This document shows positions 1 to 45,350 of a stretch of 45,350 nt of DNA, piece by piece (positions within the stretch are counted from its first letter, which is position 1; every line of letters starts with the position of its first letter). The notes below the pieces were generated by a model. The model searched no databases. It was not told the origin of the DNA and saw only the letters and a program-made list of their open reading frames with translations. This stretch comes from a virus. Position numbers and translations under genes: made by a program. Location of the stretch: positions 1-45,350 of the IMG/VR virus record IMGVR_UViG_3300031841_004244. The stretch is one strand, 5' to 3'.

Positions 1-2
1 TG

Positions 3-104
3 TCAATGGATGGTTTTGAAAGTTTGTGGGAAGGCGAAAGAATTACAGGCGCCGAACGACCACATCTTCGATTGGTAAAGGATGGTTCTCACTATGAACA
101 CTGA
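3..104 (+). CDS. C-terminal fragment of an unknown protein (cut by window start)
   Basis: An open frame runs from the first bases to TGA at 102-104 and gives about 33 residues, polar and charged (ESLWEGERITGAERP in the middle). Its 3' end overlaps the start of the next small gene by 11 bp, the packing seen all through this phage. The start lies outside the window. Nothing in the fragment identifies a family. A second frame open to the left edge ends at about position 78 and cannot be excluded. Confidence 0.4.
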   Translation, partial: SMDGFESLWEGERITGAERPHLRLVKDGSHYEH

Positions 105-216
105 ACAATTTGTAGCCATCGTTTGGTGTGTCGTGATGAGCACCGCAATCATCGGTTCTGGTCTTGTTCTGATCGAAGGCCTCTACTATCTTTTTAAACT
201 TTTTACGAAAAAGTGA
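94..216 (+). CDS. Small single-pass membrane protein (40 aa)
   Basis: ATG at 94 opens a 40-residue frame with one hydrophobic segment (about residues 6-34, containing VAIVWCVVM and TAIIGSGLVL) followed by a basic tail (FTKK). It overlaps the preceding gene end. The stop at 214-216 lies directly before a TATAAATA late-promoter box, so it probably closes the upstream transcription unit. Function is unknown; phage microproteins of this shape are commonly inner-membrane proteins. It was called on frame, overlap and hydrophobicity only. Confidence 0.5.
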   Translation: MNTEQFVAIVWCVVMSTAIIGSGLVLIEGLYYLFKLFTKK

Positions 217-224
217 TATAAATA
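217..224 (+). promoter_or_regulatory. T4-type late promoter (TATAAATA)
   Basis: An exact TATAAATA octamer, the T4 late-promoter -10 box recognised by gp55-type sigma factors, sits directly after a stop codon and 52 bp before the lipoprotein gene at 277. Expected initiation about 6 bp downstream falls at the base of a perfect 7-bp hairpin (231-247). No -35 is needed for this promoter class. Five other exact copies also sit at gene boundaries in this window. Confidence 0.65.
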
Positions 225-230
225 CTTATC

Positions 231-247
231 CATCTAACGTTTAGATG
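231..247 (+). promoter_or_regulatory. Hairpin at the predicted 5' end of the lipoprotein mRNA
   Basis: CATCTAA (231-237) and TTAGATG (241-247) form a perfect 7-bp stem with a 3-nt loop. It begins one base after the expected start site of the late promoter at 217-224. A hairpin at the extreme 5' end would protect the transcript from 5'-dependent decay; this role is inferred. Confidence 0.45.
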
Positions 248-276
248 GTCGCATTATTCATTATGAAAGGAAATCT

Positions 277-516
277 ATGAACGCGAAAACTTTTACAAAG
301 TGCCTTGCACTTGGAATCCTAGCCTTGGCGACTGGCTGTACTTCGAATCGCCATACATTCCAAAACGAAGACGGTTCGGTTTCTGCCCTTGAGCAATCGA
401 CTCGATTCAACTGGAGAAACCTTCAGTTTGAAACTGATCACTACTGGACTCCTGATGCTCACACAAATCAGGATCGTCGGCAACGCGGCCCTCGCCCTGA
501 GCGACAGTCGAGGTAA
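277..516 (+). CDS. Small lipoprotein (79 aa)
   Basis: The N-terminus is a classic lipoprotein signal peptide: MNAKTFTK basic start, hydrophobic CLALGILAL, and lipobox LATGC, predicting lipidation at Cys21 and export by Sec and signal peptidase II. The mature part (about 58 aa) is polar with Trp/Tyr and an Arg-rich end. A Shine-Dalgarno (GAAAGGAAA) precedes the ATG, and a TATAAATA late promoter lies upstream, so it is probably made late. Possible roles are an outer-membrane spanin subunit or a superinfection-exclusion lipoprotein. No partner i-spanin is evident next to it, although the next two genes encode membrane proteins. Confidence 0.7.
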   Translation: MNAKTFTKCLALGILALATGCTSNRHTFQNEDGSVSALEQSTRFNWRNLQFETDHYWTPDAHTNQDRRQRGPRPERQSR

Positions 517-519
517 CCG

Positions 520-702
520 ATGAAGTCAAACACCATTTTGGTGATCTTGATGCTTGTGCTGGTGGCTTCTTTGCCACTAGCCGGCATCTGGTCATTTAAC
601 ACGTTGTTCAATCTTGGCATTCAATACACATTTGCAACTTGGTCTGCAATGTTGTTCTTGATGCTTCTTTTTGTACCTAAAAAAACTGGAGATAGCAAAT
701 GA
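520..702 (+). CDS. Two-pass small membrane protein (60 aa)
   Basis: Starts 4 bp after the lipoprotein stop. Two hydrophobic helices are visible, about residues 5-25 (ILVILMLVLVASLPLAGIW) and 34-53 (IQYTFATWSAMLFLMLLF), joined by a short loop and followed by a KKTGDSK tail. The last codons overlap the next gene by ATGA (699-702), suggesting translational coupling. The function is not recognised. Size and topology would fit a holin or antiholin, but the sequence does not prove it. Confidence 0.6.
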   Translation: MKSNTILVILMLVLVASLPLAGIWSFNTLFNLGIQYTFATWSAMLFLMLLFVPKKTGDSK

Positions 703-962
703 TCTGTGATGTTCTTACGATTGGGTTTTCTTTTGTTTTTGGTTTAGCAGTGATTGTAGAAGTGGTTCATCAAATCGCTTCTCTTGCAAACACTCAAGAC
801 TTTGCGAAAGATGGCCCACTGGCTATTATGTTTGAAGCGTTCAAGGTTTTGGTTCAGAAGACTGTGATTGGTTGTACCGTCATAATCAAAGCCCATAACA
901 AATTGACCACCAACGTTTCGTCTGCGGTCAAAAAACTTTTCAAACGAAAAACAGAAAATTGA
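699..962 (+). CDS. Membrane-anchored unknown protein (87 aa)
   Basis: Coupled to the upstream gene by an ATGA overlap. It has a hydrophobic N-terminal segment (about residues 5-28), then an amphipathic stretch and a strongly basic C-terminus (KKLFKRKTEN). A second weaker hydrophobic stretch lies near residues 55-65 (TVIGCTVII). It forms a three-gene membrane/lipoprotein operon with the genes at 277 and 520. The family is unknown. Confidence 0.55.
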   Translation: MICDVLTIGFSFVFGLAVIVEVVHQIASLANTQDFAKDGPLAIMFEAFKVLVQKTVIGCTVIIKAHNKLTTNVSSAVKKLFKRKTEN

Positions 963-963
963 C

Positions 964-992
964 TTGCAAGGTCTTCATTTTACCTACATAAT
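964..992 (+). promoter_or_regulatory. Sigma70-like promoter (TTGCAA-N17-CATAAT)
   Basis: TTGCAA (964-969) and CATAAT (987-992) are separated by 17 bp, just after the stop at 962. Predicted initiation near 999-1000 coincides with a GTG that opens the next frame, so the message may start at, or one base before, its start codon. Confidence 0.5.
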
Positions 993-999
993 GTAGAAA

Positions 1000-1203
1000 G
1001 TGAAATGGAGACCTTTTTTAATTTGGTACCTACGACTGGCTAGAAACTGGTCAGATCCTTTCTGTCTCACTAGAAAAGAAAAAAACCGCAAAAAGATTTC
1101 ACTCGAACTTCGAGGAGAAAATCCTTTTGAAAGTCTTGACAGACTCAAACGTGAAGTGTATAGTTTCGATAAGAAACAAGGAGTTGATAATGACAACCAG
1201 TGA
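1000..1203 (+). CDS. Possible leaderless small basic protein (67 aa, GTG start)
   Basis: The frame from GTG at 1000 encodes a 67-residue basic polypeptide with an aromatic N-terminus (KWRPFLIWYLRLARNW) and a charged second half. It overlaps the next gene by 14 bp at its 3' end. There is no Shine-Dalgarno, but the promoter at 964-992 places +1 on or next to this GTG. An in-frame ATG is not available. Without homology this could be a chance frame in the leader of the next gene; the promoter position is the main support. Confidence 0.4.
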   Translation: MKWRPFLIWYLRLARNWSDPFCLTRKEKNRKKISLELRGENPFESLDRLKREVYSFDKKQGVDNDNQ

Positions 1204-1777
1204 AAACAAAAAGTACATTGACTTTACCCCTGCTGCACGAAACGAATCGGCAGATGAATTGCATGACTCAGTAACGTATTTTCCTCTTCGGGGATTGTTC
1301 ACTGGTCACTTTCATTTGTTCACTGGCAGCGAAGCAGACGAATCTGTTTACGAGCGACCAGCAGACTTTGTGAGACTTGTGGTTGAGTATGATCAATCTG
1401 GTCAACCAAGTGTTGTGACATTTGAAGTCTTGGACGATCAAGACACATGGCAAGACATTACGAACGATGCTGATGATACAGCCTTGTTGAATGCTTTTGA
1501 ACCATGGATTGAAGAGTTCTATAGCACGTTCATGTTTGTTACAAGCCCTGATGATTGGGAAGTTCTTGACGAAGAGATTGTTCCTGAGAATGTCGATGAT
1601 GTTCCTGGCCAACAAATCTTCAACTTCAACAATGATGGTGATGTGTACTTGAACACCAATAAAGATCAATGTTGCAAAAAGAAAGTTTGCGAAAAAGAAC
1701 AGTGTTGCGATGTGGATCCAACACCTTGGCAAGAAATTGAAAATGACGAGTATCTTCGATACAATGGTCACCTTTGA
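1190..1777 (+). CDS. Acidic unknown protein with a cysteine cluster (195 aa)
   Basis: The ATG at 1190 is chosen because AAGGAG lies 8 bp upstream; the longer frame starting at 1127 has no such site. The protein is strongly acidic. A Cys-rich patch (CCKKKVCEKEQCC, about residues 159-171) holds five cysteines in 13 residues, suggestive of metal binding or disulfides. The rest contains DDQDTW and DDWEVLDEE acidic segments. It lies directly upstream of another acidic small protein in the same operon. No family is recognised. Confidence 0.65.
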   Translation: MTTSENKKYIDFTPAARNESADELHDSVTYFPLRGLFTGHFHLFTGSEADESVYERPADFVRLVVEYDQSGQPSVVTFEVLDDQDTWQDITNDADDTALLNAFEPWIEEFYSTFMFVTSPDDWEVLDEEIVPENVDDVPGQQIFNFNNDGDVYLNTNKDQCCKKKVCEKEQCCDVDPTPWQEIENDEYLRYNGHL

Positions 1778-1784
1778 GGAGTAA

Positions 1785-2114
1785 ATGATGATTACTGAAA
1801 AAACTGAAATTTCTGATTCGATGAACAAAGTGATCGGTTTGATTCCAGAAGTTGAAAAACTTTTCGACAATTACAATCCAGACGAGTTTGATGCTGAAGG
1901 TGTTCAAAGTGTTGGTGATCTGATTCTTGAAATGGTTGTTCGATTCGCCATCGCAAAGAATCAACCCGAAGGATACTTCACCGACAGTGAGTATCAAGAA
2001 ATGGAATGGTCAATCAAGCCACGACTTCAAGCACTGAGTTCAAATATTAAGAAGTATGGCTATACTGCCATCTGTCGTGAAGACGATGAGTGGCTTGATC
2101 AGACAATTGACTAA
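1785..2114 (+). CDS. Acidic helical unknown protein (109 aa)
   Basis: GAGGAG sits a few bases before a double ATG (1785, 1788); either could start. The product is acidic and probably all-helical (segments IPEVEKLFDNYN, GDLILEMVVRFAIAK). It shares an operon with the 195-aa acidic protein, and a hairpin-rich region with a terminator follows. The function is unknown. Confidence 0.65.
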   Translation: MMITEKTEISDSMNKVIGLIPEVEKLFDNYNPDEFDAEGVQSVGDLILEMVVRFAIAKNQPEGYFTDSEYQEMEWSIKPRLQALSSNIKKYGYTAICREDDEWLDQTID

Positions 2115-2136
2115 GTAAGGTAAACTATGTAGGAGC

Positions 2137-2238
2137 AGAGGTGCTTGTCACCTCACGAGATGCCTTTCTCGATAAACAGGCTTTCCCAGTGACGGAGAGT
2201 GAAGTCACCAAACAGCGTCCTTGATGGACGCTGTTTTT
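2137..2238 (+). ncRNA. Candidate structured RNA: three hairpins plus terminator
   Basis: Between the stop at 2114 and the ATG at 2253 there are four consecutive perfect inverted repeats. They are GAGGTG/CACCTC (2138-2143 with 2149-2154), CGAGA/TCTCG (2156-2160 with 2167-2171), GTGAC/GTCAC (2189-2193 with 2204-2208), and an 11-bp terminator stem (2210-2236). No protein frame with a start fits here. The arrangement looks like a small phage RNA or a structured 3' UTR. No good promoter was found directly upstream, so the RNA may be processed from the upstream mRNA. Confidence 0.4.
2210..2238 (+). terminator. Rho-independent terminator
   Basis: AAACAGCGTCC (2210-2220), loop TTGAT, and GGACGCTGTTT (2226-2236) form an 11-bp perfect stem running into five T residues. 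It ends the upstream acidic-protein operon. A late promoter box follows within 2 bp, so it insulates the next gene. Confidence 0.8.
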
Positions 2239-2239
2239 G

Positions 2240-2247
2240 TATAAATA
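2240..2247 (+). promoter_or_regulatory. T4-type late promoter (TATAAATA) abutting the start codon
   Basis: Exact TATAAATA right after the terminator, with only 5 bp between its last base and the ATG at 2253. With T4-like spacing the first transcribed base would be the A of the ATG, and there is no Shine-Dalgarno, so the message looks leaderless. Confidence 0.6.
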
Positions 2248-2252
2248 CTGGC

Positions 2253-3704
2253 ATGGCAGAATATCAAGGCAAAGAAGTAGAATTAGATAATCCTTTTCGC
2301 TTACCGAAAGGCTCAGACAAAAAGTTTGGCGTCTACGTTAAGAACAAAAAGGGTAATGTGGTCAAGGTTGAGTTTGGTGATCCAAACATGGAAATCAAAC
2401 GTGATGACCCAGAAAGACTAAAAAACTTTCGTGCCAGACACAACTGCGATCAAAAGAAAGACAAGACAAAAGCAGGGTACTGGTCTTGCAAATTCTGGGA
2501 GAAGGGCAAGTCTGTGTCTGATCTCCTCAAAGACGAAAAAGAAGGATGTGGCTGCGGCTGCAATAGTTGTATGAAAGAACAAAAGATTCGAACACAGGTT
2601 GAGTTTGACACTCTCAAAGACGCTATAAAGAGCGTGAAGTTTCATCCAACAAGAGACAAGGGGCGTGAAGTCGCAATCTATCTAATTCCAGCATCAAAGA
2701 GAACGATGCGTACCTCAGCAGAAAGGCCGTCAGGAAAACAAGTGGGTTCTGTCGATTTCCTGAAAAAGGGAGTATACACCCCAGTCACCTTACCAAATGG
2801 GCCTTTCGAAAAGATTCTCAAGGCAAAAGGTGCAAAGCGTGTTGCCACAGTAAAGAACGTAGATGGCAAAACCAAAGTCTTCAAAGAACAAAAACTCAAA
2901 GCAACACCACAGAAAAAGTTTCGTGGTCGTTCGCCTGGTGTGAAGAAGACAACAGGTCACAGCCTACGTTTCAAAGTAACCTCTAAACTAGCACAGAAGA
3001 TGCAAGAGATTCTGTCTGGCGAAGACAAGGCTGAACTCAAGAGATACAACCGTCTTGTCACAAGCACCGACATTGACGGTGACGAAGTTGTTCTAACCTT
3101 TGGCTCTGCTGGGGCAAGAACAAAGGTGACACAGATGCTTAAAGAGTCGCAGGTAAACGAGACACGTTATCCTAATGCAGCAGCCGCTCTAAGAGAACTT
3201 AAAGAATCTCATAGAGGTCTAGATGTTGAATACAGCAGAGGAACGCTTTTTGTTGAGTCTTCATCTTTAACCATAGATACCATCACAACAAGAAACGTGG
3301 TTGCAAACACCGTTAAACGAATTTTTGAAAGAAATGGTGTTGATGGTATTAAAGTTGTGTTTGAAGACTTTAGACTAGAGGATCTGCAACTTGCACAATC
3401 AAGAGCAAGATTCTTTTCCGAAAAAAAAAATCCTAAAGACACAAAGTATTATACCAAATCGGGCAAGATAAAGAAATCACCAGAAGACAAAGAAACTGGT
3501 TTGCCTAAAAAGTATGTTTCAAGAATGACAAAGGCTGATGCAAAACAAAAAGCAGCCGAAATCAAAGCAAGAAAGAAATTTGGCAAAGATGATCCTCGCA
3601 GATACGAACCAACCGATGTTGATAAGAAGTATGCAGGCACAGGTCAAAAATCAAAGCACACTAAGAAGTATGAAAAAATGTTTGGAAAGAAGGGTAGCAA
3701 ATGA
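2253..3704 (+). CDS. Conserved T4-like marine-phage protein, multi-domain, function unknown (483 aa)
   Basis: An earlier in-frame GTG at 2199 lies inside the terminator hairpin, so the ATG at 2253 (MAEYQGKEVEL) is preferred. The N-terminal ~95 residues carry a motif familiar from marine phage proteins: GDPNMEIKRDDPERLKNFRARHNC, then KKDKTKAGYWSCKFW, with conserved cysteines suggesting a small metal site. A CGCGCNSC cluster follows. The middle is lysine-rich. The C-terminal ~85 residues (YYTKSGKIKKSPEDKETG to the KKYEKMFGKK end) resemble another short phage module often joined to other domains (DUF5872-like, from memory). It is expressed from a late promoter, so a virion or head-associated role is likely but unproven. 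Confidence 0.65.
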   Translation: MAEYQGKEVELDNPFRLPKGSDKKFGVYVKNKKGNVVKVEFGDPNMEIKRDDPERLKNFRARHNCDQKKDKTKAGYWSCKFWEKGKSVSDLLKDEKEGCGCGCNSCMKEQKIRTQVEFDTLKDAIKSVKFHPTRDKGREVAIYLIPASKRTMRTSAERPSGKQVGSVDFLKKGVYTPVTLPNGPFEKILKAKGAKRVATVKNVDGKTKVFKEQKLKATPQKKFRGRSPGVKKTTGHSLRFKVTSKLAQKMQEILSGEDKAELKRYNRLVTSTDIDGDEVVLTFGSAGARTKVTQMLKESQVNETRYPNAAAALRELKESHRGLDVEYSRGTLFVESSSLTIDTITTRNVVANTVKRIFERNGVDGIKVVFEDFRLEDLQLAQSRARFFSEKKNPKDTKYYTKSGKIKKSPEDKETGLPKKYVSRMTKADAKQKAAEIKARKKFGKDDPRRYEPTDVDKKYAGTGQKSKHTKKYEKMFGKKGSK

Positions 3705-3979
3705 ACTTTTTCGAAGGTAAAATCAAAGGTCTAACAAACAAAGCAAAAGCAACTGGTGTTCCATACAACATTCTAAAGAAAGTTTATGATCGTGGTATGG
3801 CAGCATGGACTGGTGGTCACAGACCAGGCATCGGTCAACACCAATGGGCGTTTGCAAGAGTGAACTCTTTTCTAACTGGTGGTAAAACACAGAAGACAGC
3901 CGACAAAGACTTGTGGGCTAAGGTGCCTGAGGGTGCTAAAAGAGGTGCGAAAAAGGGTGCAAAAAAAGGTAAGAAGTAA
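3701..3979 (+). CDS. DUF5824-like small basic phage protein (92 aa)
   Basis: ATGA overlap with the preceding gene. It holds the widespread phage motif GVPYNILKKVYDRGMAAWTGGHRPG, then QWAFARVNSFLTGGKTQKTADKDLW, found alone or fused in many marine phages; the name DUF5824 is from memory. The tail is a lysine/glycine repeat (AKRGAKKGAKKGKK) that could bind DNA. It sits between two probable virion proteins, which points to a head or packaged role. No enzymatic function is known. Confidence 0.7.
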   Translation: MNFFEGKIKGLTNKAKATGVPYNILKKVYDRGMAAWTGGHRPGIGQHQWAFARVNSFLTGGKTQKTADKDLWAKVPEGAKRGAKKGAKKGKK

Positions 3980-4650
3980 TGTACTGGAAACAAAACAAAG
4001 ATTATTTGAGTGAAAGTTATCTCGCCGAAAAAATTCCACCCCCGTTTAGAAGACCAGATTTTGATTCAAAACCTGGTCCAGCAAAAAAGCCTTGGTGGAA
4101 AAGATTGTTTGGTGATGGTAGACCGGTGAGAAGAACACCGCAGATCACAACGGCAAGCGATAATGATCGACTTTTCGAATTATTTAGGCAACTCATGAGG
4201 GAAACAAATAGAACAGCAAGAAGAACCCGTTCCCTTGCGTATGAATGGTATCTTGTTTTGCGAGAATTAACTAGCAGCAACAGTCAATCATGGCAAAGAT
4301 TTCTTCGGGGGTTTGAACAGACAAACTGGCAATTTCAAAATCTTCCAGACGAAGTTCTTGGTTTTATAAACAATGTGAATGATTATTTTGCAAATCTTCG
4401 TTCGGCACTTTCTCAATTTGCTAATGGTGAAATTTCATATGCCTCATTACATGAACAAATCGATGAAATCATAGAACTTTTTGAAGAATTGAGAGGTGGT
4501 CGTTATTTCGATAGCAACCAAATGGCAAATGGTTATAATGTACCAATTTGGATGAGAGATGTAGATCCTGAAGTTTATGAGTACATTAGTCAGTTGTATG
4601 TGCTTCTAAGAGAACTTAAAAGAATTGACCAAAGAAACTTGTCAAGATGA
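3979..4650 (+). CDS. Helical unknown protein with capsid-targeting-like N-terminus (223 aa)
   Basis: The stop of the previous gene shares a base with this ATG. The N-terminus MYWKQNKDYLSESYLAEK contains two LxE sites (YLSE, YLAE) like those at which the T4 prohead protease removes capsid-targeting sequences. The remainder is rich in Arg and predicted helix (RQLMRETNRTARRTRS; DEIIELFEELR). A linker with PPPFRRP and PGPAKKPWW lies near residues 20-45. A proteolytically trimmed internal head protein is the best guess. ATGA overlap with the next gene. Confidence 0.55.
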   Translation: MYWKQNKDYLSESYLAEKIPPPFRRPDFDSKPGPAKKPWWKRLFGDGRPVRRTPQITTASDNDRLFELFRQLMRETNRTARRTRSLAYEWYLVLRELTSSNSQSWQRFLRGFEQTNWQFQNLPDEVLGFINNVNDYFANLRSALSQFANGEISYASLHEQIDEIIELFEELRGGRYFDSNQMANGYNVPIWMRDVDPEVYEYISQLYVLLRELKRIDQRNLSR

Positions 4651-4937
4651 ATCTAAAAAGTTTTAAAGACCACTTCAACGAAGCCTGCTGGGATGGCTAC
4701 AAACAAGTTGGTATGAAAAAGAAAGGCAAACGCATGGTACCAAACTGTGTGCCAGAGTCTTCAAAAACCAACGAAAGAAAACTTACTAAAGTCGAACTCA
4801 AAGATCGTGAGAAGTATGTCAAGAAGTTGAAGCCAAAACTCAAAGACTTCAAAAAAAGATATGGCGACGAAGAGGGCAAAGGCGTGATGTATGCCGTAGC
4901 CACGAACTTGGCAAAGAAAAAATCTAAAAAAGACTAG
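4647..4937 (+). CDS. Conserved small phage protein, possible packaged protein (96 aa)
   Basis: Coupled by ATGA to the gene before. The start MNLKSFKDHFNEA resembles a capsid-targeting sequence (FKxxFNE). It is followed by the recurrent phage motif CWDGYKQVGMKKKGKRMVPNC and a basic C-terminal segment (KKLKPKLKDFKKRYGDEEGKGVMYAVATNLAKKK) also frequent in marine T4-like phages. Overall it is very basic. Likely a DNA-associated internal head protein; no biochemical role is known. Confidence 0.65.
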   Translation: MNLKSFKDHFNEACWDGYKQVGMKKKGKRMVPNCVPESSKTNERKLTKVELKDREKYVKKLKPKLKDFKKRYGDEEGKGVMYAVATNLAKKKSKKD

Positions 4938-4963
4938 ACATTAATACAAAATGAAGGTATTAT
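4935..4963 (+). promoter_or_regulatory. Sigma70-like promoter abutting a start codon (TAGACA-N17-TATTAT)
   Basis: TAGACA at 4935-4940 and TATTAT at 4958-4963 are 17 bp apart. Initiation 7 bp past the -10 falls on the A of the ATG at 4970, giving a leaderless message. The -35 is one base from consensus. Confidence 0.45.
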
Positions 4964-4969
4964 TTGATT

Positions 4970-5161
4970 ATGAACTTAAAGGAATTTCCCATTCGTGTGT
5001 GCGTCTTTGAAGATGTAGAACTTATTCACGAAACAATTGTACACGACGAAGATCAACTGTCTGAAACTCTTCGAGAAGTTTACGAAGAGTACGGCGATGG
5101 TAGTCCGTTTACAAAGTGGAAAAAATATGAACTAAAATTAATGGAAGCAGAACATGAATGA
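4970..5161 (+). CDS. Small acidic unknown protein (63 aa)
   Basis: The ATG at 4970 matches the predicted +1 of the upstream promoter; the slightly longer frame would need a TTG. The product is acidic (EDVELIHETIVHDEDQLSE) and ends KLMEAEHE, overlapping the next gene by 8 bp. It heads a run of five small overlapping genes before the sliding clamp, an early-type arrangement. No family is recognised. Confidence 0.55.
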   Translation: MNLKEFPIRVCVFEDVELIHETIVHDEDQLSETLREVYEEYGDGSPFTKWKKYELKLMEAEHE

Positions 5162-5450
5162 ATTTTATGACTTTCGCTTTCAACAACTGAAAAGCGAAGA
5201 GTGGATTGCAAAGATTGATGGAAAGAAAATTGCAGAAACGAAACTTGCGATTGCAGACAACCCTGTTACTAACCCGTGGTATGTTAATGAGTCTTTTCAA
5301 AAATCTATTACAAAAAGTCTCCAAGAAAGGTATGGAGACAATCTAAATACCCTTATAATAAAGGACCAACTCGAACTCGTAGAAGGATACTTGTTTGAAT
5401 CTTGGAAAAACTACCTGCATGTGCATTCATATTATGAAAGGAGCGAATGA
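5154..5450 (+). CDS. Unknown protein (98 aa)
   Basis: Starts inside the end of the preceding gene and ends in an ATGA overlap with the next. Mixed composition with several aromatic residues (NEFYDFRFQQL; WKNYLHVHSYYERSE). No motif is identified. Its place in a tightly overlapped early cluster and its steady coding character support it as real. Confidence 0.55.
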   Translation: MNEFYDFRFQQLKSEEWIAKIDGKKIAETKLAIADNPVTNPWYVNESFQKSITKSLQERYGDNLNTLIIKDQLELVEGYLFESWKNYLHVHSYYERSE

Positions 5451-5680
5451 TGGGTAATACAACTAGTGGCTTTGGTTTTGGTGGTGCTTCGGTGTCACAG
5501 AACTACAAAGAGCAAATTAACAAAACATATGAAGAACTGAGACTTCTAATTCGTGAAGCGTACGAAGAAGGTATTGCTGAAGGGCGATCTGATAACTTCA
5601 ACGACAGCGACGGCGAAAGATTTGAAAAGACTTTCGTTTCTGAGAAACTAGAGAAAATTCGATACCCAGAACTTCCGTAA
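5447..5680 (+). CDS. Unknown acidic protein with Gly-rich N-terminus (77 aa)
   Basis: Double ATG at 5447/5450 after AAAGGAG. The N-terminus is glycine and serine rich (GNTTSGFGFGGASVSQ), followed by an acidic helical part (YEELRLLIREAYEEGIAEGRSD). It overlaps the next start by one base (TAATG). No family is recognised. Confidence 0.55.
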   Translation: MMGNTTSGFGFGGASVSQNYKEQINKTYEELRLLIREAYEEGIAEGRSDNFNDSDGERFEKTFVSEKLEKIRYPELP

Positions 5681-5883
5681 TGGACTGTCCTGTTAAGAAT
5701 GAGCCTTGTGTTATTGATAAGCAAGGTTATTGTATCGGCTGCTTTCTTACTGAGGAAGAAGCCAAAACTTATCCTACATTAACGGATGAGCAAAAAGAGG
5801 ATCTTCATTACGAACTAGATCTTCGTGCGAAAATTATTGAGATTGCGAGACAACGAAATGACGATGCCAAATCAAACGATTGA
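5680..5883 (+). CDS. DUF1289-like cysteine protein (67 aa)
   Basis: Begins at the A of the previous TAA. The pattern CPVKNEPC, then CIGCFLTEEEAKTYPTLTDEQK, matches the layout of DUF1289: Cys pairs, C-x-G-C, a short Thr/Glu turn, then a TDEQK helix. That family is small, probably metal binding and of unknown function, common in proteobacteria and phages. The C-terminal half is a charged helix. Four cysteines in the first 25 residues support a zinc site. Assignment is by motif recall only. Confidence 0.6.
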   Translation: MDCPVKNEPCVIDKQGYCIGCFLTEEEAKTYPTLTDEQKEDLHYELDLRAKIIEIARQRNDDAKSND

Positions 5884-6130
5884 ATACACCTCAACGGAAA
5901 TGAAAATGAACGGTGAAGTGTTTGCAAGAAAAGAAAATGGTAAGTGGGTTTTAGATCCATTGATTACGTCTGCTCTCACAAAACCTCAAAGAAATGTTTT
6001 AGAAAAAAACTTTGAAAGCCTGGCATCAAACTCGTTTCGTGTTTGCCAGGCTCTTCTTGGTTGTGTTCTTGGGTATGGAGGAACTTTTCCTAAAGATCCT
6101 TCAGAAAAGAACTTTACAAGTGAAAAATAA
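5858..6130 (+). CDS. Unknown protein (90 aa)
   Basis: An upstream GTG in frame lies deep in the preceding gene; ATG at 5858 or 5864 is more likely, and no good Shine-Dalgarno decides between them. It overlaps the DUF1289-like gene by about 25 bp. It contains KENGKWVLDPLITSALTKPQRNVLEKNF and a Cys/Gly stretch (VCQALLGCVLGYGGTFPKD). The last codons contain the -35 of the clamp promoter. The function is not recognised. Confidence 0.5.
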   Translation: MTMPNQTIEYTSTEMKMNGEVFARKENGKWVLDPLITSALTKPQRNVLEKNFESLASNSFRVCQALLGCVLGYGGTFPKDPSEKNFTSEK

Positions 6131-6140
6131 ACCTTATAAT
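6113..6140 (+). promoter_or_regulatory. Sigma70-like promoter for the clamp operon (TTTACA-N16-TATAAT)
   Basis: TTTACA (6113-6118) and a perfect TATAAT (6135-6140) with a 16-bp spacer, 26 bp before the clamp ATG. The leader carries AAGGAG, so this is a conventional early promoter. Confidence 0.7.
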
Positions 6141-6166
6141 GATCGTTAACTAAGGAGAACTTTATA

Positions 6167-6841
6167 ATGCAAATTTCTAGTGAGACACTTGCGATTCTGA
6201 AAAACTTTGCAAGTATCAACTCAAACATCCTGATTAATTCAGGCAACACACTCAAAACAATCTCTCCTGTCAAGAACGTTCTGGCAGAAGCAGTTGTTGA
6301 AGAGAACTTTCCAACATCGTTTGGTATCTTTGATCTAAACAAATTTTTGTCTACGATCAATCTGTTCGCAAATCCAATTCTGAACTTTGATGATAACTTT
6401 GTCACAATCTCTGAATCTGGTCGAACAAACTCTGTGAAGTACTACTACTCAGAGCCTTCATTGCTTACTGTGCCTACCAAAGAACTAAATCTTCCTGACT
6501 TTGTTATCAACTTTGAGTTGAAGCAAACAGACTTTGGTAAACTTACGCAAGCAGCCTCAACATTGAGTCTTCCTGATCTCTCTGTTGAAACACAGGGTGA
6601 CAAGATTGCTCTTCGTGCGTTTGACAAGAGCGACCCGACATCCAATGACTACAGCGTTGTAGTTGGTGATAGCGGAGAGAGTGAGAGTTTCTGTATGATC
6701 TTCAAGGTCGAAAATCTTAAACTTCTTCCTGGTGATTACACTGTAAACATCTGCGAACGAAGCGTTGCGAAATTCAACCACAAAGATCACGATGTCAACT
6801 ATTGTGTCGCATTGGAGCCTGATACTAAGTATGGAAACTAA
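6167..6841 (+). CDS. 45: DNA polymerase sliding clamp, T4 gp45-like (224 aa)
   Basis: Processivity clamp that rings DNA and tethers the phage polymerase. In T4 the trimer also activates late transcription through gp33 and gp55. Length (224) is close to T4 gp45 (228). The N-terminus (ISSETLAILKNFASINSNILI) and the two-domain beta-rich layout with LNKFLSTINLF and FGKLTQAASTLSLPDLS match the gp45 pattern. It opens the replisome operon: the gp44 start overlaps it by 11 bp, and gp62 and RegA follow. A sigma70-like promoter and AAGGAG lie upstream. Assignment is by remembered family pattern plus strong synteny. Confidence 0.88.
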   Translation: MQISSETLAILKNFASINSNILINSGNTLKTISPVKNVLAEAVVEENFPTSFGIFDLNKFLSTINLFANPILNFDDNFVTISESGRTNSVKYYYSEPSLLTVPTKELNLPDFVINFELKQTDFGKLTQAASTLSLPDLSVETQGDKIALRAFDKSDPTSNDYSVVVGDSGESESFCMIFKVENLKLLPGDYTVNICERSVAKFNHKDHDVNYCVALEPDTKYGN

Positions 6842-7781
6842 TCACTTCAACGAAGTCTTGTTTGTTGAAAAGTATCGGCCTCAAACAATTGAAGAATGCA
6901 TCCTTCCCGACTCGGTGAAGGATGTTTTTCTATCAATCGTAAACAGTGGCAAGATGCAGAATCTTCTCTTGGCTGGTGGTGCAGGTTGTGGTAAAACAAC
7001 CGTTGCTCGTGCCTTGTGTAAACAAATGGGACAAGAATTTTTGTTTGTCAATGCCTCCGAAGAAAGTGGCATTGACACTCTTCGTACCAAGATCAAAAAC
7101 TTTGCAAGCACAGTTTCTCTTGGTGGTGAAAGCAAGGTTGTGATTCTTGATGAGGCTGATTATTTGAATCCTCAATCGACACAACCTGCGTTGCGTGGCT
7201 TCATTGAAGAGTTTAGTCGTAACTGTCGTTTCATTTTTACTTGTAACTTTAAGAATCGAATCATTTCACCACTGCATTCTCGTTGTTCGGTGATTGATTT
7301 CAAGATGACTGCGAAGGATAAGAAAAGAGTAAGTGCTGATTTCTTTGTTCGACTAAAAGATATTCTTGCAAAAGAGTCTATCAAAGCAGATGATCGTGTT
7401 CTAGTAAAACTTGTTCAGCGTTATTCACCTGACTGGCGAAGAGTGTTGAATGAAGTGCAACGTTATGGTCAGTCTGGAACTATTGATGAAGGTATTCTTA
7501 CTAATTTTTCTGATGTCGCTGTTCAAGATTTAATGGCATCAATGTGTAAGAAAGACTTCAAGACTGTTCGTAAATGGGTCGTAGACAACATCGACAACGA
7601 CCCCTCAAGAATCTTCCGAAAGATCTATGATCAACTTAGCGATCACATTGAGCCTGGTTCTATTCCTAGTGCTATTCTTGTTCTTGCTGAGTATCAATAC
7701 AAGTCTGCCTTTGTGGTAGATCAAGAGATTAATCTTGTTGCAGCCCTCACAGAAATTATGATGGGTTCAGAATTTAAATAG
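6831..7781 (+). CDS. 44: Clamp-loader AAA+ ATPase large subunit, T4 gp44-like (316 aa)
   Basis: ATP-driven subunit that opens and loads the gp45 clamp, working with gp62. The start at 6831 gives METNHFNEVLFVEKYRP, the usual gp44/RFC opening. Walker A GGAGCGKTT (about residues 49-57), Walker B VVILDEAD (103-110), sensor 1 TCN (137-139) and the clamp-loader SRC arginine-finger motif (150-152) are all present. T4 gp44 is 319 aa, so this is full length. The longer frame upstream starts inside the clamp gene and is unlikely to be used. Confidence 0.92.
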   Translation: METNHFNEVLFVEKYRPQTIEECILPDSVKDVFLSIVNSGKMQNLLLAGGAGCGKTTVARALCKQMGQEFLFVNASEESGIDTLRTKIKNFASTVSLGGESKVVILDEADYLNPQSTQPALRGFIEEFSRNCRFIFTCNFKNRIISPLHSRCSVIDFKMTAKDKKRVSADFFVRLKDILAKESIKADDRVLVKLVQRYSPDWRRVLNEVQRYGQSGTIDEGILTNFSDVAVQDLMASMCKKDFKTVRKWVVDNIDNDPSRIFRKIYDQLSDHIEPGSIPSAILVLAEYQYKSAFVVDQEINLVAALTEIMMGSEFK

Positions 7782-7792
7782 AAAGGTTAAAC

Positions 7793-8653
7793 ATGAGTGG
7801 TGAAATAGGAATTATTGGAAATGGTTTTGTTGGTGGGGCAGTTGCATATGGCTTCAAAGATAAAAACCCGCTAGTCTATGATTTGAAACCAGAGTTGTGT
7901 AAGAATACACTCGATGAAGTTTTAGGTTGTAAACATATTTTCGTTTGCTTGCCGACACCAATGGTTGAAGAAACTGGTGGAGAAGCAAACTTAAGCATTG
8001 TTGAAAACTGTCTAGAAAATTTAAGCAACCATTTTACAAAGGACTCAGATCAAGTTTTGATTTTGAAGTCTACTGTTCCTGTTGGCACGACCAATAAACT
8101 AGCAGAAAAGTATGATATAAGAAATTTAATTCACTGTCCAGAATTTTTAACTGCTGCTAATGCAAATTATGATTTTGTCAATGCTGATAGAACTGTTATT
8201 GGTTTACCTGATTATGTGCAAGAAAAGTACCTAGACATGGTTCAAAAACTTTTTGAGGACTCTTTCCCTGATATTCCAATTTACACCATGTCATCTGACG
8301 AGTCTGAACTGGTAAAGTATAGTGCGAACTGTTTTCTTGCCACAAAGGTAATGTTTTTCAATATGATAAAAATACTCAGCGAAAAACTTTATTTGGATTA
8401 TGAAAAAATTCTAAACGGTGTTTTGTCAGACCCCAGAATCAGCCCATCTCACACAAAAGTTCCTGGCCCTGATGGTGACTACGGATTTGGCGGCACATGT
8501 TTTCCAAAGGATGTAAATGCGTTAATTAAAACACTGGATGATCATGGTATTCCACCAAGTATCTTAGACTCTGTGTGGGAAGAAAACATGCGTTATAGAG
8601 AAAACTGGGATTGGGCTGAGAATAACTCAGCAGTCAAACGAAAGAACGATTGA
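7793..8653 (+). CDS. UDP-glucose/GDP-mannose dehydrogenase family protein, short form (286 aa)
   Basis: NAD-dependent oxidation of a nucleotide sugar (UDP-glucose or GDP-mannose to the uronic acid). The N-terminal Rossmann motif GIIGNGFVGGAV, the VCLPTP and STVPVGTT loops, the substrate-domain EFL segment and the active-site GFGGTCFPKD (Cys236) are intact. Cellular enzymes run to about 390-450 aa with a C-terminal UDP-binding domain that is absent here; shortened versions occur in marine phages. It lies between the two clamp-loader genes, an odd place for a sugar enzyme. It may feed surface-glycan or DNA/virion sugar modification. AAAGGTT precedes the ATG. Confidence 0.85.
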   Translation: MSGEIGIIGNGFVGGAVAYGFKDKNPLVYDLKPELCKNTLDEVLGCKHIFVCLPTPMVEETGGEANLSIVENCLENLSNHFTKDSDQVLILKSTVPVGTTNKLAEKYDIRNLIHCPEFLTAANANYDFVNADRTVIGLPDYVQEKYLDMVQKLFEDSFPDIPIYTMSSDESELVKYSANCFLATKVMFFNMIKILSEKLYLDYEKILNGVLSDPRISPSHTKVPGPDGDYGFGGTCFPKDVNALIKTLDDHGIPPSILDSVWEENMRYRENWDWAENNSAVKRKND

Positions 8654-8669
8654 AACAATAAATATCAAA

Positions 8670-9425
8670 ATGGTTGATAGTGCAAACGATTTGTCTATAG
8701 AAGTGTTTCTTCTCAAAAAGAAGTATGACGTTGATACGTTTTATACTGTTGTTAACGAACTTCTAGATGAGTTTGGTGTAGATGCAATTGAAGATGACTC
8801 ACCAGAAAACTTGATGAGTGTTGAAGATCGTATCACGGTAAACATTGGCAAGAAAATTACAAATGAACTAAAAGAGAATCGTAATAAAATGGATGACGAG
8901 ACTATTGATGAGTTTGTTCAATCAAATGAGTTTGGTCATCAATTAGAAATGCAAGATAAAATTCTTAGGCAAGTTTGGAATATTGCAAAAACATATCGCT
9001 ATACGAACTTTGTTGAGGAATGTAATGATCTTCGAAAAAACTTTATGAAAGAAAGATCAAGTTACATCTCTCATCAGTTTAGTGGCACAGCAGGAATTTT
9101 ATCTGTTATTTTTGCACAGACACGAGTGCCTGAAAAACTTTTTTCTGTGTGGTTAAGAACTACGATTGAAAAGAAAGAAGGCTATGTGGCGATTCAATAT
9201 GAGGGATTAGATGGTAAAATCTATAACGTCAATGTGATACACACAGATGAAGAGCCACCAAAAGAAAAAATAGTGGGACAAAACCCTTGCGATTCTTTCA
9301 TGTTGCAGTATTTTTGGGATAGCAAAAAATGGATTGAGATACCTATTAAAATGATTATCTCAGTGGACAATAACGACTGTATGGACATAGATTTCAACGA
9401 TGATGGAGGAAATATTTTAGCATGA
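8670..9425 (+). CDS. Unknown protein in the replisome operon (251 aa)
   Basis: A charged, mostly helical N-terminal ~130 residues (VVNELLDEFGVDAIEDD; ENRNKMDDETIDEFV) is followed by a probable beta-rich domain with several Trp and Ile (VWLRTTIEKKEGYVAIQYEGL; YFWDSKKWIEIPIKMIISVD). No motif is recognised. It lies between the dehydrogenase and gp62 and ends in an ATGA overlap with gp62, so it is probably co-translated with the clamp loader. An AATAAATA box lies 5 bp before the ATG with no Shine-Dalgarno. Confidence 0.6.
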   Translation: MVDSANDLSIEVFLLKKKYDVDTFYTVVNELLDEFGVDAIEDDSPENLMSVEDRITVNIGKKITNELKENRNKMDDETIDEFVQSNEFGHQLEMQDKILRQVWNIAKTYRYTNFVEECNDLRKNFMKERSSYISHQFSGTAGILSVIFAQTRVPEKLFSVWLRTTIEKKEGYVAIQYEGLDGKIYNVNVIHTDEEPPKEKIVGQNPCDSFMLQYFWDSKKWIEIPIKMIISVDNNDCMDIDFNDDGGNILA

Positions 9426-9802
9426 GTTTTGGTGATTTTTTAAACAGCATTAACTTCACAAAAGAAAATCTCTTTCACGAAAATGAAGAGATGATGAAGA
9501 AAGAATACAATCCTTATCTGATCAACAAGTCGTTGTCCTATCACGCCGACACATTGATGTTTGCAAACTTGATGAATCAACACTCGAACCTTGACGCAAA
9601 AATGCAGTATGAGTTTTATCTGCATCAGGTGAGCAAGGGAAAGCGGTTTAGCAAGTGGCATAAAACAGAAAGCAACGACACAGTTGAACTATTGGCAAGT
9701 CACTACAAGTGTTCTAGAGCGAAGGCTGAAGACTACGCTAAGATACTCACAGAGAGTAATATCGAACAAATCAAAAAGCAGAATAATCGCGGCTCTTGCT
9801 GA
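9422..9802 (+). CDS. 62: Clamp-loader small subunit, T4 gp62-like (126 aa)
   Basis: Non-ATPase partner of gp44 in clamp loading. Recognisable gp62 features are KKEYNPYLINKSLSYHADTLMFANLMN, then LDAKMQYEFYLHQVSKGKRFSKWHK, followed by a helical region (VELLASHYKCSRAKAEDYAKIL). T4 gp62 is 187 aa, so this is a short form like those in other marine T4-like phages. It is coupled to the upstream gene by ATGA and followed by regA, as in T4. Confidence 0.85.
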   Translation: MSFGDFLNSINFTKENLFHENEEMMKKEYNPYLINKSLSYHADTLMFANLMNQHSNLDAKMQYEFYLHQVSKGKRFSKWHKTESNDTVELLASHYKCSRAKAEDYAKILTESNIEQIKKQNNRGSC

Positions 9803-9830
9803 TTGTGTAATCTCATTGGACGTTGGTTTT

Positions 9831-9838
9831 GATAAATA
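9831..9838 (+). promoter_or_regulatory. Possible late-type promoter box (GATAAATA) before regA
   Basis: GATAAATA, one mismatch from TATAAATA, sits in the short gap between gp62 and regA, 25 bp before the RegA ATG. The mismatch and the early role of RegA in T4 keep this tentative. Confidence 0.25.
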
Positions 9839-9863
9839 ACCACGTATCATTGGAGATTATAAA

Positions 9864-10271
9864 ATGTCAGATTATGAAGATATTGTTGAGTCGCTGGTTG
9901 AAGTTGAACTTCCCGACTCCGATGCGTTTTTGAAGGTGAAAGAAACGCTCACCCGCATCGGCATCTCCTCAAGAAAAGAAAACAAACTTTGGCAGTCATG
10001 CCATATTTTACATAAGAAGGGAAAGTATTACATACTTCACTTCAAAGAACTGTTTTTGCTTGATGGAAAAAAAACTGATTTACCAGAAGAAGATATTGCC
10101 AGAAGAAATAGAATTATAAAACTACTCGAAGAATGGGAACTTCTTCGTATTGTTGATTCGTCAAAGATCGAAGAGCCTTGTGCTTCGATTGCACAGATCA
10201 AGATTCTACCTTTTTCTGAAAAGGAAAACTGGACTTTAGAAGCCAAGTATAACATTGGAAAGAAGAAATGA
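9864..10271 (+). CDS. regA: Translational repressor RegA (135 aa)
   Basis: RegA binds the ribosome-binding sites of phage early mRNAs and blocks their translation, in T4 including 44 and 45. The match is direct: FLKVKETLTRIGISSRKEN, LWQSCHILHKKGKYYILHFKE, then the TEED/RRN-like LPEEDIARRNRIIKLLEEWELL, and the end WTLEAKYNIG. T4 RegA is 122 aa and this is 135 with a slightly longer N-terminus. The position after gp62 is the T4 order. GGAGATT lies upstream of the ATG. ATGA overlap with the next gene. Confidence 0.93.
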   Translation: MSDYEDIVESLVEVELPDSDAFLKVKETLTRIGISSRKENKLWQSCHILHKKGKYYILHFKELFLLDGKKTDLPEEDIARRNRIIKLLEEWELLRIVDSSKIEEPCASIAQIKILPFSEKENWTLEAKYNIGKKK

Positions 10272-10792
10272 AATACTATCACGATCTTGTAGAACAACTC
10301 AGTGAAAAGAAATGGTCTAAGAAATACAAAGACTCAATCGACTGTAATAATCCAAAAGGGTTTTCACAGAAGGCACACTGTCAAGGTCGTAAAAAGAATG
10401 AAAGTCTGAACGAGGATATTACAAAAAGAGAATTAAATCAGATTGAGGTTTATGTTGATAAATTGTATTCAGCAGTTGGTGTTGATGTTGAGTTTACAAG
10501 ACACTTTCTAGAGCGCCTAAACGATCCAAGAAATGTTCGAGACATCACACCCGCAGAGGTGATTCGTCTGTTTAGAGAAGCCTATAAGAAGCATGGCAAG
10601 AAGATTGCCAAACTTGGTGCAAACGCAGAAGCGGTTATCAAAGATATGACAACAGATATTAATATGCCATTCGTAATTAAATACGACCGAAGAAACGGTG
10701 AGTTGGATCTAATTGCCAAAACAGTGATGAGAAAGAAAAGTTTTAGAACACCTGATCAAGTTTTTGTGCATGATGATTATAACGCTGGATAA
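10268..10792 (+). CDS. Conserved marine-phage protein with capsid-targeting-like start (174 aa)
   Basis: The start MKYYHDLVEQLSEKKW contains LVE and LSE sites. It is followed by the recurrent phage module KWSKKYKDSIDCNNPKGFSQKAHCQGRKK (two Cys). After a linker comes a second conserved domain (VEFTRHFLERLNDPRN, ITPAEVIRLFREAYKKHG, and a C-terminal beta part ending RTPDQVFVHDD). This two-module architecture recurs in T4-like marine phages without known function. The second domain looks like a small toxin/RNase-type alpha-beta fold, but I cannot confirm that. ATGA overlap with regA. Confidence 0.65.
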   Translation: MKYYHDLVEQLSEKKWSKKYKDSIDCNNPKGFSQKAHCQGRKKNESLNEDITKRELNQIEVYVDKLYSAVGVDVEFTRHFLERLNDPRNVRDITPAEVIRLFREAYKKHGKKIAKLGANAEAVIKDMTTDINMPFVIKYDRRNGELDLIAKTVMRKKSFRTPDQVFVHDDYNAG

Positions 10793-10807
10793 GAAGAAGG
10801 AAGAAAA

Positions 10808-11728
10808 ATGGCAGAAGAAAAAGATTGCAATTGTGATGAGTTTGATGACATACTAAGAAAACTTCGAGAGTGTGAAGAGTTACGAAGCCACGATAGAAAA
10901 CAAAGAGAAGAAGAAGTCAGAGGCGCATTAGAGCGTTGTGAGCAAAAGCAAGAACAACTAAGAGAAGCACTCGAAGAAGAAAGAGATTCGTTTCGTGAAA
11001 AGATTAACGAAGCGAGTGGTTCACAAAAAAGTAAAATTGAAAAACTACAAAAAAGAATAACAGCCATGACAATTGCTGGTTCAGCAGGTGCCGCAGTTGT
11101 AGGTAAAGAAGTCGTTGATAATGTATCCGACAACTTTGCTTTAATTAGTGCCATACTAAGTGGCGACATAGATGCGGTGATGAATCTGATGAACAACGCA
11201 CCAGCCACTGCTAATCCTGGTGCCCAATCGGACACAGCAGACATGTCTGAAGATGGAAAAGCATCAAAAGAAAAAGGTGAAGAAGAAGGCAAAGAAGAAG
11301 ATAAAGAAGAGGACAAAGAAGAAGAGAAAGAAGAGGAAGAGGAGGAAGAAGAAGAGGAAGAAGAAGAGGAAGAGGAAGAGAGTGAAGAAGAAAGCGAAGA
11401 AGATTCTCAAGATGAAGAGTCTACCGAAACGGCTTCTGAAACTCCAATGCAGGGTCTTCCCATGTCACCTGAAGTTACTCTTGAGCCAATCATAATTGAA
11501 CTGGCTGATTTAGAAAAAGAAGTGGTACCCGATACGCCTCCATTGCTCCTCGCTGACCTACCTCCATTTTTGCCTCCCATACAGGACGTGACAGATGTTG
11601 GTGAATACATACCAGATGATCCACAGTTTCCGTTTTTTCCCGCAGAACCAGAACCTGTCGTTGAACCATCAATGATATACGCATTTATGGCTGTTCTATT
11701 TTGGACACGCCGAAGAAAAAGGAATTAA
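10808..11728 (+). CDS. Poly-glutamate protein with coiled coil and PEP-CTERM-like tail (306 aa)
   Basis: Residues 1-85 form a charged coiled coil (LRKLRECEELRSHDRKQREEE). A hydrophobic segment follows (AMTIAGSAGAAVV, about 88-100). Residues about 155-205 are an almost pure Glu/Lys run with a 17-residue Glu stretch. A Pro-rich region follows (TPPLLLADLPPFLPP). The last 23 residues read VEPS, an 11-residue hydrophobic run, then TRRRKRN, the layout of a PEP-CTERM sorting signal (exosortase substrate). The E-run could be real low complexity or a region prone to length change. The function is unknown; surface display is possible. Confidence 0.6.
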   Translation: MAEEKDCNCDEFDDILRKLRECEELRSHDRKQREEEVRGALERCEQKQEQLREALEEERDSFREKINEASGSQKSKIEKLQKRITAMTIAGSAGAAVVGKEVVDNVSDNFALISAILSGDIDAVMNLMNNAPATANPGAQSDTADMSEDGKASKEKGEEEGKEEDKEEDKEEEKEEEEEEEEEEEEEEEEESEEESEEDSQDEESTETASETPMQGLPMSPEVTLEPIIIELADLEKEVVPDTPPLLLADLPPFLPPIQDVTDVGEYIPDDPQFPFFPAEPEPVVEPSMIYAFMAVLFWTRRRKRN

Positions 11729-11730
11729 GA

Positions 11731-12000
11731 ATGCTTACATTTAAGTGTTTTTTAAAAGAGTCTATGAATAAATCGTTTGAAAGTGCCATTGATATGTTTG
11801 GCATTGACACTAAAAAAATTAAAACAATTAGAAACTTTTCTACAGCAGAAAGAATGGCAAAAGACCTTGCTAAGAAAAAAAGACAGACGGTTTATATTTT
11901 TCAACACACGAGAAAAGGTGATTACAAAATCGTAACTGAAAAAGGAAGATTAACTGGCCTTTTGCGTGATTACGAAATTGTTGACACCATAAAGCCCTGA
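11731..12000 (+). CDS. Small basic protein with capsid-targeting-like N-terminus (89 aa)
   Basis: The ATG at 11731, 7 bp after AAAAGGA, is preferred over an in-frame upstream ATG inside the previous gene. The start MLTFKCFLKES fits the FKxFLxE pattern for a capsid-targeting peptide cut after LKE. The rest is basic (MAKDLAKKKRQTVYIFQHTRKGDYK) with a compact alpha/beta feel. Probably an injected internal head protein; no family is recognised. Confidence 0.6.
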   Translation: MLTFKCFLKESMNKSFESAIDMFGIDTKKIKTIRNFSTAERMAKDLAKKKRQTVYIFQHTRKGDYKIVTEKGRLTGLLRDYEIVDTIKP

Positions 12001-12008
12001 AATAAAAC

Positions 12009-12036
12009 TTGCAAAAAGCCTAGGCGGGTTTACAAT
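12009..12036 (+). promoter_or_regulatory. Sigma70-like promoter for dut (TTGCAA-N16-TACAAT)
   Basis: TTGCAA (12009-12014) and TACAAT (12031-12036) with a 16-bp spacer, starting 8 bp after the previous stop. A ~50-nt leader with a CTCCC/GGGG hairpin potential and a TTAGGAG ribosome site precedes the dUTPase ATG at 12093. Confidence 0.65.
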
Positions 12037-12092
12037 CTACTCTCTAAATATCAGGTGCCTCCCTTAATGGGGAAAAGGTTTAGGAGTATATT

Positions 12093-12620
12093 ATGATAAA
12101 ATTGAATTACTATTGTAAGACAGCATTGGTAAAGGACCCAATATTTGCTACAAGTGGATCAGCATGTTTTGATCTAAGGGCTTACTTTGGTCCTGATAGT
12201 CGAAAGATTACAATCTATACCCCAAGCAATGAAAAGATTCATCGACACTGCCAAAAAGAAAGTGTTGAAGGTGAGTTTTCTTTGTCATTGGGGCCGAATG
12301 AAAGAGCAATGATACCAACAGGACTGATCATGGATATCCCTCGTGGTTATTCTGTTCGTATTCACACGCGATCTGGAACGGCTGCCAAAAAGGGTCTTGG
12401 TATGTCTGTCTCCGAGGGCATCATCGACTCTGATTATAAAGAAGAAGTCTTCGCTTTGATTCGTAATAATTCTGATGTGGCAGTTAACATTGAACACGAA
12501 GAAAGAATTTGTCAAGGAGAATTGATAAAACAACTTGACTATTCGTTATCTTGCACTACAATAAGACCTACGAACGACGGCGAAAGAACCGGCGGTTTTG
12601 GTAGTACAGGAGAAAAATAA
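12093..12620 (+). CDS. dut: dUTPase (175 aa)
   Basis: Hydrolyses dUTP to dUMP, keeping uracil out of phage DNA and supplying the ThyX substrate. Four of the five trimeric-dUTPase motifs are clear: motif 1 GSACFDLRA, motif 2 RSGTAAKKGL, motif 3 GIIDSDYKEE with its catalytic Asp, and motif 5 ERTGGFGSTG; RICQGEL fills the motif 4 position. An insertion of about 25 residues lies between motifs 1 and 2 (ITIYTPSNEKIHRHCQKE), making it longer than the usual ~150 aa. It heads the operon leading to DNA polymerase and shares one base with the next gene. Confidence 0.92.
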   Translation: MIKLNYYCKTALVKDPIFATSGSACFDLRAYFGPDSRKITIYTPSNEKIHRHCQKESVEGEFSLSLGPNERAMIPTGLIMDIPRGYSVRIHTRSGTAAKKGLGMSVSEGIIDSDYKEEVFALIRNNSDVAVNIEHEERICQGELIKQLDYSLSCTTIRPTNDGERTGGFGSTGEK

Positions 12621-12958
12621 TGACTAGAGATGAACTGTTAAAACATCACGAACTAATTTGCAAGTCTGCACAAGACTTGATGAATCTAAAAAATAGAGAC
12701 TACGCAGGCAATGGTGGTAAAGAACCATTTGCAAACTTCACTCGTTGTGAATCATTGGGTGTTTGCACTACAGAACAAGGTATGCTCGTTCGTGTAGTTG
12801 ACAAAATTTCTCGATTGAGTTCCTTCATTGAAGCAGGAAAGATGAGCGTTGAGAATGAGTCTTTCCATGATTCGTGTATTGATATCATCAATTACATGGT
12901 AATTCTTTCTGCTTACATCACCGAACGAGATGGAGAAGAACAACAGTATGGTTGTTGA
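12620..12958 (+). CDS. DUF1599/MazG-like nucleotide pyrophosphohydrolase candidate (112 aa)
   Basis: All-helical protein with the pattern of phage DUF1599 proteins: LKNRDYAGNGGKEPFANF, then TTEQGMLVRVVDKISRLSSFIEAGKMSVENESFHDSCIDIINYMVILSAYI. The conserved E/D pairs across the helices are those expected of MazG-type Mg-dependent NTP pyrophosphatases. A dNTP-pool or alarmone-clearing role fits its place between dut and the polymerase. Substrate is unknown. It starts at the last base of dut. Confidence 0.75.
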   Translation: MTRDELLKHHELICKSAQDLMNLKNRDYAGNGGKEPFANFTRCESLGVCTTEQGMLVRVVDKISRLSSFIEAGKMSVENESFHDSCIDIINYMVILSAYITERDGEEQQYGC

Positions 12959-13175
12959 GACCATTCTCGGTGTTTTATTTTTAACACACGTTTACTTTGC
13001 AAGACGTTCACGAAAGAAAATTGAAATTGAAGTTTTTGATCTTCGTGAAGAGATTGTAAATAACATGAACAAAACCACGGCGATGGTGAACAAGCACACT
13101 CAAGATCTTGTAGCATATGAGCGTGAACTTCGTCACTTCAAAAACCTCATAAAGGAGATTTATGCAAAAGTCTGA
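12948..13175 (+). CDS. Membrane-anchored coiled-coil protein (75 aa)
   Basis: The ATG at 12948 is preferred because GGAGAAG lies about 12 bp upstream; an in-frame ATG at 12930 would add 6 residues. The N-terminal hydrophobic segment (VVETILGVLFLTHVYFA) is followed by basic RRSRKK and a heptad-like helix (EVFDLREEIVNNMNK to LVAYERELRHFKNLIKEIYAKV). It overlaps the polymerase start by 14 bp, so the two are coupled. It might tether something to the membrane; no family is recognised. Confidence 0.6.
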   Translation: MVVETILGVLFLTHVYFARRSRKKIEIEVFDLREEIVNNMNKTTAMVNKHTQDLVAYERELRHFKNLIKEIYAKV

Positions 13176-15741
13176 AGTCTATACTCATGTTGCTGTTTAC
13201 TCAGACAAGATTCTGTTTCGTGGTGTTGATCGAAATACAGGAGAGAGATTTTCTGAACAGAGACAATTTTCTCCTACAATCTTTGTGACTTCAAAAGAAG
13301 ATACAAAGCATAAGACACTTTTCGGTGATAGTGTAAAGCCTTTCTCGCCTGGTGGTATGAAAGATACAAAAGAGTTTATTGACAAGTATATGGGTGTCTC
13401 TGGTTTTGATGTTCATGGCAACGACAACTGGAAACTTCAATACATCTCTGAAAACTTTCCTGGTGAGATTGACTGGTCAATCGATCAGATAAAAATTGCT
13501 TACATGGATATTGAAACAGAATGTGAGTATGGTTTTCCTAACACATCTGATCCTCAAGAAAAGATCAATCTCATTACTGTAAAGTATGTTCATGGTAAAA
13601 AGAAGTACACACATACTTTTGGTGTCGGTGTGTTTGATATTGATGGTGTGATTTGTCATCAGTTTGAAACAGAAAAAGAAATGCTTGAAGCATTTGTCTC
13701 TCACTGGAGGGAAGAAGAACCTGATATTGTGACAGGCTGGAACATTCGCTTCTTTGACCTTCCGTATCTTGCAAATCGAATCAAGCGTGTCTTTAATCTT
13801 ACGATGATGAAGAACTTATCGCCTTGGAATATTACGATCAACAAAACGATTCATGTGATGGGCAGAGATCAGTCTGCGATTGAGTTAGTTGGTATTTCTT
13901 CAACTGACTTTCTTGAACTATACAAAAAGTATACCACAACGAATCAAGAGTCGTATAAACTTGATCACATTGCTTTTGTTGAACTCGGTGAAAAGAAACT
14001 TGATTACTCTGAGTATGACAGCATTGCAGACTTCTATCGAAATGACTTTCAAAAGTTTGCCGAATACAACGTCAAAGATGTTGAACTCGTTGAGCGTTTA
14101 AACGAAAAGATGCAGTTGATTGAACTACATTGTTCGATGGCTTACATGGCGAAGATCAACTTTGAAGATGTGTTTTCACAAGTGCGAATGTGGGATGCGA
14201 TTATCTACAATCATCTTCGTGACAAGAACATTGTTATTCCTCTTGCAAAAAAAGAAAAGGATGACAGTACCCTGATCGGTGCTTATGTGAAAGAGCCTAT
14301 TGTAGGTTTTCACGAGTGGGTTGTTTCGTTTGACCTGAACTCTCTATATCCTCACTTAATTATGCAATACAATGTGAGTCCAGAGACAAAGATTGAAAGC
14401 ACAGAAGAAGATAGATTTGGTATTGGTGTAGACAACATTCTAAAGAATTCACCAGAGTTATATTGGAAACCATGTCACGAAAAGTTGAAAGAGTTTGCAT
14501 CTAACGACTATTCGATTGCAGCAAATGGTGTTTGCTACCGTAAAGACAAGCAAGGTTTTCTTCCTGAGTTGATGCAAAAGATGTATTCTGATCGCAAGAA
14601 GTACAAGAAGTTGATGATTGAAGCACAGAAAGAACTTGAGGATCTTCCAAACAAGAACATGCCGTCTCTCGGTCGTGCAGGCTATACAAACAAACTGAAA
14701 GTAGAAGAACAACGAAATCATCTCAAACAAATGGCTTTGAAGATTGCTTTGAACTCTGCTTACGGTGCATTGGGTAACAAATACTTCCGTTACTATGACA
14801 TTGATCTTGCTGAAGCAATTACGATGTCTGGTCAACTTTCAATTCAGTGGATTGGTAATCATCTGAATGACTTTTTGAACAAGACTTTCTCCACTGACAA
14901 TTTTGATTATGTGGTGGCGAGTGATACTGATTCTGTGTATCTTCGTTTAGGAAAAGTCGTGGAGAAGTTTTGTTCAAACAAAACGAAAGAAGAGACAATC
15001 AACTATCTTGACAAAGTGTGCAAAGAAATTATGCAACCATTCATCAATCAAAAGTATGAAGAACTTGCGAAGATGATGAATGCTTACGATAACAAGATGG
15101 TGATGGAGAGAGAAGTGATTGCCGACAAAGGCATCTGGACAGCAAAGAAAAGATACATTCTTCAAGTGCATGATTCTGAAGGTGTTCGCTATGAAACACC
15201 AAAACTGAAGATCATGGGCATTGAAACGACACGATCATCTACACCACAGGTTGTTCGTGACAAACTTAAAGAGTGTATCAAGTTGATTCTTACAACAGAT
15301 GAGAAAACTGTAATTAATTTCATCGAAGAGTTCCGTGATAGATTTATTTCTTTGCCTGCTGAAGATGTTGCATTCCCTAGAGGTGTAAATGGTCTTGAAA
15401 GATATCGTGATGTCAAGAACATCTACTCAAAAGGAACACCAATCGCTGTGAAAGGCGCTTTGATTTACAACTACATGATTCAGAAGAAGAATTTGGATCG
15501 AAAGTATGAGGCGATTCGTGAAGGTGACAAAGTGAAGTTTTTGATGTTGAAAGTTCCAAACCCAACACCAGAAAAAGTTCTTGCTTTTACATCTAATTTA
15601 CCAAAAGAATTTGAACTTGAAAAATACATAGACTATGACACACAGTTTCAAAAAGCGTTTATTGATCCGATTAAAACTATTCTTGAGACTGTTGGGTGGC
15701 AACACGAACGAACAGCAACTCTTGAAGATCTTTTTGCGTAA
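13162..15741 (+). CDS. 43: Family B replicative DNA polymerase, T4 gp43-like (859 aa)
   Basis: Polymerase with 3'-5' proofreading. Exo I YMDIETE (Asp116, Glu118), Exo II GWNIRFFDLPYL (about 192-203) and Exo III EYNVKDVEL (about 300) are intact. The polymerase domain shows motif A FDLNSLYP (about 389), motif B KIALNSAYG (about 527) and motif C ASDTDSVYL (about 585). The C-terminus ends LEDLFA, a short hydrophobic clamp-binding tail like that of T4 gp43. T4 gp43 is 898 aa. AAAGGAG lies before the ATG. Downstream of dut and the MazG-like gene; 3 kb separates it from regA, its neighbour in T4. Confidence 0.96.
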   Translation: MQKSEVYTHVAVYSDKILFRGVDRNTGERFSEQRQFSPTIFVTSKEDTKHKTLFGDSVKPFSPGGMKDTKEFIDKYMGVSGFDVHGNDNWKLQYISENFPGEIDWSIDQIKIAYMDIETECEYGFPNTSDPQEKINLITVKYVHGKKKYTHTFGVGVFDIDGVICHQFETEKEMLEAFVSHWREEEPDIVTGWNIRFFDLPYLANRIKRVFNLTMMKNLSPWNITINKTIHVMGRDQSAIELVGISSTDFLELYKKYTTTNQESYKLDHIAFVELGEKKLDYSEYDSIADFYRNDFQKFAEYNVKDVELVERLNEKMQLIELHCSMAYMAKINFEDVFSQVRMWDAIIYNHLRDKNIVIPLAKKEKDDSTLIGAYVKEPIVGFHEWVVSFDLNSLYPHLIMQYNVSPETKIESTEEDRFGIGVDNILKNSPELYWKPCHEKLKEFASNDYSIAANGVCYRKDKQGFLPELMQKMYSDRKKYKKLMIEAQKELEDLPNKNMPSLGRAGYTNKLKVEEQRNHLKQMALKIALNSAYGALGNKYFRYYDIDLAEAITMSGQLSIQWIGNHLNDFLNKTFSTDNFDYVVASDTDSVYLRLGKVVEKFCSNKTKEETINYLDKVCKEIMQPFINQKYEELAKMMNAYDNKMVMEREVIADKGIWTAKKRYILQVHDSEGVRYETPKLKIMGIETTRSSTPQVVRDKLKECIKLILTTDEKTVINFIEEFRDRFISLPAEDVAFPRGVNGLERYRDVKNIYSKGTPIAVKGALIYNYMIQKKNLDRKYEAIREGDKVKFLMLKVPNPTPEKVLAFTSNLPKEFELEKYIDYDTQFQKAFIDPIKTILETVGWQHERTATLEDLFA

Positions 15742-15750
15742 GGAATAATT

Positions 15751-16392
15751 ATGATTATGTTATTGAATAAAAAATGGTTGAAAAAAGGTTTATCAATACT
15801 TGCTTTGATTTTTCTTTTGTCAATACTTGCAGTTTTAGCAAGACAAAGTTTTTATCCTGCTTTTGGCAACATGAGAGATGTGTCTGTTCGTGCCACTCTG
15901 ACAGAATCGTTTCAGAACATTTCACAATTGAATGTATTGAAGGTTTCTATGGCAGGTATTGTTGATGGTGTTGATGAATCTTTCTGGGGAGACAACAAGG
16001 TACTAATTGTGGCACAAGGATATGCAAATCTTGGTGTTGATCTTTCGTATGTGAACATTTACGTTGATGAGCAAGAAGTACAGATCATTGTTCTTGAGCC
16101 ACAGGTGACTGACGCTTATATCGACATGTCACAATCAAGAATCTATGAAAGAGAACTTGGCACCTTTCGTGTTGATACGAACGGGGAACTTGAAAACTTG
16201 ACATGGCAAAAAGCACATGATAAGATGATTGATATGGCTTATGATGAAAAGAATGTTTCTATGGCGAAGACAAATACGGTTGCGTTGATTCGTGCTTTGA
16301 TCTCACCATACATAGGAAACAGAACATTGACGATTGAGTTTCTAAAGAACGAAAACTACATTGAGGTAATTGACAATGAAATTAACAAGTGA
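15751..16392 (+). CDS. DUF4230-like membrane-anchored protein (213 aa)
   Basis: A basic start and one transmembrane helix (about residues 12-31, LSILALIFLLSILAVLARQS) are followed by an extracytoplasmic domain. The pattern DNKVLIVAQGYANLGVDLS, then IIVLEPQVTDAYIDMSQSRIYERELG and a helical C-terminal half resembles DUF4230, a family of bacterial membrane-anchored proteins of unknown role. Here it lies after the polymerase and before the tRNAs. AAGGAATAATT precedes the ATG. A superinfection-exclusion or envelope role would be a guess. Confidence 0.6.
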   Translation: MIMLLNKKWLKKGLSILALIFLLSILAVLARQSFYPAFGNMRDVSVRATLTESFQNISQLNVLKVSMAGIVDGVDESFWGDNKVLIVAQGYANLGVDLSYVNIYVDEQEVQIIVLEPQVTDAYIDMSQSRIYERELGTFRVDTNGELENLTWQKAHDKMIDMAYDEKNVSMAKTNTVALIRALISPYIGNRTLTIEFLKNENYIEVIDNEINK

Positions 16393-16528
16393 AGAGATTG
16401 ATATGATTCTAGATTGTCTTACGCAGCGAGCAGAGTCAATGCGTTTCTATGGCAGCAGTGCTGAGTATAAAGAATCGAAAAAATACTTTGACTTGATTCA
16501 AAAAGTTACTAAACTGAAAGAGCAATAA
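16376..16528 (+). CDS. Small unknown protein (50 aa)
   Basis: Starts 17 bp inside the end of the DUF4230-like gene and stops 6 bp before tRNA-Thr. It is a helical charged peptide (LTSEEIDMILDCLTQRAESMRFYGSSAEYKESKKYFDLIQKV). GAGGT lies upstream of the ATG. It resembles small helix-turn-helix-free phage regulators only in size; no function is assigned. Confidence 0.5.
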   Translation: MKLTSEEIDMILDCLTQRAESMRFYGSSAEYKESKKYFDLIQKVTKLKEQ

Positions 16529-16534
16529 AAATAC

Positions 16535-16606
16535 GCCAACGTAGCACAACGGTAGTGCAGTTCACTTGTAATGAACAGGTTGCTGGTTCGAATCCAGTCG
16601 TTGGCT
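16535..16606 (+). tRNA. tRNA-Thr (anticodon TGT)
   Basis: Cloverleaf with acceptor GCCAACG (16535-16541) pairing CGTTGGC (16599-16605), T8-A9, D arm GCAC/GTGC, anticodon stem GTTCA/TGAAC with loop CTTGTAA (anticodon at 16567-16569), T arm GCTGG-TTCGAAT-CCAGT. CCA is not encoded. It reads ACA codons, frequent in this AT-rich genome. Confidence 0.93.
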
Positions 16607-16620
16607 TTCGGAGATAAAAC

Positions 16621-16788
16621 ATGGCAGGAAAAGGCGATTCATATCGAAAAGTGAATCAAAAGAAATGGGAAGAAAATTGGGAAAGGGCTTTCGGTGCTAA
16701 AAACAGGAAAAGAAACACACCAACAAATGCAAAAGGCGTATCTTCGAGGAAAAAGAAAACCTCTACCCGTAACAACAACAAACACTAA
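16621..16788 (+). CDS. Small basic phage protein (55 aa)
   Basis: Starts MAGKGDSYRKVNQKKWEENW and continues ERAFGAK, a recurring small-protein pattern in many phages (MAGKGD...KW..NW..IFG). The C-terminus is Lys/Arg/Asn rich. CGGAG lies upstream of the ATG. It sits between tRNA-Thr and an unknown gene. Function is unknown; small size and charge suggest nucleic-acid or ribosome contact. Confidence 0.65.
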   Translation: MAGKGDSYRKVNQKKWEENWERAFGAKNRKRNTPTNAKGVSSRKKKTSTRNNNKH

Positions 16789-16821
16789 AGAGTGGATTGA
16801 AAAAATCAAAAAGGATAAACA

Positions 16822-17151
16822 ATGAGTAATGTGAAAAATGTGAGTCTTGCTACAGGTGAAAGTATTATTGCTGATTGCAGTGGTCTTGGCGAAGACAAAA
16901 AATACTTTGAAATCAAAAACGCAGCAATTGTATTGCGTAAAGATATTGCATCGCCAATGATGCTTCTGCCTTGGATTGATCATGCAGAAAAAGATCAAAC
17001 TATTTCTATTAGTTCAGATAAAGTTATTTGGTATTGTGATGTTAGTGATGAGTTAGAAGATCAGTATGATAAAGCCGTGACGAAGTGGTATTCGAACCTT
17101 GTTGTTCCTGATGCTGCAACGACACAAAGACTAAAGATTACTGAAGATTGA
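16822..17151 (+). CDS. Unknown protein with a possible Sm-like fold (109 aa)
   Basis: The opening VSLATGESIIADC, followed by YFEIKNAAIVLRK and LPWIDHAEKDQTISISSDKVI, resembles small phage proteins with an Lsm/Sm-like beta barrel (TGE-IIA-V then a strand ending before a Pro). This is a weak, pattern-based suggestion. The C-terminus is helical and acidic. It lies between tRNA-Thr and tRNA-Arg. AAGGATAAAC precedes the ATG. Confidence 0.55.
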   Translation: MSNVKNVSLATGESIIADCSGLGEDKKYFEIKNAAIVLRKDIASPMMLLPWIDHAEKDQTISISSDKVIWYCDVSDELEDQYDKAVTKWYSNLVVPDAATTQRLKITED

Positions 17152-17157
17152 TTTTAG

Positions 17158-17230
17158 GCTCTCGTAGCATAACGGATAATGCAACTGACTTCTAATCAGT
17201 AGATTGCAGGTTCGAATCCTGCCGAGAGCG
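17158..17230 (+). tRNA. tRNA-Arg (anticodon TCT)
   Basis: Acceptor GCTCTCG pairs CGAGAGC (17223-17229); T8-A9; anticodon stem ACTGA/TCAGT with loop CTTCTAA (anticodon 17191-17193); T arm GCAGG-TTCGAAT-CCTGC. CCA is not encoded. It reads AGA, the dominant Arg codon in many genes here (for example the lysine/arginine-rich virion genes). Confidence 0.94.
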
Positions 17231-17255
17231 TTTTGCAAATAAAAGGAGATTTATT

Positions 17256-17429
17256 ATGAAAAAAATTGCAAAGGTTTGTCACGTTTTAGGTTTTGCTTCG
17301 ATTGCACTTTCTGCCTATTGCTACAATGCATATGGTATCGCTGATGCGACCTATGTTGGTCTTTGGGTTCCTTCGTTCTTTCTTGTAGGCAATTTCTTTG
17401 CTTGCAAATCACATTGTAAGAAGAAGTAA
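17256..17429 (+). CDS. Small two-pass membrane protein (57 aa)
   Basis: AAAGGAGATT gives a strong ribosome site. Two hydrophobic stretches (about residues 5-24 VCHVLGFASIALSAYC and 34-50 VGLWVPSFFLVGNFFAC) flank a polar turn, and the end is KSHCKKK. It contains five cysteines. It sits between tRNA-Arg and tRNA-Leu(TAG). No family is recognised. Confidence 0.6.
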   Translation: MKKIAKVCHVLGFASIALSAYCYNAYGIADATYVGLWVPSFFLVGNFFACKSHCKKK

Positions 17430-17433
17430 ATAG

Positions 17434-17450
17434 GGGTGATTTAATCACCC
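17434..17450 (+). promoter_or_regulatory. Perfect hairpin directly before tRNA-Leu(TAG)
   Basis: GGGTGAT (17434-17440) and ATCACCC (17444-17450) form a 7-bp stem with a 3-nt loop, 4 bp before the tRNA 5' end. There is no T-run, so it is not a standard terminator; it may direct tRNA 5' processing or stabilise the upstream mRNA. Confidence 0.4.
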
Positions 17451-17454
17451 AATC

Positions 17455-17528
17455 GGGAGTGTAGCCCAATTGGCAGAGGCGCAAGATTTAGGTTCTTGTT
17501 GTTGTAGGTTCGAGTCCTATCACTCTCA
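17455..17528 (+). tRNA. tRNA-Leu (anticodon TAG) with short variable loop
   Basis: Acceptor GGGAGTG pairs CACTCTC (17521-17527) with one G-T; anticodon stem CAAGA/TCTTG with loop TTTAGGT (anticodon 17489-17491); T arm GTAGG-TTCGAGT-CCTAT. Only 5 nt lie between anticodon and T stems, whereas cellular bacterial Leu tRNAs have a long variable arm. CCA is not encoded. It reads CTA. Confidence 0.85.
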
Positions 17529-17530
17529 TT

Positions 17531-18157
17531 ATGAGTATTTTGTTTTTGACATTAATTTTAAATATTGAAAATAAATCGGTTTATCAAACACCGCTTGAAA
17601 GACTTGTTCATCTTGTTGAGTCTGATGGTAGACTTACAAACAACGAGCCTATACTAGGTGACTGGTGTGAAAAAAGACAAAGGTTTCTTTCGAGAGGGCC
17701 TTTGCAAATAACCAGAGATTGTCATACCGATGCTAATGTTAGTTTTCCGTATGAAGAGGTAGATAGCCTAGAAAACTCACTGATTGTTTTTCGTAAATAT
17801 ATGAAACGATATGCCAACAAAGATAGATTTGTGCGATTAGGCATTAATAGAGAACCTACCGCAGAAGACATGTTAAGAATTTGGGTTGGTGGACCAAAAG
17901 GCTTTTTGAAAAAGTCAACAGATTCTTATTGGGAAAATAGTTTAAGGAGATTTTTGATGAAACTCAATGTAGGGCAAAAAGTATTTTGTAAGAGTTCAAA
18001 TAGAGAGGCAACTATTGTCTCAATCAACGAAGAAAAGATTACAATCAAGTATGAGACATCTGGTGAGATCACAGAAGTAACACAAGGACAGATTTCACAG
18101 TTGCTTCTTGGAAACAATGATCAATCAGATCAAACTTTTTTACAAGAGGGTCAATAA
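17531..18157 (+). CDS. i-type-lysozyme-like endolysin candidate (208 aa)
   Basis: Likely cleaves peptidoglycan. After a hydrophobic N-terminus (ILFLTLIL, possible signal-anchor) it shows the order of invertebrate-type (destabilase) lysozymes: VESDGR with Glu30 as candidate acid, RGPLQITRDC (55-64), YMKRYA (90-95), then AEDMLRIWVGGPKG (111-124) and YW (133-134). Residues about 143-195 form a second beta-rich domain (VGQKVFCKSSNREATIVSIN) like an SH3/Tudor wall-binding module. The ATG is 3 bp after tRNA-Leu(TAG) with no Shine-Dalgarno. It shares one base with the next gene. Confidence 0.68.
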   Translation: MSILFLTLILNIENKSVYQTPLERLVHLVESDGRLTNNEPILGDWCEKRQRFLSRGPLQITRDCHTDANVSFPYEEVDSLENSLIVFRKYMKRYANKDRFVRLGINREPTAEDMLRIWVGGPKGFLKKSTDSYWENSLRRFLMKLNVGQKVFCKSSNREATIVSINEEKITIKYETSGEITEVTQGQISQLLLGNNDQSDQTFLQEGQ

Positions 18158-19125
18158 TGGGAAAGTGTCCATTTTCAATATTTCAAAGCAAAAAAGGTCG
18201 TGTTGAGGAAGTAAAACCCTCCATCGTACAAGATCATACAGAATCACCTTTCTTAAGAGTGAGAAGATTACATCCAACCCAAGGGATTAAAATTGTTCCA
18301 GCAAACCGTAAACTAATAGGTCCTGATGGTCAAAATGAAACAGAGCATAATTACTCTAGATCTGGAGCGATCAAAAGATGCGGCCCTTATGTTCACGCAA
18401 ACAGTTTAGGTTGGTGGATCTTTCCTGCTGTCGATTTAGATGCTACTTATCACCCCAACGGTGAATGGACAATACACGAATATAACAAGTTTGATGAAAT
18501 TCAACAACATGAGTACCTGTCTAGTCTACCATCCTATGAGTATAAAACAGAGAGTGGAGAAACTCGTGAATTACCATCAAAATATTTAACTAGAAGTTAT
18601 GTTAATGCAGGTCTCGCAGATGAGAATATTCTTCAAATCTGGACAGGAGTTATTCTCAGAACACCGCCTGGTTGGGGACTTTTAATTCGAAGTCCAATCA
18701 ATGTGGAAGAGGACTATGATAGATCTTGGTACATTCAAGAGGGAGTCATAGAATCTGATTGGATGGATTATGATATTTGGACAAATATTGTTTTTAAGAA
18801 GCCAAATCAGAAAGTTGAAATACGTCAAAAGATGTGGCCTCCCCTCGCACAAATTGTTCCAATTCGTCGAGAAGCCTATGATACAAAATGGGATATTGAT
18901 GATCAGTTAATTACTGCTGATGATCCAGAATTTGCTTCTTGGCAAGATTATACCTTTAAAAAATGGACACAGATAAACGAAAAAGAAGGTAAAACATATT
19001 ACAAAGAGCGAGCAGTTCAAAAACCACGTCCTGATGATTCAAAGATTGAGTCTCTTCGTGAAAAATATGCTACCAGTAGAAACGAACATCAGGTAAGAAA
19101 AGATGTGAAAAAGGATTCAGAATAA
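18157..19125 (+). CDS. DUF6065-like protein, copy 1 (322 aa)
   Basis: Shares with the gene at 23868 the start MxKCPF, a core ANSLGWWIFPAVD, an LQIWTGVILRTPPGWGLLIRSPIN segment, then EGVIESDW and PLAQIVPIRR. This is the pattern of DUF6065, a family of unknown function known from bacteria and phages (name from memory). The C-terminal ~80 residues are charged and helical. Tight TAATG coupling to the lysozyme-like gene. The first Cys-containing motif may bind metal or be modified; no activity is known. Confidence 0.7.
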   Translation: MGKCPFSIFQSKKGRVEEVKPSIVQDHTESPFLRVRRLHPTQGIKIVPANRKLIGPDGQNETEHNYSRSGAIKRCGPYVHANSLGWWIFPAVDLDATYHPNGEWTIHEYNKFDEIQQHEYLSSLPSYEYKTESGETRELPSKYLTRSYVNAGLADENILQIWTGVILRTPPGWGLLIRSPINVEEDYDRSWYIQEGVIESDWMDYDIWTNIVFKKPNQKVEIRQKMWPPLAQIVPIRREAYDTKWDIDDQLITADDPEFASWQDYTFKKWTQINEKEGKTYYKERAVQKPRPDDSKIESLREKYATSRNEHQVRKDVKKDSE

Positions 19126-19130
19126 AATCA

Positions 19131-19203
19131 GGCCCTGTAGCCCAACGGTAGAGGCAGTGGACTTAAAATCCATACAGTTCGGGTTCGAATCCCGATGGGG
19201 CTA
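19131..19203 (+). tRNA. tRNA-Leu (anticodon TAA) with short variable loop
   Basis: Acceptor GGCCCTG pairs TGGGGCT (19196-19202) with G-T pairs, followed by A73; T8-A9; anticodon stem GTGGA/TCCAT with loop CTTAAAA (anticodon 19164-19166); T arm TCGGG-TTCGAAT-CCCGA. The variable region is 5 nt, unlike the long arm of normal bacterial Leu tRNAs. It ends 4 bp before the stop of a convergent gene. Confidence 0.87.
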
Positions 19204-19207
19204 TTTC

Positions 19208-19732
19208 TCAAGGATTACCAAATAGATCATTGAGGAACTCATTAAATTGAGGCAACAATGTATCAACTAGTTCTCCAAAATCAATTCCAATAATCTTAAG
19301 AATTTGTCTTTCGAGGAATGTCAGTGGTTCGCCTATCATCCACTTTAGCATTATGCCTGTCATGGTCCCGAACCACCACTCATTTTGCAAATCAGGATAC
19401 ATGTTTCTGATAAGTTCTAGAAGTTTTCTTCTTTGTGCTTTGCTAAGTTCAGGACGAAGTTCTTTTGGTAGACCTCTACCTTTCAAGTATCTCTTAAGAA
19501 TTTTTCTTGGTCCTTGACCTGTTTGTTGTCTGATTAGATCTATAATCCATTGAGGAAGATCACTCGGCAGATTCACTGCGTCACCTAGTCCAGACTCTGT
19601 TTCAGTATCTGGAGTAACAGGTGGCACAACTGGTGGTGGTGGCATTCTATTGCCTCCGGATGGTACTTGCTCGTTGAGTGCCTGACGATATCCTGCTTCG
19701 TATGCTTCTTGTAGTTTATCTTTAAAGTTCAT
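19208..19732 (-). CDS. Probable internal head protein with capsid-targeting-like start (174 aa)
   Basis: The start MNFKDKLQEAYEAGYRQ carries LQE, like a T4 capsid-targeting peptide. A Pro-rich linker (PPPPVVPPVTPDT) follows. Next comes a basic helical part (KILKRYLKGRGLPKELRPELSKAQRRKLLELI), and a hydrophobic C-terminal region (GTMTGIMLKWMIG, FLERQILKIIGIDFG) that could insert in membranes. AAGGAAGAG precedes the ATG on the - strand. It forms an operon with the zeta-like kinase gene. No family is recognised. Confidence 0.6.
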   Translation of the reverse strand: MNFKDKLQEAYEAGYRQALNEQVPSGGNRMPPPPVVPPVTPDTETESGLGDAVNLPSDLPQWIIDLIRQQTGQGPRKILKRYLKGRGLPKELRPELSKAQRRKLLELIRNMYPDLQNEWWFGTMTGIMLKWMIGEPLTFLERQILKIIGIDFGELVDTLLPQFNEFLNDLFGNP

Positions 19733-19741
19733 TTCTCTTCC

Positions 19742-20569
19742 TTACTGGGGTGATAGTTTACCAACTAGATCAAATACTTTCTTTGCAATTGCACTGTCTG
19801 GATCTAGGTTCTGCTTACCTGATGATTTGAGTTTGAAATATTTGAAGTCTTTGATTGCAAAAGGTAGTCCCTCTTTACCATTTGTTGGTCTGCCTTTTTC
19901 ATCAGAGTAGAAAACAGTGTTGTTTGGTCCACCAATAATCACATAAAACTCACCGTTGATTTCTTTTGGATATCTGCGAATGAAATAATCTGTCATGGTC
20001 TTTGCAGCACCACGGTGTGTCTGAATCAAAACTCTTTCAGGAACAGTTCTTGCTCTTTTTCTGTTTTGAACCATTGCCATTCTGTAATCAGTAAGCGCCC
20101 AAATGATATGAATATTTTCTGGTTTGTATCCTGCTTTCATTAGCGTTGGTAGATATTCATAGAAATCACCAGAGTCTTTCATTGTTTTGTCGATGACAAT
20201 ATTGGGTAGATTGCCAGAAGCAGTCTTTCTAAAAAGCAGTGATGTTTTCTTACCCATCAAACCTTTGCCTTTGATTGTGGCGTGAAGTTTGGCAACATCA
20301 TCAGGATTCTTCATGTCTAGGTTGGCATACTCTGGATACTTGTCAGGGTATTTTTTGCCTAGCGAAAGAGCCAAAATTTTCAACTCATCAGGATCAACAA
20401 TCTTGTATGAGTCTGCTGCCACAAAGTTCTTGATGGCAAAACCCTTGCCTGAGCCTGCTCCCCCTGCGAAGAAAATAACCTGACCTTCTTTCTTGCCTTT
20501 GTTGACAACGATCAGTTTCTCGTTTAGAATGTTTCCTATCTCGCCAAGATAGTTCGAAAATGAAAGCAT
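19742..20569 (-). CDS. Zeta-toxin-like P-loop kinase with capsid-targeting-like start (275 aa)
   Basis: Walker A GGAGSGKG (36-43), then YKIVDPDE (about 56-62), a NIVIDKTMKDSG segment (about 140) and an Arg-rich lid (QNRKRARTVPERVL) match the order of zeta-toxin/AAA-like small kinases, which phosphorylate cell-wall sugar nucleotides or other metabolites. The N-terminus MLSFSNYLGE is of the LxE capsid-targeting type, so the enzyme may be packaged and injected. A GAATAAATAC late box and AGGAG lie upstream. The substrate is unknown; a polynucleotide-kinase relative is an alternative. Confidence 0.72.
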   Translation of the reverse strand: MLSFSNYLGEIGNILNEKLIVVNKGKKEGQVIFFAGGAGSGKGFAIKNFVAADSYKIVDPDELKILALSLGKKYPDKYPEYANLDMKNPDDVAKLHATIKGKGLMGKKTSLLFRKTASGNLPNIVIDKTMKDSGDFYEYLPTLMKAGYKPENIHIIWALTDYRMAMVQNRKRARTVPERVLIQTHRGAAKTMTDYFIRRYPKEINGEFYVIIGGPNNTVFYSDEKGRPTNGKEGLPFAIKDFKYFKLKSSGKQNLDPDSAIAKKVFDLVGKLSPQ

Positions 20570-20587
20570 GAAGAATCTCCTGGTTAG

Positions 20588-20595
20588 TATTTATT
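20588..20595 (-). promoter_or_regulatory. Late-type promoter box (AATAAATA) on the - strand
   Basis: Read on the - strand the sequence is GAATAAATAC, one mismatch from TATAAATA. Expected initiation is a few bases before the AGGAG of the kinase gene (ATG ends at 20569), leaving a leader of about 13 nt. Confidence 0.45.
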
Positions 20596-20630
20596 CGCAA
20601 AGGAAATTACAAAAAATGAACCGATTGCAC

Positions 20631-20658
20631 TTGACACAACAGATTGTTACTCTATACT
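20631..20658 (+). promoter_or_regulatory. Strong sigma70-like promoter (TTGACA-N16-TATACT)
   Basis: Consensus TTGACA (20631-20636) and TATACT (20653-20658) with 16 bp between them, in the divergent gap facing right. It drives the gene at 20732 through a ~67-nt leader with an AAAGGAAA ribosome site. Confidence 0.8.
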
Positions 20659-20731
20659 TACTTACATGGCCTAGATTAGAAATAATCACAGAAGGTCTTC
20701 TACGAACAACTTATGCATAAAGGAAATTCAA

Positions 20732-21007
20732 ATGAAAGTAGAAAATAAAAATCGACATCGTGCCGCAGACAAAGAATACTTTTTCGCCACTTATGTAAAG
20801 TCTGACGCTGGCCCAGGCGAAGATGATGTTGTTCAACTCTTACTGACAGACAAAGAGTTGGAGCGTGCCTCAAAGCGAGCAGAAAAGAACAAAGAAGATC
20901 TCCCTAAGTATTTTGCCATCGTTCAGGGTTCAAACGAAGAGCCCGAAAAGCGAGTCATTCAAGAGGAAAAATCTACTGGCTTCTTTAGTTGGCTGCTTGG
21001 GGATTGA
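20732..21007 (+). CDS. Small charged unknown early protein (91 aa)
   Basis: First gene after a consensus promoter. It is charged (ELERASKRAEKNKEDLPKYF) with a C-terminal hydrophobic/aromatic end (GFFSWLLGD). A new promoter follows its stop, so it is monocistronic or the first of a ladder of early units, as typical of host-takeover genes. No family is recognised. Confidence 0.6.
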   Translation: MKVENKNRHRAADKEYFFATYVKSDAGPGEDDVVQLLLTDKELERASKRAEKNKEDLPKYFAIVQGSNEEPEKRVIQEEKSTGFFSWLLGD

Positions 21008-21071
21008 ATAAAACGAGTTTTGTGGAGTGTTTTGCTTCTGCGGCTTGTATGAAAAAAATTGAAGTATTTAC

Positions 21072-21099
21072 TTTACTTGACTGATATAGAAGGTATACT
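21072..21099 (+). promoter_or_regulatory. Sigma70-like promoter (TTTACT-N16-TATACT)
   Basis: TTTACT (21072-21077) and TATACT (21094-21099), 16-bp spacer, in the 175-bp gap after 21007. It precedes a long run of microprotein genes. Confidence 0.65.
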
Positions 21100-21113
21100 T
21101 CATATGAATGAGG

Positions 21114-21133
21114 TGAGAACGACGTAGTTCTTA
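21114..21133 (+). promoter_or_regulatory. Hairpin near the 5' end of the microprotein mRNA
   Basis: TGAGAAC (21114-21120) pairs GTTCTTA (21127-21133) with one G-T, loop GACGTA, starting about 8 nt after the predicted transcription start. It could stabilise the message or bind a regulator. The rest of the leader (21134-21181) holds only a GGAG site. Confidence 0.4.
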
Positions 21134-21181
21134 CTTCAAACGTACACAGCGATTTATTCGCATTTCTAGGAGAAAGAAAAA

Positions 21182-21403
21182 ATGAGTAAGTATTATTTTC
21201 TTGGTTGGATGCTTTTTTTGATCACAGTCGCACTTTACCTCATGGGCACCCAAATGCCTGCTTGGATTGGCATTGATGCAGACTACAGCCTTAATGTGAT
21301 CACGCACATCTCTTACGGGTTTGCTGGATCATTCATTGTCTGGTTGTTGAATCTTTTCATTACAGGCACCTCAAACTACTTCAACAAGTATGAGAACGCA
21401 TAA
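21182..21403 (+). CDS. Two-pass small membrane protein (73 aa)
   Basis: Two clear hydrophobic helices, about residues 4-22 (YYFLGWMLFLITVALYLMG) and 42-62 (HISYGFAGSFIVWLLNLFI), with a short polar linker. CTAGGAG lies upstream. It shares one base with the next gene (TAATG), beginning a chain of six tiny overlapping or near-adjacent genes. The function is unknown. Confidence 0.6.
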   Translation: MSKYYFLGWMLFLITVALYLMGTQMPAWIGIDADYSLNVITHISYGFAGSFIVWLLNLFITGTSNYFNKYENA

Positions 21404-21588
21404 TGGCAAAACGAGTCATTGATCGTTTTGATATTGAAGCAGAGCGAGAAGGCTCTGCCGTCTTACGACACACGGTTGTAAGACGAGGTTGGGGCAAAGG
21501 CACAATCAAGTCTAGACGAGGGCGAAAAGATGCCGAAGCAGCAATCGAACGTCGAACAGTCAAAGGTTTTTATTCAAGGAGCGTCTAA
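21403..21588 (+). CDS. Small Arg-rich protein (61 aa)
   Basis: Very basic (VVRRGWGKGTIKSRRGRKD, ERRTVKGFYSRSV) and without hydrophobic segments, between membrane microproteins. It overlaps both neighbours by one base. Nucleic-acid binding is plausible from charge alone; no family is recognised. Confidence 0.55.
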   Translation: MAKRVIDRFDIEAEREGSAVLRHTVVRRGWGKGTIKSRRGRKDAEAAIERRTVKGFYSRSV

Positions 21589-21686
21589 TGTTTACTGCAA
21601 TTTTTACTCTGGGTGGTTTTACATTCGGATTGATTCTCGGTGTCTGCTTCGGTAGCGGCTTTATTGATGATCGTCGGAGGTTCTAA
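21588..21686 (+). CDS. Membrane microprotein (32 aa)
   Basis: ATG at the last base of the previous TAA; one Gly-rich hydrophobic helix (FTLGGFTFGLILGVCFGSGF) and a DDRRRF tail. It shares its last base with the next gene. Existence rests on coupling, a shared AAGGAG-like site and hydrophobicity. Confidence 0.45.
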   Translation: MFTAIFTLGGFTFGLILGVCFGSGFIDDRRRF

Positions 21687-21775
21687 TGTTTGATGAACCA
21701 GAATTTTGGATTGTTGCCTTTGCGTTTATCATGTTTGCTCGTGCAATTCGGCACGACTTGAATACTAAGGAGTAA
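21686..21775 (+). CDS. Membrane microprotein (29 aa)
   Basis: Begins in the TAATG overlap with the preceding microgene, with CGGAGG just upstream as ribosome site. One hydrophobic segment (FWIVAFAFIMFARAI) then a polar tail HDLNTKE. Confidence 0.45.
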   Translation: MFDEPEFWIVAFAFIMFARAIRHDLNTKE

Positions 21776-21782
21776 TAAAAAA

Positions 21783-21971
21783 ATGTTTCCATTTCCAAAT
21801 GTACCAATGGTACCAACAGGTTGGCCTCTAGGCTATTGGTGGCCAGTATCAGCCGATAGTATAGAACACTTCTGGCTTATTTTGATTAACCTTCTCTCTA
21901 ACTGGCAAGCAGGAGAACAATGGTTTTTTCAATTGATCACTCTTCTCTCAGCATGGTCGTTGTGGGGTTAA
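21783..21971 (+). CDS. Trp-rich membrane-active small protein (62 aa)
   Basis: Contains eight Trp and two hydrophobic runs (FWLILINLLSNW, WFFQLITLLSAWSLWG) after a Pro-rich start (FPFPNVPMVPTGWPLGYWW). AAGGAGTAAT is upstream. The composition suggests an interfacial membrane peptide, possibly lysis or exclusion related; no family is recognised. Confidence 0.5.
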   Translation: MFPFPNVPMVPTGWPLGYWWPVSADSIEHFWLILINLLSNWQAGEQWFFQLITLLSAWSLWG

Positions 21972-21973
21972 CC

Positions 21974-22063
21974 ATGACAACACCTGAATTTTTTCTTTAC
22001 ATCTTTTTGCCTATGAATGCAATGTTCACGATGGGCTTTTGTTTGTACTACTCAAAGGATTAA
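21974..22063 (+). CDS. Membrane microprotein (29 aa)
   Basis: ATG two bases after the previous stop, one hydrophobic helix (FFLYIFLPMNAMFTMGFCLYY), ending SKD. The next gene starts directly after its stop. GGGGTT is a weak ribosome site. Confidence 0.4.
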   Translation: MTTPEFFLYIFLPMNAMFTMGFCLYYSKD

Positions 22064-22064
22064 T

Positions 22065-22625
22065 ATGCTTTTGTTTGTTGCTTTGAAATTAGAAGTACCG
22101 ACTCTTCACGATAAAAACAATGTGTTTTTTACTGGCGTTGGAAAGATCAATGCAACACATGTTGTCACACGAGAGTTGATGAACTATAAACATACACACG
22201 GTAAACTTCCTAATCTTGTTGTTAACTACGGAACTGCTGGATCTATTTCCGATGCAAGTGGTCTTGTTGAATGCAAAGATTTTGTTCAGCGTGATATGGA
22301 TTGTAGTGCGATTGATGTGCCAAAATATTACACACCTTACGAGTATTTGCCAGATCTCTCAACGAATTCTGGTGATGTTGTTTGTGGCACCGGCGATAGT
22401 TTTGTTACAAACAAAGATGAGTTGGTAAAAGATATGCATATCGTAGATATGGAAGCATACGCGATTGCTAAAGTTTGCAAAAAAATGCTTGTGCCTTTTG
22501 TATGTTTCAAGTATATTAGTGACAACGCAGATCAGAAATCTGGCTCTGAGTGGCAAAACTTTAGTATGAGAAAAGGCGAAGAGTCTTTTATTCAAGAAAT
22601 GAAAAAGCGAGGTATAGAAATCTAA
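22065..22625 (+). CDS. MTA/SAH-nucleosidase-like (PNP/UDP family) protein (186 aa)
   Basis: The family cleaves N-glycosidic bonds of nucleosides (5'-methylthioadenosine, S-adenosylhomocysteine, AMP). Visible signatures are FTGVGKINA near the N-terminus, NYGTAGSIS, CGTGDSFV, and VDMEAYAIAKVCKK with the purine-contacting ME pair, followed by KYISDNAD, the usual catalytic Asp region. It is short compared with ~230 aa for cellular enzymes. The start at 22065 gives MLLFVALKLEVP; an upstream in-frame ATG lies inside the previous gene and is less likely. CAAAGGATT serves as ribosome site. Confidence 0.78.
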   Translation: MLLFVALKLEVPTLHDKNNVFFTGVGKINATHVVTRELMNYKHTHGKLPNLVVNYGTAGSISDASGLVECKDFVQRDMDCSAIDVPKYYTPYEYLPDLSTNSGDVVCGTGDSFVTNKDELVKDMHIVDMEAYAIAKVCKKMLVPFVCFKYISDNADQKSGSEWQNFSMRKGEESFIQEMKKRGIEI

Positions 22626-22834
22626 TGAAATGTTCAGACTGTGGAAAAAATATTCCTTCTTTGCGATTAGAGGCTGTACCAGGCACACAACATTGTGTAG
22701 ACTGTATAGATAAACATATGCCCAGAAGAAAAGGGTACATGATCTACGGCCACAAAACTGCTGGTGAAATTGTTATGGCAACTGGTGATGAAAACATTCG
22801 TCGCCTTGAAAGAGAATATTTTAGGAGTAGATGA
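22625..22834 (+). CDS. DksA/TraR-like zinc-finger protein (69 aa)
   Basis: CSDCGKNIPSLRLEAVPGTQHCVDC is the four-Cys zinc finger of the DksA/TraR family, which acts in the RNA-polymerase secondary channel. The long coiled-coil arm that carries the acidic tip in DksA is missing, so direct polymerase modulation is uncertain. The C-terminal part is basic (RRLEREYFRSR). TAATG coupling to the nucleosidase and ATGA coupling to the next gene. Confidence 0.75.
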   Translation: MKCSDCGKNIPSLRLEAVPGTQHCVDCIDKHMPRRKGYMIYGHKTAGEIVMATGDENIRRLEREYFRSR

Positions 22835-23220
22835 TGAATAGAAACCCGACAATTTATGTTGCTGGCCCAATGCGTGGCTATGAAGATTATAATTATCCTG
22901 CCTTTGATCGTTGCTCTAGAGTGCTTCGAGAACAGGGTTGGAATGTTATTAACCCCGCTGAACTAGACAGAGATGCAGGCAAGCCTATGTCTGATCCTAT
23001 GTCTTTTGCACCAGACACAAACTATGAAGATCACGAGTTTATGAGAAAAGCATTGCGTCGTGACATGGTTGCAATTTGCGATGAATGTACCGCAATCTAC
23101 ATGATGAGCAACTGGGAAAGAAGCAAGGGTGCAAACGCAGAGTTAGCATTATCAAAAGCAATGGGTCTTGACATCTATTATGAGGCACCATTACCAAAAG
23201 TAAAGGAAGAACTTAAATGA
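22831..23220 (+). CDS. DUF4406-like nucleoside deoxyribosyltransferase-type protein (129 aa)
   Basis: IYVAGPMRGYEDYNYPAFDRCSRVLREQGWNVINPAEL is the hallmark start of DUF4406, a phage-rich branch of the nucleoside 2-deoxyribosyltransferase-like fold. The later DMVAICDECTAIYMMSNWERSKGANAELALSKAMG contains the SxGAxxEL catalytic-site pattern. It may act in nucleotide salvage or modification. ATGA coupling on both sides; the second ATG (22834) could also be the start. Confidence 0.8.
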   Translation: MMNRNPTIYVAGPMRGYEDYNYPAFDRCSRVLREQGWNVINPAELDRDAGKPMSDPMSFAPDTNYEDHEFMRKALRRDMVAICDECTAIYMMSNWERSKGANAELALSKAMGLDIYYEAPLPKVKEELK

Positions 23221-23558
23221 AAGAAATGAAACCACAATACACTTACAAAGCGACTGTGCAGAAAGTCGTTGATGGAGACACAGTTGATCTTTTGATTGAT
23301 TGTGGCTTTAATATTTTGAGAACAGAGCGTATTCGCTTTTATGGTGTTGATGCTTGGGAAACTCGTGGTGAAGAAAGAGAAAGGGGTCTAAAGGCAAAGA
23401 AGTTTGTTCAAGATCTTCTTCCTGTTGGTTCTGAGTGTGTTGTTCGCACAGGAAAAGAACAAGGTAAGTTTGGTCGCTATCTTGGAGAGATCTATGTGAA
23501 TGATAAGAGCCTCAATGAAATGCTTCTTGAAGAAGGTCATGCTGAGGTGTATAAGTGA
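23217..23558 (+). CDS. Staphylococcal-nuclease-like (thermonuclease) protein (113 aa)
   Basis: Calcium-dependent sugar-nonspecific nuclease fold: VVDGDTVDLLID, ERIRFYGVDAWETRG (Arg and catalytic Asp/Glu loop), GLKAKKFVQDLL, then GKFGRYLGEIYVNDKSLNEMLLEEGHAEVY. Length fits the bare SNase domain. There is no signal peptide, so it acts in the cytoplasm, perhaps in host DNA breakdown. It is coupled to neighbours by ATGA and GTGA. Confidence 0.88.
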   Translation: MKEMKPQYTYKATVQKVVDGDTVDLLIDCGFNILRTERIRFYGVDAWETRGEERERGLKAKKFVQDLLPVGSECVVRTGKEQGKFGRYLGEIYVNDKSLNEMLLEEGHAEVYK

Positions 23559-23716
23559 CTTTAGATGCAGTCACTAAATTTGTACCATTGGTTGCGGGTC
23601 TTTTGTACGCAGTTGTTGGTATTGCATACTTTATGAAAAAGGAATGGGCTTGGGGTGTTGTATGGACTTCATACTCATTCGCAAACTTTGGTTTGACAAT
23701 CGCAGGTAACGAATAA
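23555..23716 (+). CDS. Small membrane protein, GTG start (53 aa)
   Basis: A GTG overlapping the previous TGA opens a 53-aa frame with two hydrophobic segments (FVPLVAGLLYAVVGIAYFM; WGVVWTSYSFANFGLTIAG) and ends GNE. Proteins of this style, with WAWGVVWTSYSFAN, occur beside structural and nucleotide genes in marine phages; function is unknown. Confidence 0.5.
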   Translation: MTLDAVTKFVPLVAGLLYAVVGIAYFMKKEWAWGVVWTSYSFANFGLTIAGNE

Positions 23717-23730
23717 ACAGGAGAACAAAA

Positions 23731-23868
23731 ATGGCAAGACAAACCACAAACGAAAAAGCACATGTTCAGGGTCTTTTGAAAGAGGGTCGTTTGCGTCCTT
23801 CTAAGAGATCAAAAAGACCAGGTGCTGCTCGAACAAGTCGATCAGGTAACGGAAAGAAAATTAAGTAA
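23731..23868 (+). CDS. Small basic protein (45 aa)
   Basis: CAGGAGAAC precedes the ATG. Lys/Arg/Ser/Gly rich (GRLRPSKRSKRPGAARTSRSGNGKK), likely disordered and nucleic-acid binding. It shares one base with the DUF6065-like gene that follows. Confidence 0.5.
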   Translation: MARQTTNEKAHVQGLLKEGRLRPSKRSKRPGAARTSRSGNGKKIK

Positions 23869-24842
23869 TGTCAAAGTGTCCTTTTGGTTTTATAGCAGAA
23901 AAGTTTAACAAGGATAATCCTGATCTGAAAACAACAAAAGAAAGTTATCCAAAAGAAACTTTTGATGAGTCTAAACTTTCAATCATTGCACATGATGTTG
24001 GTGCTGCTGAATGGGGTATTGAAATAGAAACCGCACCATCTCAAAGAGAATGGATGACTGACACGAAAGGTCATGCTTACAAGTGTTTACCTTTGGTTGC
24101 CGCAAATAACCTAGGTTGGGTATTGAGATGTCCATCATCTTTTTCTGCTTATTGGACTGGTAATAAAGGATTAAACTCTGTTCGTATAATTCCACACACA
24201 AAAGAAAAAATTAATTTTGTCCAATCGCATTTTGGACATGGAACTTTAACTTTTCATCCTGGGTTTATTTTTACAACAACAAAAAATCACGGACTCTATG
24301 TAAAAGGACCAACAAACCTTCCCGACTTTGAAAAAAAAATGGGCATAACACCATTAGAAGGTCTTGTTGAAACTGACTGGCTTCAATTTTCATTTACAAT
24401 GAACTGGAAATTCACTGAGTCTCGAAGACTAGTTACTTTTTATCAAGATGACATTTTTTGTCAATTTTTTCCATATCCTAGAAGTTATGTTTCGCAGTTT
24501 GAAACAGACACAAGATTAATTGAAGACAGTAAAGGTTTTGAAAAGTCTGTGCGAAATTACAAAGAACATCGAGATCTTGTGCAAAAGACAATTGAAGAAA
24601 CAAAAGAATCGCCGCCAAAAGATATTCAACTACACTATCTTCGAGGAGAAAATATTGATGGTACAAAAACTTCAATTTCAGAACTTGGTTTTACACATGA
24701 ACCCAAGTGCGGTGCAAAAAAGTTTCCTGTGATATCTAAAGATCAATTGGTGTATGAAACTGAAGAGATACAAGATCTTTTAGACAAAGGCGCCGAACAT
24801 GAAGAAATAGTTGAAAAGATTAAAGAAAAAAATGAAGATTAA
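23868..24842 (+). CDS. DUF6065-like protein, copy 2 (324 aa)
   Basis: Paralogue of the gene at 18157. The start is MSKCPF, followed by a family-typical YKCLPLVAANNLGWVLRCP, SHFGHGTLTFHPGFIFTT, GLYVKGPTNLPD and EGLVETDWLQFSFTMNWKF. This copy keeps the N-terminal part usual in the family better than copy 1. The C-terminal ~70 residues are acidic and helical. It ends the operon; a terminator follows. Catalytic function is unknown. Confidence 0.72.
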   Translation: MSKCPFGFIAEKFNKDNPDLKTTKESYPKETFDESKLSIIAHDVGAAEWGIEIETAPSQREWMTDTKGHAYKCLPLVAANNLGWVLRCPSSFSAYWTGNKGLNSVRIIPHTKEKINFVQSHFGHGTLTFHPGFIFTTTKNHGLYVKGPTNLPDFEKKMGITPLEGLVETDWLQFSFTMNWKFTESRRLVTFYQDDIFCQFFPYPRSYVSQFETDTRLIEDSKGFEKSVRNYKEHRDLVQKTIEETKESPPKDIQLHYLRGENIDGTKTSISELGFTHEPKCGAKKFPVISKDQLVYETEEIQDLLDKGAEHEEIVEKIKEKNED

Positions 24843-24844
24843 AC

Positions 24845-24874
24845 AAGACCCCGTAAGGGGTCTTTAATTTTTCA
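24845..24874 (+). terminator. Rho-independent terminator
   Basis: AAGACCCC (24845-24852), loop GTAA, GGGGTCTT (24857-24864), then a T-rich tract. It closes the early operon that begins at 21182. Confidence 0.85.
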
Positions 24875-24898
24875 CACAACGCTAATACATCCTGTACT
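24871..24898 (+). promoter_or_regulatory. Possible promoter for the beta-helix/TonB pair (TTCACA-N16-TGTACT)
   Basis: TTCACA (24871-24876) and TGTACT (24893-24898) with the same 16-bp spacer as the other early-type promoters, directly after a terminator. The -10 is weak. A leader of about 50 nt with AGGGGAG precedes the ATG at 24956. Confidence 0.4.
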
Positions 24899-24955
24899 AA
24901 AAATTAACACTCCCAATAATAAGTAATTGTTTGCCAATTTTTAGGGGAGTTTCAC

Positions 24956-26557
24956 ATGACAAATCTCGTTCTTGCTTTTACTCTGGCAGCAAACATTGAT
25001 GTTACTGAAGACATCGCAACATCAACAACTTGGACTGCGGACAACACCTACAATCTAACAAAACAAATTTATGTGTTGCCGGGGGCAACTTTGACAATTG
25101 AAGCAGGAACAATCATTGCTTCAGAAGCAACTGCAAATGGTGCAGGTGGTTTATGTGTGACAAATGGCGCACAAATTTTTGTAAACGGAGAAAGACACGC
25201 ACCAGTCGTGATGACTTCAACCCTTGATGATGGGACTTGGAGAGCATCTGCGAATGAGTGGGGTAATCTTACGCTATGCGGTGATGCATATATCGGATTC
25301 GATGGTGTAACAAACTCTGGAGGTTTCCCTTCAAACACCCTGACTCCGAGTGCATCTAACCAAGCAAACATGGAAGGTCTTGTTGAAACAGCAGGCAACT
25401 CATCTCTAAATAATTATGGTGGTGGTGATGACGATTATGATGCAGGCAATTTATCTTATCTGTCTATTCGCTATGCGGGTAGAGTTGTCGGACTATCTAA
25501 TGAACTCAATGGTCTGTCTCTTGGTGCTATTGGTCGGGATACGAAAATCCATCACATCGAAGTAATGAACAACGTCGATGACGGCATCGAGATTTGGGGT
25601 GGTACGGTTGACCTCAAGTATGTCTCTATCTGGAATGTTGGTGATGACTCGTTTGATGTTGATCAAGGTTGGAGAGGTCGGGCGCAGTTTGGTTTGATCG
25701 TGCAAGGCTATTCACGAAACGCTTCACAAGGTTCTGGACTCGGTGACAATATCTTTGAGTTTGATGGTGCAGAAAACTCTGATGCTCAACCAAGAACTCG
25801 TGCAGCAATCTATAACTTTACCACGATTGCAAACACTGAGTCTGGCGATGGTACAACAACTTGGAGAGACAACGCATCGGTTCAATTCCGAAACAATATC
25901 TTCATCGGTAAAGGCGACAAACTTGTTCGTGCTGATGGGGATGATGGAGATGGATCTTCTGGGTATGGTCACAACGGTTCTCTGACGCTCGCTGAACGCT
26001 TTGAGACAGATGCAGTGGGATCAAACGGGATTGCTTACATTGATCCTGTAAACGCTGGTGCTTCTTCTATGATGGACAATCTGTATCAAGCACAAACCGA
26101 TGGTAAACTTGCAGAATTGTCAAACAACATTATCTCTGGTTTTGGTGATATTTCCGATGACCCATACTACGACATCGTGCCTGCGTCAATGCGTGTCACA
26201 AATGTTGAAACCGCAGAACTTCCGATTCGCACACTGGTTCGTGCGCCGAGTGTTGTTGTCGGTGGTAAGTCTGTGAATGCTGTTGTGTCAATTGACCCGA
26301 CACCGATTGACTCTGACATTATCACGACACCCGCTCCTGCACCTGCAAATGGTTTCTATTCACCCGTCACCTATCGTGGTGGTTTTGCTCCCGATGAAAA
26401 CTGGTTGCTCGGATGGTCTGCTGCTGATGAGTTTGGTTTCTTGACAGGAACAGACGATAGCGATTGTGGAACTTGTAAGGGTGATGCAAATGCCGATGGT
26501 GTGGTTGGTTTCCTTGACCTGACTACTATTCTTGGAAACTGGGGATGCGAAGGCTAA
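24956..26557 (+). CDS. Secreted beta-helix protein with C-terminal dockerin-like repeat (533 aa)
   Basis: A short hydrophobic N-terminus (TNLVLAFTLAA) could be a signal peptide, though it lacks basic residues. The body resembles bacterial right-handed beta-helix surface proteins: TWTADNTYNLTKQIYVLPGATLTIEAGTII, IRYAGRVVG, NNVDDGIEIWGGTVDLKYVSIWNVGDDSFDVDQGW. Residues about 504-533 end CGTCKGDANADGVVG, with a DxNxDGxVxxxD calcium loop and a final NWGC, the dockerin-like terminal repeat typical of Planctomycetota and related surface proteins. It has a higher-GC, cell-like composition than its neighbours and a 13-bp overlap with the tonB-like gene. It may alter the host surface or act as a virion fibre. 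Confidence 0.75.
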   Translation: MTNLVLAFTLAANIDVTEDIATSTTWTADNTYNLTKQIYVLPGATLTIEAGTIIASEATANGAGGLCVTNGAQIFVNGERHAPVVMTSTLDDGTWRASANEWGNLTLCGDAYIGFDGVTNSGGFPSNTLTPSASNQANMEGLVETAGNSSLNNYGGGDDDYDAGNLSYLSIRYAGRVVGLSNELNGLSLGAIGRDTKIHHIEVMNNVDDGIEIWGGTVDLKYVSIWNVGDDSFDVDQGWRGRAQFGLIVQGYSRNASQGSGLGDNIFEFDGAENSDAQPRTRAAIYNFTTIANTESGDGTTTWRDNASVQFRNNIFIGKGDKLVRADGDDGDGSSGYGHNGSLTLAERFETDAVGSNGIAYIDPVNAGASSMMDNLYQAQTDGKLAELSNNIISGFGDISDDPYYDIVPASMRVTNVETAELPIRTLVRAPSVVVGGKSVNAVVSIDPTPIDSDIITTPAPAPANGFYSPVTYRGGFAPDENWLLGWSAADEFGFLTGTDDSDCGTCKGDANADGVVGFLDLTTILGNWGCEG

Positions 26558-27186
26558 TCAGAACATTTGTTGCTTTCATTCTTGGGTTAGTATGCACAGC
26601 ATTCTTCTTTATGCTGTTGCCATTACTTCAAGCGATCAACTCTCCATTCCAAGGTGATTCTATGGTACGAACGATGGAAATAGTCAGCGTCCCACCACCT
26701 CCACCACCACCGATGGATGAACCGGATAAGCCTGAACCCGAACCAGAGCCAGAACCACCTCAGATAGAATTCACACCTGAACCGCTCGACATCAGCCAGT
26801 TAGAGGTTATGCTCAATCCCGGCTTTGGTGATTTTATGGGTGGTGACTTCGGTATTCAGTTGAAGAGTGCAATAGCAAATAGCGAAGAGATGAATGAAAT
26901 TTTTTCTTCGTCAGAACTCGATCAGAAGGCTCGCCGTTTGAGTGTGGTACAACCTCGTGTCACCTCTACGTTACTTCGTCAAGCCCCTGCGACCGTAGTA
27001 GTAATCTTTATTGTTGATGAAAATGGCAGGGTTCAAGATCCCAAAATTCAGCGAACGACTAATCCATCCTTTGATCGATCTGCTCTTTCTGCTATCAAGC
27101 AATGGAAGTTTGAGCCTGCCAAAGTTCAGGGTCGTGCCGTTTCAAGTCGTCTGCGACAATCATTTTCTTTTGAAAATAACGTATAA
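26545..27186 (+). CDS. TonB-family energy-transducer protein (213 aa)
   Basis: Classic TonB layout. An N-terminal Arg-Arg start and inner-membrane helix (about residues 5-31) come first. A Pro-rich periplasmic spacer follows (SVPPPPPPPMDEP, PEPEPEPEPP). After a ~60-residue linker comes a C-terminal domain (about 145-208) with ATVVVIFIVDENGRVQDPKI, then FDRSALSAIKQWKFEPAKVQGRAV, the family signature. TonB couples ExbB/ExbD to outer-membrane receptors. No exbB or exbD is in the window. It overlaps the beta-helix gene and is followed by a late promoter. TonB genes are very unusual in phages. Confidence 0.88.
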   Translation: MRRLIRTFVAFILGLVCTAFFFMLLPLLQAINSPFQGDSMVRTMEIVSVPPPPPPPMDEPDKPEPEPEPEPPQIEFTPEPLDISQLEVMLNPGFGDFMGGDFGIQLKSAIANSEEMNEIFSSSELDQKARRLSVVQPRVTSTLLRQAPATVVVIFIVDENGRVQDPKIQRTTNPSFDRSALSAIKQWKFEPAKVQGRAVSSRLRQSFSFENNV

Positions 27187-27189
27187 ATA
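27182..27189 (+). promoter_or_regulatory. T4-type late promoter (TATAAATA)
   Basis: Exact TATAAATA 14 bp before the ATG at 27204, overlapping the TonB stop codon region. Initiation is expected near 27195, inside the 5' arm of the hairpin at 27191-27212. Confidence 0.65.
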
Positions 27190-27190
27190 A

Positions 27191-27212
27191 AAGCATCGAG
27201 GTTATGATGCTT
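27191..27212 (+). promoter_or_regulatory. Start-codon hairpin enclosing the ribosome-binding site
   Basis: AAGCATC (27191-27197) pairs perfectly with GATGCTT (27206-27212), leaving GAGGTTAT as loop. The loop holds the GAGG ribosome site and part of the ATG at 27204. A transcript reading through from upstream would form it; a late transcript starting near 27195 would lose most of the left arm. Confidence 0.5.
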
Positions 27213-28589
27213 GAAAAATACCCTGAAAACACAAAACTTGTTCTAAGCACACAAAACTCTTTGGGTCGAAAACTTGAATCGTTTGGCTATAAAAACAAAG
27301 ATGTTTTTGTGGTTGAAAAAGAAACCAAGACGAACAACAACATCAAAATATCAACAAAAGCAAAGCAGCACACAATCTATGTGAGTGGCCCCGATGGCTA
27401 TGTCTTTAAACTATCTGTATCAGAAAAAGTCTTTGAAGGTGCTTTCACAGCATCTAAAAGTGCCAAACAAAAGATTGATCCCACTCGTTTCGAAATTGAC
27501 ATCGTAAATGAGATTAATGAGCGAGGGGGAAAGCAAACATTTAATGGCGGCAACGAAACAATTGCATCGTCTGAACTGGCAAAATCAATTGTTGACTCAC
27601 TCGAAGACAAGATTGGCAAAGTAAAGTCTGCAAGACCTGTCTCTGGCACATCAGTCACTTCAAATTTAACAAAACTATATCAACAGTTTGGCGTGAAAAG
27701 CGGTGAGCCTAAAACAGATATTATAGTCGATGCAGGTAAAGAGTTTCTTTGCTCAGTTAAAAAGAAAGAACGTTCTCAGTTTGCAGCAGCACAACATAAT
27801 GAGATTGCTGCTGTTGTTCAGGTTGTATTTCAGAACTCAAAAGAAGAAAAGAAACTTGCCAAAGATCTTGCCTCTATTGTGAAGAACATCATCTCAAAAG
27901 AAAACTATTATGAACTTCGAAGTCGAATACCAAACTATGATGAAGTTGTCGGTAGTGTTCTTCGTTTTTCGCCAAACAAACCAAAGAAAGAAGACTTTGA
28001 AGCATTCAATTTGATTCTGAATGAAACGGGTCTTGCAAAAAAGTTTAGCACAAGCATTCTTGAATTGATGAATCGGAAAGATACACAAAGAAGAATTTTT
28101 CAAGAACTCATTGTCGGTGAGAAACGATTTGTAAACAAAGAACATAGTCCCTCACACATTTTTGCTTGGTCAGAATCTACAGGTGAAATATTCATGCAGG
28201 ATATTTTTGATTATGTTGACAACTCATTCAAGCGTGGTGCGTTTCGTTTTGGTATTTCAGATCGTGGAAACAGAAGAGGTGGATCATTTAGATTAGCCCC
28301 CACAGATCTTAAAGAATGGAGACTTACAAAAGAACAATTCTATAAATACCAAGAGTTAAATGAAGTGTTCGATTGTGAAATGAATCAAGTAATTCAAGAG
28401 GCAATGGTTCAAAAATTGAAATCTTTTGGTAAAGAAACAAAAGAAAAGGTTGCAAACGCAATTCGATATCTAGCCAATCTGGCAAAAAAGATCTTTTCGT
28501 TTGTTTCTCTTCTAATTAGTAAGGGTATTGGAAAACTAAGTGAGATGTTTGGTCTTGAATATGAGGCAGAGATTAAATACTCATTCTGA
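27204..28589 (+). CDS. Conserved phage protein, possible PD-(D/E)XK-like domain (461 aa)
   Basis: Double ATG at 27204/27207. The central stretch KTDIIVDAGKEFLCSVKKKERSQFAAAQHNEIAAVVQ recalls a module in marine T4-like phages in which TPKTDI is followed by a strand with (S)xKK and QxxSxxxNE. The Asp and the xVK pair are spaced like a PD-(D/E)XK nuclease core, but catalysis is unproven. The C-terminal ~70 residues are helical and partly hydrophobic (NAIRYLANLAKKIFSFVSLLI), possibly amphipathic membrane contact. It begins the late gene block. Confidence 0.55.
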   Translation: MMLEKYPENTKLVLSTQNSLGRKLESFGYKNKDVFVVEKETKTNNNIKISTKAKQHTIYVSGPDGYVFKLSVSEKVFEGAFTASKSAKQKIDPTRFEIDIVNEINERGGKQTFNGGNETIASSELAKSIVDSLEDKIGKVKSARPVSGTSVTSNLTKLYQQFGVKSGEPKTDIIVDAGKEFLCSVKKKERSQFAAAQHNEIAAVVQVVFQNSKEEKKLAKDLASIVKNIISKENYYELRSRIPNYDEVVGSVLRFSPNKPKKEDFEAFNLILNETGLAKKFSTSILELMNRKDTQRRIFQELIVGEKRFVNKEHSPSHIFAWSESTGEIFMQDIFDYVDNSFKRGAFRFGISDRGNRRGGSFRLAPTDLKEWRLTKEQFYKYQELNEVFDCEMNQVIQEAMVQKLKSFGKETKEKVANAIRYLANLAKKIFSFVSLLISKGIGKLSEMFGLEYEAEIKYSF

Positions 28590-28597
28590 GGAAACAC

Positions 28598-30061
28598 ATG
28601 AAAACGTATAAAGACATACTCAAAGAACAAAAAAATAAACTTGGTAGTGCGCCAACCATCAGCACAGGTGGCTTTAGATCGCAGAATCAATTTACGAGTG
28701 CCTCTGGTAAAACTCTAACAGGTCTTGATAACCAACTTGCATTGAGTGGCAACCTTGGTACATCTTATGGTCAAGGCGTTCTTACACCAACAGCATTCAC
28801 TGATATTGGCCTTGCTAATCAGAAAACATTTATAAACACAAATAAGCCTGGAACAAAAAAAGGTGGAGTAGACGTTGATCTTGGTGGTGGAAAAGGTGTG
28901 CGAGGAGATACAGACACTCGCGGAAAAGATAACACAGACAACAACGGCAACTCCCCAATCTATGGTGAACCCTTAACATCAGTTCAAACAGGTGATGGTG
29001 GCCAAGTTTATTTCTATGAAAATGGAATGATTGGTTATGATTTTGATGGTGACGGCACTGTTGATTTTTGGGATCCGAGATTCTTTGGCAAAGACTTTAC
29101 AGGTGAGTTCAACTATGACATGCTTCTTGAGATTTTGTCATACTACTCAAGAATAGCAAGTGGTGGTGGTGGCGAAACTGAAACGCCTCCTGGTCCTCAG
29201 CCTCCTATTGGTACAACACCTGATCCTCAGCCTCCTATCGGCACAACCCCTGATCAACCAATTTTAGATACAGAAGTGGAAACAGAAGTAGAAGATGAAC
29301 CAGATCAAGAAACTGAGGAAGATATAGATCGTGCAGGTCAATTCTATGATCCTATTTCGAATACTATTGTGAACCTGAGTTATAACCCATCACAAATCAA
29401 AGCATACTACAAAGAACTTTACGCTTTTGATGGTAACGGTGATGGTATTCCTGATTGGCTTGTTGACGGTTACAAAGCACAGGTTGAAGGACTTGGTGAT
29501 TTTGCTTTGCTTTTTGGACTGTTGCCAGATCTGGTGTATGACGATGCAGGTAATTTAACACCAGAATCGTTGCAATCAATTTCTTATCTTCTCATGTTCT
29601 ATCAAAGCGAATTGATGCCTGGTTATGACTCGGTGTTTGGTGAAGGTTCAACCTTCTTTAATTACTTCTTCGGGCCAGGAGGCATCTACGAAGGAAGATA
29701 CGAAGAATTCTTTGGTCAACGTGATGATGAAGGTGATGTTTTACCTGATGATTACTACGCAGAAACATTTGCAGATAGTGAATTTATTGATAATTTCTTT
29801 GCCGATCCTCTATGGGAAAATCTAGTTGGCGACCTATTCCAAGTAGGCTATACAGTTGATGATTTGGGCAACTACATTGTTCAGTTTGAATATACAATAC
29901 AGTATCCCGATGACATAAGTGGACAACCAGGCCCTACTCGAACATTCACTAATCTATACGGTATCGACTACGCACCGCAAGACGGAATTATTGACGAGTT
30001 ATTCTTCGAAAATACAGGTCAAGGTGGCCAAGGCGGCGACATCGGGACTCAACCAGGCTAA
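28598..30061 (+). CDS. Acidic probable virion protein with capsid-targeting-like start and Ca-loop motifs (487 aa)
   Basis: The start MKTYKDILKEQ is strikingly like the T4 internal-protein leader MKTYQEFIAE, with LKE as cleavage site. A Gly/Ser-rich region follows. Two calcium-loop sequences are present, DFDGDGTVDFWD (about residues 148-159) and FDGNGDGIPDWLVDGY (about 275), of the dockerin/thrombospondin type. A tandem PPIGTTPDPQ repeat and an acidic stretch (ETEVEDEPDQETEED) lie between them. The rest is acidic and aromatic. GAGGAAAC precedes the ATG. Likely a head or injected protein. Confidence 0.6.
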   Translation: MKTYKDILKEQKNKLGSAPTISTGGFRSQNQFTSASGKTLTGLDNQLALSGNLGTSYGQGVLTPTAFTDIGLANQKTFINTNKPGTKKGGVDVDLGGGKGVRGDTDTRGKDNTDNNGNSPIYGEPLTSVQTGDGGQVYFYENGMIGYDFDGDGTVDFWDPRFFGKDFTGEFNYDMLLEILSYYSRIASGGGGETETPPGPQPPIGTTPDPQPPIGTTPDQPILDTEVETEVEDEPDQETEEDIDRAGQFYDPISNTIVNLSYNPSQIKAYYKELYAFDGNGDGIPDWLVDGYKAQVEGLGDFALLFGLLPDLVYDDAGNLTPESLQSISYLLMFYQSELMPGYDSVFGEGSTFFNYFFGPGGIYEGRYEEFFGQRDDEGDVLPDDYYAETFADSEFIDNFFADPLWENLVGDLFQVGYTVDDLGNYIVQFEYTIQYPDDISGQPGPTRTFTNLYGIDYAPQDGIIDELFFENTGQGGQGGDIGTQPG

Positions 30062-30086
30062 TAAATAAAGGAAAAGAGAAACAAAA

Positions 30087-31238
30087 ATGAGTGACTACAC
30101 AGAAGAAGAATTTTTAGACGAGCAAATGATGGGCTTTCAATCAGGTCTACTTGGTCGACCTGAAGAGGAAGAAGACGAAGATGATGACTCTTTTTCTAGC
30201 ACTATGCCGGGAAAAAGACTTCTCTCTCCTTTTGACCCAGAAAGAAAACCAGACTTAAAGATTCGCGGTAAGGACGATGTTCCGCCATCAGCGAAACCTA
30301 AGTTTGGCCCCCCAACAGGTAAGCAAATGCCTGGTATGCCAAAGATGCCTGGTATGCCTCAAGTGCCTGGTATGCCAAAGATGCCTCAGATGCCTGGTAT
30401 GCCTCAGATGCCTAAGATGCCTCAGCAAGGTCTTGTGCCGAAAAAAGATTTGCAGTTTCCTGTAAAGCCACCTGCCCCTCAGGCTGGTAAACCTGCTGGT
30501 ATGCCTGATCTTGGTGCGTTGATGCAACAGATGATGCAAAAGAAACAACCGCAAGCGCCTCAACAACAAGCACCAATGGGTGGTCTTGGTGCTATGATGG
30601 GCGGTATGATGGGTCAGCAAGCACCGCAGCAGGCGCCCCAACAAGCACCCCAACAGCAGCAACAAGATCAGTTTGCTACAATTAAGAAGCCTGGTGATCC
30701 TGATCCAGAATTTGTTGGTGGTGACATTGATCAAATGGCAAACCCTGTTAGAGACTATGATGCAAAACAAGGTCTTCCTCAATATGGTCAACAAAGTCAG
30801 AAGCCTTACAATCAACAAGAGATTCTTGATAAACTTGCCTTTGGTGGTCAATACGCAAAAGACGAAAATCTAGACTTCAAGCCAATGGGTGCTACGTTCA
30901 AAGTTTATGCGAATTCACCTCAGCAAAGAGATCAGATCGAGAAGTATGCTTTGAGATTTGGTGAAACAGGATCAAAACCAAATATTTCTCTTGGTGGTAT
31001 TGAAAACAAAGGTGGAAGAGAAACGTTTGTTATTGTAATCAATAGTAACAACGACTCTGTGTATCGTGAGTTAAATCGATACCTTCAGTCAATTGGTGTT
31101 GAGTTTGAAGAACAACAACTTCTTCCTGGTCAACTTGAAGATCAAGAAACTAAGCAGAAGAAAGAAATGGAAAAACAACAAGGCGGCGGCGGAGGCGGCG
31201 GTCTTGGTGCATTAGGAGCCCTCTTGGGGGGTATGTAA
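30087..31238 (+). CDS. Probable virion protein with MPGMP repeats (383 aa)
   Basis: The acidic N-terminus (MSDYTEEEFLDEQ, with an LDE site) is followed by a long Met/Pro/Gly/Lys repeat region (PGMPKMPGMPQVPGMP, about residues 84-115). Gln/Ala/Pro stretches (QQAPQQAPQQ) come next. After these lies a folded C-terminal domain of about 110 residues (GATFKVYANSPQQRDQIEKYALRFG, GGIENKGGRETFVIVINS), ending in a Gly-rich tail. An AATAAATA box lies just upstream and AAGGAAAAG is the ribosome site. Function is unknown; the repeat may be a flexible linker. Confidence 0.6.
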   Translation: MSDYTEEEFLDEQMMGFQSGLLGRPEEEEDEDDDSFSSTMPGKRLLSPFDPERKPDLKIRGKDDVPPSAKPKFGPPTGKQMPGMPKMPGMPQVPGMPKMPQMPGMPQMPKMPQQGLVPKKDLQFPVKPPAPQAGKPAGMPDLGALMQQMMQKKQPQAPQQQAPMGGLGAMMGGMMGQQAPQQAPQQAPQQQQQDQFATIKKPGDPDPEFVGGDIDQMANPVRDYDAKQGLPQYGQQSQKPYNQQEILDKLAFGGQYAKDENLDFKPMGATFKVYANSPQQRDQIEKYALRFGETGSKPNISLGGIENKGGRETFVIVINSNNDSVYRELNRYLQSIGVEFEEQQLLPGQLEDQETKQKKEMEKQQGGGGGGGLGALGALLGGM

Positions 31239-31248
31239 GGAGAAACAT

Positions 31249-31371
31249 ATGGAATTTTTAACAACTACCTACGGTATTGTCGCTCACACAGTAATTGTTT
31301 TTGTTGCTGGTACACTTATCGGTAAGCCATTGTGGGAATGGGTTCGTAAATTCTTCCCATGGAATAAGTGA
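31249..31371 (+). CDS. Conserved small membrane protein of T4-like phages (40 aa)
   Basis: MEFLTTTYGIVAHTVIVFVAGTLIGKPLWEWVRKFFPWNK: one transmembrane helix followed by a Lys/Trp-rich amphipathic tail (shown in part: GKPLWEWVRKFFPWNK). Very similar short proteins are familiar from marine T4-like phages. TAAGGAG precedes the ATG. The role is unknown. Confidence 0.7.
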   Translation: MEFLTTTYGIVAHTVIVFVAGTLIGKPLWEWVRKFFPWNK

Positions 31372-31386
31372 GTTAGAAACTAAATT

Positions 31387-32838
31387 ATGAAAGTTATTGT
31401 TTTTTCTAGTCGTGCAAGTAATACCGAAGAGGGTGAAAACTCTGGTCTTATGCGAACTGCCAAGAGAATTAAAGAGGAATCTAAAAAACTTGGTGTTTCG
31501 TGTTATGTTTTTTTCAAAGAAGATTTAAATTACGAAAAGAAAAACAATAAACATTTTGTAAAGAGTGAAGATAAAGCGGAAGAGATTTCTGTTGATGACA
31601 CCATCATCATTGTGAGAGGTGCAACAAAAGAAGACTCATCCGCTTTGTCTATTTTATCCTCTCTTGAAGACGAAGGGTTTTTCATTGTTAATACAAAAGA
31701 GTGTGTTGAAATATGCGAAGACAAATATCGAACACATCTTCGTCTTAGTCAAGAAAAAATACCATCACCAAAAACAGTTGCTTTACCAAAACCAATTTTT
31801 GATGAAGAGGATGATCCTAGAAAAATAGAGAATATTAAAAACTACACTGTTCAGGTAGGGTCAAAGTATCCAATGATTCTAAAAACATCAACAGGATCAA
31901 AAGGCAGTGGTGTGATGATTATTGAATCAGAAAACTCTCTTGTTTCTGTTGTTCAAACAATACACAAAGTTGATCGAGAAGCAAATCTTTTGCTTCAAGA
32001 GTACATACCATACAAAAAAGATATGCGTGTGATTGTTCTTGGCAACGAAGTAGTCGCTGCAATGGAAAGAAAAAGTGTTGATGGCGACTTCAGAAGCAAT
32101 TATTCACTCGGCGGCAAAGCAAAGTCTGTCAACATAGATGATAATCAAAAACAACTTGCCATTGATGCCGCATCGGCAGTTGAGGGTGTGTTCGTTGGTG
32201 TTGACATTCTTGAGTCTAATGGCAGAAATTATGTCATTGAAGTAAACGCTTCGCCTGGAACTGAGGGTATTGAGACTGCGACTAAAAAGAACGTGACAAA
32301 AGAGTTTCTTGAGTATTGTCTAAACAAGACAAACTGGACAAACAAAGAGACAAACAATGTAAAACTTGACGGTGAAAGCATAGACGAAATGTATGAAAAC
32401 TATGTGTATGACACGAGTTCGATGTATTTTAATAAAAGTCTGTTGGTTCGAAAAGTAGAAAATTCTAGAGTAAACGAGTCTAAGAAAATAGATCGTCTTT
32501 TAAAACTCGAAAAGCAAGGTGATTTGTTTGCTCGTTTGTGCATCGAAGAAGCGAAAAATCGTCAAAGAAAAGAAGAATCTGAGAAGTGGCTTAATAAAAC
32601 GTTTGAAGAAAACTTTAAGCAGAAAGAAAATACTTCCAAAGTAAATACCAAACGGGATAAATACATACAAGCCTTTGGTGAGAATTGGCAAAAAGTTTAT
32701 TATGCTGAAGCATGGAGAAAGTATAACGAAGAGTATGATGAAAGCGATTTAGAAGGCACTGATGCTTCTGTGATCAAAAGGAAATCACAAACACCTGGTG
32801 AACCTTTGTATGATTTGGTCAGAAAAAGAAATGTATAA
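31387..32838 (+). CDS. ATP-grasp ligase, RimK-like (483 aa)
   Basis: ATP-dependent carboxylate-amine ligase. Family features are CEDKYRTHLRLSQEKIPSPKT, then YPMILKTSTGSKGSGVMI (ATP loop), LLLQEYIPYKKDMRVIVLGNEVVAAMERKS, and the Mg-binding end FVGVDILESNGRNYVIEVNASPGTEGIE. RimK adds glutamates to protein ends and relatives make peptide bonds on proteins or metabolites. The C-terminal ~180 residues are a separate charged helical extension. Such ligases recur in structural regions of T4-like marine phages, suggesting modification of a virion or host protein. The substrate is unknown. Confidence 0.85.
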   Translation: MKVIVFSSRASNTEEGENSGLMRTAKRIKEESKKLGVSCYVFFKEDLNYEKKNNKHFVKSEDKAEEISVDDTIIIVRGATKEDSSALSILSSLEDEGFFIVNTKECVEICEDKYRTHLRLSQEKIPSPKTVALPKPIFDEEDDPRKIENIKNYTVQVGSKYPMILKTSTGSKGSGVMIIESENSLVSVVQTIHKVDREANLLLQEYIPYKKDMRVIVLGNEVVAAMERKSVDGDFRSNYSLGGKAKSVNIDDNQKQLAIDAASAVEGVFVGVDILESNGRNYVIEVNASPGTEGIETATKKNVTKEFLEYCLNKTNWTNKETNNVKLDGESIDEMYENYVYDTSSMYFNKSLLVRKVENSRVNESKKIDRLLKLEKQGDLFARLCIEEAKNRQRKEESEKWLNKTFEENFKQKENTSKVNTKRDKYIQAFGENWQKVYYAEAWRKYNEEYDESDLEGTDASVIKRKSQTPGEPLYDLVRKRNV

Positions 32839-32841
32839 ATA
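32834..32841 (+). promoter_or_regulatory. T4-type late promoter (TATAAATA)
   Basis: Exact TATAAATA overlapping the ligase stop region, 16 bp before the ATG at 32858; ACTGAGGT supplies the ribosome site within the short leader. Confidence 0.65.
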
Positions 32842-32857
32842 AGACTGAGGTAAAAAT

Positions 32858-33412
32858 ATGTTCACAGAAAACGAACACGAAAAGTATAAAAACGTTTGCG
32901 AAGATGCATTCAAGATCTTAGAGGGTGCACCTGGTGTTCTTTCTGAGGAAGTTTTTGACTACGCAATTTCAGTCGCAAAGGTGATTGCCGAAAGCAAATC
33001 TATCGAAGAGAAGACTGATCTCTCACGACACGCTCTTCGTAAAATAGAAGACGTTCAAGGCACACTCACAGAAGAAGAAAGAAAAGAATTCTTTAACGTT
33101 CTTCAAACAAATATTGAAGACGTATCAATGAAGCAAGTTGTCACAGAAAACTGGATCCGAAGAGGTATGTTGGTCACAAGCCCAACACAATTAGACGAAG
33201 GTGACTACTTGGTTCGTGTTGACTATGATGGAAACGAGTCAACGGTTATTATTGAAAGTGTTTACGACAGCAACCCAGGTCTTGGCTTCACATATCGTTT
33301 TGTGACAGAAGATCATACAACTGGTGAACAATTCTTTGCCGATGAGCAACAGGTTCGTGCAAGAGGCGAATGTGTTTTTTACGAAACTGTAGATCAAAAC
33401 AAAAGAAACTAA
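32858..33412 (+). CDS. Unknown late protein (184 aa)
   Basis: N-terminal ~95 residues are helical and acidic (NVCEDAFKILEGAPGVLSEEVFDYAISVAKVIAES). The C-terminal ~85 residues look like a small beta barrel (GMLVTSPTQLDEGDYLVRVDYDGNESTVIIESVYD). The two-domain form and late promoter suggest a virion or assembly protein. No family is recognised. Confidence 0.6.
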   Translation: MFTENEHEKYKNVCEDAFKILEGAPGVLSEEVFDYAISVAKVIAESKSIEEKTDLSRHALRKIEDVQGTLTEEERKEFFNVLQTNIEDVSMKQVVTENWIRRGMLVTSPTQLDEGDYLVRVDYDGNESTVIIESVYDSNPGLGFTYRFVTEDHTTGEQFFADEQQVRARGECVFYETVDQNKRN

Positions 33413-33427
33413 CAAAGGAAAGATTCA

Positions 33428-34288
33428 ATGCCAAGTTGGAAAAACGACGATAAACTTAGTTCTGTGCCATCGTGGTTAACAGAAGAAGATAAAAGAAGAT
33501 GTGTTAGAACAAATCGTGGCTGGGAAATGCCATTGCGTGGCGATGGTAGTACCGGCGGTTTTGAACTTATCGTGGCCATGGGTCAAAAGGGTGACCCTAC
33601 AAGAGACACAGCAGGTTCATCTTCTGGTGATCAAGCAGACGCGCCATACTTTGTGTATCCCGACTATATGGCTGGCTCTGGTGCCACTGCTACTGCAAGT
33701 GCTACTGCTGCTGGTGCAGCATTCACAGGCACCTTTGAAGATGTAAGATCTTCTACGGGTGGCTACACGCAAGGCTCTTTCTTCCCATTCGTTGCTGCAT
33801 TCCCAGATCACGTTTTGAATGACGCTGGTCCTGGTCACTTCCAAAGTGCTGATGGTAGCGATACTTCAACGGTTCACTTAAGATACTTTGTTTCATTGAC
33901 AGCAGGTGGTGGTGGCGACGGGCTTACTATCGGCTCACCCTCTGTTCAAGGTATTACTGCTGCCACTGTTTCTGTTCTTCACCTTCGAGGTGGCACAGCA
34001 ACACTTGGTGAAACATTCGGTGGCTCAGGCGACTTTAGCAGTGCTGGTGTAATCGGCACAACAGGCCAAGGTGTGTTCCCTGGCGGTAGCACATTGAATG
34101 CTCTTGGTATTGTGTTACAACCAGCGGCTGGTACTATTCCGAAATCAGCAACGGGTAATCCGTTTGTGTATATCGGTGTTGTTGCCTTCGAAGGCACAAC
34201 AGGTGGCGTCGGTGGCTTGACATCTTATGCTCAAGACCTTGCAGGCGGCCTGAGTGCTTGGAAGGGTATCACGCTCGATAGAGAGTAA
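33428..34288 (+). CDS. Probable virion decoration or tail-associated protein (286 aa)
   Basis: The N-terminus PSWKNDDKLSSVPSWLTEEDKRRCVRTNRGWEMPL is a motif common in structural proteins of marine T4-like phages (W-x-S/P-S-W-L-x-x-x-x-K-R-x-x-R-T-x-R-G-W-E-x-P). The remaining ~240 residues are Gly/Ser/Thr/Ala rich and beta-prone, typical of an exposed decoration or fibre domain. AAAGGAAAG precedes the ATG. Exact role is unknown. Confidence 0.65.
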   Translation: MPSWKNDDKLSSVPSWLTEEDKRRCVRTNRGWEMPLRGDGSTGGFELIVAMGQKGDPTRDTAGSSSGDQADAPYFVYPDYMAGSGATATASATAAGAAFTGTFEDVRSSTGGYTQGSFFPFVAAFPDHVLNDAGPGHFQSADGSDTSTVHLRYFVSLTAGGGGDGLTIGSPSVQGITAATVSVLHLRGGTATLGETFGGSGDFSSAGVIGTTGQGVFPGGSTLNALGIVLQPAAGTIPKSATGNPFVYIGVVAFEGTTGGVGGLTSYAQDLAGGLSAWKGITLDRE

Positions 34289-34308
34289 AATTTAAGTAAG
34301 GAAAAGAT

Positions 34309-34743
34309 ATGATCAGTTATGATAAACTTCGTTCCAGATTGATCGGAACAGTTTTGCGTGAAACATACGGTATCTCGCCTAGACCTACCAGTGTCACACA
34401 TGACATAACCGATGAATCCCAACTTCAAACGTTAAACTCTTTTTTAGCGAATGTATCAAATAAAAATTATTCAAATCCACTGAACGCTCTTTCTGAAATT
34501 AGAATGAGGCTTCATACTCTTGGTTACAACTTTGACTACGAGAATGAAATGCCTAATGAATCAGAAGAGTATGAATTAAATCGATTTGGTGGTCGTTATG
34601 GTTTTCTTGATGACTCTGGTGATGTGACAAGTGATAATGGTTTTGATGTGACTGGCTTTATTCTTCGTGTAAACTTTGAAAAAGATTTAGTTTCTCATAT
34701 GTTCATTGTTTCACCAGAGGTAGTACCAGCAGATGACGAATGA
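34309..34743 (+). CDS. Unknown late protein (144 aa)
   Basis: A helical N-terminal half (YDKLRSRLIGTVLRETYG; ANVSNKNYSNPLNALSEIRMRLHTLGYNF) and a beta-rich acidic C-terminal half (FILRVNFEKDLVSHMFIVSP). AAGGAAAAG is the ribosome site. ATGA coupling to the next gene, a conserved T4-like phage protein. The function is not recognised. Confidence 0.58.
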   Translation: MISYDKLRSRLIGTVLRETYGISPRPTSVTHDITDESQLQTLNSFLANVSNKNYSNPLNALSEIRMRLHTLGYNFDYENEMPNESEEYELNRFGGRYGFLDDSGDVTSDNGFDVTGFILRVNFEKDLVSHMFIVSPEVVPADDE

Positions 34744-35126
34744 AGTTCAAAGTTTTGACAGAAGAAAACTTCATTCTATTCGCAATGAAACACTACGACA
34801 ATCCATCGTGTGAAGACGCAGACGAGTTTTACTCAGATCTCAATCGAATCAAATACATCAAAAGACTTATTCGTAAGTATCTAAATGGTGAAGAACTCAA
34901 AGAGAGACTTCTTCTCAATCATTTGATTATTTTCTTCAACGTCTTTGGCATTCAATCTGCAAAAAGAATGATATTTTTTCGCTTTGAAGAAGAGTATCAC
35001 TCAATACTAAAAACTTTTTTAGTCTATCTAAACTACATCAAAGATAATGAAACAATCGACAACATTGAGTTAGTCCGAATACCTATAAATACCACTGTTG
35101 CAAATGTTCTTCGGGAGATCAAATGA
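34740..35126 (+). CDS. Conserved T4-like phage helical protein (128 aa)
   Basis: IKYIKRLIRKYLNGEELKERLLLNHLIIFFNVFGIQSAKRMIFFRF, then LKTFLVYLNYI, is a pattern seen repeatedly in marine T4-like phages (L-L-N-H-I-I-x-x-x-N-V-F-G). All helical. It sits immediately before another conserved phage protein with ATGA overlap. Function is unknown. Confidence 0.7.
   Translation: MKFKVLTEENFILFAMKHYDNPSCEDADEFYSDLNRIKYIKRLIRKYLNGEELKERLLLNHLIIFFNVFGIQSAKRMIFFRFEEEYHSILKTFLVYLNYIKDNETIDNIELVRIPINTTVANVLREIK
35084..35091 (+). promoter_or_regulatory. T4-type late promoter (TATAAATA)
   Basis: Exact TATAAATA within the last codons of the preceding gene, 31 bp before the ATG at 35123; CGGGAGATC is the ribosome site. 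Confidence 0.6.
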
Positions 35127-35860
35127 GCGTTGTAGATACTGTTGTCGCATACAAGTTTATCAAGATTCTCTCCACACCGTGGAAGAAGACTGACGCTTAT
35201 AAACTTGGCATCATTGATGATAAAGGCACAGTTCTCAAGAAACGAAAAGATCTAAAAACATCAAACGAGAAGAAGGCTTACACAATCTTTCATACTCTTT
35301 GTTGGAACATCAAGCGACTACTCGACAAATTGCCTCCAACAAGAACAAGACTCGGCTCTTTTGCAACTGCTTTATGGATGCTAAAAGAGTATCTTGATCT
35401 TTCAAGGCTTGATAGTCAAAAACTTTTTGAAACATCAGAAGATTACTTTAAAGCCAAGGGGCTTGACATTCGCATGAATCTTCTTGAAGGTGCCAAAAAG
35501 AAAAGAAAATTAAACAAAGGTAAATACGTTCTCAAAGCAGATGTCACTGAGGATGTGTTTATTGGCGATACAGTGATACTTGAAAACGATTCTTTTCCGA
35601 TTGCTGAGATTATGAATGTGCCATTGTATCAAATGATACATGAGAAAACAAAAAGAAAAGTCGTTGTGAGTGGTTATGAAATCAAGGAGCAGCCAGCCAA
35701 CAACATTGGTGGTGGCAATATTGCTGGTGCAGGCTATGGTGGACCAGACGATAAGGTTGCAGTTGATATGTCTGGTATTACTGGAAGTATAAATAGAAGA
35801 GAACGTAATCGCCAGTCTATGCAAAGTTTGACTGGTATAAACTATCCAAGAGGATCATAA
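35123..35860 (+). CDS. Conserved T4-like phage protein (245 aa)
   Basis: FIKILSTPWKKTDAYKLGIIDDKGTVLKKRKDLKTSNEKKAYTIFHTLCWNIKRLLDKLP is a long conserved stretch known from marine T4-like phages, usually next to the preceding gene. The middle contains a short beta module (GKYVLKADVTEDVFIGDTV). The C-terminus is Gly/Asn-rich (NNIGGGNIAGAGYGG), then basic. The role is unknown; a structural or assembly role is inferred from company and late promoter. Confidence 0.7.
   Translation: MSVVDTVVAYKFIKILSTPWKKTDAYKLGIIDDKGTVLKKRKDLKTSNEKKAYTIFHTLCWNIKRLLDKLPPTRTRLGSFATALWMLKEYLDLSRLDSQKLFETSEDYFKAKGLDIRMNLLEGAKKKRKLNKGKYVLKADVTEDVFIGDTVILENDSFPIAEIMNVPLYQMIHEKTKRKVVVSGYEIKEQPANNIGGGNIAGAGYGGPDDKVAVDMSGITGSINRRERNRQSMQSLTGINYPRGS
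35788..35795 (+). promoter_or_regulatory. T4-type late promoter (TATAAATA)
   Basis: Exact TATAAATA inside the end of the preceding gene, 66 bp before the ATG at 35862. The leader ends in AGAGGATC. Confidence 0.55.
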
Positions 35861-35861
35861 A

Positions 35862-36587
35862 ATGGGATTAAACTACAGACAACAAAGAAGTCTAGCCGAA
35901 TCAGTTGATCATGTTCTAGACCCACAAACAAACGAAGTTCACCTAAGTGAAGATTATAGAAACATTCGTGAAAAAGCATCTACTCGTGTTGGTTACCAAA
36001 TCAAGGCCGCTGGTGATGCTAACATGGATCTTCCAGATGATGTTATTGATTATGTTATTAACAACATCGCAATGACGGAAGAGGTTATGTCTATTGAGGA
36101 AGCGTATGATACAGCGATGAGACAATTGACCGAAAAACCGTTTGGTTTTGGTAGTAGACCTAGCCGAGGAGGAGGTTTTGGTATTCCTCCTGGTGGTGGT
36201 GGTCAAGAAGTAGATCCTGACGTTTCTCCCGGTGCTGCTGAACCAAAAAAGAAAAAATACAAACAAGATCCTCAATTTATTAGTGATCTTAAAAAATTGA
36301 TTAAAAAAGGTTGGAAAAAAATTAGAGATATCGGTGAGGATATCATAGACTTTATCCTAAAAACAGGAAAAAGTATTGATGATTGGCTAAACGAAAACAT
36401 TATTGATCCTATTCTTTCTGTGTTCTTTGAAGATTTGCCTGCTGATCCTGAAAAGCAAAGAGTCATGCGAACAGTTCTGAAAATTGCTTTGTCTTATCTC
36501 ATAGGCAAATGGATTCGAGGCGGAGGCGGCGGCGGCGGTACACCGACACCACCCCCACCGATCAATCCACCTTTCGGAGGCGGATAA
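35862..36587 (+). CDS. Probable internal head protein with capsid-targeting-like start (241 aa)
   Basis: The start MGLNYRQQRSLAES contains LAE. The first ~90 residues are acidic-helical (PDDVIDYVINNIAMTEEV). A Gly/Pro hinge (GGGFGIPPGGGG) comes next, then a basic amphipathic helical region (FISDLKKLIKKGWKKIRDIGEDIIDFILK) ending in a hydrophobic segment (VLKIALSYLIGKWI) and a Gly/Pro tail. The amphipathic stretch could bind membranes or DNA. No family is recognised. Confidence 0.58.
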   Translation: MGLNYRQQRSLAESVDHVLDPQTNEVHLSEDYRNIREKASTRVGYQIKAAGDANMDLPDDVIDYVINNIAMTEEVMSIEEAYDTAMRQLTEKPFGFGSRPSRGGGFGIPPGGGGQEVDPDVSPGAAEPKKKKYKQDPQFISDLKKLIKKGWKKIRDIGEDIIDFILKTGKSIDDWLNENIIDPILSVFFEDLPADPEKQRVMRTVLKIALSYLIGKWIRGGGGGGGTPTPPPPINPPFGGG

Positions 36588-36593
36588 TTAAAA

Positions 36594-36833
36594 ATGGTAT
36601 CTAAAAATCTTAGATATCTTTCAACAGTAAATAGTTTTGAAAATCCAACACAGGATCTTTCGGTTCTATTTTTTGATACACAAACACAAGAGTCGTTCGT
36701 AGAGGGTGACCTTACCGAAGATGAGATCGGTGAGGTCATTCTCAATGAAAGAAAATTGTTTCGTGGAAAATACAAACAACTACCAATAGGAAAACCAGAT
36801 ACGGCGAATACTTTTTATATTGAAAGAAAATAA
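36594..36833 (+). CDS. Unknown small protein (79 aa)
   Basis: ATG 6 bp after the previous stop. Mixed composition (VNSFENPTQDLSVLFFDTQTQESFVEGDLTEDEIGEVILNER), ending in a Lys/Tyr-rich part. A CGGAGGCGG sequence in the preceding gene can act as ribosome site. Lies between a head-protein candidate and a membrane protein. No family is recognised. Confidence 0.52.
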   Translation: MVSKNLRYLSTVNSFENPTQDLSVLFFDTQTQESFVEGDLTEDEIGEVILNERKLFRGKYKQLPIGKPDTANTFYIERK

Positions 36834-36857
36834 TCTGGTAATAGAGAGGTATTCGAT

Positions 36858-37307
36858 ATGCTTACAGCATTTTTAAATCCTGAGATGTTGTCCCTACTTA
36901 CGGGCAGTGTCACAGGATTTATCTTTAAGAGTCTGGCAGAAAAAAGACAGCAAGAGCAAGATCGCTTTATGCGTTTGCTTGAAGCACAAAAAGCAAGTGA
37001 TGATAGTGCCGACAAGGCAGCCGCAAGAGTTAGTATTTCTGCGGGTAAATGGGTAAGAAGATTGATCGTTATCTGCATTCTTTTCGCTACTATCGTAGCC
37101 CCTTTTATTATAGCGTTTTCAGATGGTATCACCACTGTTGTTGAACATACCGAAACAGTCTATGATTGGTGGGATCTGTTCAAAATGTTCCCGCATGAAA
37201 CAACACTCTACACCGAAGTGGATGGTTTCTTATTTACACCAGAGAATAGAAACATCCTAGTAACAATCGTAGGATTTTATTTCGGCCAAGCAGTAAAAGG
37301 CAAATAA
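36858..37307 (+). CDS. Holin-like membrane protein (149 aa)
   Basis: Weak N-terminal hydrophobic part (FLNPEMLSLLTGSVTGFIF), a charged helix (AEKRQQEQDRFMRLLEAQ), a strong transmembrane helix (KWVRRLIVICILFATIVAPFIIAFSDG, about 65-90) and a hydrophobic C-terminal end (NILVTIVGFYFGQAVKG). The order helix, RR, TM, then a second TM near the end resembles the 3TM holin-like proteins of marine T4-like phages. The assignment is tentative. AGAGAGGT precedes the ATG. Confidence 0.55.
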   Translation: MLTAFLNPEMLSLLTGSVTGFIFKSLAEKRQQEQDRFMRLLEAQKASDDSADKAAARVSISAGKWVRRLIVICILFATIVAPFIIAFSDGITTVVEHTETVYDWWDLFKMFPHETTLYTEVDGFLFTPENRNILVTIVGFYFGQAVKGK

Positions 37308-37310
37308 ATA
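37303..37310 (+). promoter_or_regulatory. Late-type promoter box (AATAAATA)
   Basis: AATAAATACT, one mismatch from TATAAATA, overlaps the preceding stop and lies 24 bp before the lipoprotein ATG at 37334. Confidence 0.4.
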
Positions 37311-37333
37311 CTTTTGTGAAAAGGAGTTATATT

Positions 37334-37546
37334 ATGAAAAATGTTTGTTTGTCTTTAATCGCTTTGATGTGTTTCGGGTGTAGTTCGACACAAAAAAGTC
37401 CATTCATTTCAGTTAACGATGTGACTGATGAAACACCCGCAGATCAACTGGTGAGAGATGAAGATGGTCTTGGTGCTGGTGATGCTTTTGGTTGGCTAAC
37501 TTTACAGGACATGGAGAAAAAAAAACTTCTGGATTACTTCAAGTAA
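37334..37546 (+). CDS. Small lipoprotein (70 aa)
   Basis: Start MKNVCLSLIALMCFGCSS: basic N-terminus, hydrophobic core and a lipobox-like CFGC (Cys16). The mature domain is acidic (DVTDETPADQLVRDEDG). A GTG 18 bp upstream is in frame but AAGGAG supports the ATG at 37334. The coding end holds a nine-A run in the codons for EKKK, followed by an overlapping frame for a membrane segment. An outer-membrane spanin or exclusion lipoprotein are possibilities. Confidence 0.65.
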   Translation: MKNVCLSLIALMCFGCSSTQKSPFISVNDVTDETPADQLVRDEDGLGAGDAFGWLTLQDMEKKKLLDYFK

Positions 37547-37716
37547 ATTCAGAACAACAGAATGAGAATGAGCAGGTCAGATATAATTGGCCTGCTATTT
37601 TTTTGTATGCTGCTCTTTGCATAGTTTGTGCGTACACAGTTATTCGTGAGTTCATAGAGCCAATGTATAAACGCCGAACTATGTATGAACAAAACCAACA
37701 AAAAACCAAAAAATAA
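37492..37716 (+). CDS. Overlapping membrane-segment frame, possibly reached by -1 frameshift
   Basis: In the -1 frame relative to the lipoprotein, an open stretch ends at 37716 and encodes YNWPAIFLYAALCIVCAYTVIREF, a convincing transmembrane helix, plus a basic tail. It has no ATG; only a TTG at 37492 without ribosome site. The frames overlap at GAG AAA AAA AAA C (37512-37524), a slippery sequence for -1 shifting. A terminator (37571-37604) lies inside it. It may be a frameshift extension, a degraded gene, or the effect of an A-run length error. Confidence 0.35.
   Translation: MANFTGHGEKKTSGLLQVNSEQQNENEQVRYNWPAIFLYAALCIVCAYTVIREFIEPMYKRRTMYEQNQQKTKK
37571..37604 (+). terminator. Rho-independent terminator
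   Basis: AGCAGGTC (37571-37578) pairs GGCCTGCT (37589-37596) with one T-G, loop of 10 nt, followed by ATTTTTTT. It lies 25 bp after the lipoprotein stop and insulates the primase operon. Confidence 0.75.
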
Positions 37717-37768
37717 GAATTTTGTTTCCTAACTCCAAAACCATAATAAAAACCAACTTAAAATAGAT

Positions 37769-37796
37769 TTGACAAGACTCTTCTAATTGCTATACT
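37769..37796 (+). promoter_or_regulatory. Strong sigma70-like promoter abutting the primase start (TTGACA-N16-TATACT)
   Basis: Consensus TTGACA (37769-37774), 16-bp spacer, TATACT (37791-37796). Initiation 7 bp on is the A of the primase ATG at 37803. There is no Shine-Dalgarno, so the mRNA should be leaderless. Confidence 0.8.
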
Positions 37797-37802
37797 TCTC
37801 TC

Positions 37803-38786
37803 ATGTCTATCTTTACTGACAAAAACTATATCAATCGTTTGTCACCTAACTTGCAACTGTTCTCATGGAAAAAAGACGATCTAGCAAACTGTAGGTGTCC
37901 TGTCTGTGGTGACTCTAGCAAAAACAAAAGAAAAGCAAGAGGTTACTTCTATCGAAAAGCAAACAACATGTACTACAAGTGCCACAACTGCGATTTCGGT
38001 TGTTCGCTTGGCAACATGATTAAACGTCTTTCGCCTTCTCTGTTCAAAGAGTATCGTCTTGAAAACTACAGAGCGGGTGAAGTGAACAAGCCAAATGTTT
38101 CGAAGCCAGAGTTCAAGTTTGAGCCTGTGAAACTTAGAAAGAAGATAGGGGTTCCGATACAAGACTCCCTTCTTTCAGTTTCGTTTCTTCAAGCAAGAAG
38201 AATCCCAGAGAATCTATACTCAAAGTTTCGTTTTTCTGAGTGCTTTATTGATGATGTGAAGAAGGTCAATACTGATATTTCTGTTGGCTCAGAGAGTCGT
38301 ATTTTAATTCCTGTTTATGATGAAAAGAAAAATTTGATTGGCGTTCAAGGCAGAGCGATGAATGGTGAAAAGCCAAAGTACATCACAATCAAAACAGATG
38401 GTTATCAAGATCAATTGATCTATGGCTTAGATTCTGTAAACGATCAGAAGACGGTCTGTGTGTTTGAGGGTCCGATTGACTCTATGTTCATACCCAATTC
38501 TGTTGCTGTTCTAGGAGCGAATCTAAAGGGGGTAGTAGAGAAATTTAGTGACTGTGTGTTCTGTTTTGACAATGAACCAAGAAACAAACAAATCGTGAGT
38601 AAGATGCAAGAAGCGATTGATCTTGGCGAAAAAGTTTGTATCTGGCCAGAGAGTCTTAAGATAAAAGATATCAATGACATGATAGTGTCTGGAATGACTG
38701 TAGAAATGATTCAGAACATTATCGAGTTGAACACATTCAGCGGCAATGCTGCAAGATTGAAATTTGTAAAGTGGAGAAAAGCATGA
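37803..38786 (+). CDS. 61: DNA primase, T4 gp61-like (DnaG type, 327 aa)
   Basis: Makes RNA primers for lagging-strand synthesis. The N-terminal zinc ribbon is C32-PV-C35 with YYKC60-HN-C63. The TOPRIM domain shows VFEGPIDSM (catalytic Glu about residue 221), CFDNEPRNK (about 254) and KDINDMI (about 288). T4 gp61 is 342 aa, so it is full length. It heads the operon primase-thyX-nrdJ from a consensus promoter that gives a leaderless message. No partner helicase (gp41) lies in the window. Confidence 0.88.
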   Translation: MSIFTDKNYINRLSPNLQLFSWKKDDLANCRCPVCGDSSKNKRKARGYFYRKANNMYYKCHNCDFGCSLGNMIKRLSPSLFKEYRLENYRAGEVNKPNVSKPEFKFEPVKLRKKIGVPIQDSLLSVSFLQARRIPENLYSKFRFSECFIDDVKKVNTDISVGSESRILIPVYDEKKNLIGVQGRAMNGEKPKYITIKTDGYQDQLIYGLDSVNDQKTVCVFEGPIDSMFIPNSVAVLGANLKGVVEKFSDCVFCFDNEPRNKQIVSKMQEAIDLGEKVCIWPESLKIKDINDMIVSGMTVEMIQNIIELNTFSGNAARLKFVKWRKA

Positions 38787-39511
38787 ATGTATTAGACAAA
38801 GGACATGTTGAATATGTCGATCACATGGGAAGTGACTTGATGGTTGTTAACGCAGCCAGAGTTTCGTTTAGCAGTGAGAGTGAATGGGGGCTTGACTACG
38901 ATGCAATCGAACGTTTAAAAAGTTCACCATACAACAAAGATGATGTTCGAAAACTAAAAGAGAAAGATGAAAAACTAATTCGTTATCTTGCAAAGCACCA
39001 GCACTGGACTCCGTTTGCTCATCCGCAGATTACGCTAAGAATCAAAGCCCCTGTGTCGATTCGAACACAACTTTTTAAACACAAAGTTGGCTTCACAGAA
39101 AATGAAATCAGCAGACGATATGTTTCGTATGAACCTGAGTTTTACCACCCTGAGTGGAGAAGTAAACCAACAGATGGTGCGAAACAGGGCAGTGATGATT
39201 TTGTAACTGAGGAAGCCAAAACAAATTTATATGATGCTATTTACAGAGAGTCATGTGAAAAGGCTCTTCATGTTTATAACACATTGATTGAAAAGGGTAT
39301 TGCACCTGAGCAAGCAAGATTTGTTTTGCCGCAGGGTATGTACACAGAATGGTACTGGACAGGATCACTTGCTGCGTATGCTCGTGTTGTTCGTCAAAGA
39401 GATGATTCTCACGCACAATGGGAAGTTCGTGAGTATGCAAAAGCAATCTCAAGTTCAATTGAAAATCTTTTTCCTGTATCATGGAAATACCTTACTGCCA
39501 ACAATAAATAA
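38783..39511 (+). CDS. thyX: Flavin-dependent thymidylate synthase ThyX (242 aa)
   Basis: Makes dTMP from dUMP using FAD and methylene-tetrahydrofolate. WTPFAHPQITLRIKAPVSIRTQLFKHKVGFTENEISRRY covers the substrate- and FAD-binding core. The usual RHRx7S motif is here KHKVGFTENEIS, a form I recall from marine phages. The end QARFVLPQGMYTEWYWTGSLAAYARVVRQRDDSHAQWEVREYA is typical. The ATG at 38783 is in ATGA overlap with the primase. It receives dUMP from the phage dUTPase. Confidence 0.93.
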   Translation: MNVLDKGHVEYVDHMGSDLMVVNAARVSFSSESEWGLDYDAIERLKSSPYNKDDVRKLKEKDEKLIRYLAKHQHWTPFAHPQITLRIKAPVSIRTQLFKHKVGFTENEISRRYVSYEPEFYHPEWRSKPTDGAKQGSDDFVTEEAKTNLYDAIYRESCEKALHVYNTLIEKGIAPEQARFVLPQGMYTEWYWTGSLAAYARVVRQRDDSHAQWEVREYAKAISSSIENLFPVSWKYLTANNK

Positions 39512-39545
39512 AATCACACAACCAAACAATGAAGGAAAAAAATAA

Positions 39546-41468
39546 ATGAATCTACCAACACCGTATCAAGACTTTATTCACCTTTCTCGATACTCAAGAT
39601 GGCTTGAGAACGAAGATCGCAGAGAAAGTTGGGATGAAACTGTAAATCGTTTTATCGAATTTTTTGAAAATCACATTTCTGAAAATCATAGTGATTTTAA
39701 TTTTTCGAGGCATCGTGAAGCGATTCGCAAGTCTATACTTGGTCTTGAGGTAATGCCTTCGATGCGTGCATTGATGACGGCTGGACCTGCGTTGCTTCGT
39801 GATTCTGTTGCAGGCTATAACTGTTCATATCTTCATATCAATAAACCAAAATGTTTTGACGAGATGATGTACATTCTCATGTGTGGTACAGGAGTTGGAT
39901 TTAGTGTTGAAAGAAACTTTGTTGAAAAATTACCAACAATTGCAGAAGACTTTACTGAGAGCGAAACTACAATTGTCGTTGCGGATTCTAAAATTGGCTG
40001 GGCAAAAGCCTATCGAGAACTCATCTCGCTACTTATTGGAGGTCAGGTGCCAAAGTGGGACTTATCAAAGATTCGTCCTGCTGGGGCAAGACTTCGAACC
40101 TTTGGTGGACGAGCGTCGGGTCCTAAACCTTTGGATGAACTTTTCCACTTTACCGTTGACATCTTCAAAAAAGCAGCAGGTCGCAAACTCACTTCCATTG
40201 AATGCCACGACATATGCTGTAAAATTGCTGAAATCGTAGTTGTCGGTGGTGTTCGTCGATCTGCTTTGATCTCTTTGTCAGATCTTACTGATGATCGAAT
40301 GCGTCACGCAAAAAGTGGCAACTGGTGGGGAACAGAGCCACAAAGGGCATTAGCAAACAACTCTGCTTGTTATAAATCAAAACCAGAGATTGGTACTTTT
40401 ATGGATGAGTGGAACTCTTTGTACCGTTCAAAGAGTGGTGAACGGGGTATCTTTAATCGTCAGGCGGCCAAGAATCAAGTCGAAAGTATCGGTGATGATC
40501 GACGAGATTCCAATTATGACTTCGGTACAAACCCATGCTCAGAAATTATTCTTCGTGATAAAGAGTTTTGTAACCTCTCTGAGGTTGTTGTTCGTGCAGA
40601 TGACACACTTGAAACTTTGAGAGAAAAGGTTCGTGTTGCAACAATTATTGGAACGATCCAATCTACGCTGACAAACTTTAGGTATCTTTCAAGTGATTGG
40701 AAAAACAACTGCGAAGAAGAAAGACTTCTTGGTGTTTCTCTTACTGGTATTATGGACTGCTCAATTCTAAATGGTGAGCATCCTGATCTTCGTGATGTTT
40801 TATCTGAACTCAAAGATGTTGCAATCAAAACAAATAAAAAGGTTGCAAAAGATCTGGGTATTCCTGCGTCTGCTGCAATCACTTGCGTCAAGCCTTCTGG
40901 CACAGTTTCGCAACTCGTTGATGCTGCTTCGGGTATTCATGCACGACACAGCAAGCACTACATTCGCACTGTTCGTGCAGACAATAAAGATCCATTGTGT
41001 GACTTTATGAAGCAAAAAGGATTCAAGAGTGAGCCTTGTGCTATGAAAGGTGACAAGGTTACTGTTTTCTCATTCCCCATTGAATCACCAGACAACGCAA
41101 CTGTTCGTGAAGATCAAAATGCGATTGAACAACTTGAACTTTGGTTGATCTATCAAAGATATTGGTGTGAACACAAGCCATCTATCACTGTTTCTGTTCG
41201 TGAGCATGAGTGGATGGATGTTGGCGCTTGGGTTTATAAGCACTTCGATGAAATTTCAGGCATCTCTTTCTTGCCATACAGCGAGCATACTTATGCACAA
41301 GCACCATACCAAGAGTGTTCAAAAGAAGAGTATGAAGCATTGTTGGCTGAAACACCTACCAATATTGATTGGTCAGAACTACAAGACTTTGAAAAAGAGG
41401 ACAACACTGCTGGCAGTCAAACATATGCTTGCTCTGGCGACTCTTGTGAAGTCGTAGATTTGACTTGA
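39546..41468 (+). CDS. nrdJ: Adenosylcobalamin-dependent (class II) ribonucleotide reductase (640 aa)
   Basis: Monomeric B12-dependent reductase of the Lactobacillus RTPR type; reduces ribonucleoside triphosphates. The N-terminal AGYNCSYLHINKP Cys (about 94), the thiyl-radical site NPCSEI (Cys331) with partner EFCNLSEV (Cys342), a CGTGVGFSVE loop, VKPSGTVSQL, and the C-terminal CSGDSC thiol pair (about 629-634) are all present. It works with no R2 subunit and in air or without it, but needs host cobalamin. An AATAAATA box lies in the 34-bp gap upstream, and GAAGGAAAA is the ribosome site. Confidence 0.94.
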   Translation: MNLPTPYQDFIHLSRYSRWLENEDRRESWDETVNRFIEFFENHISENHSDFNFSRHREAIRKSILGLEVMPSMRALMTAGPALLRDSVAGYNCSYLHINKPKCFDEMMYILMCGTGVGFSVERNFVEKLPTIAEDFTESETTIVVADSKIGWAKAYRELISLLIGGQVPKWDLSKIRPAGARLRTFGGRASGPKPLDELFHFTVDIFKKAAGRKLTSIECHDICCKIAEIVVVGGVRRSALISLSDLTDDRMRHAKSGNWWGTEPQRALANNSACYKSKPEIGTFMDEWNSLYRSKSGERGIFNRQAAKNQVESIGDDRRDSNYDFGTNPCSEIILRDKEFCNLSEVVVRADDTLETLREKVRVATIIGTIQSTLTNFRYLSSDWKNNCEEERLLGVSLTGIMDCSILNGEHPDLRDVLSELKDVAIKTNKKVAKDLGIPASAAITCVKPSGTVSQLVDAASGIHARHSKHYIRTVRADNKDPLCDFMKQKGFKSEPCAMKGDKVTVFSFPIESPDNATVREDQNAIEQLELWLIYQRYWCEHKPSITVSVREHEWMDVGAWVYKHFDEISGISFLPYSEHTYAQAPYQECSKEEYEALLAETPTNIDWSELQDFEKEDNTAGSQTYACSGDSCEVVDLT

Positions 41469-41492
41469 CATTTATTTTTTACCCTGTATAGT
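41465..41492 (+). promoter_or_regulatory. Sigma70-like promoter abutting the HNH gene (TTGACA-N16-TATAGT)
   Basis: TTGACA (41465-41470) and TATAGT (41487-41492), 16-bp spacer, overlapping the reductase stop. Expected +1 is 41499-41500, one or two bases before the ATG at 41501; no ribosome site is present. Confidence 0.75.
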
Positions 41493-41500
41493 TGATTCTG

Positions 41501-41872
41501 ATGAGAAAAGTTTGTCGCACATGCAAGCGAAAAAGAAACGTCAATAAGTTTGCGTTTGCTGGCGTTCCTAGCGAAAAGAAATATCGTCGCACCCAATGTA
41601 AGGACTGCGACAATAAACTTCGCAAAGAAAGAATTATGAAAACGAAGCAACAATACATCGAATACAAAAAAACATGTACTTGTTCTCGTTGTGGCTACAG
41701 CGACTATAGAGCCTTGCAGTTTCATCATCTCCGTGACAAGAAACACAATGTTTCGGATATGGTGAACTCAGGCTTTTCTTTTGGTGCAATTATGGAAGAA
41801 ATCAATAAGTGTGAAGTAGTTTGTGCAAACTGTCACCAGATTGAACATTTAATGGAAAGTAAAGAACAATGA
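41501..41872 (+). CDS. HNH-family endonuclease-like protein (123 aa)
   Basis: Paired zinc cysteines at the N-terminus (CRTCKRKRNVNKF, RRTQCKDC) and again before the core (CTCSRCGYSDYRALQFHHL), then EVVCANCHQIEH, which together give an HNH/treble-clef nuclease layout (HH of FHHL and the final H). The start at 41501 follows from the promoter; earlier in-frame TTG/CTG codons are less likely. It may be a homing-type nuclease or a host-DNA nuclease. It sits between nrdJ and RNase H with its own promoter and ATGA coupling downstream. Confidence 0.75.
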   Translation: MRKVCRTCKRKRNVNKFAFAGVPSEKKYRRTQCKDCDNKLRKERIMKTKQQYIEYKKTCTCSRCGYSDYRALQFHHLRDKKHNVSDMVNSGFSFGAIMEEINKCEVVCANCHQIEHLMESKEQ

Positions 41873-42225
41873 GAAAGTATGGTATCTGGATTGAAAGTCT
41901 TCAAACTTGGGTAAAAGAAACCTATGTGAGAAATGAGAGAACCAAAAAATATCAACCAGTCTACAGTTTGTTTGCCACTCTTGATGAAGCCAATGCTGCT
42001 GCTGACGAGATTGATTGGGAGCCAGTTAATCTCAAAAGAAAGTCTTGGAAGAAAATGAATCGATATGTCGGTAAAAAATTTACAGGCGATGACTGTGGTT
42101 CACCAATTCAGAAATACACAAAGAAGCGAAGACAAAAGGTTGAAGAAAGTACCAACCTTGAAAATCTTGAACCAGGATTTACTCAAAGAAACTTTGATGA
42201 AAATATGAAAAGGACTGCAAAATGA
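41869..42225 (+). CDS. Unknown basic protein (118 aa)
   Basis: ATGA overlaps on both sides. The first half is mixed alpha-beta with many Trp (YGIWIESLQTWVKETYVRN; DEIDWEPVNLKRKSWKKM), the second half basic (YTKKRRQKVEE). It is probably cotranscribed with RNase H. No family is recognised. Confidence 0.6.
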   Translation: MRKYGIWIESLQTWVKETYVRNERTKKYQPVYSLFATLDEANAAADEIDWEPVNLKRKSWKKMNRYVGKKFTGDDCGSPIQKYTKKRRQKVEESTNLENLEPGFTQRNFDENMKRTAK

Positions 42226-43064
42226 TTTTGCTTGACTATAATCAAATTGCCATTGCATCTGTAATGGCACAAACACGACAAGATAAGCCAGATGAAAATT
42301 TAATTCGTCATATGGTTTTAAATAGCATTCGAAATATTCGAAATAAATTTAAGAATGATTATGGGGAACTTGTTATCTGTTGCGATACAGGTAACTATTG
42401 GAGAAAAGATAAGTTTCCTTTCTACAAAGCATCCAGAAAACAAAAACAAAAGAAGTCTGACTTTGATTGGGGTCTCTTGTTTTCTATTCTTGGTAAGGTT
42501 CGTGAAGAACTTGATTTGTTTTTTCCATACAAGGTCTTGCATGTAGAACGTTGTGAAGCAGATGATGTGATTGCAACGCTTTGTAAAAAGTATCATCAGT
42601 CTGAGAAGATTGTGATTGTCTCATCTGATAAAGATTTTCAACAACTACAACGCTATGAAAATGTTCGTCAATGGAATCCAATCAAAAACTCTTTTGTCAA
42701 ATGTTCTGATCCAGAAAAGTTTTTGCAAGATCTGATTATTCGTGGCGACAGTTCTGATGGTGTGCCAAATGCATTGTCCGAGGATGACTGTTTGGTTGAT
42801 CCTGAAAAAAGACAAAAGCCTTTGACTAAAAAGATGTTGGCTTATTTCCATGATAACTTCTTAAACGATAAAACGCCAGATGAGTATAGGGAGACATTGG
42901 AGAGAAATCAATTACTCGTAGATTTCGGTTCTATACCAGATGAATATACTATAAATATACTTGAAGAGTACGATAAGAAACCACAAGGTAATCGTTCGAG
43001 ACTCTTCAATTACTTCATTGCAAAAAGGTTAAAGGTTCTCATGGAGAACATACAGGAGTTTTAA
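42222..43064 (+). CDS. rnh: RNase H / 5'-3' exonuclease, T4 Rnh-like (280 aa)
   Basis: Removes RNA primers from Okazaki fragments; flap-endonuclease family. The N-terminal MILLDYNQIA holds the first Asp; ELVICCDTGNYWRKDKFPFYKASR, the acidic ERCEADDVIATL cluster, VSSDKDFQQL, and IRGDSSDGVPN (H3TH region) are all T4 RNase H features. T4 Rnh is 305 aa. ATGA overlap with the previous gene. It completes the lagging-strand set with gp61 and gp43. Confidence 0.92.
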   Translation: MILLDYNQIAIASVMAQTRQDKPDENLIRHMVLNSIRNIRNKFKNDYGELVICCDTGNYWRKDKFPFYKASRKQKQKKSDFDWGLLFSILGKVREELDLFFPYKVLHVERCEADDVIATLCKKYHQSEKIVIVSSDKDFQQLQRYENVRQWNPIKNSFVKCSDPEKFLQDLIIRGDSSDGVPNALSEDDCLVDPEKRQKPLTKKMLAYFHDNFLNDKTPDEYRETLERNQLLVDFGSIPDEYTINILEEYDKKPQGNRSRLFNYFIAKRLKVLMENIQEF

Positions 43065-43067
43065 TTA

Positions 43068-43487
43068 ATGTATAAGATGACAATCCCAGAGATTTTAGAC
43101 GAACTTGGTAAAATTACAAGTTACAGTGAAAGAGTTGGTTTCCTACGAACAAATTCTACCAATTCCCTTAAGGATGTTCTTCGTTATATTTTTGATGAAA
43201 ACATTGTCTTTCCTCTAGACGATCTTCCTCCTTATAAAAAGAATGATCAACCAGAAGGTTTGGCAGACAACAATCTCTTTCAAGAGGCAAGTAGACTTTA
43301 TATCTTTGCACAACCAACGATAGATAAAATGGGTATGCTTCGCACCGAACAAAACTTAATTCCTCTTCTTGAAAGTGTGAGTGCACCAGAAGCAGAACTT
43401 ATCGGTGAGATTATCACCAATAAAGTCAAGAAAAAAAATCTAACCAAAAAATTAGTTACGGAGTCTTTTCCAGGTTTAATCCCATGA
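43068..43487 (+). CDS. DUF6433-like T4-like phage protein (139 aa)
   Basis: IPEILDELGKITSYSERVGFLRTNSTNSLKDVLRYIFDENIVFPLDDLPPYKKNDQPEG, then a MLRTEQNLIPLLESVSAPEAELIGEIITNKVKKKNLTKKLVTESFPGLI end, is a pattern well conserved in T4-like phages next to replication genes (DUF6433, name from memory). All helical. CAGGAG precedes the ATG and ATGA couples the next gene. Function is not established. Confidence 0.75.
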   Translation: MYKMTIPEILDELGKITSYSERVGFLRTNSTNSLKDVLRYIFDENIVFPLDDLPPYKKNDQPEGLADNNLFQEASRLYIFAQPTIDKMGMLRTEQNLIPLLESVSAPEAELIGEIITNKVKKKNLTKKLVTESFPGLIP

Positions 43488-43666
43488 AAAAGAGTAAAAG
43501 TAAAGATCGACTAGATGATTCTCGTCATCGAAAAACAAAGATCTTTAAGCAAAAAAACGTGAAGTCTCGTAGACAAACATTCAGAAATATGTCAAACGAT
43601 GTGAAGACAAACACTGATGATGTTTACAACTACGATGTTGAAACGTTTGAAAAATTTAATAATTGA
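43484..43666 (+). CDS. Small basic protein (60 aa)
   Basis: ATGA overlap with the DUF6433-like gene. Lys/Arg-rich first half (KKSKSKDRLDDSRHRKTKIFKQKNVKSRRQTF), then acidic/Asn tail. Its 3' end overlaps the convergent RuvC-like gene by 11 bp. Nucleic-acid binding is plausible from charge only. Confidence 0.55.
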   Translation: MKKSKSKDRLDDSRHRKTKIFKQKNVKSRRQTFRNMSNDVKTNTDDVYNYDVETFEKFNN

Positions 43667-44228
43667 TCTGTTCGAATAGTTCTCGACACACGAAGTAAGA
43701 GTCTGCTATATCAGATATTGGACTTATAGCCTGTTTTGTATCAAAAATTTCTTTGAGATTCAAACCGGTGTCGATTCGAAACTGTCGAACAATCTCTTCC
43801 TTGTTTGCGTTTCCTTTTCCTGACCATTTTTTCTTTATTTCAGTTGGCGTAAAAACTGAAACAGGAATAGGAATTTGATAGAGTTTATATTTTAGAATGC
43901 CAGTATTTTCAGCGATGTTAAAAACTCTGCCTTTTGCGGCAAACGCATACCCCTCGATAGCGACCTGTTCGCACTTAGCGACCTTACTAATTGCCCAATC
44001 GGCAATTGAATCGTATCGTTGTATGTCTGTTTCCCATTCAAAGTATTTGTCGCCGAATATGTTGGTCTGAAATTTCTCAGCGTATTTGTTTTTGTCTATT
44101 AGATAATGGAATCTACATGCCTTTGGATCAAACTTTTTTTTGTTACCACTGTAAACACAAATGCATGGACAGGTCATTGAGTAATCAATGCCAGCGATAC
44201 AAATTTTCTGATTTTTCTGATTAGACAC
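43656..44228 (-). CDS. RuvC-like Holliday-junction resolvase candidate (190 aa)
   Basis: RNase H-fold resolvase pattern: first Asp in CIAGIDYSMTCPCICVY (Asp15), Glu in QVAIEGYAFAAKGRVFNIAENTGILKYKLY (about 93), a basic TPTEIKKKWSGKGNANKEEIV region, and a final acidic SDIADSYFVC. This covers the RuvC order D-E-D. T4 uses gp49 (endonuclease VII), so a RuvC-type enzyme here would be a replacement. The start is a GTG at 44226-44228 with AAAAGG upstream. Only gene on the - strand in this half. Confidence 0.78.
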   Translation of the reverse strand: MSNQKNQKICIAGIDYSMTCPCICVYSGNKKKFDPKACRFHYLIDKNKYAEKFQTNIFGDKYFEWETDIQRYDSIADWAISKVAKCEQVAIEGYAFAAKGRVFNIAENTGILKYKLYQIPIPVSVFTPTEIKKKWSGKGNANKEEIVRQFRIDTGLNLKEIFDTKQAISPISDIADSYFVCRELFEQINY

Positions 44229-44256
44229 TTGACAAACCTTTTTTCTATGCTATTAT
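44229..44256 (+). promoter_or_regulatory. Sigma70-like promoter (TTGACA-N16-TATTAT)
   Basis: TTGACA (44229-44234), 16 bp, TATTAT (44251-44256), in the divergent gap between the resolvase and the gene at 44299. The leader contains AAAGGAG before the ATG. Confidence 0.78.
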
Positions 44257-44298
44257 TTAGAAGTCAACAAAAAACCTCTGAACCAAAAAGGAGAAAAA

Positions 44299-44535
44299 AT
44301 GAAATTGAAAGTTGGCGATAAAGTATGGCTTCCATCTCGAAAGAAAGAAGCCGTCGTGACTCAGATTGATACTATGTACAACTCAAAGTATCCACAATGG
44401 AGTCCACAATTTCAAGTTATGTTCTCTTCACCCATTTGGGGCGAAGAGTGTGAGTGGATCAAACCCACTGAACGAATCACACGTTTTAGGTCTTTCAAGA
44501 GCAGAAAAGGAGAATATTATGCTCAAAGTTCGTAA
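44299..44535 (+). CDS. Small SH3/Tudor-like unknown protein (78 aa)
   Basis: LKVGDKVWLPSRKKEAVVTQIDTMYN, then FQVMFSSPIWGEECEWIKPTERI, has the V-G-D-x-V followed by V-V-T-x-I beta pattern of small barrel domains, similar to the C-terminal part of the lysozyme-like protein at 17531. First gene of an early-type operon. It overlaps the next gene by 17 bp. Function is unknown. Confidence 0.6.
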   Translation: MKLKVGDKVWLPSRKKEAVVTQIDTMYNSKYPQWSPQFQVMFSSPIWGEECEWIKPTERITRFRSFKSRKGEYYAQSS

Positions 44536-44860
44536 TCCAAATACTGGAAAATTTATGGAGCCAACCTCCAACAACTGTCTCGACTGTCATATCCCAGAAG
44601 AGGGAATGGTTAGCCGAGTCATGGCAAAAAGAGTTCACGACAACGATGTGTTGTTTATGAACAATGGTACTGAGGTTCTCGTTGAGAAGGTCATCGAGTT
44701 CTGTGGTGGTCAAAACGCTGAGCCAATGATTTACATTGGTTTCGAAAATGAAAATGGCGACGGTCTTAACTTCCGTGGCTATCGTCCAAATGATCGTGTT
44801 TCGATCATTGAGACTCCTGAAAATCGCAAGATTCGTCGAGACAACAGCCGTCTTGCATAA
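44519..44860 (+). CDS. Unknown protein (113 aa)
   Basis: The ATG at 44519 follows AAAGGAGAA. It contains a Cys pair NNCLDCHIPEEGM and beta-rich remainder (DVLFMNNGTEVLVEKVIEFCGG; EPMIYIGFENENGDGLNFRGYRPNDRVSIIE). The longer frame upstream starts inside the previous gene and lacks a ribosome site. No family is recognised. Confidence 0.58.
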   Translation: MLKVRNPNTGKFMEPTSNNCLDCHIPEEGMVSRVMAKRVHDNDVLFMNNGTEVLVEKVIEFCGGQNAEPMIYIGFENENGDGLNFRGYRPNDRVSIIETPENRKIRRDNSRLA

Positions 44861-44863
44861 TTT

Positions 44864-45097
44864 ATGAGTCAGTATAGATTGCACATTGATATTCCTCTCA
44901 ACACAGATGGGAAAGTTCCTACAGAAGTGGTCGAAAAGATTATGACTGTATTTGATAAATCAAATTTTTGTGTTGAAGGAATACAATGTGTAAACTATCG
45001 TCTTGGTCATGATGATGACCGTCAACGTTCAAACTATCTTGACATCAACGAGAACGGTCACTGTAGTAATAGGAAATCAAAAATTGTCTATGATTGA
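44864..45097 (+). CDS. Small unknown protein (77 aa)
   Basis: Starts 4 bp after the previous stop. YRLHIDIPLNTDGKVPTEVVEKIMTVFDKSNFCVEGIQCVNYRLGHDDDR suggests a compact beta-alpha-beta fold with a metal-like HDDD. It overlaps the next small gene by 8 bp. The function is not recognised. Confidence 0.55.
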   Translation: MSQYRLHIDIPLNTDGKVPTEVVEKIMTVFDKSNFCVEGIQCVNYRLGHDDDRQRSNYLDINENGHCSNRKSKIVYD

Positions 45098-45182
45098 ATT
45101 TATTGGTTATTGCCTCGCACCATTTTTGTGCCTAACTCTTTTGACAACATTTATTGTTTGGTATGTGAAAGATAATTCTTAA
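45090..45182 (+). CDS. Membrane microprotein (30 aa)
   Basis: ATG within the end of the preceding gene; one hydrophobic helix (IGYCLAPFLCLTLLTTFIVWYV) and a KDNS tail. Its last base is the A of the next ATG. Confidence 0.45.
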   Translation: MIEFIGYCLAPFLCLTLLTTFIVWYVKDNS

Positions 45183-45350
45183 TGATTGAGTTTGATTACA
45201 CACTGGATTTTGACAACATCGATTACCGTGAAAATCCAGAAATGTATATTATTGGTCGAGGAGAACAAGGAGTATTGCTCTGTGAACCATACAAATCTGA
45301 AATCTGCAAACACTGGAGATTTCGAACGCCTGAAATCGCGTTCGCATCGG
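45182..45350 (+). CDS. DUF4385-like protein, N-terminal part (cut by window end)
   Basis: The 56 visible residues (IEFDYTLDFDNIDYRENPEMYIIGRGEQGVLLCEPYKSEICKHWRF, in segments FDYTLDFDNIDYRENPE and IGRGEQGVLLCEPYKSE) match the start of DUF4385, a family of T4-like phages and bacteria of unknown function. The gene continues beyond the window. TAATG coupling to the preceding microgene. Confidence 0.78.
   Translation, partial: MIEFDYTLDFDNIDYRENPEMYIIGRGEQGVLLCEPYKSEICKHWRFRTPEIAFAS

What the first reader, a model, noticed from the sequence alone, without database searches (positions are those of the whole stretch)
17531..18157. Invertebrate-type lysozyme fold in a phage endolysin
The order RGPLQI - YMKRYA - PTAEDMLRIWVGGPKG - YW is that of i-type (destabilase) lysozymes, a group known mainly from animals, joined here to a small barrel domain. 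It lies 3 bp after a tRNA with no ribosome site. If confirmed it is an uncommon endolysin type and a candidate source group for the animal enzymes, or the reverse.
Basis: partly seen in the sequence, partly recalled or inferred. Interest (0 to 1): 0.66.

Follow-up and report, generated by a model that had tools for sequence, protein, structure and literature searches.

The report
Animal-type lysozyme in a marine phage
A virus of marine bacteria carries a cell-wall-cutting enzyme with the fold and catalytic residues of the lysozymes of clams and leeches; it belongs to a little-studied phage and bacterial branch that databases already hold under the name destabilase, so it is a good find but not a new kind of enzyme.

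Summary
The ORF at 17531-18157 (208 aa) encodes an i-type (destabilase-like) lysozyme domain (aa ~19-142) plus a small beta-barrel (aa 143-208). The domain scores 78 bits on a profile of 37 phage and bacterial relatives (best of 2000 shuffles: 4.5). Its AlphaFold2 model matches leech destabilase and clam lysozymes at Z 14-15; the next fold, MltF, reaches 7.9. The catalytic dyad is kept as Glu30 and Asp44.

The interpretation needs three corrections. (1) Destabilase-like phage lysozymes are already in public records (Cellulophaga phage Calle_1; a UniProt "Destabilase [uncultured Caudovirales phage]"), so this is a new, divergent member. (2) The barrel is probably not a wall-binding domain: its homologue is a separate gene just downstream of the lysozyme in two related viruses and occurs without a lysozyme in a third; here it keeps its own ribosome site and ATG (17944/17957). 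(3) The window lies in an all-viral clade and is not the nearest group to the animal enzymes; direction of transfer is unresolved.

Most likely role: peptidoglycan hydrolysis at host lysis. The protein misses the Pfam destabilase cut-off, lacks the animal cysteines, and has Trp where leech has His112. Activity is untested.

The parts
17531..18157 (+). single reading frame of 208 codons holding the lysozyme domain and the barrel
   Evidence: no stop inside
17531..17560 (+). short hydrophobic N-terminus (MSILFLTLIL), possible export signal; relatives have similar or longer hydrophobic starts
   Evidence: sequence; model helix 2-10; relatives
17585..17956 (+). i-type (destabilase-like) lysozyme domain, aa 19-142
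17618..17620 (+). Glu30, catalytic acid (= leech Glu34); invariant in 37 of 37 relatives
   Evidence: leech dyad from PMC10126035
17660..17662 (+). Asp44 of the GD motif, second catalytic carboxylate (= leech Asp46); 36 of 37 relatives
17882..17884 (+). Trp118 at the place of leech His112 (proposed isopeptidase base); W in 12 and H in 25 of 37 relatives
17944..17949 (+). internal ribosome-binding site AAGGAG, 7 nt before ATG 17957
   Evidence: sequence; same arrangement before the separate barrel genes of L003 and L005 and L051
17957..18157 (+). 66-aa Tudor/KOW/SH3-like barrel; homologue of a separate gene in L003, L005 and L051; probably translated from its own ATG
17455..17528 (+). tRNA-Leu (tag) directly upstream; no encoded CCA
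18157..19125 (+). next gene (DUF6065 family), start overlaps the stop (TAATG)

Best explanation
The first 142 residues are a muramidase of the prokaryotic/viral branch of the i-type (destabilase-like) lysozymes, which cleaves host peptidoglycan with Glu30 as general acid and Asp44 as its partner, most likely at host lysis in this T4-like marine phage. The 66-residue barrel behind it is by origin a separate downstream gene with its own ribosome site; its frame has run together with the lysozyme's here, so the locus probably gives the free barrel protein and also a lysozyme-barrel read-through protein. Shown: homology, predicted fold, catalytic residues, separate barrel gene in relatives, internal ribosome site. 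Inferred: activity, lysis role, two products.
For: phmmer leech destabilase E 3.3e-4; profile of 38 members finds all four distinct i-type PDB sequences at 2.6e-28 to 5.8e-19, next best EmtA at 5e-4; window 78.4 bits against best shuffle 4.5; AF2 pLDDT 86.5 overall and above 90 over most of the domain; VIA Z 15.1 (leech), 14.4 and 14.3 (clams), then 7.9; E30 37/37 and D44 36/37. Near relative L002, about 50% identical over the domain, passes PF05497 at 35.6 bits, cut-off 26.2. The other relatives aligned end about where the window's internal ATG begins. Barrel homologue separate in L003/L005 and without a lysozyme in L051. Lysozyme gene beside or near the DNA polymerase gene in two viruses whose polymerase is 57% and 49% identical to the window's.
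Against: The window protein itself does not reach Pfam's destabilase cut-off, sits on a long branch and has V119 where 36 of 37 relatives have Asn, so some loss of activity is possible. No exact late-promoter motif TATAAATA lies near the gene. No holin was identified beside it. No activity data for any member of this phage branch were met in the papers found.
Confidence: 0.72

Rival explanations
1. Two-polypeptide endolysin from a single gene: the fusion is the working enzyme and the internal start makes a C-terminal subunit that assembles with it, as in CTP1L, LysIME-EF1 and LysP7951.
For: Layout fits: in-frame internal ATG with a good ribosome site and a shared stop; the strategy is documented for phages of Gram-positive bacteria (PMC4777826, PMC7098653, PMC9430671).
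Against: The barrel's homologues are separate genes, one without any lysozyme; its nearest folds are Tudor/PWWP/KOW/NusG-type, and the tail is acidic (pI 4.7); no lysozyme relative aligned carries it.
Confidence: 0.15
2. A lytic transglycosylase-like (SLT, GH23) or virion-associated wall enzyme used at DNA entry rather than an endolysin.
For: Wider relatives match SLT as well as or better than destabilase (L055, L057, L018); MltF is the next fold.
Against: The window has no SLT hit, keeps the GD aspartate, and overlays i-type lysozymes at about twice the Z of MltF. The gene lies among tRNA and small genes, with no tail gene recognised around it.
Confidence: 0.1
3. The join of lysozyme and barrel is an error of sequence or assembly at a short T run (17951-17955), and the real genes are two, meeting at the barrel's ATG.
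For: Relatives have two genes; in the neighbouring frame a TGA overlaps the ATG exactly at the join.
Against: One metagenome contig, no reads to check; short T runs are rarely misread by short-read machines (general knowledge).
Confidence: 0.25
4. A leech-like enzyme that also has isopeptidase activity.
For: Homology to destabilase; a Ser (S54) in the loop that holds leech Ser49/Ser51.
Against: The proposed base His112 is Trp118 here.
Confidence: 0.03

Closest known systems
Leech destabilase-lysozyme (Hirudo medicinalis, 8BBU/8BBW) and clam i-type lysozymes (2DQA, 3AB6)
   Same: fold (Z 14-15), catalytic Glu/Asp, YMKRY and GGPxG-(x)n-YW motifs
   Different: about 20-30% identity; 2 cysteines in the domain instead of the animal disulfide-rich set; longer loop after the catalytic Asp; Trp instead of His112; phage gene
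Cellulophaga phage Calle_1 Calle1_55 (QQV89760.1), annotated 'lysozyme (Destabilise-like protein)', and phi38:1 gp032
   Same: same wider family, ES...GD...QI and NGG core, signal-like N-terminus, isolated phage
   Different: distant in the tree; no barrel behind it; the published endolysin candidate of Calle is an amidase (PMC8776804)
BFVD A0A516L4Z1 (140 aa, unnamed) and A0A6J5P067 'Destabilase [uncultured Caudovirales phage]'
   Same: viral proteins of the same fold; the first 42% identical over 131 columns
   Different: too short to carry the C-terminal barrel (140 and 135 aa)
IMG/VR relatives L002 and L053 (L002 about 50% identical) and L003/L005 (lysozyme gene followed by separate barrel gene, then tRNA-Leu taa)
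   Same: nearest relatives; tRNA-rich neighbourhood
   Different: lysozyme ends in a stop; barrel separate or absent
EmtA/MltE and MltF lytic transglycosylases (SLT, GH23)
   Same: lysozyme superfamily core and catalytic Glu region
   Different: Z 7.9 or lower (MltF); profile E 5e-4 (EmtA); no SLT hit for the window itself

Membership tests
i-type (destabilase-like) lysozymes, wider family with phage and bacterial members | i-type lysozyme fold | tested here: met
   predicted model: Foldseek top six all i-type; VIA Z 15.1 to leech, next other fold 7.9
i-type (destabilase-like) lysozymes, wider family with phage and bacterial members | catalytic Glu and Asp (leech Glu34/Asp46) | tested here: met
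   E30 and D44 align; 37/37 and 36/37 relatives
i-type (destabilase-like) lysozymes, wider family with phage and bacterial members | C-terminal motifs YMKRY, [HW]NGGPxG, YW | tested here: met
   present, with V for N in NGGP
i-type (destabilase-like) lysozymes, wider family with phage and bacterial members | muramidase activity | not testable with these tools
   needs protein
Pfam PF05497 Destabilase in the strict sense | score over the gathering cut-off of 26.2 bits | tested here: not met
   no hit for the window; L002 and L053 pass (35.6 and 33.0 bits)
animal i-type lysozymes in the strict sense | cysteine-rich, disulfide-stabilised | tested here: not met
   only C46 and C64 in the domain
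animal i-type lysozymes in the strict sense | falls in the animal clade | tested here: not met
   all-viral clade of 8 rows, 95/85; window held together with the animals gives p-AU 0.054, so weak
SLT lytic transglycosylases (PF01464, GH23) | SLT profile match | tested here: not met
   no SLT hit at E 10 or better for the window; some wider relatives do match
phage endolysins | muralytic domain | tested here: met
   by homology and predicted fold only
phage endolysins | release to the periplasm by holin or signal | tested here: inconclusive
   short hydrophobic N-terminus; relatives L008, L053 and Calle_1 have longer signal-like starts; no holin identified
phage endolysins | late expression and need for lysis | not testable with these tools
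   no TATAAATA near the gene, which does not decide it
two-polypeptide single-gene endolysins | in-frame internal start with ribosome site | tested here: met
   AAGGAG 17944, ATG 17957
two-polypeptide single-gene endolysins | C-terminal product is a wall-binding domain of the same enzyme | tested here: inconclusive
   Tudor/KOW-like barrel, separate gene in relatives

The most novel reading that the evidence does not exclude
A phage i-type lysozyme that has captured a downstream Tudor/KOW-like gene in frame, giving a two-product locus read from a transcript that starts almost at its AUG once the upstream tRNA is cut off; and a phage and bacterial family that forms a graded link between SLT transglycosylases and the animal i-type lysozymes, from which the animal enzymes came.
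Probability: 0.12. Interest if true: 0.65.

Novelty: new member of a known kind. Interest (0 to 1): 0.42.

Why it matters
i-type lysozymes are known mainly as invertebrate immune and digestive enzymes. Here is a divergent, well-modelled member in a T4-like marine phage together with some 45 viral and bacterial relatives; every one of the 37 aligned keeps the catalytic Glu. That makes the prokaryotic side of the family testable: are these active muramidases used for lysis, and did animals take theirs from bacteria or phages? The disulfide-poor phage versions could also be simpler starting points for enzyme studies. PhaLP 2.0 treats 'destabilase' hits among predicted phage lysins as doubtful (PMC13237592); the evidence here says such proteins are likely real lysozymes.

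Tried and rejected
Single-sequence scan of viral contigs with the window's domain found no relative, and tblastn of the full protein against 50,697 phage records found none; relatives appeared only with an alignment that included animal sequences, which biases that first set towards animal-like motifs. PHROGs and NCBIfam give nothing useful for the lysozyme part. PF05497 in a Planctomycetota sample rang in 4 of 392 genomes, so the family is sparse there. The barrel as a wall-binding SH3b domain: none is named among the listed best folds, which are Tudor/PWWP/KOW/NusG; not excluded by this alone. Window plus animals as one clade: not in the best tree, p-AU 0.054. Sigma-70-like promoters near the gene are no more than chance. 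No published experiment on a phage destabilase was found, within an open-access library only.

Full report
OBSERVATION. The ORF at 17531-18157 on the plus strand is real: 208 codons, ATG start, all quoted motifs in order. It begins 2 nt after tRNA-Leu(tag), 17455-17528. There is no ribosome-binding site before the ATG, because the upstream bases are the tRNA itself. It is the only copy in the 45-kb virus record.

IS IT MORE THAN CHANCE? phmmer against every PDB sequence returned a single hit at E 10 or better: leech destabilase, 3.3e-4. Pfam's destabilase model does not ring on the window. A scan of viral contigs with an alignment of the window and animal i-type sequences gave 14 viral relatives (proteins). 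The nearest of these, L002 (about 50% identical over the domain), passes PF05497 at 35.6 bits, and L007 scores 59.3 bits. Genome contigs gave 25 more loci, mostly Planctomycetota and Patescibacteria-type lineages, with an Opitutae bacterium and a few others. A profile of 37 relatives without the window scores the window domain at 78.4 bits; the best of 2000 shuffles scores 4.5. The profile of 38 sequences finds all four distinct i-type lysozyme sequences in the PDB at 2.6e-28 to 5.8e-19, then EmtA at 5e-4.

STRUCTURE AND CATALYSIS. AlphaFold2 with the 38-row alignment gives pLDDT 86.5, above 90 over most of the lysozyme domain. Foldseek's six matches under E 0.001 are all i-type lysozymes. VIA-align gives Z 15.1 to leech destabilase over 114 residues at 2.4 A, 14.4 and 14.3 to clam lysozymes, then 7.9 to MltF. 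The leech catalytic dyad is Glu34/Asp46 (PMC10126035). These align with Glu30 (invariant in 37 of 37 relatives) and Asp44 (36 of 37). The proposed isopeptidase base His112 is Trp118 here. The domain has two cysteines only. I therefore place it in the prokaryotic/viral branch of the i-type family, and not in Pfam's PF05497 in the strict sense or among the animal enzymes.

THE BARREL. Residues 143-208 start at an ATG (17957) preceded at 7 nt by AAGGAG (17944-17949). The relatives aligned end close to this point. In L003 and L005 the lysozyme gene ends with a stop and is followed, after its own AAAAGGAG, by a separate 64-aa gene. That protein is homologous to the window's tail (32% identity, E 3e-8 for the pair, including the conserved C-terminal FLxE), and a tRNA-Leu(taa) follows. 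In L051 the barrel gene, 84% identical to that of L003, stands with no lysozyme detected near it. Modelled alone it is a five-stranded Tudor/PWWP/KOW/NusG-like barrel (pLDDT 79; Z up to 8.3, in the range where many barrels score alike). So the two parts were separate genes. The join is either a true recent fusion that keeps the internal start, or an error at the short T run just before the ATG, where the neighbouring frame carries a TGA overlapping the ATG. I cannot decide between these without reads. A single gene with an internal start is a known endolysin strategy in phages of Gram-positive bacteria (PMC9430671), which keeps that rival alive.

CONTEXT. The window is T4-like: family B DNA polymerase about 50% identical to cyanophage polymerases, clamp loader, dUTPase, primase, ribonucleotide reductase. 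In L008 and L015, viruses with polymerases 57% and 49% identical to the window's, the i-type lysozyme gene lies just upstream of, or near, the polymerase gene behind the same dUTPase and 112-aa genes. So this lysozyme type recurs in this phage lineage at shifting positions. Several relatives start with a signal-like hydrophobic stretch; the window has a shorter one. L003 and L005 also lack a clear ribosome site, whereas L004, L006, L008 and L009 have AAAGGAG or similar. Processing of the upstream tRNA, which encodes no CCA, would leave a two-base leader; leaderless translation is an inference, not shown.

EVOLUTION. In a 46-row tree the window falls in an all-viral clade of eight (95/85), with L002, L053, L003-L006 and L009. 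The three animal rows form their own clade on a long branch. Window plus animals as one clade is 13 log units worse, p-AU 0.054. In the first tree the animals lie inside a supported set of phage and planctomycete rows. Only three animal sequences were at hand, the tree is unrooted, and the first search was primed with animal motifs, so no direction of transfer is claimed. Some wider relatives match SLT as well as destabilase, so the family grades into transglycosylase-like proteins.

KNOWN OR NEW. Cellulophaga phage Calle_1 carries a gene annotated 'lysozyme (Destabilise-like protein)', and the viral structure library holds 'Destabilase [uncultured Caudovirales phage]' and an unnamed 42%-identical protein. 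PhaLP 2.0 mentions destabilase domains among predicted lysins as possible false labels. The type is therefore already in databases, apparently untested in the papers reached. Verdict: new, divergent member of a known kind, with an unusual junction to the next gene.

Noticed in passing
window 217, 2240, 27182, 28341, 32834, 35084, 35788, 42950: Eight exact TATAAATA (T4 late-promoter core), all on the + strand, against 1.2 expected (none of 100 shuffles reached 8); none lies near the lysozyme.
   Followed up: partly
window 18157-19125 and 23868-24842: Two proteins both matching phrog_7084 (unknown function); the first also matches Pfam DUF6065.
   Followed up: no
window 31387-32838 and 7793-8653: Matches to ribosomal protein S6 glutaminyl transferase (phrog_2599) and UDP-glucose dehydrogenase (phrog_9148) families: possible host-modifying genes.
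   Followed up: no
window 15751-16392: DUF4230 protein with an N-terminal hydrophobic segment directly after the DNA polymerase gene.
   Followed up: no
window 16535-19203: Four tRNA genes interleaved with small ORFs; the lysozyme ATG follows one by 2 nt, so tRNA cleavage could leave a nearly leaderless mRNA.
   Followed up: partly
L019 (NYST01000001.1): Contig filed as Euryarchaeota MAG carries a lysozyme 75% identical to phage L007 and a homologue of window ORF 44864-45097; probably a phage contig binned into an archaeal MAG.
   Followed up: partly
L008 4821-5237, L015 4818-5285: i-type lysozyme gene directly upstream of the phage DNA polymerase (L008, overlapping by 11 bp) or one gene away (L015).
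   Followed up: partly
window 22831-23220: 129-aa ORF 81% identical to L003, much closer than the lysozymes of the two viruses, which suggests mosaic exchange.
   Followed up: no

Follow-up and report, generated by a model that had tools for sequence, protein, structure and literature searches.

Why would a phage carry a gene for TonB, the energy transducer of Ton systems, overlapping a gene for a secreted surface protein? The question is raised by two open reading frames in the DNA analysed here, a 45,350-base virus record that we call the window. The virus is a marine, T4-like one: its polymerase (PHROG 262) is ~50% identical to cyanomyovirus gp43, and its other genes include those for a clamp loader, thymidylate synthase, primase and class II ribonucleotide reductase. 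Both reading frames lie where a preliminary description of the sequence had placed them (Table 1), with an overlap of 13 nt, and the overlapping TonB start recurs in two related contigs, L003 and L005. They are also richer in GC than their flanks, as that description had proposed (0.457 and 0.450 vs 0.342 and 0.361 in the adjoining genes). Both genes are real, complete and phage-borne. The explanation that we consider fairly likely is that they form a phosphate-acquisition cassette under host PhoB control, with which a T4-like phage resupplies the transducer and the surface partner of the host's Ton system.

Table 1. Features of the cassette and its borders in the window.
Feature	Position	Strand	Basis
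Intrinsic terminator ahead of the cassette	24845..24864	+	8-bp stem, 5 G-C pairs, T-rich tail
Pho-box-like array TTCACA / CTAATA / TGTACT / TTAACA, 11-bp period	24871..24909	+	Motif scoring
-10-like TAAGTA, 10 nt past the last repeat	24920..24925	+	Conserved block
Short signal-peptide-like N-terminus, 12 aa, without lipobox cysteine	24956..24991	+	Comparison of phage copies
ElpS-like secreted beta-helix protein (P0001), 533 aa	24956..26557	+	Operon homology, tree, model
Single EF-hand-like (half-dockerin) calcium loop DANADGVVGFLD	26483..26518	+	Sequence
TonB energy transducer (P0002), 213 aa	26545..27186	+	PF03544, TIGR01352, alignment
T4-type late promoter match TATAAATA that spans the TonB stop codon, for the next gene	27182..27189	+	Motif

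The two proteins and their planctomycete source

The TonB assignment is firm. P0002 scores above the curated cut-offs of both TonB_C PF03544 (2e-13, 51 bits, cut-off 24.6) and TIGR01352 (4e-12, 46.2 bits, cut-off 27.1), and its sequence, aligned with planctomycete TonBs, shows a hydrophobic helix at the N-terminus, a periplasmic spacer rich in Pro and Glu, and the C-terminal domain, in agreement with the earlier claim that the protein is complete. No homologues of it were found in GenBank phages, and in the literature searched no TonB encoded by a phage had a described role. Three genes in gut lambda-like virus contigs do share the tonB label (K03832) in the VIBRANT paper (PMC7288430), but those labels come from automatic annotation and, unlike the window pair, have no described partner gene or regulation.

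For P0001, which had been described as a beta-helix protein with a dockerin-like tail, the first half of that description stood, but the second, taken strictly, did not. Pfam profiles gave no match even at E 10, whereas the AlphaFold model (pLDDT 79, pTM 0.84) is mostly beta-strand and Foldseek returned weak matches to beta-helix tailspikes and pectate lyases (best E 3e-3). We rejected a type I dockerin, and with it the cellulosome idea: the protein has a single EF-hand-like loop (GDANADGVVGFLDLTTILGNWG, residues 509-530) instead of two repeats, and Dockerin_1 PF00404 is not matched at E 10. Several planctomycete homologues have two EF-hand-like repeats. At the other end of the protein, the N-terminus varies in sequence among the phage copies but keeps its hydrophobicity, and the following 521 aa are conserved; the protein is presumably exported. 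We found no lipoprotein anchor, as the N-terminal signal-like segment contains no cysteine. The extreme C-terminus also differs among copies that are otherwise closely similar, L003 and L012 carrying another EF-hand-like variant than the window, L005 and L011, which suggests a recombined or swapped tail.

The nearest cellular homologues of P0001 (45-59% identity) belong to Planctomycetota, where they are encoded by the first gene of Ton operons with the order beta-helix, ~440-aa protein, TonB-dependent receptor, DUF3450, ExbB, ExbB, ExbD, TonB, TPR; in some planctomycete genomes the operon block begins at the receptor. In an even sample of Planctomycetota, the beta-helix gene is present in 51/392 genomes and the TonB gene also in 51/392, largely the same ones. 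Over almost its whole length, membrane helix and spacer included, the phage TonB shares up to 49% identity with the TonBs of these operons, and in a tree the phage beta-helix proteins form one clade within the planctomycete clade (100/100). Planctomycetota are not a strict single clade in this tree, because a contig titled Flavobacteriales (L033), which may be mis-binned, falls inside. The operon homology of both genes, together with the tree, bears out the cellular origin proposed earlier and traces the pair to one planctomycete-type Ton operon. Since no receptor, ExbB, ExbD or TPR genes were found in the phage loci, the phage would depend on its host for them, and from gene origin and promoter type we infer that the probable host is a planctomycete, or else another bacterium equipped with this Ton system. 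The planctomycete operon specifies the same six-part motor as the Vibrio TonB2/TtpBCD system, namely DUF3450 (TtpB), TtpC (ExbB-type), ExbB, ExbD, TonB and TPR (TtpD); the Vibrio systems import siderophores (PMC6957404), whereas the phage carries only the TonB and the surface protein.

What such a surface protein may do is suggested by a family of cellular lipoproteins. Caulobacter ElpS is exposed at the surface and made under phosphate starvation, and its gene lies beside those for a TonB-dependent receptor and a T2SS (PMC2996285). The Flavobacterium proteins FI-FIII, 31-36% identical to the Caulobacter protein, are strongly induced by phosphate depletion, the family responding to phosphate limitation and not to that of iron or nitrogen, and the FII gene is part of a PhoBR operon, again beside a receptor (PMC8115612). 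We liken the phage protein to ElpS and FI/FII/FIII by gene neighbourhood and not by an ElpS alignment: its homologues adjoin TonB-dependent receptors in planctomycetes, SAR86 and Sphingomonas, in the latter two together with a T2SS; a PHO4 transporter is a further neighbour in SAR86; and PhoB/PhoR-like genes lie nearby in several phyla, PhoB being the best NCBIfam model although below its cut-off. With homologues beside receptors and a beta-rich model, P0001 matches the family description. Unlike ElpS and FI-FIII, it lacks a lipobox and has an EF-hand-like loop at its C-terminal end, features that its planctomycete relatives share.

A Pho-box-like promoter

The terminator and possible promoter noted earlier ahead of the pair are both present, the latter as a conserved promoter-like block, and terminators stand at the equivalent place in L003, L005, L011, L012 and L013. 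Within the block, the four-repeat array is degenerate, with 18/24 matches to four copies of TTAACA, but ranks 1 of 90,622 window positions; the corresponding array also ranks first in L003, L011 and L173, but not in L005, L012, L013 or L164. In nine phage sequences, whose relatedness means that they do not count as independent, autocorrelation of the block gives z values of 4.2 at period 11 and 3.7 at period 22. The element AATAAGTA is unique in the window, and its distance of 36 nt from the first conserved repeat is constant across the window, L003, L005 and L012. Matches to the late promoter TATAAATA number 8 in the window vs 1.2 expected, and the one at the end of the TonB gene is as anticipated if late transcription resumes after the pair. 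We also considered an enteric-type Pho box and rejected it, as the window has no 12/14 match to CTGTCAT; the TTAACA form was found instead.

This form has a telling distribution in planctomycetes. In G001, perfect TTAACA triples occur at two places only: one is the beta-helix operon, and the other lies directly upstream of pstB-phoU, where PstB and PhoU both score above curated cut-offs. A first search of 12 planctomycete genomes gave sites in one only, so the perfect form is not universal in the phylum. Near-perfect sites were found in 5/246 planctomycete genomes, three of them before pstB-phoU (in one of these three genomes with a second site before an OprO/P-type porin) and one before a PstS-type protein; the L201 site has no obvious phosphate gene adjoining it, and a reversed control pattern gave no sites in the 246 genomes. 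Overall, the motif precedes pstB-phoU in four planctomycete genomes, and tandem TTAACA repeats with the 11-bp period stand before pstB-phoU or PstS-type genes in G001, G141, G172, G187 and G186. Upstream of the beta-helix gene itself, sites were found at p<=0.02 in 9/15 planctomycete loci, so that a convincing array is confined to a part of these operons; the count is supportive, but the matrix was built from the phage sequences and it is therefore not independent. Because the repeat precedes pstB-phoU, PstS-type and OprO/P-type genes as well as the beta-helix operon, it is very probably a Pho box, and TTAACA with an 11-bp period becomes a computed Pho-box candidate for Planctomycetota. Since binding tests do not always bear out a Pho box predicted in a phage (PMC10976474), we treat the Pho regulation of the cassette as putative.

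Recurrence, selection and a PiT-like alternative

The TonB gene is found in nine other IMG/VR viral contigs, and the beta-helix gene in several of these plus further contigs, within phage gene neighbourhoods. This recurrence in related phages, which the preliminary description had suggested looking for, argues that the pair is not a host/phage chimera joined at ~24.9 and 27.2 kb, although the exact junctions of the window were seen only once and not in a second contig: the DUF6065 gene upstream has only 34-42% relatives in other contigs, and two genes downstream have none there. In most relatives the cassette stands behind a run of ribonucleotide reductase, small ORF and porin gene, a placement from which the window differs. 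At this common locus we find the pair, the beta-helix gene alone, nothing, or a 315-aa membrane protein. TonB appears not to be always needed, since L011 and L012 lack it and L013 has a truncated copy. The L013 copy (L013:8747-10809) is either decaying or an assembly error; its deletion takes the beta-helix C-terminus, the TonB start and part of the TonB membrane helix.

When the window is compared with L011, synonymous sites are saturated in the reductase, whereas the beta-helix gene has a dS of 0.49 and a dN of 0.045; dN/dS is ~0.02-0.08 for TonB pairs among phages, and dN is far under dS for both genes in the phage copies. The cassette is thus under purifying selection, and its lower synonymous divergence than the reductase, combined with low dN/dS, implies that it was probably exchanged between phages and kept functional. 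Being of cellular origin and maintained by selection (tree, dN/dS, recurrence), the pair is a candidate phage auxiliary cassette for phosphorus acquisition, which would raise uptake by the host; having its own terminator and promoter-like block and being present or absent at one site, it is also a moron, and as self-contained as first supposed.

The 315-aa protein occupies the cassette site in several related phages (L164:4453-5400, also L167 and L172-L178), and 11-bp-period repeats stand ahead of its gene too. The sole PDB match of its profile is a phosphate transporter (6l85, 3e-4), and its best Pfam family is PHO4 PF01384, but at 16.2 bits vs a cut-off of 33.7, so we call it only PiT-like. 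An hhalign comparison with the SAR86 PiT was not significant, both profiles being very shallow. The gene before the common-locus cassette models as a general porin; genes predicted to have this fold lie downstream of the ribonucleotide reductase in L005 (1902-2672) and 25 other viral contigs. No homologues of the PiT-like protein or the porin were found in GenBank phages, and no PstS-type gene in related viral records.

A probable phosphate-acquisition cassette and competing readings

Taken with the Pho-box-like promoter and the Pho-regulon homologues, the PiT-like alternative gene favours the nutrient-uptake role that had been thought likely, and specifically uptake of phosphate. In a phosphate-starved host, a PhoB-type regulator would bind the repeats and transcribe the pair. 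The beta-helix protein would then be exported to the cell surface, where, judging from the host operon, it would partner the host's dedicated TonB-dependent receptor, while the phage TonB would enter the inner membrane by its host-type helix, use host ExbB/ExbD and energise that receptor. The phage would thereby provide two parts that may become limiting once host synthesis stops, transducer and surface partner, and leave receptor and motor to the host. In this way phosphate or organic phosphorus would keep entering the cell to feed phage DNA synthesis, and the cassette would be an outer-membrane counterpart of cyanophage PstS. We hold with somewhat less assurance, but still think it the better bet, that phages of planctomycete-type hosts carry, at one locus, a dedicated outer-membrane phosphate module, with a porin, ElpS-like protein and TonB, or else a PiT-like protein, as interchangeable contents, wired to the host's Pho system.

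TonB-dependent receptors are common phage receptors, and both proteins come from a receptor system; the beta-helix protein could therefore cap the receptor from outside while surplus TonB titrates receptors, keeping competing TonB-dependent phages out. The exchange of the cassette between phages would suit such superinfection exclusion, as exclusion genes are often swapped. We think it unlikely, given that helix, spacer and C-terminal domain are all retained as in working host TonBs and that uptake is the better match for a promoter under nutrient control and for substitution by a PiT-like gene; no specific finding points to exclusion. The same uptake cassette might serve another substrate, whether iron, B12 or a polysaccharide, as the siderophore-importing Vibrio systems and the phage's class II, B12-dependent reductase could suggest. 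This seems quite improbable in view of the Pho-box-like array, the pst/pho genes that share its motif, the PhoBR and PHO4 neighbours of the homologues, and the induction of the Flavobacterium family by phosphate limitation. The link once drawn between B12 import and the ribonucleotide reductase found no supporting context, the whole of the context indicating phosphate, and we have dropped it.

That the top Foldseek matches of P0001 are phage tailspikes would accord with a role in the virion, as an adhesin or tailspike binding the receptor by mimicry of the host's surface partner, TonB being incidental. The signal-like N-terminus, annotated neighbours without tail genes, the translational overlap with TonB, the starvation-type promoter and the close homology to cellular surface proteins make this highly improbable. 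We give just as little credence to recent neutral cargo or an assembly chimera: the GC contrast, the once-seen junctions and the apparent decay in L013 speak for it, but the recurrence in phage neighbourhoods, including copies of the beta-helix gene alone, and the strong purifying selection speak against.

Phosphate acquisition by phages under host PhoBR control is itself known, for cyanophage pstS (and phoA) (PMC10976474 and work cited there), and soil phages carry phosphorus-acquisition genes, including pit and pst, whose dN/dS is below 1 as in the window cassette (PMC10987575). New here is the Ton-driven form at the outer membrane. Cyanophage PstS is periplasmic and works with an ABC transporter, whereas the window's parts are those of outer membrane and Ton motor and lie behind a putative Pho box of planctomycete type; the soil phage paper lists neither a TonB nor a porin, and the window has a TonB. 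The phage phosphorus genes in the literature surveyed act in the periplasm or inner membrane or are enzymes and regulators, and the window pair would add the outer membrane and the Ton motor to these. If our reading is right, this would be the first TonB of a phage to be placed in a defined physiological circuit, a virus energising receptor uptake across the outer membrane. The pair also suggests a strategy of phages that infect planctomycete-type bacteria, and it opens the role of the ElpS-like family, and of its Ton operon, to direct test.

Some further observations concern other genes. GenBank phage matches to the beta-helix protein are 26-32% identical, and in a 634-kb phage record (L016, LR745206; 4830-8670) a beta-helix lipoprotein gene is immediately followed by a TonB-dependent receptor gene. 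Two window genes (18157-19125 and 23868-24842) weakly match the same PHROG (7084), the second being the DUF6065 gene (E 5e-66) directly ahead of the cassette. A 79-aa lipoprotein-like ORF at 277-516 has a GC content of 0.50, the highest among the window genes compared for GC.
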